A stretch of 37,957 nt of DNA, taken from contig JAGQVA010000003.1 in assembly GCA_020438265.1 (NCBI GenBank), forward strand, positions 1 to 37,957, written 5' to 3'. Under the pieces are notes generated by a model that did no database searches, was not told the origin of the DNA, and worked only from the letters and a program-made list of their open reading frames with translations. The DNA comes from Bacteroidota bacterium. GTDB taxonomy: Bacteria; Bacteroidota; Bacteroidia; J057. Positions 1 to 37,957 of this stretch are shown piece by piece. A program made the translations under genes and the position numbers. Positions within the stretch are counted from its first letter, which is position 1. Each line of letters begins with the position of its first letter.

Positions 1-352
1 TGATTTTTATAAACCCATCATAGGTCTTATTGATATTACTTCTTCCCACGCCCACATTCAGCCAGTTTGCAAAACCATACTCAAATCCGAGCCTCATATT
101 TGCCTGGTCCAGACCAAAAAATTCATAAGGTCCTCCGTTTAGTCGTCCAAATCGATGAGAGATAATCAGCTGAAGTACCCCCGGGGCAGGCATTTCAATC
201 GAATGCGCATTGATAATCCTCACAGATTTAAATGTCGCGTTAGTATACTCAGTTTTTTCCTCCTCCATCTCATTGAGCAGATCCAGAAGGTCGTCCTGGG
301 AAAAGCTGAAGAAGGGTATCATTAGTAATAATAACAGGTTTGTTAATTTCAT
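1..352 (-). CDS. DUF5777 family beta-barrel protein, N-terminal part
   Basis: This minus-strand reading frame starts with ATG at 352 and stays open to the left edge, so only the first 117 residues are present. It opens with a signal peptide (MKLTNLLLLLMIPFFSFSQ) followed by an acidic stretch (DDLLDLLNEMEEE). The next part contains ATFKSVRIINAHSIEMP, ISHRFGRLNGGPYEFFGLD and FANWLNVGVGRSNINKTYDG, which I recognise as the start of the DUF5777 beta-barrel family of Bacteroidota. The family is thought to sit in the outer membrane; its function is unknown. It lies downstream of a YceI gene and two haem lipoproteins on the same strand, the usual company of this family. A 25-bp perfect hairpin separates it from YceI, so it may be expressed at a different level from the genes before it. 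Confidence 0.85.
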   Translation of the reverse strand, partial: MKLTNLLLLLMIPFFSFSQDDLLDLLNEMEEEKTEYTNATFKSVRIINAHSIEMPAPGVLQLIISHRFGRLNGGPYEFFGLDQANMRLGFEYGFANWLNVGVGRSNINKTYDGFIKI

Positions 353-387
353 AGCTCGATTAAGTTCCTCTATCTATTATTTTCATA

Positions 388-440
388 GACCTTAGCTATT
401 TAGCGCAGGTTTTTGAAACCTGCGCTAAATAGCTAAGGTC
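388..440. repeat. Perfect 25-bp inverted repeat with 3-base loop
   Basis: The arms at 388-412 and 416-440 are exactly complementary, with loop TTG. The centre reads AGGTTT-TTG-AAACCT. It lies between the YceI stop codon and the DUF5777 start. No long T-run follows on the minus strand, so it is not a textbook terminator. It shares its core design with the palindromes at 9652 and 25118. It could act as an mRNA end-protecting or attenuating hairpin, or be a REP-like element. Confidence 0.85.
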
Positions 441-453
441 TGAAAGATATCAT

Positions 454-1020
454 CTAATTTGTGCTCCCTCCCATCGCCTCATACTTCACATCCACAAAAA
501 CCTTTACCTCTTTGGCGATATTATCCCGCACTACAGAAGGGATCTTAATTTCATAATCGGCTACCGTTACAGGGAACTCAGCCGTTGCCAAAATTTTGCC
601 ATCCTCTATTTTGATAACCGGATTTACTTCGATCTCATATACAACCCCATGAACAGTAAGGGAACCTTTTGCCTTAGCCATATAACTTCCATCTTTATCA
701 AAATCTATTTCATCCAGATTAATAATCGAGCCTTTAAAAGTCGCTTTAGGATATTTATCAGACTCTACATACTTCTCATTAAAATGCTCCTGCATCAGTG
801 CTTTTTCAAACTGAAATCCTTTCATTAAAGCCTGAAAAACGATATCTCCCTTTTCAGTATCAAGAATGCTCGTTACCTGATTATTATGAGCTTCAATGGT
901 TTCCAGGGGTGTTTCGGAAATAAACCATATATGTCCGGTCCGTGTCATCTGGCGCTGAGCATGGAGAGAAGCTACCGTTCCGATAGCCATGAATAAGAAA
1001 GCAATTATTTTATTTTTCAT
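454..1020 (-). CDS. YceI family periplasmic protein
   Basis: This 188-residue protein has a signal peptide ending near ASLHAQ (residues 17-22), followed by a single YceI-like lipocalin fold. YceI proteins bind isoprenoid-type lipids such as ubiquinone-like molecules in the periplasm; the ligand here is unknown. Diagnostic stretches are EHFNEKYVESDKYPKATFKG, TVHGVVYEIEV near the middle and ATAEFPVTVADYEIKIPS near the end. It sits between the monohaem lipoprotein gene (46 bases upstream) and the DUF5777 gene, and is probably in the same transcript. A paralogue lies at 6463-7020 and shares the EHFNEKYxESDxYPxxTFxG block. The context suggests lipid or quinone handling linked to electron transfer at the envelope, but that is inference. 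Confidence 0.9.
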   Translation of the reverse strand: MKNKIIAFLFMAIGTVASLHAQRQMTRTGHIWFISETPLETIEAHNNQVTSILDTEKGDIVFQALMKGFQFEKALMQEHFNEKYVESDKYPKATFKGSIINLDEIDFDKDGSYMAKAKGSLTVHGVVYEIEVNPVIKIEDGKILATAEFPVTVADYEIKIPSVVRDNIAKEVKVFVDVKYEAMGGSTN

Positions 1021-1065
1021 AACAATATTTGTTTTAAGGAATTGGTTTATAAATAATTTTTCATG

Positions 1066-1464
1066 TTAGTTATCAGGAGCCCCGACATTGATCCAGGCAT
1101 GAATTTTATCCAGATCACAATCGGGTAGTTTGTTTCCTCCTTTGGGCATCATGGCAAATCCTGCTTGATGGGAAATCACTCCCCAAAAGAGTCCGTTGTC
1201 AACGTAAGTTTTCAGATTATTATATCCTTCCAGATTTACATTCCCAAACCGGGTGGATTGATCATGACAGGTATAACATTCCGACTCAAGAATTGGAAGC
1301 ACAGTCGAAGTATAAGAAACATTGATTGTATCACAACTGGGAATCGTAACCACAGGATAAAGTTCCTCCTCATTATCATAGTAACAACCTGTGAAAAAAA
1401 GAATCATTAACCCCAGAAGTCCACCGAATTTATACATATTACTCATCGACAATTTATTCATCAT
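1066..1464 (-). CDS. Monohaem cytochrome c-like lipoprotein
   Basis: This 132-residue protein has an N-terminal hydrophobic segment ending in a lipobox-like ILFFTGC, with C27 as probable lipidation site. It carries one covalent haem-binding motif, CYTCH (residues 63-67). A likely distal methionine lies in AMMPKGGNKLPDC (residues 104-116), followed by the closing helix DLDKIHAWINVGAPDN. Residues 44-132 align along their length with the last 89 residues of the neighbouring dihaem protein, so the two arose by duplication. The gene is 15 bases downstream of the dihaem gene and upstream of YceI. The probable role is electron transfer on the periplasmic or outer-membrane face; the partner is unknown. 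Confidence 0.8.
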   Translation of the reverse strand: MMNKLSMSNMYKFGGLLGLMILFFTGCYYDNEEELYPVVTIPSCDTINVSYTSTVLPILESECYTCHDQSTRFGNVNLEGYNNLKTYVDNGLFWGVISHQAGFAMMPKGGNKLPDCDLDKIHAWINVGAPDN

Positions 1465-1479
1465 TTTTATTCAATCTAT

Positions 1480-2256
1480 TTAGTTGTCTTTTAATCCGTT
1501 ATCAATCCAGGATTTGATTTGTGCAATATCGCAATCAGGTAACTTCGTCCCTCCCTGCGGCATCTTGGAGTATCCAGGTAAATGAGCGACAGCTCCATAT
1601 AAGCGTCCATTATCCGTTGCCAGTTTTACCCCTTCATAATTACTCAGATTCACTCCTCCACTGGGATCATTACCGGAATGACAGCCTGTACAATACGTAT
1701 CTAAAATGGGGAAAACGGTTCCGGAGAAAGAAACATCAACCGTATCACAACCTCCTGTAGTATCCTCTGTGCAACTAAGATCCTGTGCTCCCTGAGAAAT
1801 CCATTTGGCAATGATATCTATTTCACTCTGATCCAGGGCACTATTGGGCGGAGGAGGCATGATTTTATCTGCTCTTGTTTCCGTTATTACTTCATACAGA
1901 TCACTTCCGTCCAGGTCAAAGGGATCAACTTCTCCACTATTCATTACATTTTCATAACTGGTTAGGGAAAACCCTTCTTGCCGTGTGATTTCGTCATGAC
2001 AACCGCTCTTGGCACAATTAGAGATCAATATGGGTAAAACATCTTTTTCAAAATAGACTGAATCGGGATCGCATAGTTTAATCGAACTGGTAGTTGTATC
2101 CTTTTTGGTTGTATCTATCTGAGTGGTGTCAGGGGGATTTCCTGTAGTATCTATAGGAAAACCTGTTGGTAAAATGGGTTCATGTACACAAGAAGTGTAA
2201 GTCAAAAGAAACATACCAACAAAAATAAAAAGGAGGAAAAAATGTGGGTTCTTCAT
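1480..2256 (-). CDS. Dihaem cytochrome c-like lipoprotein
   Basis: I chose the start at 2256 because it puts a short charged end before the hydrophobic segment (MKNPHFFLLFIFVGMFLL); an in-frame ATG six codons upstream, at 2274, is also possible. Residue numbers here count from the 2274 start. The probable lipid cysteine is C29. A low-complexity Thr/Asp/Pro linker follows (about residues 40-64). The first domain has the expanded motif CAKSGCH (87-93), with four residues between the cysteines, and a candidate ligand methionine in KIMPPPP. The second domain has the ordinary motif CTGCH (195-199) and KMPQGGTKLPDC. The second domain is a clear paralogue of the monohaem protein encoded downstream. 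A role in electron transfer at the envelope is likely, but the partners cannot be read from the sequence. Confidence 0.8.
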   Translation of the reverse strand: MKNPHFFLLFIFVGMFLLTYTSCVHEPILPTGFPIDTTGNPPDTTQIDTTKKDTTTSSIKLCDPDSVYFEKDVLPILISNCAKSGCHDEITRQEGFSLTSYENVMNSGEVDPFDLDGSDLYEVITETRADKIMPPPPNSALDQSEIDIIAKWISQGAQDLSCTEDTTGGCDTVDVSFSGTVFPILDTYCTGCHSGNDPSGGVNLSNYEGVKLATDNGRLYGAVAHLPGYSKMPQGGTKLPDCDIAQIKSWIDNGLKDN

Positions 2257-2302
2257 CGTTTCAGGAAAAAGCAAATGATTTATGGGGAATGACTTGAATC
2301 AA

Positions 2303-2728
2303 TTAATCAACCAACACGCATCGGGAAAGGTTTACATCCATCAACATTCCCGCACAAAGCCCTCGCAGGGTAATTTCCTGGCCTGTTTGAAGATCTTCGA
2401 TGGCAGCAGCATCCTGGGCTTCAAAGGCGCAGTTTACCCCAAACATATCTTCATCCCCTCTCAGAACAAGGACTGTTCCCCCTTCACCTGTCGTAGTAAT
2501 TTCCTGAACTTTCCCGGATATCTCGATCACCTTGTTTGCATATTTCTCCATGGCCGAGTTTTCATCTGCTTCAAACTCCGAAAACAGCCTACTGGAAGGC
2601 ATGACAAAATCAGCCTCCTGACTGGTCAGATCAGCATGGGGTTTATTATACATATAGATTCCGGAAATCATTCCAATGACTCCAACAATCACGATGCCTG
2701 CTAAGATTAATTTTACTCTTTGTGACAT
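2303..2728 (-). CDS. OB-fold (tRNA_anti-like) membrane-anchored protein
   Basis: This 141-residue protein has one N-terminal membrane helix (about residues 6-26, LILAGIVIVGVIGMISGIYM). A short linker leads to a domain with alternating strands: KVIEISGKVQEI, GGTVLVLRGDEDMFGVNCAF and LQTGQEITLRGLCAGMLMD. This pattern fits the tRNA_anti-like OB-fold family common in Bacteroidota. Despite the name, these proteins are exported or membrane-tethered and no nucleic-acid role is established for them. It is the first gene of the haem/YceI set, 46 bases ahead of the dihaem gene (start at 2256), and separated from the response regulator upstream by about 100 bases with a possible terminator. Confidence 0.75.
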   Translation of the reverse strand: MSQRVKLILAGIVIVGVIGMISGIYMYNKPHADLTSQEADFVMPSSRLFSEFEADENSAMEKYANKVIEISGKVQEITTTGEGGTVLVLRGDEDMFGVNCAFEAQDAAAIEDLQTGQEITLRGLCAGMLMDVNLSRCVLVD

Positions 2729-2794
2729 GATTTAATTTTTCATAAAGGTGCTCTTTTTAGACCAAACCAGGAAAAAAGACTTTTTTAAACAGGA

Positions 2795-2832
2795 AAAACT
2801 ATGTCTGAATCGGGATATATTTGGTTTCAGAC
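2795..2832 (-). terminator. Probable terminator after the response regulator
   Basis: On the minus strand the response-regulator stop codon is followed immediately by GTCTGAA, a 16-base loop and TTCAGAC (arms at 2826-2832 and 2803-2809 on the plus strand), then ATAGTTTTT. The stem is only 7 bp, so termination may be partial. It would separate the sensor/regulator transcript from the haem lipoprotein genes. Confidence 0.4.
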
Positions 2833-3606
2833 TTAATCGGCTATCCCCGTCAGCCATTTCTTAAAGCTGGAAGACCTTTCTGAACTTACAATGGTTTCGT
2901 CATCAGCATCAGGGATTAATTCGACTTTTACCCTTGATTTGGAATAGGCATACATTTGAGAAATAGCATCAATATTTATGATAAATTTCCGGTTGATGCG
3001 GAAAAATTGTTTCGGGTCCAGAATGCCTTCCAGTTGATCGAGATTATAATCTACCGGATAGTTTTTTCCTCCGTGCGTTTTCATAAAGGTAATTCGTGAA
3101 TCCACGTAAAAATATGCCGTTTCACTGATCTCAATGGCTTTGATATGTTGACCGTATTTAATCAAAATGCGCTTTTGGAACTCTTCTGAAGGGTTTTTCA
3201 AAGAAGCCAGGAGCTGCTGGATATCGACGGCATTCCCCGAAGAATGATCCCGATAAACACTAAAAAATTTATCCAGGCTTTCTCTCAACTCCTGTTTTTT
3301 AATGGGTTTTAATAAATAGTCCACGCTATTGACTTTAAAAGCCTGAATGGCATATTCATCATAAGCGGTGGTGAATATGACCGGTACCTTAATATGAGTT
3401 TCTTTAAAAATCTCAAAGGAGGAACCGTCAGACAGGTGAATATCCATAAATATCAGTTCCGGATCCTCGTTGTTCTCCAGCCATTCTACTGCCCCTTCGA
3501 CACTGTCAAGCGTTTCGACAATCTCAAAAGTTGGTTCAATTTCTTTGATCAGTTTTTCAAGTCTTTTGGCTGCTGAGTTTTCGTCTTCAATAATTAATAC
3601 TTTCAT
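2833..3606 (-). CDS. LytTR-type response regulator
   Basis: This 257-residue protein has two domains. The receiver domain (about residues 1-115) shows the acidic pair E7/D8, the phospho-acceptor D55 in FMDIHLSDG, the conserved T79/T80 in FTTAYDEYA and K100 in LLKPIKK. A LytTR DNA-binding domain (about 150-250) has ILIKYGQHIKAIEISETAYF and QFFRINRKFIINIDAI. It should bind direct repeats in promoters after phosphorylation by the partner kinase. Its ATG overlaps the kinase stop codon in ATGA, indicating translational coupling. Targets are unknown; the neighbouring haem/YceI genes are obvious candidates but no binding repeat was identified. Confidence 0.92.
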   Translation of the reverse strand: MKVLIIEDENSAAKRLEKLIKEIEPTFEIVETLDSVEGAVEWLENNEDPELIFMDIHLSDGSSFEIFKETHIKVPVIFTTAYDEYAIQAFKVNSVDYLLKPIKKQELRESLDKFFSVYRDHSSGNAVDIQQLLASLKNPSEEFQKRILIKYGQHIKAIEISETAYFYVDSRITFMKTHGGKNYPVDYNLDQLEGILDPKQFFRINRKFIINIDAISQMYAYSKSRVKVELIPDADDETIVSSERSSSFKKWLTGIAD

Positions 3607-4541
3607 GATATCGCGTGATTCAATAATGGGATATGAACAGAAAATTCGGATTCAGTAATGTCGATTTTCACTTCCTGTTGCGTCAGCAGTTGGTATCTTT
3701 GTGCAATATTTTCAAGGCCCACTTTGGTGGAAGGAAGTTCGTATTTACGTTTTTGCAAATTATTTCTAACGGTCAGATATCCTGGCGCCTTGGTTTCAAT
3801 GTAGATATACAGGGGTTTGGAACGAGAGATGACATTATGTTTGAATACATTCTCCACCAATAATTGTAAAGTCAGCGTGGGAATCATCCGGTCCATCAGA
3901 TCTGCATCAATATCCAGCTGTAACTGAAAATTATCTCCAAATCGCTTTTTCTGCAAATAGTGAAAATCTTCAAACAGCATTAATTCTTCATTCAGGGTAA
4001 TAAGTTGCCGGTCACGATAGGCGAGGATATTCCTGAAGAAATCAGACAATTTTTCTACATATTCTACCGCCACCTCCTGATCATCTTCAATGATAGAAAC
4101 CAGCGTATTAAAGCTGTTAAACAGAAAATGGGGATTAATCTGACTTTGCAGTGTTTCAAAACGGGAGCGTACTTTCTCCTGTTCCAGGCGCTCCGTTTTT
4201 CTCAGTCTTTCCTCACGGATCTTAATCCATTTCCAGATTAAAGCGCTGATGAAGGCTGCTGACAGCAACAAAAACCACCAGGTCAACCAGAAGGGTTTTT
4301 GAATATGAAACCGATAAACAGTAACAGGTGAATAGTTATGCGTCAGGTTACTTACCGCCCGCAACTCAAACTGATAGTCGCCTGGATCAAGATTGGCAAA
4401 AATGGCCTGATGGTCTTTGGTTTTCACCCAGGTTGTGTCATACCCCATCAAACGATGTTCATAGCCTACATCCTGAGGATTCTGATACCAGATTCCGACA
4501 AATTCAAAAACCAAATGGTTTTCATCAGCGGAAAGATGCAT
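3603..4541 (-). CDS. Sensor histidine kinase, C-terminal part (frameshifted)
   Basis: The 312 residues from the first ATG hold the rear half of a Bacteroidota ligand-propeller sensor. They contain a Y_Y_Y domain (about 5-80, with GYEHRLMGYDTTWVK and LDPGDYQFELRAVS), one membrane helix (about 84-104) and a short coiled segment. A LytS-type His_kinase domain follows, with QINPHFLFNSFNTL (H138 is the phosphorylated histidine), the N-box ENVFKHNVI and the glycine-rich STKVGLENIAQRY. The open frame continues upstream of this ATG as DKDVKIYLEEIGNRDP, showing that 4541 is not the natural start. The natural protein begins with the reading frame at 4577-6451. It overlaps the response-regulator gene by four bases. 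Confidence 0.85.
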   Translation of the reverse strand: MHLSADENHLVFEFVGIWYQNPQDVGYEHRLMGYDTTWVKTKDHQAIFANLDPGDYQFELRAVSNLTHNYSPVTVYRFHIQKPFWLTWWFLLLSAAFISALIWKWIKIREERLRKTERLEQEKVRSRFETLQSQINPHFLFNSFNTLVSIIEDDQEVAVEYVEKLSDFFRNILAYRDRQLITLNEELMLFEDFHYLQKKRFGDNFQLQLDIDADLMDRMIPTLTLQLLVENVFKHNVISRSKPLYIYIETKAPGYLTVRNNLQKRKYELPSTKVGLENIAQRYQLLTQQEVKIDITESEFSVHIPLLNHAIS

Positions 4542-4576
4542 AGGATCACGGTTTCCGATTTCTTCCAGGTAAATTT

Positions 4577-6451
4577 TTACATCTTTATCCTGGGTGTAGG
4601 ATGGATAATGGTATTTTCTGAAGGGATATCCAGCCAGTTAATGCCTTGTCTTGTCCCTATCCAGATATGGCCGTCCGAGTCCACGTCCATGACATTTAAA
4701 TCCTCACCGGGAGGTAATAAACCCAAATTTTCATCAAAACGGGTCAGTTTCTCTGACTTTGGATAATACACATCTACATGATCTGCATACACAATGACCA
4801 GATTGCCCTCCTGATTCGATACCAAGCCGGAAGGTACCATAGAGGCATTCGTGTCATATTTTTTAAGCAGCCGGAAGGTTTGATCATTATAGGAATAAAT
4901 CTGGCCATCATCGGTGCTCGCCCAAATTGTCCCTTTGTGATCTTCCGAAATACTGAGAATGGTTCTATCAGCCCATTCATCAATGGTTCGGATCATTTCA
5001 TTTTCCCAATAGGAGACTCCTTTTCCATCAGTAGCAAACCAAACCCGGCCTCTGGAGTCAACCAACACTTTGTAGATATAATCTGATCCCAAACCATCAC
5101 GACCCGTAAAATTTTCAAAGCCAGAGTTTGATGTATTCAGTAACAGCCGGGATACGCCTCCAAAAGTTCCAAACCAGATTTCGGACTGATTCCCATCAAT
5201 TGACATCACATGATTATTCACCAATCCGTTTTTTTCCTGGAATAACTGTCTTTCTCCTGTTCGCAGATCCATCCTCCACACTCCCTCTCCCAAGGTTCCT
5301 ATCCACAATTGATTCCGGGTACGATCTTCATAAATGCTTGTAATTCTGAATAAGGAATGTTGCCAGATTGCCTTTATTTCCTGCTGATAGCGGTTAAAAA
5401 CGAATAATCCCTTCTCGGTACTATACCATAAATTACCTTCTGAACCGTCGTGAATGCTCAGAATGTTTTCCTCAAGCCCTGGAATACGCCGAATTGCCTG
5501 AACGGACATCCTCAATTTTTCAGTCTGATCTGCAAGCCAGATATTCCCTTCGCGGTCGGTGGTGATACAACTGATTTTTTTACAATCGGCAACTTTGCGG
5601 TAAAGGCCGTTTTCCAGAGCGATTAATCCATTTCTTTCAGTGCCGATCCACACGGATTTCCCCATAGGAAGAATGCAGTTGGTGGTTCCAGATTCCCAGC
5701 CCGCATACGTGGTAAACCGTCCTTTTTCCACATCATAATAACTTACGCCCCCATCATACATGCCTATCCACATTCCCTGTGTCTCTTTTGCAGGTTGTAT
5801 CGCTCTGACAATATTATCAGGCAAACCACGCTCTGTATCCAGAATTTCTACCTTCTTTGTTCCTTTATCCAAATAACAAATTCCTATGCCTCTGTCTGTT
5901 CCAACCCAGATTCTGCCCAGATGATCACGGCTTACTGCATAAATATCAACCGCTGGCAAACCATCATCAGTGTCAACATTATACAGGCGGTCGTTCCAAA
6001 AATAATAGACTCCTTCCCCATAAGTGCCAAACCAAAGATTTCCACTATTGTCTTCCTGAAAACCCGTAATTGGAACGACAGGCAATCCTTCCTCAGGACT
6101 AAACGGCGACATTTTGTTATTATCTATCTGGTAAATTTTCCCGTCAGCATATCCCACCCAAATGGTGCTGTCTTTAGCCTGAAAAAGGGCCGTAACCTCT
6201 TCCGTTTTTCCAGAATCCTGCCGGGAATAAGGTTCCCATTCTACTCCATCAAAAGAATACAATCCCTCGAAGGTTCCGACCCACAAAAAACCGGAAAGGT
6301 CTTCAATCATTAATTTGGCCCTACCATCCTCTTGAAGCAGGTACTCTTTAAATTGAGGGCTTTGGGCCTCTGTTTTTAGTACTGTAACAAGAGATAATGT
6401 GAGGAATAAAATAATTGTTACCCGGATATTTACATGTGAATCTCCATTCAT
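4577..6451 (-). CDS. Sensor histidine kinase, N-terminal propeller part (frameshifted)
   Basis: These 624 residues hold a signal peptide (to about residue 29, TEAQ) and a periplasmic two-component beta-propeller made of Reg_prop repeats. Examples are GNLWFGTYGEGVYYF, GRIWVGTDRGIGI, GRVWFATDGKGVSYW and GHIWIGTRQGINWLD. The frame ends at 4577 shortly after PTPRIKM, exactly where the Y_Y_Y domain should begin; the rest of the protein lies one frame away in 3603-4541. Adding one A to the three-A run at 4584-4586 (minus strand) would give PRIKDVKIYLEEIGN and join the halves. The break may be a sequencing error, a true mutation or a -1 shift site. The gene starts 11 bases after YceI. The propeller should sense a periplasmic ligand. 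Confidence 0.88.
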   Translation of the reverse strand: MNGDSHVNIRVTIILFLTLSLVTVLKTEAQSPQFKEYLLQEDGRAKLMIEDLSGFLWVGTFEGLYSFDGVEWEPYSRQDSGKTEEVTALFQAKDSTIWVGYADGKIYQIDNNKMSPFSPEEGLPVVPITGFQEDNSGNLWFGTYGEGVYYFWNDRLYNVDTDDGLPAVDIYAVSRDHLGRIWVGTDRGIGICYLDKGTKKVEILDTERGLPDNIVRAIQPAKETQGMWIGMYDGGVSYYDVEKGRFTTYAGWESGTTNCILPMGKSVWIGTERNGLIALENGLYRKVADCKKISCITTDREGNIWLADQTEKLRMSVQAIRRIPGLEENILSIHDGSEGNLWYSTEKGLFVFNRYQQEIKAIWQHSLFRITSIYEDRTRNQLWIGTLGEGVWRMDLRTGERQLFQEKNGLVNNHVMSIDGNQSEIWFGTFGGVSRLLLNTSNSGFENFTGRDGLGSDYIYKVLVDSRGRVWFATDGKGVSYWENEMIRTIDEWADRTILSISEDHKGTIWASTDDGQIYSYNDQTFRLLKKYDTNASMVPSGLVSNQEGNLVIVYADHVDVYYPKSEKLTRFDENLGLLPPGEDLNVMDVDSDGHIWIGTRQGINWLDIPSENTIIHPTPRIKM

Positions 6452-6462
6452 CAGCTTCCTCG

Positions 6463-7020
6463 TTAATTATTCTTAGGCTCTAATTCCACACGAATTTCTA
6501 CCTGAATTTCCTCCGCAATTTTTTGACTGACAATTTTAGGAATAGAAATATTATGATCAGCCAATAACACAGAAAAAGAAGATGTGATATACATTTTCTT
6601 TTTTTCTATAATCAGTGTACTGCGAATAATCCTTTCCTGGGCCACACCATGAACCGTAAAAGTTCCTTTTGCTCTAAGTTTGTATTCCCCGGGCGTAGAG
6701 AAATCAATTTTTTCAATCATTTTCCCCGTAAAGGTTGTATTCGGGTACAAATCACTTTCGAGGTATTTTTCATTAAAATGCTCTTTTTGTAAAGGGCTGT
6801 TAAACCCCTCAAAGGAGCGGGTAGAAACTACAAAAGCAAACGTATTCTCATCCATATTTATCGCTCCACGCAGTTGTTCAGAACTGGCCTTAATGATTTC
6901 CAGCGGTGCTTCAGAGGTAAATGATACCTGCCCTTTATCAACCGTGTAAATAGCCGGTTGTGCTCCCAGATAATGAAAAAGACTAAAAAAGCTTAAAAAA
7001 CTATAAATGATTATATTCAT
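6463..7020 (-). CDS. YceI family periplasmic protein (second copy)
   Basis: I chose ATG 7020 because it begins a normal signal peptide (MNIIIYSFLSFFSLFHYLGA) of a 185-residue protein; an in-frame ATG at 7101 would add 27 residues and a second hydrophobic run. The mature part is a YceI domain with LQKEHFNEKYLESDLYPNTT, GTFTVHGVAQERIIRS and SFSVLLADHNISIPKIVSQK. It is paralogous to the protein at 454-1020. It is followed after 11 bases by the propeller sensor kinase, so the three genes YceI, kinase and regulator probably form one operon. A signalling role, for example presenting a lipid ligand to the propeller, is possible but speculative. Confidence 0.88.
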   Translation of the reverse strand: MNIIIYSFLSFFSLFHYLGAQPAIYTVDKGQVSFTSEAPLEIIKASSEQLRGAINMDENTFAFVVSTRSFEGFNSPLQKEHFNEKYLESDLYPNTTFTGKMIEKIDFSTPGEYKLRAKGTFTVHGVAQERIIRSTLIIEKKKMYITSSFSVLLADHNISIPKIVSQKIAEEIQVEIRVELEPKNN

Positions 7021-7157
7021 ATCTCTTTGATATAATAGCCCCAAGATAAAAAAAGGAATACTGAAGCGTAAAAAAACATTTCTGTAACGGGAAAAAAGCA
7101 ACCTGAATCAGGAAAATGCTTATTTTTTCCTTTACCAGGAAATTCTATTTTCGCAAC

Positions 7158-7691
7158 ATGAAAATTATTACCGCATCTCAAAACCCGGTCAAAATCAAGG
7201 CAGTTACGGAAGGTTTCAAAAAAATGTTTTCCGATCAGCCGTTTGAAGTGGTGGGCGTGAATATCCCTTCAGGGGTCAGCGACCAACCATTTTCCGATAC
7301 AGAAACCTGGCAGGGAGCCTATAATCGCGCTCAGGGTGCAAAAAAGGTTTATTCCGACGCTGATTACTGGGTAGGCGTAGAAGGAGGAATTGAAGAGAAA
7401 GACGGGCGAATGGAAGCCTTTGCCTGGATTGTAGTCTTGTCCACAAAAGGAACCGGACAGGCCCGGACAGCCGCTTTTGCTCTTCCTCCACGGGTTGTCT
7501 CTCTGATTCACGAAGGAATAGAATTAGGCGAAGCGGATGATATCGTCTTCGGAAGTAGCAATTCCAAGCAAAAAAGTGGAGCCATTGGCCTGTTGACCAA
7601 AAATCGGATTACCAGAGAGACGCTTTATATGCCAGCGGTGATGATGGCTCTGATTCCTTTTTTGAATGAAGAGCTTTATTTTGGGGGGTAA
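7158..7691 (+). CDS. yjjX: Inosine/xanthosine triphosphatase, YjjX/DUF84 family
   Basis: This 177-residue protein belongs to the non-canonical purine NTP phosphatase family that removes deaminated nucleotides such as ITP and XTP in the cytoplasm. It shows the start MKIITASQNPVKIKAV, the loop VNIPSGVSDQPFSDTETWQG, the signature DADYWVGVEGGIEE and FGSSNSKQKSGAIGLLTKNR. I placed the start at 7158, since MKIITASQNP is the typical N-terminus; the in-frame ATG at 7116 would add 14 residues unlike the family. It is divergent from YceI at 7020 and convergent with the lipoprotein gene that ends four bases beyond its stop. The A/T-rich 7021-7157 gap should hold both promoters. TATTTTCG just before the start is near the Bacteroidota -7 consensus but too close to be sure. 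Confidence 0.88.
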   Translation: MKIITASQNPVKIKAVTEGFKKMFSDQPFEVVGVNIPSGVSDQPFSDTETWQGAYNRAQGAKKVYSDADYWVGVEGGIEEKDGRMEAFAWIVVLSTKGTGQARTAAFALPPRVVSLIHEGIELGEADDIVFGSSNSKQKSGAIGLLTKNRITRETLYMPAVMMALIPFLNEELYFGG

Positions 7692-7695
7692 TGGG

Positions 7696-8376
7696 TTAAT
7701 CTTGTTCCAGTTTTGTCCATCCCTGAACTCCCGATCCCCAAACCACTGTGTGACTCATGAAAAGTTCGTTTTCAGAATATATCAGGTAGGCATCTATCTC
7801 GAAGAATGATGGTACACATGATACTACTGTTTTTTCATCAAACTCTATATCGCCAAAAGACAGGTGATCAATGGCTCCAATATCATTGCCAATAAAAGGT
7901 CCCTGGAAATTAAAAAACCTGCATCCAACCCGATAAAGAGGCATTTTCTTATCTGCCTGTAAATGAAGGGTATCATTTCCATAGAAATAGAATAGCGGTG
8001 ATTCGAGCCTTTCAGGAATTAAAATACGCCCCTCTTCATCTACTAATCTTTGTTTTATCGGCTCCCGCAAAATGCTATCAATGAACATTGGAGAACCAGC
8101 AGTCAGGCTTTCTTCAAAATACAAAATCCCATCTTCTTCAATTACTGCCAGTCTAAGTGTATCTTTTGTATAATGAAAACTTTCATTCAAACTATCACAG
8201 GTAGATTCGTACCTCAAAAACATGGTTTCCTGCCCTGGAGAGGGGTTTTCAAAATCGACAGCTTTGATTTCGGTTACCGGGTCTTCATTCCCACGATCTG
8301 AAGGATCAATGATTTCTGAAGAACATCCATACGCCAAAAAGAAAAGAGAGAGAGTAATTAGTTGTAAGACTTTCAT
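7696..8376 (-). CDS. Lipoprotein of unknown function, tandem paralogue 1
   Basis: This 226-residue protein begins with a lipoprotein signal (LSLFFLAYGC, probable lipid cysteine C18), so it should be anchored in the outer or inner membrane facing the periplasm. I do not recognise a named domain. It is clearly related to the next gene upstream (8442-9119). Both share the pattern ENPxPGQxTxxRxxxSTCD, a DTLxLxV stretch, DGxLYFxES and a final VQGWxKL. Four cysteines outside the lipobox could form disulfides. It lies 65 bases after its paralogue and probably shares a transcript. It ends four bases from the convergent yjjX gene, with no terminator visible between them. Confidence 0.75.
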   Translation of the reverse strand: MKVLQLITLSLFFLAYGCSSEIIDPSDRGNEDPVTEIKAVDFENPSPGQETMFLRYESTCDSLNESFHYTKDTLRLAVIEEDGILYFEESLTAGSPMFIDSILREPIKQRLVDEEGRILIPERLESPLFYFYGNDTLHLQADKKMPLYRVGCRFFNFQGPFIGNDIGAIDHLSFGDIEFDEKTVVSCVPSFFEIDAYLIYSENELFMSHTVVWGSGVQGWTKLEQD

Positions 8377-8441
8377 GACCTTGATTTTTTCTATTGACGA
8401 AGAGGAATACAGATAAGCTGCACAAGTGTTTACTCAATGCT

Positions 8442-9119
8442 TCAATTTAGTTTTAGCCAGCCCTGAACAAATCGGTTTTCACTTAAGAAGTGGCTTACAA
8501 CCATTGTATTTTGTTTAAAAAGTATAAATCCATCTTCTCCTATATAATTGCTGTATATGACCAAGTCTTCAAAATAGGAATCACCCGCTTTAAAATGAGG
8601 AATTTTCCCAATTATCGTTTTTGAAAAAACAGGCATTGGGTCAATGATAGTATCTGGCCATATCGTGCAGCCAAACTGGGTGAAATAACGATCCATATCA
8701 GCATTAAAAAGGAATCTTTCTGTGTCAGTAAAATGGAATAAGTACGATAGGTTTCTATCTTTAATAGTAATCGCGTGATCACTTTCAAGAACCTGATAAA
8801 CAACCGCATTTGTAGCTACTCCTGACTGAAAAATAGAAGAATGTACGGTAAATGATTCTGCAAAGTAGAGCTCTCCATCTTTAGACAACACTTTGAGAAT
8901 AAGTGTGTCATTAGTAAATGTGAAGTCTGCATCATAATTATCACAGGTAGAAAGATAACCCCGGTAAAGCGTTTGTTGGCCAGGAAGTGGGTTTTCCCAA
9001 TCAATAGGATTATCTAAATACAAGGGATCATCAGGGGTTTCTGGTTTGTCAAATAATGACCAATCACATCCCATTAAAAATAATAATGTGGCGAAGCAGA
9101 TAAATTGAGAGGTTTTCAT
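8442..9119 (-). CDS. Lipoprotein of unknown function, tandem paralogue 2
   Basis: This 225-residue protein has a lipoprotein signal ending LLFLMGC (probable lipid cysteine C18). No known domain is recognised. It resembles the neighbour at 7696-8376 over most of its length: NPIDWENPLPGQQTLYRG, STCDNYDADFTFTNDTL, KDGELYFAESFTVH and FVQGWLKLN. Identity outside these blocks is low, so the duplication is old or the proteins evolve quickly. It is the first gene of the pair. The 56-base gap to the DUF3859 gene contains nothing I can identify. Confidence 0.75.
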   Translation of the reverse strand: MKTSQFICFATLLFLMGCDWSLFDKPETPDDPLYLDNPIDWENPLPGQQTLYRGYLSTCDNYDADFTFTNDTLILKVLSKDGELYFAESFTVHSSIFQSGVATNAVVYQVLESDHAITIKDRNLSYLFHFTDTERFLFNADMDRYFTQFGCTIWPDTIIDPMPVFSKTIIGKIPHFKAGDSYFEDLVIYSNYIGEDGFILFKQNTMVVSHFLSENRFVQGWLKLN

Positions 9120-9175
9120 GTTAATTACGTTTCTTTAATAATGCTAAGAAATATTATTAAGCTGTCATCATTCCC

Positions 9176-9613
9176 TTATCTCAGCTCAAACCGCTGCTCC
9201 AACAAAACCCTCTCCTTCTCCAAAATCTGAAAAATCCATTCCCCTCTTGCTACCGGAATATCCTCATCATCAAATTCAAAAAAATCGAATAATTCTTCTC
9301 CCAGAGGTTCGTGCCGATGGTCCAGAATTTCGGTATAAGGTTGTTGATTCAGTGGGGAAATCATTTCCGGATGTTGAATACGACAGGTATAAGATACCAT
9401 TTTTCCGGGTTTTCTTCCATGAAGAATGTATTTAATCCCTACCCGCATACCTTCACGAATCAGAATACGATTGGTCTGAAGTTCCAGGACCAATTCATCA
9501 GTCCAGAGAAAATAACCTGAGGGGCTGTTTTCGTCTACTTCCTGTTCGGTAGAAGGTTGATTATTTTTAAAAATCCCGTATTCGAGGAGTTCTGCGGATT
9601 GAATTTTCATCAT
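9176..9613 (-). CDS. DUF3859-like protein
   Basis: This 145-residue protein has no signal peptide or membrane helix. It starts with KIQSAELLEYGIFK and ends with GEWIFQILEKERVLLEQRFE, a beginning and end that resemble DUF3859, a beta-rich family without assigned function. The middle has strands (ELVLELQTNRILIREGMRVG, MVSYTCRIQHPEM) and an acidic loop FDFFEFDDEDIP. The start may be the first or second of two adjacent ATG codons. It is downstream of the large type IX-secreted protein on the same strand, with a palindromic hairpin in the gap. The assignment is from memory of the family pattern only. Confidence 0.6.
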   Translation of the reverse strand: MMKIQSAELLEYGIFKNNQPSTEQEVDENSPSGYFLWTDELVLELQTNRILIREGMRVGIKYILHGRKPGKMVSYTCRIQHPEMISPLNQQPYTEILDHRHEPLGEELFDFFEFDDEDIPVARGEWIFQILEKERVLLEQRFELR

Positions 9614-9651
9614 TCGCTTTTGATCTTTTCAGAAAGATACAATATAAAATG

Positions 9652-9684
9652 AGACCTTCCAGATTTTGAAAACCTGGAAGGTCT
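9652..9684. repeat. Palindromic hairpin after the type IX-secreted protein gene
   Basis: The arms AGACCTTCCAG (9652-9662) and CTGGAAGGTCT (9674-9684) are perfectly complementary. After one A/C mismatch the stem continues as TTT/AAA around the loop TGA. It lies 25 bases beyond the stop of the gene at 9709-12654. The same words (ACCTTCCAG, CTGGAAGGT) recur in the palindrome at 25118. A transcript-end hairpin or REP-like element is likely. Confidence 0.75.
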
Positions 9685-9708
9685 GACTTTCAACTTTATT
9701 AATCTATT

Positions 9709-12654
9709 CTATCTGATCAAAACAATCGAACCTTTCATAGGCACATTTAATTGTTGATCCAGCTCCATGCCTGTATAGGTAAAAAAGTAGGTATATGCTC
9801 CTTCAGGCAGGGCTTTTCCTTTTGAGGTACCATCCCATTCCGCATTAATATCATTGGACTGGAATACGATTTTCCCCCATTGGTTGAAGATGATCAGATT
9901 CGACATTTGAATATCGCAATCATAAGAGACCCTGAAAAAGTCATTGATTCCATCACCATTGGGCGAGAATGCATTAGCCAGAAAGACGGTGCAATCACAG
10001 TCAGAGAAGCTCACTTGAATCTCCCCCGATTCCAGCCCGCAATCATTTTCAACCATTACCTGATAAACTCCGGGAGTTTTGATCGTATAGGTTGGCAGCC
10101 TGGATCCATCCTGCCATGTATAGGTTATTCCCGCTGCATTGGAGGTAACATCCAGGAATAATTCTTCCTCATCACAAATAATGGTATCGGCAGCAAATAA
10201 AATGGGATCTGGTCCTGGTCGAAATGAAACATCAATGCTACCACTTTCTTCGCCACATTGATTGGAAACCATCACCCGATAAATCCCCGTTTCTGTAACG
10301 ACATAGGTTGAAGAGTCAGAACCATCCTGCCAGGAGTAATTCATACCAGGTTGTTTGGGATCCAAAATAAATGGCACTCCTTCACACACAGAGGTATCCG
10401 AACCCAGAAATACCTGCTGCGGAGGCGCGATATAATCAACAGCAATCGCACTGGATTCCTGCCCGCAGTCATTCGCCACAGTTACCATATAAATACCAGG
10501 TCCATCAACGGTAAAAGTTGGTTCACTGCTATTGTCCTGCCATTGATAGGAAACACCAGCCTGGGTTGCATTCAGGAGCATTATAACACCATTGCAAAGC
10601 ATGGTATCACTACCCAGGGTAAAAGGCAGTGGTGCAGTCTGGATTCCGATATTGATATCATCCGTTTCGCTACCACAAATATTGCTCACTGTAACCTGAT
10701 AAGTACCTGCTGCGGCTACATTAAAGGTAGGATCTGTCGAATTGTCCTGCCACAGATAAGAAACATTCCCTGCCTGGGAGGCATTCAACAAAAGAGAGGT
10801 AGCCTCACAAAGAGTTGTATCATTTCCAAGACTTACAATTAATGGCGAGTTTTCATAAGAAACATTTATGGTATCTCCTTCCTGTCCGCAGATATTGGAA
10901 ACGACTACGGAATAGGTTCCGGGTTGTGTAACTGTAAAAGTTGGATTCACTGTATTATCATGCCAGAGATATTCTACATTGAGCTGAGTTGCATCCAGCA
11001 GAAGGGAAGCAGCATCGCATAAAGTCGTATCATCTCCAAAATTGACTGGTGAGGGAGGGTTTAAAACTGTAACCTGAATGGTATCTGTTTCCTGTCCACA
11101 GATATTGGAAACGGTTGCATAATAAGTTCCTGATGAAGTGATATTATAAACAGGATTCGTTGTATTATCCTGCCACAAATAACTGACATTGGGTTGGGTA
11201 ACGTCTAATGCCAATCCTCCCCCAATACAAAAAGTCGTATCATTTCCCAGGGAAAAAGTTGTTGGAGGACCAATATAACTGACATCAATGGAATCAGAGC
11301 CGCTCCCACATATATTGGTTACTGTTACATAATACGTTCCGGGAGCATCGATACTTACGGTTGCATTGTTAGAACCATTATGCCACAGGTAAGTTGCCAG
11401 AGGAGAGGTTGCATCCAGGCCGAGAATTGCGCCAAAACACAAAGTCGTATCTGCTCCGAGATTGACATTTGTTGGCGGGCCGAGGTAGCTGACATCAATG
11501 GAATCACGATCCATTCCACAAACACTGGTCGCTTCGACCCAGTAGGTTCCCGGTCCGGTCACTTCAAAAGTAGAGTCCATACTATTGTTTTGCCACAAAT
11601 AAGTAGCAAAAGGAAATCCTGCATCGCCGTCCAATGAAAGCGTATCTCCTATACAAATCGTTGTATCAGCTCCCAAATCCACATCCGGTACTGGCAATAC
11701 TAGTATTTGTTTGACAACTGTATCAATACAACCGATATTATCGGTTACAATCATCTCCACATTAAACAGTCCGGAAGTATTATAGATATGGTTGGGATTC
11801 GTCTGATTACTGGTAAAACCATCCCCAAAATTCCAGGTCCAGGAGGTGATATTGGCGCTCCCCTGCCCTAATCCTCCACAGCTGACATCCTCAAAAAGAA
11901 ATTTGGCTGTATCTCCCGGGCAAACAACCGGAGTCAGGACTTCGTAGTTTGTGATCAGTTCATAAGAGAAATTACTATAGACAACCTCCGCCTGAGAGTG
12001 ATTATAAAATCCAAATCTGCCTGGCTCAAAACAATCCACCACATCAAAAATGGTATCATTATCTATCATAATAATTGCCCTCGTAGCGGTGTAAACCAGA
12101 GTAAAATCATAGTTTGTATTATGCACCCATCCGGTTCCGGTTCCATAATTGGTACCCACGACATTAAAAATCGGATCATTGGTATGGGCATAAAAGTATT
12201 GTGAATAGGAGTTGTTGGGAATATTACCCTGTATATGGGCTAAAGCCATTCCTTCATTTGCGAAAAATCCATATAAGGTCTGGCTGTCTTTTTTCCAGTC
12301 AAATAACCAGAGATCATGATTATTGGAATCTGGTAAGCCTGAAGGATTATGGTAACCAAAAACAAACCCGATCCAGTCGTCATCATACCCATTGGCATTT
12401 ACACGGATGGTACCTGAAATTTTTACATTAATAAAACTATCAGGACTCACAAAATAAGTGGGCTTGGCATTGAGACCAAAATAATTAATCGTTTGAATAA
12501 CAGAACTCCCGGCAGGGTTGACAACCCAGCTTCCAGTCACTGGCGAGCCTTCCTGTATCCAGGTGTTCAGGTCTACAATATTGGTACACTGAGTGTATGC
12601 ACCATAAGTAAAAGATAAAAAAAGTAATAGGGAAAGAAGATGTTTATTGGGCAT
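9709..12654 (-). CDS. Type IX-secreted repeat protein with type B sorting domain
   Basis: This 981-residue protein starts with a signal peptide (LLLFLSFTYGAYTQ). About residues 22-230 form a jelly-roll domain like the thrombospondin C-terminal/LamG type, with NANGYDDDWIGFVFGYH. A PKD domain follows (about 235-320, SWTWNFGDGF). About residues 322-885 hold eight tandem repeats of roughly 70 residues, each reading LGxDTxxCxxxxLxLDA, YLWQDNS, PGTYxVTVSNICGxE and IxVSY. The end (about 886-981) is a CHU-type sorting domain: NAFSPNGDGINDFF, IIFNQWGKIVFQS and LPEGAYTYFFTY. Such domains direct export by the type IX secretion system and remain or cleave at the cell surface. The protein is probably an adhesin or surface filament; no enzymatic domain is seen. 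Confidence 0.9.
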   Translation of the reverse strand: MPNKHLLSLLLFLSFTYGAYTQCTNIVDLNTWIQEGSPVTGSWVVNPAGSSVIQTINYFGLNAKPTYFVSPDSFINVKISGTIRVNANGYDDDWIGFVFGYHNPSGLPDSNNHDLWLFDWKKDSQTLYGFFANEGMALAHIQGNIPNNSYSQYFYAHTNDPIFNVVGTNYGTGTGWVHNTNYDFTLVYTATRAIIMIDNDTIFDVVDCFEPGRFGFYNHSQAEVVYSNFSYELITNYEVLTPVVCPGDTAKFLFEDVSCGGLGQGSANITSWTWNFGDGFTSNQTNPNHIYNTSGLFNVEMIVTDNIGCIDTVVKQILVLPVPDVDLGADTTICIGDTLSLDGDAGFPFATYLWQNNSMDSTFEVTGPGTYWVEATSVCGMDRDSIDVSYLGPPTNVNLGADTTLCFGAILGLDATSPLATYLWHNGSNNATVSIDAPGTYYVTVTNICGSGSDSIDVSYIGPPTTFSLGNDTTFCIGGGLALDVTQPNVSYLWQDNTTNPVYNITSSGTYYATVSNICGQETDTIQVTVLNPPSPVNFGDDTTLCDAASLLLDATQLNVEYLWHDNTVNPTFTVTQPGTYSVVVSNICGQEGDTINVSYENSPLIVSLGNDTTLCEATSLLLNASQAGNVSYLWQDNSTDPTFNVAAAGTYQVTVSNICGSETDDINIGIQTAPLPFTLGSDTMLCNGVIMLLNATQAGVSYQWQDNSSEPTFTVDGPGIYMVTVANDCGQESSAIAVDYIAPPQQVFLGSDTSVCEGVPFILDPKQPGMNYSWQDGSDSSTYVVTETGIYRVMVSNQCGEESGSIDVSFRPGPDPILFAADTIICDEEELFLDVTSNAAGITYTWQDGSRLPTYTIKTPGVYQVMVENDCGLESGEIQVSFSDCDCTVFLANAFSPNGDGINDFFRVSYDCDIQMSNLIIFNQWGKIVFQSNDINAEWDGTSKGKALPEGAYTYFFTYTGMELDQQLNVPMKGSIVLIR

Positions 12655-12772
12655 AGATCTGTGTTAAGGAGACTATCTATAGCGATTAGGGAAAAGTAAC
12701 TCATTTATACCATGAATAATACGGATAGAACGCTCTGCTTATTGTTAATGGTAGTATTAACCATAACGTACT

Positions 12773-12800
12773 CAGGAAATAATAATTTTATTATTCCCTG
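12773..12800. repeat. A/T-rich imperfect palindrome
   Basis: CAGGAAATAATAA and TTATTATTCCCTG are complementary except for one position, with two bases between them. It lies between divergent genes, about 120 bases upstream of the type IX protein start. It could be an operator or a cruciform-forming site; the sequence does not decide. Confidence 0.5.
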
Positions 12801-12909
12801 AATCATAGTATTCAATTATTCAAAAGACAACGCCAGGGGGAATAGGCTGCTTCTGAGAATTTGTTCTGCTCGTTTGTTAACACAGGCGTATCGCTTGTTG
12901 GGTAATCAT

Positions 12910-12937
12910 ACACACTTGTACAAATCCCCCAAACCCG
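12910..12937 (+). other. Conserved 28-base motif, copy 1
   Basis: This copy contains ACACACTTGTACA, then CCCAAACCCG at the end. It matches the copy at 17589-17616 at 22 of 28 positions without gaps. Both copies lie on the plus strand in long gaps ahead of a plus-strand gene. It may be a promoter or leader element; no known family was recognised. Confidence 0.45.
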
Positions 12938-12964
12938 CGATTAACCAGGGCGTAAGATATGCTA

Positions 12965-13228
12965 AACAACACAAACACAGAAACTTACAAACAAACAAAC
13001 GCACAGGTGGAGACACAATACACACAAAAACAAACATCACTTTTACGACAACAAACGCAGTAACTTACAAACAAGCAACACACAACAGAGAATACAATAC
13101 ACGCAAAAACAAACATCACTTTTACGACAACAAACACAGAACTTACAAACAAGCAAACACACAGCAGAAGATACAATACGCAACAACAAACATCACACTT
13201 TTACAACAACAAACACAGAACTTACACG
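12965..13228 (+). repeat. A/C-rich tandem repeat, period about 79 bases, 3.2 copies
   Basis: The word AACTTACAAAC recurs at 12982, 13062 and 13140, and a shortened form at 13219, giving spacings of 80, 78 and 79. Each unit also has ACAACAAACRCAG before it and GATACAATACRC then CAAACATCACTTTTAC after it. The plus strand is almost pure A and C with isolated G and T, so RNA from it would be nearly unstructured. The period is not a multiple of three, which argues against translation. It ends 31 bases before the start of the acidic miniprotein and would form its 5' leader. Confidence 0.85.
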
Positions 13229-13259
13229 CTATCGGTCCTAACCTTAAAGAAGAACACCA

Positions 13260-13433
13260 ATGAAAGAAACAATGAATCAGGAACTTAACCAGGAATGGAG
13301 CGAAGAGATCCAGGAAGAATTGAAGGAAGAATTTCAGTTTGATCTAAAAGAAGCTGAAGCTTTTTTCAAAGAAAATCTCGAAGACTTTGATTTTGATTTG
13401 GAGGACCCATTTGGAGATAGTTTTCCAGACTAA
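13260..13433 (+). CDS. Small acidic protein, 57 residues
   Basis: The frame runs from ATG at 13260 to TAA at 13431. The protein starts MKETMNQELNQEWSEEIQEE, has a glutamate-rich helical part (EELKEEFQFDLKEAEAFFKE) and ends in an aspartate/phenylalanine tail (DFDFDLEDPFGDSFPD). It has no cysteine, no signal peptide and no membrane segment, so it should be soluble and strongly negative. No family is recognised. An unusual A/C-rich tandem-repeat leader precedes it and two hairpins follow, which supports a real, separately expressed unit. Its start overlaps the stop of a 129-codon frame in the leader (ATGA). Possible roles such as charge mimicry or a small regulator are speculation. Confidence 0.65.
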   Translation: MKETMNQELNQEWSEEIQEELKEEFQFDLKEAEAFFKENLEDFDFDLEDPFGDSFPD

Positions 13434-13450
13434 AGTCCGGAGCTATCTCC
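13413..13450 (+). other. Hairpin over the stop codon of the acidic protein gene
   Basis: GGAGATAG (13413-13420) pairs with CTATCTCC (13443-13450). Inside it, TCC-A-GAC and GTC-C-GGA pair around a TAAA loop that contains the stop codon. It may mark the mRNA end or protect it; the true terminator probably follows at 13516. Confidence 0.55.
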
Positions 13451-13515
13451 ATCATCAAAAACAAACAATCAAACTCAGCCCTTTTAAATTAGCCCTTAAA
13501 TTTAGCCATGTAACC

Positions 13516-13545
13516 AAAACTCCCCATCTGCGGGAGTTTTTTTTT
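13516..13545 (+). terminator. Rho-independent terminator
   Basis: AAAACTCCC (13516-13524) pairs with GGGAGTTTT (13532-13540) over a 7-base loop and is followed by T through 13545. It should end the acidic protein transcript. The stop codon of the convergent glycosyltransferase overlaps the T-run, so the stem could also serve the minus strand. Confidence 0.8.
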
Positions 13546-14773
13546 ATCCGGACTTTTTACCTTTACCAAGCTGATCCTGGTAAAATTTGAGAAGACGGCC
13601 TACAATCTTGTCGTTATCAAATCGATCTTCACAGAATTTCCGTGCCTGAAATCCAATGGTGTCCAACATGCTTCGTTTTTCAATCAGAACAGAAATAGCA
13701 TTAATAAACCGATCTGGCTTATCAGCAAGCAGAATATGCTGATTATGTCTCACGCCCATGCCTTCAGCCGCCATAGTGGTTGCGACAATTGCCTTCCCGT
13801 AAGCCATGCCTTCCACGATTTTTACCCTCATTCCACTTCCGGATAAAATAGGCACGATCATAATTGATTTGGATTTGATTAACTGTGCTGCATTTTCCAC
13901 TTCACCCAAAACAACAAGCTGATCATTTGCCAGTTTATGATAAGATTCAGGCATATTACGGCCTGCGAGATAAAATTTCACCTTGGGATACGTCCTGCTA
14001 ATCGTTGGCCATACCTCTTTGAGAAACCAGTCAATCCCCTCACGGTTAGGTTCCCAGTCAAGAGACCCAATATAAAAGAGAGAGGGATGTTCCATCTTTA
14101 CTTCACGTTTGTCCAAAGCGTCAGCATCAATTCCTGCTTCCGAAACAAATACGGGCTTTTTTACCCCTAATTCTTTTATAATCCTTGAATCTCTCCCCGT
14201 GATCGGAATAACCATATCAAATTGATTAGCGGAAAACACCATTTCCTCATAGTTCCTGATCCGGTTGGCCGTAACATAAAAATAATACTCCTTAATCGGA
14301 TTGGTAGAGTTTTGGGCCCTTCTTCGCCATATTTCATTTTCGATATTATGAGCACGCAAAGAGATCAAGGCTTTACTATTCATCTTTCTGATCGTCGATA
14401 TATAGGGAGCCATGTACAAGGTTTCCAACTGGATAACGTCATACTGCTTGAGATTCAATAAACGCTCAAGTTCGTCTCTAAAAGGCCTGGAAGTAAATCT
14501 TAATACATGATAGGATTCTCTGCTAAAAAAAAGATTGGCCATTGCATCAAACACATTGACCTGAGTATTTACATCCACCGCGTGAAACTCTGCCATAATC
14601 CTCACCTCAACAGGAATAGAACTAAGCGTCACATAATGTTTGGGGGTATTCATGGTCAAAACTGTCACCTCATGTCCCGCACGATAAAATCCCCGTATCA
14701 TGCTCAGCATGGCCATGGTACCTCCATCTTTGGGAGGGTGAGGAAATTTTGTACATAGGCAAAGAATTTTCAT
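13544..14773 (-). CDS. GT4-family glycosyltransferase
   Basis: This protein of 409 residues (from the chosen start) has the two-domain GT-B layout. MKILCLCTKFPHPPKDGG at the N-terminus opens the acceptor domain with AGHEVTVLTMN. The C-terminal donor domain has LFYIGSLDWEPNREGIDWF, VKFYLAGRNMP and the nucleotide-sugar motif GSGMRVKIVEGMAYGKAIVA. It should transfer a sugar from an activated donor at the cytoplasmic face of the membrane, in polysaccharide or glycolipid synthesis; donor and acceptor are unknown. An in-frame ATG at 14791 would add six residues (MGENQK); I prefer 14773 because it gives the family-typical start. The aceK gene ends just upstream on the same strand, so the two may be co-transcribed without an evident functional link. 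Confidence 0.88.
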   Translation of the reverse strand: MKILCLCTKFPHPPKDGGTMAMLSMIRGFYRAGHEVTVLTMNTPKHYVTLSSIPVEVRIMAEFHAVDVNTQVNVFDAMANLFFSRESYHVLRFTSRPFRDELERLLNLKQYDVIQLETLYMAPYISTIRKMNSKALISLRAHNIENEIWRRRAQNSTNPIKEYYFYVTANRIRNYEEMVFSANQFDMVIPITGRDSRIIKELGVKKPVFVSEAGIDADALDKREVKMEHPSLFYIGSLDWEPNREGIDWFLKEVWPTISRTYPKVKFYLAGRNMPESYHKLANDQLVVLGEVENAAQLIKSKSIMIVPILSGSGMRVKIVEGMAYGKAIVATTMAAEGMGVRHNQHILLADKPDRFINAISVLIEKRSMLDTIGFQARKFCEDRFDNDKIVGRLLKFYQDQLGKGKKSG

Positions 14774-14810
14774 TTTCTGGTTTTCACCCATTTTTGAAGA
14801 ATCTCGGTTA

Positions 14811-16544
14811 TTAATTATTTACTCTGTTTAAAAATCGTTTTTTACGACGATAGGGAAATACATCCACAATTTCTCCGTCAATTTGTTTCTGTTGCATATC
14901 TATCCAAAACTTTGGCTCAAAAAGATCTCCATGCAGTTGGTAAAAAACTTCCCGAATATTCTCTTTCCCGATCAGGAAATACTTAAATTCTTCCGGAAAT
15001 ACATCATTATGACTGACAGCAAACCAGGGGGTAGAAGCATAAACCTCATCTGACTCCTCGGGTTCGGGAAGTCTGCGGAACCGGTAATCAGTCAGCAATC
15101 CAATTTCGTCATAGTCATAAAATACCACCCGATTATGACGGGTTACGCCAAAGTTTTTCAAGAGCATATCACCCGGAAATATATTCGCAGCAGCCAATTG
15201 TTTAATGCAATTGCCATACTCTTCTACCGCAGCCTCAATTTCTTCCTCATTCGCCTGATCCAAATATAGATTCAATGGCACCATCTTACGTTCAGTATAC
15301 AGATGATCAATGATGACATTCTCCCCTTCAACTCTCACAATTGACCCGGCAACCTGAAGCAGATGCTCCAGTAATTCTTCTGAAAACCGATCTTTGGGAA
15401 GTGAAAAATATTCAAACTCGTGTGTATCGGCCATTCGCCCTACCCGATCGTGCATGGATACGAGCTTATATTTGGATTTTACCTGCCCTCTACTCATCGA
15501 TTTAGGCGGATCAAATTTATCCTTGATTAATTTGAATACAATATGATAAGAAGGAAGAGTAAATACCGCCATTACCATGCCTCGGATTCCCGGAGCGATA
15601 ATGAATTGATCATTCGATTTGTCCAGGTGCAACAAAAAATGCCGGTAAAGTTCTGTTTTGCCATGTTTATTAAATCCAATGGAATTGTAGATATCGCTAT
15701 AAGGTTTTAGCGGTAAAACCGTCTTAATAAAATGTACCAGTTCTGAGGGAATATCTACATTCACCAGAAAATAGGAACGAGTATAACTGAAAATAATACT
15801 CATATCATTGGGGTCGGTGATCAGGGTATCAGCATAAATTCCATCTTTACTATGAAGAAGTGGAATAATAAAAGGGAAATATTTGCCTCCTATAAAAAAT
15901 CGTCCAACAATATAGGCACCCTTATTTCGGTAAAATACTGACTTTACAATATCCAGACGACTCTCCTCATCAGGCTGGTAAAGGTATAAAATATCCTCCT
16001 GCACTTTCTCAGTAATGTAAAGGACATCCCTTTCCAGGTCTTCATAAGGAATATCAAATTCAAACTTTTTAAGAACCTGCCTCACCAGATCGGCAACTGT
16101 CCTGTTATCTTCCCGATGATATGAATAATACACCGACTCCACATGTTGATATTCCCGTTGGGTATGCTCATCCGCAACAAACATCATATCAATATTTGCT
16201 CCAATGTCCCCCAAAACTTTCCGGCAAACAGAATTCAGAAAAGTCTCAGCTATTTCATATTCAGGCTTTTGTAAAGCCTGACGGGCATAAACCGGTTTTA
16301 TTTCCCGCCAGGTTTCCAGATTATTAAAATGGTCTCCCATAGTCAACTGCACCTGACGGGCAATGCGATAGACCTGTCTTTTGTAAAGATTCAGACGACG
16401 TCGGCTATCAGCCTGCAGGCCATGCCAGTCACGGTTTTGATATCTTATTTTTGCCCGACCGGTAATTTCCCGAAAATCACGCAAAAAGTTGTCAAAACCT
16501 TCGCTAATTATGCTTACTGTTGCTGAGACCAGTTCCTCATTCAT
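14811..16544 (-). CDS. aceK: Isocitrate dehydrogenase kinase/phosphatase
   Basis: The 577-residue length matches E. coli AceK (578). This bifunctional enzyme phosphorylates isocitrate dehydrogenase to divert carbon into the glyoxylate bypass and also reverses the modification. The ATP-binding loop APGIRGMVMAVF lies at 317-328 and the expected lysine in VFKLIKDKF is K338. HDRVGRMADTHEFE and ERKMVPLNLYLDQ are family blocks, and the catalytic core PGDMLLKNFGVTRH plus VVFYDYDEI gives D459, N464 and D477, each two residues beyond the E. coli positions. The end carries VFPEEFKYFL and DVFPYRRKKRF. The glyoxylate genes aceA and aceB are not in this window. A glycosyltransferase follows closely. AceK is best known from Proteobacteria. 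Confidence 0.95.
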   Translation of the reverse strand: MNEELVSATVSIISEGFDNFLRDFREITGRAKIRYQNRDWHGLQADSRRRLNLYKRQVYRIARQVQLTMGDHFNNLETWREIKPVYARQALQKPEYEIAETFLNSVCRKVLGDIGANIDMMFVADEHTQREYQHVESVYYSYHREDNRTVADLVRQVLKKFEFDIPYEDLERDVLYITEKVQEDILYLYQPDEESRLDIVKSVFYRNKGAYIVGRFFIGGKYFPFIIPLLHSKDGIYADTLITDPNDMSIIFSYTRSYFLVNVDIPSELVHFIKTVLPLKPYSDIYNSIGFNKHGKTELYRHFLLHLDKSNDQFIIAPGIRGMVMAVFTLPSYHIVFKLIKDKFDPPKSMSRGQVKSKYKLVSMHDRVGRMADTHEFEYFSLPKDRFSEELLEHLLQVAGSIVRVEGENVIIDHLYTERKMVPLNLYLDQANEEEIEAAVEEYGNCIKQLAAANIFPGDMLLKNFGVTRHNRVVFYDYDEIGLLTDYRFRRLPEPEESDEVYASTPWFAVSHNDVFPEEFKYFLIGKENIREVFYQLHGDLFEPKFWIDMQQKQIDGEIVDVFPYRRKKRFLNRVNN

Positions 16545-16649
16545 AGGCGCTAAGATAGAAAAGTTTATCGTAGGAGGATATGCTAAAAGAACAGTTAATA
16601 TAATATTTCATAATTCTTTTCCCTAGATTTACCAGATCAATATTCAATT

Positions 16650-17450
16650 ATGCAATTAACGGAAATCAATATATACCCGGTAAAGTCTTTAGGCAGGGTT
16701 CAATTGAGTCAATCTTCTTTAACAGATCGTGGGTTAATGCATGATCGCAGATGGATGATTGTTGATGAACATAACCAGTTTATTACCCAGCGAAAAATCC
16801 CTTCCATAGCAGTTATCCAACCACAATTGACAGACAGGGAATTAATTCTTTCTCATCCAAATGGTAGTTCAGCCCGGGTTCCATTGGTTTCCGATGGAGG
16901 AGAGGAAATAAATGTCCAGATTTTCGACCAGATCTGTCTTGCGATTTCTCACCAAAATCATTCAACAGAATTAAACAACTGGTTGTCCAACATATTAGGT
17001 CTTACCTGTAAATTGGTATATATGCCTGATCAAAGTCATCGATTTGTTAAGGAAAAATATGGAGCTGCGGATAAAATTGTCAGTTTTGCTGATGGTTTTC
17101 CCTATGTGATCATTGGGGAAGCATCTTTGAATTATTTAAATCAGAAACTGGAGAATCCTGTTCCCATGACAAGATTTCGCCCCAATTTTGTCTTTTCCGG
17201 AGGAGAACCTCATGAAGAAGACAAATGGAGTCAAATAAAAATAGGGACAGTTCATTTTCGTGCCGTTGTCCAATGGGGTAGATGTATGGTAACTACTGTA
17301 GATCAAAATACAGGTGTAAAAGAAACAGAACCATTAAAGACCCTGAATACCTATCGAAAAAAGGATGATAAGGTAGTTTTTGGAATGACTCTGATAGGTC
17401 CATCATCAGGAATCGTTTCAGTAGGAGATCTCATTGAACCTTTATCCTAA
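16650..17450 (+). CDS. MOSC domain protein (mARC/YcbX-like)
   Basis: This 266-residue protein has an N-terminal MOSC beta-barrel domain (INIYPVKSLGRVQLSQ, LTDRGLMHDRRWMIVDE, FITQRKIP). The C-terminal MOSC domain has MTRFRPNFVFSGGEP and WGRCMVTTVDQNTG. C212 in the GRC motif is the residue that ligates molybdenum in related mARC and YcbX proteins. The family binds the molybdenum cofactor and typically reduces N-hydroxylated compounds; the native substrate here is unknown. It appears cytoplasmic, with no signal. It stands alone between the divergent aceK gene and a 237-base gap. The segment before the start contains TAGATTTA, close to the Bacteroidota -7 pattern, but the -33 element is unclear. 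Confidence 0.9.
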   Translation: MQLTEINIYPVKSLGRVQLSQSSLTDRGLMHDRRWMIVDEHNQFITQRKIPSIAVIQPQLTDRELILSHPNGSSARVPLVSDGGEEINVQIFDQICLAISHQNHSTELNNWLSNILGLTCKLVYMPDQSHRFVKEKYGAADKIVSFADGFPYVIIGEASLNYLNQKLENPVPMTRFRPNFVFSGGEPHEEDKWSQIKIGTVHFRAVVQWGRCMVTTVDQNTGVKETEPLKTLNTYRKKDDKVVFGMTLIGPSSGIVSVGDLIEPLS

Positions 17451-17687
17451 GTCAAAGAAAAAGCGCTAAATCTCCAAAATTTTTCTTTCCATTTGCAACG
17501 CTATGCCAGTGGTTGGTTGTCTTTTACATAGATGCAATAACTTGTCAGGTTGCCTGACCTCTATTCGTCACATATAATAAGTAAACCGACACGCTTGTAC
17601 AGAAGTCCAAAACCCGGTTCAATATAGCACACCAGACTGGAGTTTTATTCGTACAAGAAAATGTAAATCTATTCAAAATTAAATCAA
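17451..17687. other. 237-base leader/promoter gap with structured motifs
   Basis: The gap has a perfect small hairpin GTCAGG-TTG-CCTGAC (17544-17558). It also has the second copy of a 28-base motif (17589-17616), whose CTTGTAC (17594-17600) is complementary to GTACAAG (17651-17657). The segment between them could fold as a leader structure upstream of the beta-barrel protein gene. No known riboswitch was recognised. Confidence 0.45.
17589..17616 (+). other. Conserved 28-base motif, copy 2
   Basis: This copy contains ACACGCTTGTACAGA and CCAAAACCCG, matching 12910-12937 at 22 of 28 positions. It lies 72 bases before the start of the outer-membrane protein gene. A shared regulator or promoter class is one explanation. 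Confidence 0.45.
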
Positions 17688-18371
17688 ATGGAATCAATAA
17701 ACGAAAACTATCAGACCGTAGGAAAAAGTCAGCTGTTCAAGTCCCTCATGATACTTGCAATATCCGTATTTTTCCTTCAGGGCGCTTATGCTCAAAAAAT
17801 CAAAATTGGCCCCAGGATCAGTGTTGGAACTTCCGACATCCAGCCCGGAGATTTTCTGGATGCAGATGGCCAAAGCCCTCAGGAATTAAGCATTATGCTT
17901 AAGGACGCTACCCCCGAATATGCTGTAGGTGGATTTTTCCGTGTTCAGTTGTTGGGAATATATGTGCAGCCAGAGCTTTTGTTTGCCACTTCTAAAGTAA
18001 CCTATGAAGAAAACAATCAGCAAACCGGAAGTACTGACGACAGAAAAGAAAGGTTTTACAATCTCGAAATTCCCGTAATGGCTGGTACGAAACTCGGGCC
18101 ATTGCGCGCTCAGGCCGGACCGGTTTTCAGAATGGATATTAACAGCATGTCAGAACTGGTCAACGTTTCCGGATATGGACGGAATCTTCAGGAATCCAGC
18201 GTTGGCCTAAGAGCTGGTGTAGGGGTTGACCTTGGAAAAAAGATCATTGTTGATCTGACTTATGAGGCTAATTTAAGCGCCTTTGCCAACGAAGTTACCA
18301 TTGGAGGTCATAGTTATGAGCTTTCCAATCGGAAATCTCAGGTTACCTTTAGTCTGGGACTGGCTTTATAA
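17688..18371 (+). CDS. Outer-membrane beta-barrel protein (PorT-like family)
   Basis: This 227-residue protein has an N-terminal region with a hydrophobic signal (about residues 19-35) ending GAYAQ. The mature part alternates short amphipathic strands and glycines typical of an eight-stranded barrel: KIKIGPRISVGTS, VGGFFRVQLLGIYVQPELLF, VMAGTKLGPLRAQAGPVFRM, VGLRAGVGVDLGKKIIVDLT and SQVTFSLGLAL at the end. This is the outer-membrane beta-barrel family common in Bacteroidota, of unspecified function. A strong terminator follows directly. The long leader with a conserved motif suggests regulated expression. The N-terminus is slightly long for a signal peptide; a start further in cannot be excluded. 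Confidence 0.82.
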   Translation: MESINENYQTVGKSQLFKSLMILAISVFFLQGAYAQKIKIGPRISVGTSDIQPGDFLDADGQSPQELSIMLKDATPEYAVGGFFRVQLLGIYVQPELLFATSKVTYEENNQQTGSTDDRKERFYNLEIPVMAGTKLGPLRAQAGPVFRMDINSMSELVNVSGYGRNLQESSVGLRAGVGVDLGKKIIVDLTYEANLSAFANEVTIGGHSYELSNRKSQVTFSLGLAL

Positions 18372-18393
18372 AAAAACATCAAAACAGAATCGC

Positions 18394-18425
18394 AAGCCGA
18401 AGGTTTTTGCCTTCGGCTTTTTTTA
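18394..18425 (+). terminator. Rho-independent terminator after the beta-barrel gene
   Basis: AAGCCGAAGG (18394-18403) and CCTTCGGCTT (18410-18419) form a perfect 10-bp stem with loop TTTTTG, followed by a T-run. It cleanly ends the gene at 17688-18371. Confidence 0.92.
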
Positions 18426-18505
18426 TTCTCAAAATTTTAATTATCATAAATAGTCGAATAAATGGTACTACTGATTCAAAAACATACACGCTTGCTCATT
18501 GGATC

Positions 18506-18536
18506 TTGCTTACTGACTATCAACGACTTACCTTTA
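18506..18536 (+). promoter_or_regulatory. Possible Bacteroidota-type promoter
   Basis: TTG at 18506-18508 and TACCTTTA at 18529-18536 are spaced by 20 bases. This resembles the -33 TTG / -7 TAnnTTTG pattern, with one mismatch at the last position. It lies 35 bases before the lipoprotein start at 18572. The match is weak and could be chance. Confidence 0.3.
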
Positions 18537-18571
18537 TCGTATTCTCTTTTACAAAACTAACACATTTCGTT

Positions 18572-19132
18572 ATGAAAAATTTTCGACCAATCACACAGCT
18601 TTCAATATTCGCGCTTTTTATTTTATCCATAGGCTTAAGTGCCTGTGTGAGAGTAGATGGCCCACAAGGACCTCAGGGCTCTCCCGGAAGAGATGGCAAT
18701 GCCAATGTTATCAGTATCAATTATGAAGTTTTTGAATCTGACTGGTTTGAAGTAGGTACTCCGGGAGAAAATGATTTCTATATGGCTTTGGATTTAAGTG
18801 TACCTGAAATTGACCAGGATATCATGGATAATGGGCTGGTTCTGGCTTATTACCGAATTGATGACAAGTCTCCATGGATTGCTCTGCCATATACACTTAT
18901 TTCTCATGACCCTGCTTATGTTGAAAAACTCGATTTTATCTATGATGTAGGATTTGTAGGATTCCAGAGTCAGGCAACTGACAAAAATGCTACTCCTTAT
19001 GAAGGCATTTTTAAAATCATCGTAGCATCCGCTTTTCCCGTCAATAAAATGGAAGTAGACTATACGAATTATGAAGAAGTCGCTGCCTGGTTAGGCATAA
19101 GTGAAGATCAGGCTGAATTCAGAAAGCCATAA
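18572..19132 (+). CDS. Small lipoprotein with collagen-like segment
   Basis: The start at 18572 gives a proper lipoprotein signal (MKNFRPITQLSIFALFILSI, then GLSAC), while an upstream in-frame ATG lies inside the preceding terminator and is rejected. The 186-residue protein has, right after the lipid cysteine, a short collagen-like stretch GPQGPQGSPGRDG. A predicted beta-rich part follows, with WFEVGTPGENDFYMALDLSV, PEIDQDIMDNGLVLAYYRID and IFKIIVASAFPVN. This layout, a short Gly-X-Y linker then a 130-residue domain, is seen in many unassigned Bacteroidota lipoproteins. The linker probably holds the domain away from the membrane. It is a single-gene unit with its own terminator. Confidence 0.8.
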   Translation: MKNFRPITQLSIFALFILSIGLSACVRVDGPQGPQGSPGRDGNANVISINYEVFESDWFEVGTPGENDFYMALDLSVPEIDQDIMDNGLVLAYYRIDDKSPWIALPYTLISHDPAYVEKLDFIYDVGFVGFQSQATDKNATPYEGIFKIIVASAFPVNKMEVDYTNYEEVAAWLGISEDQAEFRKP

Positions 19133-19154
19133 GTACCTTTATATACATTTTTCA

Positions 19155-19192
19155 GGGGCTGTCTTTTGATTAAGGCAGCCCCATTATTTTTT
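19155..19192 (+). terminator. Rho-independent terminator after the collagen-like lipoprotein gene
   Basis: GGGGCTG (19155-19161) pairs with CAGCCCC (19176-19182) and is followed by the T-rich ATTATTTTTTATT. Confidence 0.85.
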
Positions 19193-19222
19193 ATTAATTT
19201 GTCGGGGTAAAAACTAATTACT

Positions 19223-20206
19223 ATGAACTTATCTAAACCTCGTACCCTGTTTTATCTGTTTGCTATTTTCATCCCGATTATTTTTCTCAGTTGTAACCAA
19301 CCCGGAAACAAAACCTATCCTTCCCGTCCTATTAGTTTTCTGGTTCCCTGGGCTCCTGGCGGGATGACCGACCTGAGTTCCAGAGCAATGGCTGCAAGTC
19401 TTCAAAACATATTGGGCACGCCCGTCAATGTCGTCAACCGCACCGGAGGTGGTGGTGTAGTCGGCCATACTGCAATTTCACAGGCACAGCCTGACGGCTA
19501 TACCCTGGGTGCTGTTACAGTAGAAATTACCATGATGCATCGAATGGGAGTAACACAACTTACGCATCAGGACTATACACCCCTGGCACTGATGATCAAT
19601 AATCCCGCTTCCATTACAGTCAGAGCTGACGCTCCCTGGGAAAATATCGATGAACTCATAGAAGAAATCCGCAATCATCCAGGTGAACTCCAGGCTTCAG
19701 GAACAGCGCGGGGAGGAATTTGGGATCTGGCCAGAATTGGTTTTCTTGAAGCTGCAGGCCTACCCGAATCAGCTATGCCCTGGGTCCCAAGTCAGGGATC
19801 TGCCCCGGCACTACAAGAGCTCATAGCCGAAGGTGTAGATGTAGTCACAGCCTCTCTCTCCGAAGTGGATGCACTTAGAAAAGCAGGTCAGGTCAAAACC
19901 CTGGCAGTTATGGCTGAAGACAGACTTCCTCAGTTTCCTGAAATTCCTACCTTAAAAGAAACAGGAATCGACTGGAGTATTGGAGGATGGGTTTCTATTT
20001 GTGCTCCTAAAAATCTGCCGGCTCCCATTCGGGCTACCCTTGACTCTGCCATTATGATTGCGGCAAAAGATTCCCTTTTCACTTCTTCCATGTCCCAGGC
20101 AGGGTCAAATATCCAATATCTGCACGGAGAAAAACTTATTCACTTTCTCACAAAGCAGGATAGTATCAACGGTGCGATGATGAAAAATGCCGGTATAGGA
20201 CAATGA
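19223..20206 (+). CDS. tctC: Tripartite tricarboxylate transporter, substrate-binding protein TctC
   Basis: This 327-residue protein has a lipoprotein signal (FIPIIFLSC, probable lipid cysteine C24) and then the TctC/Bug fold. Family blocks are YPSRPISFLVPWAPGGMTD, VVNRTGGGGVVGHTAISQAQ, PDGYTLGAVT, GELQASGTARGG, LQELIAEGVDVVTASLSEV and IPTLKETGIDWSIGGWVSI. It captures small carboxylates such as citrate in the periplasm and delivers them to the TctAB membrane complex; the exact ligand cannot be read. Anchoring by a lipid is a change from the soluble Proteobacterial form, although the host type explains it. Its stop codon overlaps the tctB start (ATGA). The family is common in Proteobacteria and uncommon in Bacteroidota. 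Confidence 0.92.
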   Translation: MNLSKPRTLFYLFAIFIPIIFLSCNQPGNKTYPSRPISFLVPWAPGGMTDLSSRAMAASLQNILGTPVNVVNRTGGGGVVGHTAISQAQPDGYTLGAVTVEITMMHRMGVTQLTHQDYTPLALMINNPASITVRADAPWENIDELIEEIRNHPGELQASGTARGGIWDLARIGFLEAAGLPESAMPWVPSQGSAPALQELIAEGVDVVTASLSEVDALRKAGQVKTLAVMAEDRLPQFPEIPTLKETGIDWSIGGWVSICAPKNLPAPIRATLDSAIMIAAKDSLFTSSMSQAGSNIQYLHGEKLIHFLTKQDSINGAMMKNAGIGQ

Positions 20207-20655
20207 AAATGACACAAACCAAAATTGATCAAATGAGCGGGATTTTATTCTTGTTATTTGGAATAATCATCTGGATTTACACCCGCAATTTCCCGGATCT
20301 TGAAGAAGGTTATCCCGGCCCGGCTCTGTTCCCCCGTTTAATAGGAAGCGGGTTTATTCTGGGAGGAATCATTCTGGTAATCACACCATTCATATCCTCA
20401 AAGGTTACTGATGACTCTGATGAAAAAAGTCATTTTTCACTTTTGAACCTGGGTAAACTGGTTATCGGATTATTTATAACCGGTCTTTATCCCTTTATAC
20501 AGCCTTATCTTGGATTTATTGGCTCGATAAGCCTGATTGGTTTTGCTATCGGATTTCTTCTCAACGTCAAACCCTGGCTGGCAGCATTAGTTGCCCTTTC
20601 ATGTACCCTGATCGTTTATTTTCTGTTTACCTATTTATTGGGAGTTCCATTATGA
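20203..20655 (+). CDS. tctB: Tripartite tricarboxylate transporter, small membrane subunit TctB
   Basis: This 150-residue protein has four hydrophobic segments (about 10-27, 44-64, 84-100 and 105-148). It has the family features GYPGPALFPRLIGSGFILGG after the first helix and PYLGFIGSISLIGFAIGFLL near the end. TctB is the small subunit that pairs with TctA in the inner membrane; it is poorly conserved in general. It starts at 20203 (or at ATG 20209) and overlaps tctC and tctA by four bases on either side, so the three genes should be translated as a coupled unit. Confidence 0.85.
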   Translation: MKMTQTKIDQMSGILFLLFGIIIWIYTRNFPDLEEGYPGPALFPRLIGSGFILGGIILVITPFISSKVTDDSDEKSHFSLLNLGKLVIGLFITGLYPFIQPYLGFIGSISLIGFAIGFLLNVKPWLAALVALSCTLIVYFLFTYLLGVPL

Positions 20656-22130
20656 CAAGTTTTTTTAGTTGGGAAGGTCTGGCGGCATTGATGCTGGGAG
20701 GGCTATATGGCTCTTTATTTGGCGCCATTCCCGGGCTGACTGCGACTTTGGCAGTTGCCTTATTTATCCCGGTCGCTTTCTTTTTAGATCCGGTTATTGC
20801 CCTGCCGGCAATTATAGCCATATCCTCTGTTGCCATTTTTGCCGGAGATGTGGGCTCTGCTGTGGCAAAAATTCCAGGCACTCCTGCCAGTGCTGCTTAC
20901 CTTGAAGAGCTCTATAATTTGTCCCGAAGGAAAACGCCCCTCTATAGCCTTGGCATCAGCGCAATGGGATCCGCAGTGGGAGGAATGATTGGTACGATCA
21001 TATTAATCATCAGTGCTCTGGGTATTGCAGCAGTAGCGCGAAACTTTTCTTCCTTTGAGTATTTTTGGGTCGCCATTCTGGGACTTTCAGCAGGTATTTT
21101 TGCATCTGGAGGGTCTCCCCTGAAAGCTTTTATTTCCCTTATGCTGGGCCTTCTGCTTTCTACCGTTGGAGTTGATCCGACCTTAGGATTTCCCAGATTT
21201 CATTTTGGCAATGCTACCCTGCTGGGAGGGCTCAACTATATCGTTGCGATGATAGGGCTGTTTGGATTTTCAGAAGTGCTGGAAAATATATATCAGAATC
21301 AAAAGGGGTCTGATACCCAAACGCTAACAACAGAAAGCTCCAGTCAGCAATTCTACACTCAACCGCTTTTACTTATTCTCAAAGAAAAATGGCTGGTTCT
21401 CAGGTCTGCTTTACTTGGAATACTGGTGGGATTTCTTCCCGGTGCCGGCGCTGATATTGGTGCCTGGGTCGCAACGAGTGTGCAAAAAATCAAACAAGGG
21501 GGCAATACTGAAAAATTGGAAGAACACGAAGACGAAGTGATTCTCGCTGGTACGAGCAGCAATAACGCAGCAGTTGCCAGCGCATGGATTCCGGCATTGG
21601 CCCTGGGATTGCCCGGAGATACCGTTACGGCGATCGTACTGGGTGTATTTCTCATGAAAGGGATTACGCCTGGTCCCTTGCTCTTCGACCAGCAGCCCGA
21701 ATTATTATGGGCTTTATATCTGACCTTTTTTATCTCAAATTTATTTTTATTGCCCTTTTATGGTTATCTCACCGCCAGACTGGCAGCCAAATTAATCAAT
21801 ATAAAACTTCCCCTTTTATTAATCGTTATCACGACCCTTTGTATCGTGGGAGCTTACGCCATCAATAATAATCTTTTCGATGTTTGGATTATGATGGGAA
21901 TGGGGTTACTGGCATTTATTCTAAAACGAGGAGGGTTTCCTTTACCTCAAGTTGTATTAGGAATGGTTTTGGGGCCCATCATGGAACAAAATTTCATGGT
22001 TAGCATGATTAAATCACGTTGGGACTGGGCCAGTTTTTTTGAGAGACCCATTGCCATAGCTCTCATGCTCATAACCCTTGCCATATTATTCTTTGGTATG
22101 TATTATCGAAAGAAAATGAAACAATCCTAA
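20652..22130 (+). CDS. tctA: Tripartite tricarboxylate transporter, large membrane subunit TctA
   Basis: I chose the start at 20652, in the ATGA shared with the tctB stop, giving 492 residues, which is the normal family length. An in-frame ATG at 20601 lies inside tctB. The protein has about 11-12 membrane segments and the two half-repeats of the family, each with a Pro-Gly loop: LYGSLFGAIPGLTATLA with DVGSAVAKIPGTPAS in the first half, and LVGFLPGAGADIGAWVA in the second. NNAAVASAWIPALALGLPGD is also typical. It forms the transport pathway, driven by an ion gradient, for the carboxylate delivered by TctC. No two-component tctDE pair is next to it. Nothing I recognise follows in the 160 bases to the next gene. 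Confidence 0.93.
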   Translation: MTSFFSWEGLAALMLGGLYGSLFGAIPGLTATLAVALFIPVAFFLDPVIALPAIIAISSVAIFAGDVGSAVAKIPGTPASAAYLEELYNLSRRKTPLYSLGISAMGSAVGGMIGTIILIISALGIAAVARNFSSFEYFWVAILGLSAGIFASGGSPLKAFISLMLGLLLSTVGVDPTLGFPRFHFGNATLLGGLNYIVAMIGLFGFSEVLENIYQNQKGSDTQTLTTESSSQQFYTQPLLLILKEKWLVLRSALLGILVGFLPGAGADIGAWVATSVQKIKQGGNTEKLEEHEDEVILAGTSSNNAAVASAWIPALALGLPGDTVTAIVLGVFLMKGITPGPLLFDQQPELLWALYLTFFISNLFLLPFYGYLTARLAAKLINIKLPLLLIVITTLCIVGAYAINNNLFDVWIMMGMGLLAFILKRGGFPLPQVVLGMVLGPIMEQNFMVSMIKSRWDWASFFERPIAIALMLITLAILFFGMYYRKKMKQS

Positions 22131-22290
22131 CCCAATCCTGCTTTTATTATAACCAACTCTCTATGAGTCCTTTACAAAAATTTCAGCAACCAACTCTTGA
22201 GTCATTTCTCCTGATTATCTTAATTCAAAATTGAATCAACAGAGACACATTTTATCGCATTTATAACATAAAAATTACCCCGAACAAAAC

Positions 22291-23955
22291 ATGAAAATTT
22301 TTACACCTTTTATCATTATTACTATCTTTTTTAATCAGTCTATTCTATTTGCACAACAAACCGTAGGTCTATTTCTCAATACCGAAGAAGCTTATAACGG
22401 CTATACCCTTTTCGCACCCTTTCCCAGTCAAACCACCTATCTGATTAATAATTGTGGTGAAATGGTTCACAGTTGGACTTCTTCTACCCGATCGGCGAAT
22501 TCAGTTTATTTACTTGAAAACGGGAACCTGCTAAAAACCAAAAAATTGACCAATTCTATATTTAATGCCGGCGGAAGTGGTGGCGGACTGGAGGTGCTCG
22601 ACTGGAATGGCAATGTACTTTGGGACTATGATATCTCCTCCAGTACAGAGTGCCATCACCACGATGTTGCTCCCTTGCCAAACGGAAACTTTTTAGCTAT
22701 CGTTTGGGACGGAAGAAGTAAAGCTGAAGCAATACAGGCGGGACGAGATTCCATCGGGGATATGCTTTGGGGCGAAAAAATTATAGAAATCAAACCCGAT
22801 TACACCAACGGTGGGGGCGAGATTGTCTGGGAATGGAACACGTGGGATCATATGGTTCAGGATCATGATAATTCCAAAGATAATTTTGGAAATGTTTCCC
22901 AATCACCTGAATTAATTGACATTAACTATTACCCCAATGGGCCAAACGACCCGGACTGGCTTCACTTTAATGGTTTTGCCTATAACGAAGAACTTGATCA
23001 GATTATACTGAGTTGTCACGCCTTTAGTGAAATCTGGATCATTGATCATTCTACTACAACGAGTCAGGCTGCCGGGCACTCTGGAGGGAATTCCGGAAAA
23101 GGAGGTGATTTATTATTCCGTTGGGGGAATCCCCAGGCGTATCGAAAAGGCTCTGCGACTGATCAGAAACTCTTTCGGCAGCATAATCCTTACTGGATTC
23201 AAAAAGGCTACACCGATGAAGGAATGATTATGGTTTTTAATAATCAGGCTGGTACTGGTAATCCCCAAAATTATTCAACCGTCAATATTATCAATCCATC
23301 TATAAAGAATAACGGAGACTATGATTACGATGGCAATTTCTATTTACCTCAGACTTTTCACTGGACTTATCAGGCCCCTGTTCCTGCCGATTTTTTCGCT
23401 TCATTTGTCTCAGGAGCTCAAAGATTACCAAATGGAAACACCCTGATTTGTAACGGTCCGATAGGCAAAGTTTTTGAAATCGACTCTGCTGAAACGATTG
23501 TTTGGGAATATGTCAATCCTGTCGATGGCACCGGGATAGTACCACAGGATTCTGCTCCCTCGGGAAACCTTCTTTTCCGTGCAACCAGATATACACCTGA
23601 TTACCCCGGACTGGCGGGTAAAGACTTAACACCGCAGGGTTATATTGAGCCTGGTTCAACCTTCTCCTGTGAAATTTTCTCCACAAGTACCGATAAGATT
23701 TTATCAGATATCGAAATGGTGGTTTACCCTAATCCAACCAGTGATCAGATATCCATTGATTTAACGGAAGTCATCCGGATTGATGGAATAGAAGTTTTTG
23801 ACTTTTCGGGTCGTTTGGTGTGGGAGAAAAAAGAAAAATCCACCAATTTTACACAAAACCTTCAGATAAACCTTTCCTCTTATCAGAATGGAATGTATTT
23901 GATTCGATTAACTTCCAATGGGAAAAGCCTTGTGAAACAGGTTTTAAAGCAATAG
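22291..23955 (+). CDS. Secreted arylsulfotransferase-like protein with type A sorting domain
   Basis: This 554-residue protein has a signal peptide (to about residue 22, ILFAQQ). The body (about 25-460) is an arylsulfotransferase-type beta-propeller: GYTLFAPFPSQTTYLINN, GEMVHSW, NGNVLWDYDIS, ECHHHDVAPLPNGNFLAIVW, GGEIVWEWNTWDHMVQDHD and GAQRLPNGNTLICNGPIGKV. ASST enzymes move sulfate between phenolic compounds, but many Bacteroidota members are uncharacterised and the catalytic histidine cannot be assigned here with confidence. The end (about 475-554) is a type IX type A sorting domain with VVYPNPTSDQISIDL and GMYLIRLTSNGKSLVKQVLK. The protein is therefore surface-exposed or released. It is a single-gene unit followed by a long hairpin. 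Confidence 0.82.
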   Translation: MKIFTPFIIITIFFNQSILFAQQTVGLFLNTEEAYNGYTLFAPFPSQTTYLINNCGEMVHSWTSSTRSANSVYLLENGNLLKTKKLTNSIFNAGGSGGGLEVLDWNGNVLWDYDISSSTECHHHDVAPLPNGNFLAIVWDGRSKAEAIQAGRDSIGDMLWGEKIIEIKPDYTNGGGEIVWEWNTWDHMVQDHDNSKDNFGNVSQSPELIDINYYPNGPNDPDWLHFNGFAYNEELDQIILSCHAFSEIWIIDHSTTTSQAAGHSGGNSGKGGDLLFRWGNPQAYRKGSATDQKLFRQHNPYWIQKGYTDEGMIMVFNNQAGTGNPQNYSTVNIINPSIKNNGDYDYDGNFYLPQTFHWTYQAPVPADFFASFVSGAQRLPNGNTLICNGPIGKVFEIDSAETIVWEYVNPVDGTGIVPQDSAPSGNLLFRATRYTPDYPGLAGKDLTPQGYIEPGSTFSCEIFSTSTDKILSDIEMVVYPNPTSDQISIDLTEVIRIDGIEVFDFSGRLVWEKKEKSTNFTQNLQINLSSYQNGMYLIRLTSNGKSLVKQVLKQ

Positions 23956-23962
23956 TGAATGT

Positions 23963-24028
23963 ATTAGCTGTTGGCCTTTGGCTGTTGGCTGCTGGAAAAG
24001 CCCTATTGGCCAAAGGCCAATAGCTAAT
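23963..24028 (+). repeat. Long hairpin after the arylsulfotransferase-like gene
   Basis: Arms of 20 bases (23963-23982 and 24009-24028) pair fully, with one G-T wobble. The loop can form an inner GGCT/AGCC stem. The outer arm contains TTAGCT and TTGGCCTTTGGC. It starts seven bases after the stop codon and probably ends or protects the transcript; no strong T-run follows. Confidence 0.75.
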
Positions 24029-24100
24029 TACTGCCTATGGATCAGCAAAAAATTCCTAAATTGAATAGATTTCATTGAATTCACTATATCATACATCTTC

Positions 24101-25138
24101 ATGGAAGAGAAAAAAAATGAAGGATCTAAACAATCCACCCGCAATTCACAAAAAGCCCCTTCTCTGGTCTCACGCGCATATACCTATGTCAAAAGTTTGG
24201 TAGGAGTAATCGCCATCAATCTGGTTATTCTGGTCATTTTGTATGGATTTTTCTGGTTTTCCAATGAGTCCCTTTCTACCAAAAATTTACTGACACTCCT
24301 TGCAATAAATACCATTTTACTGGTTGTCATCAGACAGGTGTACGTATTCTTTGTTCAGGTTGAAGTGGGAAAACCAACCACTTCTACTACTCAATTGGTC
24401 CTGGCAGTTTCGGTGTCAGCCCTTTTGTTGTTTTACCCTATTATGGGAAAAACAGGGATGGAACATATTTACAACCAGGTAAATCTCAATATTACCCAGT
24501 TTTCGCAAACAGAGGAAGAAGTCAACCTGACAGAGTTATTAAAACAGGAACTTTCGGGAGAAGGGTCTATCGAAGTAAAAAGATCAGCACTTTCAGTTAT
24601 TTCCTCTCTCAATCTCGAAAACAAATCTGAATATTTTGTAAACCATTTGAAAAAGTATCCGCAATATTTAGCAGACTCGGTTTACTATCAGACTTTGCTT
24701 CAAATTTTGGTGAATGATAGTTTGGTGAAGGGAAATGAGCTGAATATGTTACTTCAGGAGAATCAAGCCTTATTTACGCATCAAGAGGTTTCTCCATCCC
24801 ATGTCCCAAATTCTCTGGCTGATTCAAGTCTCCAAAAGGAGAGTCTAGCACCTTCTTCTTTCTCAAAACTCCCCTCATTTATTCTGGACTTACATCTGGC
24901 TTATGAATTTGTAAGCGAAGAGGAATCTGTCTATCCTTTCATCAAATCTCTTATCACGGATCAGAAGTTTCCACTGGAAATCAGACAAAAGGCTCTGCGC
25001 CTGTTGGCGCTCTACAATCGTGAAGGTGATCTTGAGTTCCTGATCAGACTGTTGCAGGATGCAAAGAATTCCGATGAAAAAGTATTATTTCTGAATGGGA
25101 TCGAAGCTTTTATTTCTATTAAACCTGGAAGGTTTTAG
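24101..25138 (+). CDS. Membrane protein with possible HEAT-like repeats
   Basis: This 345-residue protein has a charged N-terminus and three hydrophobic helices (about 34-54, 62-85 and 96-115). A long soluble part follows, rich in helices. Paired helices such as VKRSALSVISSLNLENKSEY, EIRQKALRLLALYNREGDLE and FLIRLLQDAKNSDEKVLFLN resemble HEAT-type repeats. I do not recognise a named family. A serine-rich linker (about 228-262) divides the soluble part. The last residues KPGRF and the stop codon are encoded by the 18-bp palindrome at 25118-25156, so the natural C-terminus may have been altered by that element. It is a single gene between two secreted-protein units. Confidence 0.75.
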   Translation: MEEKKNEGSKQSTRNSQKAPSLVSRAYTYVKSLVGVIAINLVILVILYGFFWFSNESLSTKNLLTLLAINTILLVVIRQVYVFFVQVEVGKPTTSTTQLVLAVSVSALLLFYPIMGKTGMEHIYNQVNLNITQFSQTEEEVNLTELLKQELSGEGSIEVKRSALSVISSLNLENKSEYFVNHLKKYPQYLADSVYYQTLLQILVNDSLVKGNELNMLLQENQALFTHQEVSPSHVPNSLADSSLQKESLAPSSFSKLPSFILDLHLAYEFVSEEESVYPFIKSLITDQKFPLEIRQKALRLLALYNREGDLEFLIRLLQDAKNSDEKVLFLNGIEAFISIKPGRF

Positions 25139-25156
25139 AAACCTTCCAGGTTTAAT
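25118..25156. repeat. Perfect 18-bp palindrome overlapping a stop codon
   Basis: The arms ATTAAACCTGGAAGGTTT (25118-25135) and its complement (25139-25156) are exact, and the three-base loop is TAG, the stop codon of the gene at 24101. The core AGGTTT-nnn-AAACCT is shared with the palindrome at 388, and the ACCTTCCAG word with that at 9652. Confidence 0.88.
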
Positions 25157-25191
25157 AAAAAAAAGAGGCTGAATCAAAATGATTCAGCCTC
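25155..25191 (-). terminator. Rho-independent terminator of the SusCD operon
   Basis: GAGGCTGAATCA (25165-25176) and TGATTCAGCCTC (25180-25191) form a perfect 12-bp stem with loop AAA. The run of A on its left reads as a run of eight T on the minus strand, directly behind the stem. It lies 37 bases past the stop of the lipoprotein gene at 25229. Confidence 0.9.
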
Positions 25192-25228
25192 AAATATTTT
25201 AACTCTTTTTGTTATTAAAATAAGGTTT

Positions 25229-26185
25229 TTACTTTTTGGTAAAAACAAGAGTCAGTTCAACAGGAGCAACACCACAACCACCATCTTTATCATAATCAAT
25301 AATATTGATTTCAAAAGAAGAGTCATCAGTAATGTCAAATGGAGTCTGAGCTCCCTGTGCAATGGTGATAGATCCACCACCACAACCAACTCCAGTGTCA
25401 GAATCATTCATGACGATCATATCACAAACGAAGTCAATGTCAAAAGTTTGCCCACCAAAACTGTAAGAATCAGGCAGATAAACCCATGATAACCTACGTC
25501 TGGTCGAAGAACCGTCAACAGTAGTCAAGGTGAACTCACCAGGAGTCGCACCTAAGATAGGACCAAATCCTCCAGGAGGAACACCATCCTTATAAGTAAT
25601 CTCGTAAGTCCCAGCAAATTCAGTTTCTTCCAAAGGACAAGTCACTTTTGAATCAAATCTGAACCATGAAGCAAACGCAGAACTTCTTACAGCAGGAGAC
25701 GAGTTGTCATAAGTATATTTAGCTCCTTCTGTAGTAGTCAGAATGGAGTTAAACAGGAACAAGTCACCGGGCTGCATATCAGATGGAGACAACCCCAAGA
25801 GAGCAGAAACTGCTGAGATAGGGATATCGATAGCAATTTCCTTAAAACCCTCAGCATTGGTTGTAAAATCACTCTGAGTATAAGATTTCCAGGTTTGAGC
25901 GCTCTTGTTCTGATCGCCGTTACCAGGATTATTGTCAACATAACTTACTTCGATATCGAAGCTCTGTACCAGACCTCCTTTTTCAAGGTCAACAAACTCA
26001 ATTACATAAGAGTACTGAGAACCAGTCAGATCATTGAGGTCATATTCACCTACAATCAACTGTTTCAGTCGTGGGTAAGCTCCTTTTTCAGAGTTTTCAA
26101 AAGTAAGAAGCGGCCCCAGCTCGGGATTTGCACAAGAAAAGAGCATCCCGGCTACGACAAACATATATAAAAACTTTTTGATCAT
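25229..26185 (-). CDS. Lipoprotein of the SusCD operon, unknown function
   Basis: This 318-residue protein has a lipoprotein signal (MFVVAGMLFSC, probable lipid cysteine C18). It has no named domain that I recognise. The composition is beta-rich and acidic. Notable parts are QYSYVIEFVDLEKGGLVQSF, a central DLFLFNSILTTTEG, the segment FAGTYEITYKDGVPPGGFGP, and a cysteine- and glycine-rich stretch GVGCGGGSITIAQG near the end. It is the third gene after SusC and SusD, 45 bases beyond SusD and just before the terminator. That is the position where surface-exposed accessory ligand-binding lipoproteins usually sit, so it probably helps catch the substrate of this transporter. No direct evidence on the ligand exists here. 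Confidence 0.75.
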   Translation of the reverse strand: MIKKFLYMFVVAGMLFSCANPELGPLLTFENSEKGAYPRLKQLIVGEYDLNDLTGSQYSYVIEFVDLEKGGLVQSFDIEVSYVDNNPGNGDQNKSAQTWKSYTQSDFTTNAEGFKEIAIDIPISAVSALLGLSPSDMQPGDLFLFNSILTTTEGAKYTYDNSSPAVRSSAFASWFRFDSKVTCPLEETEFAGTYEITYKDGVPPGGFGPILGATPGEFTLTTVDGSSTRRRLSWVYLPDSYSFGGQTFDIDFVCDMIVMNDSDTGVGCGGGSITIAQGAQTPFDITDDSSFEINIIDYDKDGGCGVAPVELTLVFTKK

Positions 26186-26230
26186 GATTAATTGTTATTT
26201 GTTAAATACCAATAATAAATCCGGAATGTC

Positions 26231-27973
26231 TTATTTGACAAAGTTTGGAGGATTAGTATCCCAGAATACCTGCTCAGTTACAGATTTCTGCTGAACGTTA
26301 GCATTCAGGTTTACATGTACTGCAGGGTAGATAGCAGATCTGATGAAGTCTCCAACTGAAGTTTCAATTCCAGGCTGAAGGTTAGCAGGTTTACCTGTTC
26401 TTCTGATCATGTTATAAGCCTCAAGTCCGTTACCCCATGCAGCGATGTAGAACTCTTTAGTAATAATATCCAGTTTCTCCCCTTCGTCAGCAGTGGCATC
26501 ATAAGCATCTAAAACGTAAGTAATATAGCTGTTCTTCAGAGAATCCAGTGGATCCAGGAATGCTTGCTTAAGCGTGATATCCTCTCCAGTTGGAGTTCTT
26601 CCAACCACTTTACCGGGAGTCAGGAAGCTCTGATAACCAAATACTTTTTCCATAGACTTATCGATAGCTGATTCCAGGTAAGCTTTTGGATCACCAGAAG
26701 TACCCAAAGTCAGGGCAGCCTCAGCCAACATAAAGTCAGTAAAAGAAGAAAGCAGAATGGGGTTGATACCTTGTCCCAGAGCACCATCAGTACCCTGATT
26801 TTGGGTATAATCAAATGAATTATCATCAAAACTACCACCTGCAGGATAAAGACCATATACAGTTCTGATCTGCCCGTCTGGAGGAATACCAGAACCATTA
26901 CCATGATCACGTCCAAAGTATCCGTCAATAGAAGCAATACAGAAAGCCATATTCGGATCTACTGCAGTGTAGTGAGGAGGAGGTGACTCCAGTTCTCCTG
27001 TAGCAGTGAAAGGAGTTGCTGTATAAATACAATCCCAGATAGTTGCATCTTCATTTGAGAGATCCGGATCCTGACGATAGAAGTAAAAACGAATACGAGG
27101 GTCAACCAGAGCGTCTCCATTCAACTGTTTTTCAGCTCTCAACAACCACATGTAGTAGTTTGACTGATAATCTCCATCTTCGTTTTCATAAGAATTATTA
27201 TAAAATGGATGTCTTGAATTAGGATTGTTTCTCTCTACAGAATACTGAAACTGGAAATCCTCATCTTCAGAATCAATCAGGTCTCCTCCATCAATCAAAG
27301 CGTCCATTTTACTTTTCACAGAAGCATCCCCTACACTCATGTTCAGGTACATTTTCAGCTTAAGTGTTTTTGCAAAAGTAATCCACTTTGAAGGATCTCC
27401 ATCATAAAAAATATCACTGGCAGGACCAGCAGCAACTGTACCATCCAACTGGGCAATAGCATCGTCAATCAAAGCTTCAGCTGCAGCATATACTGATTTA
27501 CCACCATCTCCGTCAGATGCAGGGCTGATCACATCAGTACCCTGAAGCGCCTGAGAATAAGGAACAGCACCAAAGATATCCACCAAAGAAACCATTACAT
27601 AAGCTTTCATCAGCTTGGCTGTTCCAGCGTGGATGTCCAGTCCTCTTGCTTCAGCTACTTCGAGAAGCGTTTCTACATCTGAGAATAACTGAGAGTAAGC
27701 ATTATTCCATAGTCCGTTGTATGATACTGCCTGAAAAGCACTATTATAAGTATAGTTAGTCATCGCAGTCATACGAGAAACATCAGCTGTAAAATTCCAT
27801 GTATTATTATAGAAGTTTCTATAGGTGAGCTGAATGTTATTGTACAGGAAGTCAACCCCCACACCTTCAGGAGTTACTTCGTTGGGGTTATCCAGTAAGT
27901 CCAGGTTAAACATCTGGCAAGATGAAAAACCAGTCAACATCAGAACAACCAATATTTTATTGAATATTTTCAT
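26231..27973 (-). CDS. SusD/RagB-family nutrient-binding lipoprotein
   Basis: This 580-residue protein has a lipoprotein signal ending MLTGFSSC. It shows the SusD-like layout of TPR-type helices: LYNNIQLTYRNFYNNTWNF, GTAKLMKAYVMVSLVDIFGA then VPYSQALQG, DPSKWITFAKTLKLKMYLNM, and a late FMLAEAALTLG. The block YIAAWGNGLEAYNMIRRTGK near the end is typical of the SusD-like_2 subgroup. It forms the lid over the SusC barrel and binds the nutrient on the cell surface. It is encoded 18 bases after SusC. The subgroup is often linked to peptides or unknown ligands as well as glycans, so the substrate should not be assumed to be a sugar. Confidence 0.93.
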   Translation of the reverse strand: MKIFNKILVVLMLTGFSSCQMFNLDLLDNPNEVTPEGVGVDFLYNNIQLTYRNFYNNTWNFTADVSRMTAMTNYTYNSAFQAVSYNGLWNNAYSQLFSDVETLLEVAEARGLDIHAGTAKLMKAYVMVSLVDIFGAVPYSQALQGTDVISPASDGDGGKSVYAAAEALIDDAIAQLDGTVAAGPASDIFYDGDPSKWITFAKTLKLKMYLNMSVGDASVKSKMDALIDGGDLIDSEDEDFQFQYSVERNNPNSRHPFYNNSYENEDGDYQSNYYMWLLRAEKQLNGDALVDPRIRFYFYRQDPDLSNEDATIWDCIYTATPFTATGELESPPPHYTAVDPNMAFCIASIDGYFGRDHGNGSGIPPDGQIRTVYGLYPAGGSFDDNSFDYTQNQGTDGALGQGINPILLSSFTDFMLAEAALTLGTSGDPKAYLESAIDKSMEKVFGYQSFLTPGKVVGRTPTGEDITLKQAFLDPLDSLKNSYITYVLDAYDATADEGEKLDIITKEFYIAAWGNGLEAYNMIRRTGKPANLQPGIETSVGDFIRSAIYPAVHVNLNANVQQKSVTEQVFWDTNPPNFVK

Positions 27974-27991
27974 AATCTTCGTATCTCTTAA

Positions 27992-30900
27992 TTAGAAGGT
28001 TAAGTTAAGACTAACACCGTATTTCTTAGCTGTAGGACCAGTAATATAGTCGAAGCCTCTTCCGTTACCTACCCCAAGGCTCAATACTTCAGGATCGAAG
28101 TTTACACCATAAGGGAAGTTAGGAGCATTGTAGAATAAGTTTTCTCCAGCGATCTGAAGCGAAATTCCACCGAATGGAGTTTTTTCCAAAATGCTTGAAG
28201 GAAGCTCGTAAGCCAAAGAAATCTCACGCATACGAAGTACAGTACCATCAAATACAGCTCCTTCGTCAGCAAAGAAGTAAGCATTGAACATTACATCACC
28301 CAGGTAAGCCTGAATGTTGTTTGGAGATCCATCACTGGCTAATACTCCAGGAGCAACTACAGGGATGAAACGGTCAACTTCAGTGTCTACAGTGTTACCA
28401 CGAGCCATCATAGTGGCAGTAGTGATTGAGTAGATATCTCCACCAGAGATATAAGACCACTGCATGTTGAAAGTAAATCCTTTGAATGACAGTGTGTTAA
28501 TCCAGTTTAACTGATAGTCAGGGTTTGGATCACCAATTACGTCAATATCCTGAGCAGCGAGGTAGTCTCCTGCAGAGTTTACTTTTACTTTTCCTTCTTC
28601 ATTTTTATCAAATGGAAGACCTTTGATTACACCATATCTTTCACCAGGAACAGCAAAGTTTCCAAGGTTGGTATAACCGGCAATAACCACCTGATCAACA
28701 CCTTCATAAATACTAAGTACTTCGTTGATGTTTTTGGTGAAGTTGAAGTCCATGCTCCATCTGAATTCCTTGTTGAAAGGAACGATGTTCAAACCAGCCT
28801 CGATTCCACGGTTACGGATAGAAGCGGCGTTAACAGTAGTATTGGTATAACCAGTAGCAGGGTCAAGATCGAGGTCGATGATCAGATCACGAGAATCTTT
28901 GTTGTACAAAGACACGTCAAATCCGAGTCTGTTCTGTAAGAAACGACCTTCAACACCCAATTCCAATTCCTGATGAACCTCAGGAAGAAGATTACCGTTA
29001 CCCAAACGATCAGATACAAAGTTGGTATTTAAAGTAGTACCACCAGCAGTTACAAAGCTATTGGTATTGGAACCCAGTACGTTTCTGGTCTGATATGGAT
29101 CAGGATATCCAGCAGAAGTACCATAACCAAAGCGCAGTTTGAGGTAGTTAACCACATCATTATTCTGAAGAGCTCCAAAAGCCTCAGTAGGAATGAAAGA
29201 CACACTGGCAGAAGGATAGAAGAAACTTCTGTTTTCTGGTTCCAGTGTAGAAGTCCAGTCATTTCTTGCCTGGAAGTTTACATACAGGAAGCTCTTATAA
29301 CCCAAAGTAGAAGTAATATAAGCTCCAATGTTGTTTTCCTCACGAACTCTTGAGAAAGTGTTATGAGTGATAAAGTTTTGGTGAGTAAGAAGACCAAATA
29401 CAAACTGATTTGAGCTGATAGCAGCATTTTCAGTACGGGTTTCTCTTCTCAGGTTAAGACCTACAACTCCATCCAGTTCAAAATCTTCTCCTAAAGGAAT
29501 ATCATACTGGAAGTTAGCCACGTGGTCAGTGATTCTGTTCAGACGGTCATAAGTAGTCAGTTCACCGTTTGGTACCTGAGTTCCTCCTTTGTTGATAGCT
29601 CTCTGAGAATTCTGATTGTACTGGTCAATACCTATACGATAGTTGAAAGACAACCAGTCAGTGATATCATACAGCAGGTTAATATTACCAAAGAAACGAG
29701 AAATATTCTCTGTATCGAAAGCATTATTCAGTGTCCACAGTGGGTTCTGAATATCACCTCCAGTACGATAATAAACTGCAGAACCATCTACCGGGCTCTG
29801 GTAAGGAAGGTTCAACAAATCGATACTTCTTGGAGTATAAAGCAGGTTTGCAAAAAGTGAAGCACCAGATGGGTTAGATCCAAAACCTACAGAAGCAGGA
29901 GGAGCTTTTCTTTCAGAATCTACATAGTTAAAAGAAGATCTGATTTGCAGACCATTTTCCAGTTTGGTTTGTCCACCTAATGAGAAGTTATGTTTCTTAT
30001 AAGTGTTTTTGTCGTCAGGAATAAATCCGTTGTCAGCCAGATAGCTATAGTTGAAAGAAACAGAACTGTTACTTCCGATAGCTTTGTCAACACCAACAGA
30101 TGTATTACTCAGAACACCTCTCTGGAAGAAGTTCTCAACACTTTGATAAGGTTTGTATTCATATCTGGCACCCATAAACTCAGGGAAGTCATCATTATAA
30201 CGTGCCTGGCTATAAGGGTGAGGAATCGTACCATCTGCATCAACACCATTGCTACCTCTGGTGTCAAAAGAAGGTCCCCAGTTAGAGAAGAACCATCCAA
30301 AGTCTCCAGAGAAACCGTTTCCATAAGTATCCTGATAATCAGGAAGGTTAGCAACCTCGATAAAAGAAACCTGCTGGTTGAAGTTAACCTCAAATTTCTT
30401 TTGAGTATTGCTGCCAGAGTTACCAGTTTTGGTAGTAATCAGGATTACCCCGTTACGTCCGGCTTCACCGTAAAGTACAGTTGCACTCAGACCTTTCAGG
30501 ATAGAAATTTCAGCGATGTTGTTTGGATCGAGATCAAGGAATCGAGAAGAGGCAGTAGCACCTCCTGTTACGAAGTTACGGTCAGTGTTGGTGTCAGTGT
30601 TGAAAGGTACACCATCAATTACGAACAAGGGCTGGTTTGTACCAGTAATAGAAGAATAACCCCGGATAATAACGTTGGTACCACTACCAGCCAGACCTGA
30701 AGTCTGTGTGATATCAACCCCAGGAGCTTTACCGCGCAGGATTCTGGATACGTCGGCCTCAGTTCTTCCACCAATAGCGGCAGAGGAAATGGTCGAAACC
30801 CCATATCCCAACGCTTTTTTCTCCTTACGGATACCCAAACCAGTTACAACGACTTCGTCGAGAGTCAAATCAGATCTTACCAGCGATACTGATAATTTAC

Positions 30901-31159
30901 TCCCGTCACCAATGGATACATCCTGAGAGACGAATCCCACATAGCTAATAACAAGCATGTCATAACCAGAAGGTACAGATAAGGAGAATTCACCTTGCTC
31001 AGAAGTGAAAATACCTGTTGTAGTTCCCTTAACGAGAACACTGGCACCAACCAGAGGATTGCCGTCTGGATCGGACACCGTTCCTGATACATTCCGCTGC
31101 GCCCAAACGGCGGATGCGGATAGCAGGAATGCCGCAAACAAGCATAGAAGTTTTTTCAT
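27992..31159 (-). CDS. SusC/RagA-family TonB-dependent outer-membrane transporter
   Basis: This 1055-residue protein has a signal peptide (to residue 20, SASAVWA). A carboxypeptidase regulatory-like domain follows (about 22-95, VSGTVSDPDGNPLVGASVLV). The TonB-box-like DEVVVTGLG is at 101-109. The plug domain (about 115-250) has ILRGKAPGVDITQTSG, NVIIRGYSSITGTNQPLFVI and GRNGVILITTKTG. The rest is a 22-stranded barrel ending in KYGVSLNLTF with a terminal phenylalanine, the outer-membrane assembly signal. It imports the ligand captured by the SusD partner using TonB energy. No hydrolase, regulator or anti-sigma gene adjoins the operon, so the substrate is unknown. Start and end fit the family. 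Confidence 0.96.
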   Translation of the reverse strand: MKKLLCLFAAFLLSASAVWAQRNVSGTVSDPDGNPLVGASVLVKGTTTGIFTSEQGEFSLSVPSGYDMLVISYVGFVSQDVSIGDGSKLSVSLVRSDLTLDEVVVTGLGIRKEKKALGYGVSTISSAAIGGRTEADVSRILRGKAPGVDITQTSGLAGSGTNVIIRGYSSITGTNQPLFVIDGVPFNTDTNTDRNFVTGGATASSRFLDLDPNNIAEISILKGLSATVLYGEAGRNGVILITTKTGNSGSNTQKKFEVNFNQQVSFIEVANLPDYQDTYGNGFSGDFGWFFSNWGPSFDTRGSNGVDADGTIPHPYSQARYNDDFPEFMGARYEYKPYQSVENFFQRGVLSNTSVGVDKAIGSNSSVSFNYSYLADNGFIPDDKNTYKKHNFSLGGQTKLENGLQIRSSFNYVDSERKAPPASVGFGSNPSGASLFANLLYTPRSIDLLNLPYQSPVDGSAVYYRTGGDIQNPLWTLNNAFDTENISRFFGNINLLYDITDWLSFNYRIGIDQYNQNSQRAINKGGTQVPNGELTTYDRLNRITDHVANFQYDIPLGEDFELDGVVGLNLRRETRTENAAISSNQFVFGLLTHQNFITHNTFSRVREENNIGAYITSTLGYKSFLYVNFQARNDWTSTLEPENRSFFYPSASVSFIPTEAFGALQNNDVVNYLKLRFGYGTSAGYPDPYQTRNVLGSNTNSFVTAGGTTLNTNFVSDRLGNGNLLPEVHQELELGVEGRFLQNRLGFDVSLYNKDSRDLIIDLDLDPATGYTNTTVNAASIRNRGIEAGLNIVPFNKEFRWSMDFNFTKNINEVLSIYEGVDQVVIAGYTNLGNFAVPGERYGVIKGLPFDKNEEGKVKVNSAGDYLAAQDIDVIGDPNPDYQLNWINTLSFKGFTFNMQWSYISGGDIYSITTATMMARGNTVDTEVDRFIPVVAPGVLASDGSPNNIQAYLGDVMFNAYFFADEGAVFDGTVLRMREISLAYELPSSILEKTPFGGISLQIAGENLFYNAPNFPYGVNFDPEVLSLGVGNGRGFDYITGPTAKKYGVSLNLTF

Positions 31160-31564
31160 TCGAAAAGCTTTTAGTGTTAATTAGTATAGTTTATAAAAAG
31201 AGTTAAAAAATGCCTAGATAATAAGTGACATAAGAAAGGATAGCAGTGTAGTTTTAAGTTAAAAGTTAGTTTTTGGTTCAACAACATTTGCCACAATGAG
31301 AAGACTTATTTTTTATCTGGCTGACGACCAAATTGAGTTATAAAATCATTCTCTGGACAAAATTCAAACATCTAAGATATATAACAGGTGTAAATTATCA
31401 AAATCGGGGTTAAAATTACCTTATTTCATTTAATCTTAAAAATCTCCTCGCAAAAGGGCAAAATTTCACTTTTACAATTTTTTTTTTCTCACACCATGCA
31501 TTTTAAAAAATGCCTTGTCTTAGAGTTAAAGCATGCTGAAAAAGAACTTTGAGAAATATCAACA
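31160..31564. other. 405-base gap between divergent operons
   Basis: This A/T-rich region separates the divergent susC and M23 peptidase operons, so both promoters should be here. I found no match to TAnnTTTG on either strand that I would defend. A small inverted repeat, GCATTTT-AA-AAAATGC, lies at 31498-31513, about 50 bases upstream of the peptidase start, after a run of ten T (31480-31490 region). No gene is seen. Confidence 0.55.
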
Positions 31565-32125
31565 GTGAAGTTTTTCATCTATTGTTTATTCATCATAATT
31601 ATCTGTGCTACCCTTATTGGCGTAGCCGTTTACACGAAAACGTCAGAATCGGAAGAGGCGTTGTCTGGGTGTATAGAACTTTCTGAAAAAAATTACGTAA
31701 AAGTGCCCGAATTGTGGCCAGCCTCTGATTTTCAAAAGATTAGCTCACCCTTTGGCATGCGACTCCACCCGGTGCTGAGAAAAAGAAGAATGCATTGGGG
31801 AGTCGATTTTCCTCTTCCCGAAGGAACGCATATCAGAGCCACTGCTCCAGGCAAAGTCAAAAAGACTGCCGAGCAGGATGGAACGAGTTCGTATGGAATT
31901 TATGTCCAGATTGAACACGACTCTATCTACACAACTCTTTATGCCCATCTTTCTGAAGTTTTCGTTACGTCCGACCAATGGGTACAGATTGGTGATACCA
32001 TCGGACTTTCCGGAAATACTGGTTTGACCAATGGGCCACACCTCCATTATGAAGTATTCGAGAATGGAAAACGAGTAAATCCTCACAAATTTTTACCCAT
32101 TGAACAGATTGTCGAAGGCTTATGA
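31565..32125 (+). CDS. M23 (LytM-type) peptidoglycan endopeptidase
   Basis: This 186-residue protein is read from a GTG start (31565). It has one N-terminal membrane helix or signal anchor (FIYCLFIIIICATLIGVAVY, residues 3-22) and a complete M23 domain (about 58-175). Zinc ligands are H77 and D81 in RMHWGVDF, and H161 in GPHLHYE. H128 in YAHLS and H159 are the expected catalytic partners. It should cut peptide cross-links in peptidoglycan from the periplasmic side. The stop overlaps the next gene in ATGA. Compared with typical M23 proteins it is short and lacks coiled-coil or LysM parts, but the next protein supplies a LysM. The four-gene operon suggests wall remodelling tied to the motor downstream. 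Confidence 0.88.
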   Translation: MKFFIYCLFIIIICATLIGVAVYTKTSESEEALSGCIELSEKNYVKVPELWPASDFQKISSPFGMRLHPVLRKRRMHWGVDFPLPEGTHIRATAPGKVKKTAEQDGTSSYGIYVQIEHDSIYTTLYAHLSEVFVTSDQWVQIGDTIGLSGNTGLTNGPHLHYEVFENGKRVNPHKFLPIEQIVEGL

Positions 32126-32922
32126 AAACAATTATTCTTTCTCTGATTTTTACTTTTATTTCTTTCTCTAATCCTCACCTGGAAGCTACCAGATTACTGG
32201 GCTTGATGCACCAAAACCTCAACGGAATTAAAGCACACAGTTACCGGTTGAATCTGGCTGAAAGGAGAATTGACAATCAATATCATCAAGGAGAATTATT
32301 GATTTCAGTACAAAACCAACCGCTAAAAATCAGAGCGGAGGTAATCGGTCCGGCAGAAGGTCCCCTGGTAGAATACGATGCTGCTGCTGATAAAACCAAT
32401 GCAGTTATTACTCCCAGGAAATGGTTGCCTGCGGTAAAGTTCAAACAGGATGTTAACAGTAAAATGGTACGTCGGGGACATTACTCGATTCACGAAACAA
32501 CCTTTAATCACTTCGATTTTCTCATTCAGAAAATGGAGACCCGGCTTCTGCAAAATGGAGACTCCCATCACGGAATCAAATATCATGGAATCACCAGCGA
32601 AGAAGGAGTTTCGTGTCATAAAATAGAACTCATTGATGCACAATATCAAATACAAAACTATCAGATCAACCGGGAAGAAAACCTGATCGATCTGGCACAA
32701 AATAAATGGATTCATCCTTATAAAATCCTGGAATTAAACCCGCAATTGTCCTCTTACGACGAAATCCGGACAGGACAACGGATTAAAATTCCCACTTCCT
32801 ACGCCAAAAGATGTGTCTTATACATTGACACGCAGGATTACTTACCCAGGCGCCTCGAAGTGTATGATGAATTGGGATGGTTTGAAAAATATTCTTTTCG
32901 GGATATCAGCATTCGTCGCTAG
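32122..32922 (+). CDS. DUF1571-like protein with an embedded LysM domain
   Basis: This 266-residue protein has a signal peptide (MKTIILSLIFTFISFS). The body resembles DUF1571, a LolA-like curved sheet: residues 40-75 with YRLNLAERRIDNQYHQGELL, a central HHGIKYHGITSEEGVSCHKI, and the closing YLPRRLEVYDELGWFEKYSF. Residues 180-226 form a LysM domain (YQINREENLIDLAQNKW, YKILELNPQLS, GQRIKIP) inserted between two strands of the body. LysM binds the glycan chains of peptidoglycan. The gene overlaps the M23 peptidase by four bases and is 44 bases before the motor genes. It is probably a periplasmic factor acting at the wall with the peptidase. Confidence 0.75.
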   Translation: MKTIILSLIFTFISFSNPHLEATRLLGLMHQNLNGIKAHSYRLNLAERRIDNQYHQGELLISVQNQPLKIRAEVIGPAEGPLVEYDAAADKTNAVITPRKWLPAVKFKQDVNSKMVRRGHYSIHETTFNHFDFLIQKMETRLLQNGDSHHGIKYHGITSEEGVSCHKIELIDAQYQIQNYQINREENLIDLAQNKWIHPYKILELNPQLSSYDEIRTGQRIKIPTSYAKRCVLYIDTQDYLPRRLEVYDELGWFEKYSFRDISIRR

Positions 32923-32966
32923 ACCTATTCTGATACCCTATTACTCAGCCTTAACTATCAATAACT

Positions 32967-34316
32967 ATGGATTTAATTTTTATCATTGAACTGGCCATTG
33001 TGGCCGTGATTGTTGTTATCCAGTTTGTTACCTTTTTCAAAAACAACTCAGCAATCCGAACATTGGGAGAAATCTTTCCGGATTCTCAAAAACTTCAAAC
33101 CAAACAGGTAACCTTACCTGCTGAAAAAAAAGAAGGAGAGACAACTTCAGAAAATCAGGAAGTCAGTCTGATTGTAGATAATACCCAATTCAACGTTACT
33201 TTCAGGGAAATCATTAAGACCATTAATATTTACCTGGCCAGACAAAAAGGAGATGCTTCTGAAGATACCATTAAAGAATTGGCAGAAGCAAAGGTCACTT
33301 CCCACGAAAAAGCCATCGAATCGAATATTGCGATGCCTTTATACATAGGTCTGCTTTGTACTTTCGCCGGAGTTATTATCGGATTGGTGCGGATTGCTAC
33401 GGATGGAGTGAGCGATTATGCGATTCAGTCTTTCATTGGTGGGGTATTAATTGGAATGATTGGTAGTGCCAATGGATTAGCGTTGACAGTGAGAAGTAAT
33501 TTTATGTTTAAAGAGAAGAAAAAGGTGCGGGATCAGGGACAATATGACTTTTTTAACTTCTTACGTGCTCATTTTCTTCCTGAAGGATTTGCTAAAAAAT
33601 CAGCTGGTTTCAATACCTCTCATGCAAAAGAAAATCTTGAAATTTTCCATGAGGGATTTGTCAAATATCAGCAACACATGAATCTCTCTCTGTCAGAAAC
33701 GTTGCAATTATTCTCCGAACTCAAAGGTGTATTTGCACAAATCAAAAGTATGGAGATGGGTCTCAAAGGAATCAATCAATATCTCCATACCAATGAAAAT
33801 ATAGTTATCAAACAGGTCGCCAGCATTGAGCAGTTTAATAAACGAGCAGAACTCATTTCCAGTAAACTCAACGAACAGTACGCCAACGTCGAAAAACAAC
33901 TGGCTTCATTAGCCGCAGAAAATATCAAAGCGCTGGACCGAAAAACTCAATTGGCTTATTCTTCTATGAATGGCAACGGGAACGGATATCACCACGGAAA
34001 CGGAAATTCTCTTGCTTATGCAGAAGCCATCGACATGGACTTAAGTCATCTCAGAGATAAAATCAAGGGAATAGAAGTCAACGGACTGGAAATCAACCAA
34101 AAACTGATCAAAGAGATCAACGAGTCCAACCAGACCAATCAAAAAACCAGTTCTCAGATTTCTCTGCTGAATAATCAGTTGGCAAAAATTCTGGAGCATC
34201 AGGAAGCCAATTATCTCAGATCGAAGGAATTCAGATTCTTTATCTGGACAGGAGTTACGGCTTTTCTGGCAGGAATTTCAGGAGCAATTATTTACGTCAT
34301 TAACACTTTCTTATAA
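32967..34316 (+). CDS. MotA/TolQ/ExbB-like channel with long tail (ZorA-like)
   Basis: This 449-residue protein starts with a membrane helix (about 3-24). Two core helices of the MotA/ExbB type follow: AMPLYIGLLCTFAGVIIGLV (122-141) and FIGGVLIGMIGSANGLALTV (156-175). Then comes a long cytoplasmic helical tail (about 180-425), with a Gly/Asn/His-rich break (MNGNGNGYHHGNGNS). It ends in a fourth hydrophobic segment, FFIWTGVTAFLAGISGAIIY (about 427-446). A proton- or sodium-driven rotary channel with a tail is the design of ZorA. The next gene overlaps by one base and encodes the MotB-like partner. A terminal membrane helix would bring the tail back to the membrane, unlike the free tail described for ZorA. 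GldL is excluded by size and fold. Confidence 0.78.
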   Translation: MDLIFIIELAIVAVIVVIQFVTFFKNNSAIRTLGEIFPDSQKLQTKQVTLPAEKKEGETTSENQEVSLIVDNTQFNVTFREIIKTINIYLARQKGDASEDTIKELAEAKVTSHEKAIESNIAMPLYIGLLCTFAGVIIGLVRIATDGVSDYAIQSFIGGVLIGMIGSANGLALTVRSNFMFKEKKKVRDQGQYDFFNFLRAHFLPEGFAKKSAGFNTSHAKENLEIFHEGFVKYQQHMNLSLSETLQLFSELKGVFAQIKSMEMGLKGINQYLHTNENIVIKQVASIEQFNKRAELISSKLNEQYANVEKQLASLAAENIKALDRKTQLAYSSMNGNGNGYHHGNGNSLAYAEAIDMDLSHLRDKIKGIEVNGLEINQKLIKEINESNQTNQKTSSQISLLNNQLAKILEHQEANYLRSKEFRFFIWTGVTAFLAGISGAIIYVINTFL

Positions 34317-35176
34317 TGCGCTCGGAAAACGGAAAATTATTTTGGGTGAGTTATGCAGATTTGATGACTGCCCTGTTTATCATCGCTTTGGCTTTGTTTG
34401 TCTTAAGCTATAAGATGTTCAATATCAAACAAATAGACCTATCCAAAGCCGAAGACGAATTAAAGCTGCGATCCCTGAGTCTTGTTAATGCAGAAGACGC
34501 GCTCAAACTCAGAGAGGAAGAAATCGAGAAGCAAAATCTGGCTTATCTGGAATTACAACAACGGTTAAGTCAGGGAGAACAAATGGCCAGTTCATTGATT
34601 CAGGATCTGAATAGCGAGCGGGACAGACTGGTACGTTTGGAAGATCAGCTAAAAAAGGAAAGAGGTCGTCTGGTCGTAATGGAGGAAGAATACAAAAAAC
34701 TCCAGGAAATTCAGAAAGCCATAGAAAATCTCGATTCGCGGTATTTTGTTTATCAGCCTGAATTTAAAAGACACGTTTTAAGGGGTCTGGTACAATTTCC
34801 AAAAGGAGAAAGTGAAATTCCTACCCCTTATCATCCGATGTTATATCAGGCTGGAAATGCACTTGCAAGCCTGATTAATCGCCTCGAACCAGATGATAAT
34901 ATCAAATATATGCTGATTATCGAAGGAATGGCTTCCCGCGATGCATACAGCAGAAATTATGAACTGAGTTATGAAAGGGCCCTTTCCCTGGTAAGGCTTT
35001 GGGAGGAAAAAGGGATCACTTTTGACCATGATCGCTTTGAGGTGATGATTGCCGGTAGCGGAGAAGGCGGAATTGGTCGCGACCGCACCAATGAAAAAAG
35101 AAACCAACGTTTTTTGATTCAGATTATTCCCAAGATTGGTGAGCTCAACGCCATTGAGTTTGACTACGGGAAATAA
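34316..35176 (+). CDS. MotB/OmpA-like motor partner (ZorB-like)
   Basis: This 286-residue protein has a single N-terminal membrane helix with the MotB-type motif FWVSYADLMTALF. D15 matches the ion-carrying aspartate of MotB (YADFMT). About residues 40-145 form a charged coiled coil. Residues about 155-275 form an OmpA-like peptidoglycan-binding domain with YMLIIEGMASRDAYSRNYEL, SYERALSLVRLWEEKGI and KRNQRFLIQI. It would anchor the ion channel encoded by the previous gene to the cell wall. The stop/start overlap (TAATG) indicates stoichiometric production. In Zorya systems ZorC/D or ZorE follow here; instead a terminator and a hairpin element follow. A function in defence is thus not supported by the context. 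Confidence 0.82.
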   Translation: MRSENGKLFWVSYADLMTALFIIALALFVLSYKMFNIKQIDLSKAEDELKLRSLSLVNAEDALKLREEEIEKQNLAYLELQQRLSQGEQMASSLIQDLNSERDRLVRLEDQLKKERGRLVVMEEEYKKLQEIQKAIENLDSRYFVYQPEFKRHVLRGLVQFPKGESEIPTPYHPMLYQAGNALASLINRLEPDDNIKYMLIIEGMASRDAYSRNYELSYERALSLVRLWEEKGITFDHDRFEVMIAGSGEGGIGRDRTNEKRNQRFLIQIIPKIGELNAIEFDYGK

Positions 35177-35207
35177 TCAAACTTTCCTAATATTTAATCT
35201 TTGTCTG

Positions 35208-35246
35208 TCCTCCTCTTGGGTGTAATGCCTGGGGGAGGATTTTTTT
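35208..35246 (+). terminator. Terminator of the motor operon
   Basis: TCCTCC (35208-35213) pairs with GGAGGA (35234-35239) over a 20-base loop and is followed by seven T. It stands 32 bases after the stop of the ZorB-like gene and directly abuts the left terminal repeat of the 35247-35498 element. Confidence 0.75.
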
Positions 35247-35498
35247 GTAATGGGGCGATTTTTGCGCTGTATAGGAAAGCAATTGTTTTACTAACTGGAG
35301 GCCCCCGATCGCTTTCGCGTCGGGGGTGACAAAGCATACGCTTTGTGGGTACACGCCGAACATTTCGGCGTGTTTTTAAACAGCCAATGGCTGGACGCAA
35401 TGCGTCTTCCCCAGCTTGACTGGGGACCTCCTGAGTGGTAAAAAGGATTATTAATTTCTAATTTGCTTCCCCAAGTGGCGCAAAAATCGCCCCATTAC
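35247..35498. repeat. 252-base element: 21-bp inverted ends around six hairpins
   Basis: The 21-base ends (35247-35267 and 35478-35498) are exact inverted repeats containing GGGGCGATTTTTGCGC, and the pairing goes on imperfectly inwards. GGAGG (35297-35301) and CCTCC (35427-35431) can close an inner junction. Inside lie six hairpins in a row: CCCCCGA/TCGGGGG (35302-35326, with CGC/GCG inside), ACAAAGC/GCTTTGT (35329-35346), ACACGCCGAA/TTCGGCGTGT (35351-35373), CAGCC/GGCTG (35381-35393), GACGC/GCGTC (35394-35406), and TCCCCAG/CTGGGGA (35408-35426). The fourth and fifth touch and share loop AAT. There is no open reading frame for a transposase and no target duplication. The right end touches the stop codon of the next gene. 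Confidence 0.88.
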
Positions 35499-37943
35499 TC
35501 ATTCAATCATAACAGGATAACTCTCTACCCGATCCCTTGCCTCCAACTTTAACCAATACATTCCTGACGCCAAACCGGAAGGAATTTTCAGTCTTATCCT
35601 TGAATTTTCAACCGAAAAAGCTGAATCGGAATAAACCTGAACGATTCGCCCGGAAAAGTCCCATAAGCTAATTCTGTCCAAATCAGAATTACCATCAACT
35701 ACCAGAGTAACTGCCATTCCAGAAGACACAGGGTTTGGAAAAACAGAAAAAAGCTGGCTGACAAGTTCCTCGTCCAAACTTACTGCCACGAACTCATTAT
35801 CTACCCTGAATGCCAGGTCCCACTGCAAATCGGGAACTGAAAATGTTAATTCCCCATTCGCAACAGAAACTGGATCAGAAGCAAGAATTTCACCGGTTAA
35901 ACAATCATACCATTTGACATAATATGATCCATTGTCAAAATCCGGTATGTGTATCAATAGATTTTCTACGGGGTCTGGCGTTTCATTTGCATTGACATTT
36001 TCGTGATTATATGCCGAATTCAGTACCCAGCCCGCAACGATTTTTTTGTCTTCTCCTTTCACGACATAAACATCCGCAGCATATCCAACTCCACTTAAAG
36101 TATAGGAAACAATCGAAATCCAGTCTGTTCCCTCATTATCCACTTTAATGATATGAGCACCCGGGGAAATATTCACAGAATAAGTCTTATTCGTTTCTCC
36201 CACAGCATTTAGAACCGGAGTTCCATCTACCCAGATATTAATCCTGGGGTCTGTACCAGCATCATTTCCCGTTGTAACGGAGAAAGTTCCCGCAGCAGGA
36301 TAGGTTACGTAAAAGGAAGGAGGGCTTCGATATTGGGTGTTCCAGTCAGATCCGTAAAGGAAGGAACTTAAAGCGGCAGTTTCAGGTGTAACCACTCCTT
36401 TATCCGAGATCTGGAAAGAATCAGCCGCAATCACTCCCCAGCCTATGGTAGGAGTCAAAATCAAATCGCCGGAAGCTCCCTCTGTAAAAGCCTCGGAAGG
36501 AGCCATTTTTTTATTCTTAAAAGGGATTTGCCGGGCAACCATCGAAACGGGTTGAAAATGACCATATAAATCCTGAGGATGAATATAACTATCCCACCAC
36601 CAGGACATTGCGCTTCCTGCCGCGCCACTCATCAAAGAGCCCCAAAGCGCATTGTGAAAATGAATTCCCTCAGTATCCTCTTCGCTTAATGAACTTGAGC
36701 CTCCCAGCCCAAATTCTCCATTAAGCGTAGGTTTATCGAAATCCTGCAAATAAGTCCGGGCTCCTTTAGCCAAAGCTCTTTCAATATGCGGCGTATTGAT
36801 ATAATAATGAGTTTGGGTTAGATCAATATCAGGGCCTGTCCAGACCAAAGGATCATAATTATCATGGGCATAACTGGTCGTTACCAGATGTTTATAAGGA
36901 TCAATACCTTTTAAATAGGCAGCCATTTCGTCGTGCCAACTGGCGATGTTGGTCTGGTTTTGGGTAAAATTATCCGTCCATTCCACCTCATTAAACAGTT
37001 CCCATGACATAATCGCCCTTGAGTACCCCCATCGGGCAACGATATAGCGGAAGCGATTTCGGGTATGGGCCTTTGCAGCAGCATTTGTAAAAAAAGCGGC
37101 AGTATTGGTACAGGGACCACCATTGGCGGAGTTATAGGGATTGTCAGACCAATTGGGGTTTACCTGTGTAGATACCTGGCCATGATACTGAAGGCATAAC
37201 ATTATATAAACCCCATTTTCAGCACAATAATCAAAAAGCCAGTCCTGATACATGCTATTTGCCTCTTTGTATTTACGCAGCCCCTCGAAGCCATTCCAAC
37301 CATTTTTCCATTCGATTCCCAGGCCCCAGGCTGCATGCCAGAGGCGAAAGAAATTCCCCTCATTAGCAACTAATTTATCCAGCCATTTTTTATAGTCGGA
37401 ATAAGGGTTCCCATTTTGCCAGGAAATATTTTCACCTACCGGAATATATTGGTCTCCATCGTCAAATTCGAGGTAATTAGAATTACCAGTTCGCACAAAA
37501 CCGTTATTTTGACTATTGGTTTGGATAAGGCAATCAAAACTCTGGCTCGCAAAAGTATCTGTACCAGTACTATCTTTTACAGAAACTGTGTAATTCCAGA
37601 GACCAACCATATCAGGGGCAAACCTCACTTTAAATCCATCGCCATCAGGGGTAAGACTTCCATTGCCATTGATAATAAAATCTTCTTTAAAGAAACCATC
37701 TACCTGGAAAGTTCGCCCGTCAGGCGCCTGAAATACAGCCGTAATTTCGATTTCGTCATAATCATATTGATTTTCATAACTGGCAGAAAGGTCGAGAGCG
37801 ACTTCAAACTTTTCGTATTTTTCTATCGAAACAGATTCAGGCGTGAGGCTGTGAATTACAGGTTGGGCACTTATCATATTTGGCAAGAAGAAAATAAGAG
37901 CCAATAGGCGTATATAAGCCGAATACGTAAGAGGTTTTATCAT
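35499..37943 (-). CDS. DUF5060/GH-A clan glycoside hydrolase with type A sorting domain
   Basis: This 814-residue protein has a signal peptide (to about residue 26, NMISAQ). A DUF5060 beta-sandwich follows (about 33-140, VALDLSASYENQYDYDEIEI, MVGLWNYTVSV). The catalytic TIM barrel spans about 150-480. Its acid/base is E319 in SWELFNEVEW and its nucleophile E410 in PTLNGEFGLGG, the arrangement of clan GH-A retaining enzymes (GH5-like). Next come a region of beta domains (about 500-720) and a type IX type A sorting domain (about 735-814) with FSVFPNPVSSGM and SGMYWLKLEARD. It should cleave beta-linked polysaccharide outside the cell; the substrate is unknown. It is convergent with the motor operon, separated by the hairpin element, and the start is only 14 bases from the right edge. 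Confidence 0.9.
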   Translation of the reverse strand: MIKPLTYSAYIRLLALIFFLPNMISAQPVIHSLTPESVSIEKYEKFEVALDLSASYENQYDYDEIEITAVFQAPDGRTFQVDGFFKEDFIINGNGSLTPDGDGFKVRFAPDMVGLWNYTVSVKDSTGTDTFASQSFDCLIQTNSQNNGFVRTGNSNYLEFDDGDQYIPVGENISWQNGNPYSDYKKWLDKLVANEGNFFRLWHAAWGLGIEWKNGWNGFEGLRKYKEANSMYQDWLFDYCAENGVYIMLCLQYHGQVSTQVNPNWSDNPYNSANGGPCTNTAAFFTNAAAKAHTRNRFRYIVARWGYSRAIMSWELFNEVEWTDNFTQNQTNIASWHDEMAAYLKGIDPYKHLVTTSYAHDNYDPLVWTGPDIDLTQTHYYINTPHIERALAKGARTYLQDFDKPTLNGEFGLGGSSSLSEEDTEGIHFHNALWGSLMSGAAGSAMSWWWDSYIHPQDLYGHFQPVSMVARQIPFKNKKMAPSEAFTEGASGDLILTPTIGWGVIAADSFQISDKGVVTPETAALSSFLYGSDWNTQYRSPPSFYVTYPAAGTFSVTTGNDAGTDPRINIWVDGTPVLNAVGETNKTYSVNISPGAHIIKVDNEGTDWISIVSYTLSGVGYAADVYVVKGEDKKIVAGWVLNSAYNHENVNANETPDPVENLLIHIPDFDNGSYYVKWYDCLTGEILASDPVSVANGELTFSVPDLQWDLAFRVDNEFVAVSLDEELVSQLFSVFPNPVSSGMAVTLVVDGNSDLDRISLWDFSGRIVQVYSDSAFSVENSRIRLKIPSGLASGMYWLKLEARDRVESYPVMIE

Positions 37944-37957
37944 AATTGAAAGGGTAA

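What the first reader, a model, noticed from the sequence alone, without database searches (positions are those of the whole stretch)
31565..35176. Stand-alone ZorAB-like motor in an operon with an M23 peptidase and a LysM protein
Four plus-strand genes are packed together (overlap of 4, gap of 44, overlap of 1). The last two encode a MotA/ExbB-like channel with a long helical tail and a MotB/OmpA partner with the ion-carrying aspartate motif SYADLMT. This is the core of ZorA/ZorB from Zorya phage defence, yet no ZorC, ZorD or ZorE follows: the next gene is an opposite-strand glycoside hydrolase. In front are a zinc peptidase that cuts peptidoglycan and a protein with a LysM glycan-binding domain. 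I infer an ion-driven motor that senses or remodels the cell wall. The seen parts are the motifs and layout; the joint function is inference.
Basis: partly seen in the sequence, partly recalled or inferred. Interest (0 to 1): 0.8.

Follow-up and report, generated by a model that had tools for sequence, protein, structure and literature searches.

The report
Membrane motor beside cell-wall proteins
A small gene cluster in an environmental Bacteroidota bacterium encodes an ion-driven membrane motor related to the core of the Zorya anti-phage system, here without the Zorya partner genes and joined instead to a wall-gripping sensor-like protein and a wall-cutting enzyme, so it may be a cell-envelope motor rather than a phage-defence machine.

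Summary
The four genes are real and at the stated places. A and B form a ZorA/ZorB-superfamily channel pair: B matches ZorB profiles (E 2e-10), relatives of A match ZorA2 profiles (to 4e-9), and the best solved-structure match of the A model is ZorA. The ion-carrying Asp of B and the Thr/Ser ring of A are invariant. ZorC was not found in any of 13 family genomes, and no ZorC/D/E-like gene lies beside the pair. The pair is a conserved two-gene unit in 7 of 10 genera of this Bacteroidia family, usually alone. Three genera carry a second copy wired to gene 2; two of these also have the M23 peptidase. Gene 2 is not a plain LysM protein but DUF1571, a RseB/LolA-like half-barrel with a LysM inserted, found (mostly alone) in 38% of Bacteroidia genomes sampled. 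Two features separate the pair from described ZorAB: the A tail ends in a conserved fourth membrane helix, so it must return to the membrane, and B's OmpA domain has GMAS where the wall-binding motif is usually GHTD. Most likely an ion-driven envelope motor coupled to wall sensing and cutting; the joint function is inferred. New variant of a known kind. Anti-phage use is not excluded.

The parts
31565..32125 (+). M23-family peptidase, N-terminal membrane helix or signal (residues 4-22) followed by a full M23 domain with the metal/catalytic residues H77, D81, H128, H159, H161
   Evidence: PF01551 4e-29; residues kept in the G010 copy
32122..32922 (+). DUF1571 protein with RseB/LolA-like half-barrel fold and a LysM domain (about residues 177-225) inserted between strands; hydrophobic N-terminus, probable signal peptide (not tested by a dedicated tool)
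   Evidence: AlphaFold pLDDT 91.8; Foldseek: RseB, LolA, LprG
32967..34316 (+). A subunit: ZorA/TolQ/ExbB-like channel, membrane helices 3-21, 123-141, 157-175; beta hairpin and two helices between helices 1 and 2; helical tail 180-420; fourth membrane helix 424-442
34316..35176 (+). B subunit: ZorB/MotB-like, membrane helix 11-29 with ion-carrying Asp15, long coiled-coil-like stretch (about 38-145), C-terminal OmpA-like domain (about 150-273) with EGMAS...NYELSYERA
35203..35240 (+). terminator-like hairpin and T-run just after B, closing the operon; a comparable hairpin with T-run follows B in the G010 copy
   Evidence: the scan alone is not above its shuffled background; the case rests on position in both copies

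Best explanation
The operon encodes an ion-driven inner-membrane motor of the ZorA/ZorB superfamily (presumably five A and two B) that has been specialised for the cell envelope. Ions flow past Asp15 of B and the Thr132/Ser167 ring of A and turn or shift A against B. B reaches through the periplasm on a long coiled coil and holds the wall with its OmpA-like domain. The tail of A loops back to the membrane through a fourth membrane helix, so the machine is unlikely to hand a signal to a DNA-attacking effector as Zorya does. The DUF1571-LysM protein sits in the periplasm, grips glycan strands with LysM, and with its RseB/LolA-like half-barrel senses or carries a lipid or other envelope ligand. 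The M23 peptidase cuts cross-links where motor and sensor work. Shown: gene layout, folds and motifs, recurrence of the linkage in three genera, no ZorC found by profile. Inferred: 5:2 assembly, rotation, direction of coupling, and the wall-remodelling function.
For: B matches ZorB1 2e-10 and solved ZorB chains 8qyd and 8vvn; relatives of A match ZorA2 to 3.9e-9 and the A model's top PDB hit is ZorA, ahead of ExbB/TolQ. Confident A core with a beta hairpin between helices 1 and 2, a trait that PMC12505986 reports as distinguishing Zorya-type proteins. Invariant channel residues. LysM-A-B order kept in G000, G010 and G002, M23 upstream in G000 and G010, flanks not kept. Gene 2 fold and LysM insertion. 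M23 active-site residues intact. ZorC not found in any of 13 family genomes with two models.
Against: No experiment links the genes. Most copies of the pair in the family stand without LysM or M23, so these partners are not needed for the motor. G002 lacks M23 next to LysM-A-B and has its best M23 relative unlinked. The OmpA domain scores just under Pfam's cut-off and has GMAS where wall-binding domains usually have GHTD, so wall binding is not certain. The A tail and fourth helix are modelled with low confidence (pLDDT about 40-70). The control for the ZorC search was weak (one marginal hit in 247 genomes).
Confidence: 0.5

Rival explanations
1. The motor is real but its pairing with M23 and DUF1571-LysM is only co-transcription of separate envelope genes, with no joint mechanism.
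For: Solitary AB copies and solitary DUF1571-LysM copies are common; the M23 link is in only two genera; the tree neither recovers nor rejects one clade for the linked copies (p-AU 0.51).
Against: The same order is kept in three genera at 41-67% identity while flanks changed, with overlaps of 1-4 bases or short gaps.
Confidence: 0.25
2. It is an unrecognised defence system: the motor senses phage damage to the wall as ZorAB does, and the effector is envelope-based (the M23 peptidase lysing or altering the infected cell) instead of the DNA-attacking ZorC/D/E.
For: Sequence and fold closest to ZorA/ZorB; Zorya is thought to sense wall damage through ZorB (PMC11890865); a Zorya type with other partners, ZorF/ZorG, is known (PMC8565338).
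Against: The pair is kept in most genera of the family and no defence-type neighbours recur in the loci read, unlike the patchy spread typical of defence genes; the DUF1571-LysM gene is a widespread, mostly solitary gene; the A tail returns to the membrane.
Confidence: 0.15
3. It is a force transducer for another envelope task, such as outer-membrane stability (Tol-like), surface transport or gliding, with the wall proteins only clearing a path.
For: Same channel superfamily as TolQ/ExbB; B has a long periplasmic stalk.
Against: No TolA/TonB-like or GldM-like partner beside it; no Tol, Ton or gliding model above cut-off on A or B.
Confidence: 0.1

Closest known systems
ZorA/ZorB of Zorya types I-III
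   Same: Channel core, ion-carrying Asp in an FWxSYADLMTA motif, beta hairpin plus helices between membrane helices 1 and 2, long helical tail on A, OmpA-like domain on B
   Different: No ZorC found in the genome or beside it, no ZorD/E/F/G-like neighbour; A has a fourth, C-terminal membrane helix; B has GMAS instead of GHTD in the OmpA domain and a long coiled-coil-like linker
Bacteroidia operon with a tubulin-like GTPase, an ASKHA ATPase and a ZorA/ZorB-like pair (compare FtsZl-1 of Makarova and Koonin 2010, PMC2875224)
   Same: Closest relatives of A and B outside the family's own short type
   Different: That operon has a tubulin-like GTPase, a ~1140-aa actin-like ATPase and a ~380-aa membrane protein; none is beside the window pair, and Tubulin_2 was not found in G000. 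Its A proteins mostly lack the fourth membrane helix
TolQR / ExbBD / MotAB
   Same: Same ion-channel superfamily and probable 5:2 build
   Different: No Tol, Ton, Mot or Gld model reaches its cut-off; long tail on A; OmpA domain on B, unlike TolR/ExbD
DUF1571 (PF07608) with LysM; RseB/LolA/LprG fold
   Same: Gene 2 belongs to DUF1571 and has the half-barrel fold with LysM inserted
   Different: The operon-linked versions lack the C-terminal extension and the QHH motif usual in the solitary ones

Membership tests
ZorA/ZorB channel superfamily | B with N-terminal membrane helix carrying the ion-binding Asp, plus OmpA-like domain | tested here: met
   ZorB1 2e-10; 8qyd and 8vvn ZorB; Asp15 invariant in 20 pairs; OmpA match just below Pfam cut-off
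ZorA/ZorB channel superfamily | A with ZorA-type core (beta hairpin and two helices between membrane helices 1 and 2) and polar ring | tested here: met
   model core pLDDT mostly 80-93 with strands 45-50 and 64-69; top Foldseek hit ZorA, but only E 1.6e-3; T132, S167, T174 invariant; ZorA2 profile matches in 7 of 10 relatives, none for the window A itself
Zorya defence system | ZorC partner | tested here: not met
   0 of 13 family genomes with PF15611 and with ZorC1 PDLC00615; positive control weak
Zorya defence system | ZorD, ZorE, ZorF or ZorG beside AB | tested here: not met
   none beside the pair in the window, and no recurring neighbour among the family loci; not searched genome-wide
Zorya defence system | A tail ending free in the cytoplasm (three membrane helices) | tested here: not met
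   hydrophobic fourth helix at the C-terminus in nine family A proteins by hydropathy and in two more by sequence; topology itself not shown
Zorya defence system | anti-phage activity | not testable with these tools
   needs a phage assay
Flagellar MotAB | match to MotA/MotB models and MotA fold | tested here: not met
   no Mot model over its cut-off; MotA chains rank far below ZorA/ExbB/TolQ
Gliding GldLM, TolQR, ExbBD | match to the family models | tested here: not met
   none among NCBIfam or Pfam hits over cut-off; TolQ only weakly by profile, E 0.004
Tubulin-like/ASKHA operon (FtsZl-1-like) | tubulin-like GTPase with the AB pair | tested here: not met
   not beside the pair; Tubulin_2 not found in G000, though that model is weak on the Bacteroidia versions
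M23 peptidase | HxxxD and HxH metal ligands | tested here: met
   H77, D81, H159, H161 present and kept in G010
DUF1571 with LysM | DUF1571 profile with inserted LysM | tested here: met
   31 of 31 homologues match DUF1571, 28 match LysM; the window protein matches both

The most novel reading that the evidence does not exclude
A new class of ion-driven envelope machine in which a ZorAB-type rotary motor, with its tail looped back to the membrane, directly drives or gates a wall endopeptidase through a lipid- or stress-sensing LysM half-barrel protein, using membrane energy to remodel the wall.
Probability: 0.2. Interest if true: 0.85.

Novelty: new variant of a known kind. Interest (0 to 1): 0.6.

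Why it matters
Zorya cores are known as phage sensors; a relative kept across most genera of one family without the Zorya partners, and in some genera wired to wall proteins, would show that the ZorA/ZorB motor also serves ordinary envelope biology and would help explain where Zorya came from. A motor coupled to a wall-cutting enzyme would make testable how membrane energy reaches the cell wall. The looped-back tail is a concrete structural difference that topology tests or cryo-EM could settle.

Tried and rejected
Filing as Zorya: rejected, ZorC and partner genes not found. Filing as part of the tubulin-like/ASKHA operon: rejected, those genes are not beside the pair and Tubulin_2 was not found in G000. 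Flagellar, Tol/Ton or gliding pair: no model over cut-off. DUF1571 literature: no paper in the held library has the term. Papers on stand-alone ZorAB with wall enzymes: none found in the held library. The Nature Zorya paper PMC11946911 is not held. A Bacteroidota-type promoter before the M23 gene was looked for and no convincing one found. One clade for the linked AB copies: not resolved.

Full report
Observation. Profiles name them M23 peptidase, DUF1571 with LysM, a MotA/ExbB-like channel (weak on its own) and a MotB/OmpA-like partner. A terminator-like hairpin follows B and another follows B in the G010 copy, so the operon most likely ends there. The next gene is an opposite-strand secreted protein with DUF5060.

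What A and B are. B matches ZorB1 profiles at 2e-10, and the profile of its relatives finds the solved ZorB chains 8qyd and 8vvn. The window A matches no PADLOC model itself, but seven of ten aligned relatives match ZorA2, best 3.9e-9. The AlphaFold core of A is confident and has a beta hairpin and two helices between membrane helices 1 and 2, the trait PMC12505986 gives for Zorya-type proteins; its best PDB match is ZorA (E 1.6e-3), then ExbB and TolQ. Thr132, Ser167 and Thr174 of A and Asp15 of B are invariant, as expected of a working ion channel (compare PMC11890865). No flagellar, Tol/Ton or gliding model reaches its cut-off.

How they differ from Zorya. All eleven family A proteins of this type end in a hydrophobic fourth helix (nine by hydropathy, two more by sequence); the helical tail must therefore return to the membrane. 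B has a long coiled-coil-like linker and, in its OmpA domain, GMAS in place of GHTD, with the Arg of NYELSYERA kept. ZorC was not found in any of 13 family genomes with two models; a wider control gave one marginal hit in 247 genomes, so sensitivity is only partly shown.

Distribution. In the family, A-B of this type occurs in 8 of 13 genomes and 7 of 10 genera; a ninth genome, G001, has the longer, tail-heavy type in another operon. Most copies are a two-gene unit with no recurring direct neighbour. G000, G002 and G010 each carry two pairs: one solitary and one linked to DUF1571-LysM. In G010 the full M23-LysM-A-B order is kept. In G002 the contig with A-B begins with the C-terminal part of a DUF1571-LysM gene and another contig ends within such a gene, without M23 upstream; that the two contigs adjoin is inference. 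Its best M23 relative lies elsewhere. The flanks of the window and G010 copies are unrelated apart from one secreted PKD-type protein at another place. The tree neither recovers nor rejects the linked copies as one clade (p-AU 0.51), so one capture or several are both possible.

Gene 2. DUF1571-LysM occurs in 151 of 395 Bacteroidia genomes; in the solitary loci read, neither M23 nor A-B stands directly beside it. All 31 aligned homologues match DUF1571 and 28 match LysM. The model is confident (pLDDT 91.8) and resembles RseB, LolA and LprG, with the LysM inserted between strands; those folds bind lipids or lipoproteins or sense envelope stress (established knowledge of these families). The linked versions lack the usual C-terminal extension and the QHH motif.

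M23. The metal and catalytic residues are intact and kept in G010. M23 relatives exist in every family genome, so the linked one may be a duplicate.

Mechanism. Most likely an ion-driven motor anchored to the wall by B, with DUF1571-LysM as a wall-gripping sensor or carrier and M23 as the cutter; the looped tail argues against a Zorya-style hand-off to a DNA effector. Motor identity and linkage rest on sequence and fold; assembly, direction of coupling and function are inferred. The main rivals are co-transcription without a joint mechanism, an unrecognised defence system with an envelope effector, and a force transducer for another envelope task.

Verdict. New variant of a known kind; interest 0.6.

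Noticed in passing
L090, L093-L096, L098, L099 (other Bacteroidia families): A recurring operon joins a tubulin-like GTPase, a ~1140-aa protein with actin-like (ASKHA) ATPase motifs read by eye, a ~380-aa membrane protein and a ZorA/ZorB-like pair; tubulin matches in Pfam are weak and PADLOC matches only the ZorA/ZorB pair.
   Followed up: partly
window 35247-35498: A 252-bp element with 36-nt inverted ends (83% complementary) between B and the DUF5060 gene; parts of it recur in about 40 matches across the genome, so it looks like a repetitive or mobile element.
   Followed up: partly
L091 7045-10227: Two tandem B-like genes follow one A-like gene in G228.
   Followed up: no
L097 8682-9998: An A-like protein in the tubulin-type operon also ends in a C-terminal membrane helix, so this trait may have arisen more than once.
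   Followed up: no
L022 11393-12394; L017 6667-7677; L024 19410-20000: Homologous ~335-aa proteins (57-84% identical) lie within about 10 kb of solitary A-B pairs in three genera; possible loose link or chance.
   Followed up: no
window 26231-31159: A SusC/SusD-like pair stands divergently just upstream of the operon.
   Followed up: no
window 14811-16544: A full-length isocitrate dehydrogenase kinase/phosphatase (AceK) gene, E 2e-117, in this Bacteroidota genome.
   Followed up: no
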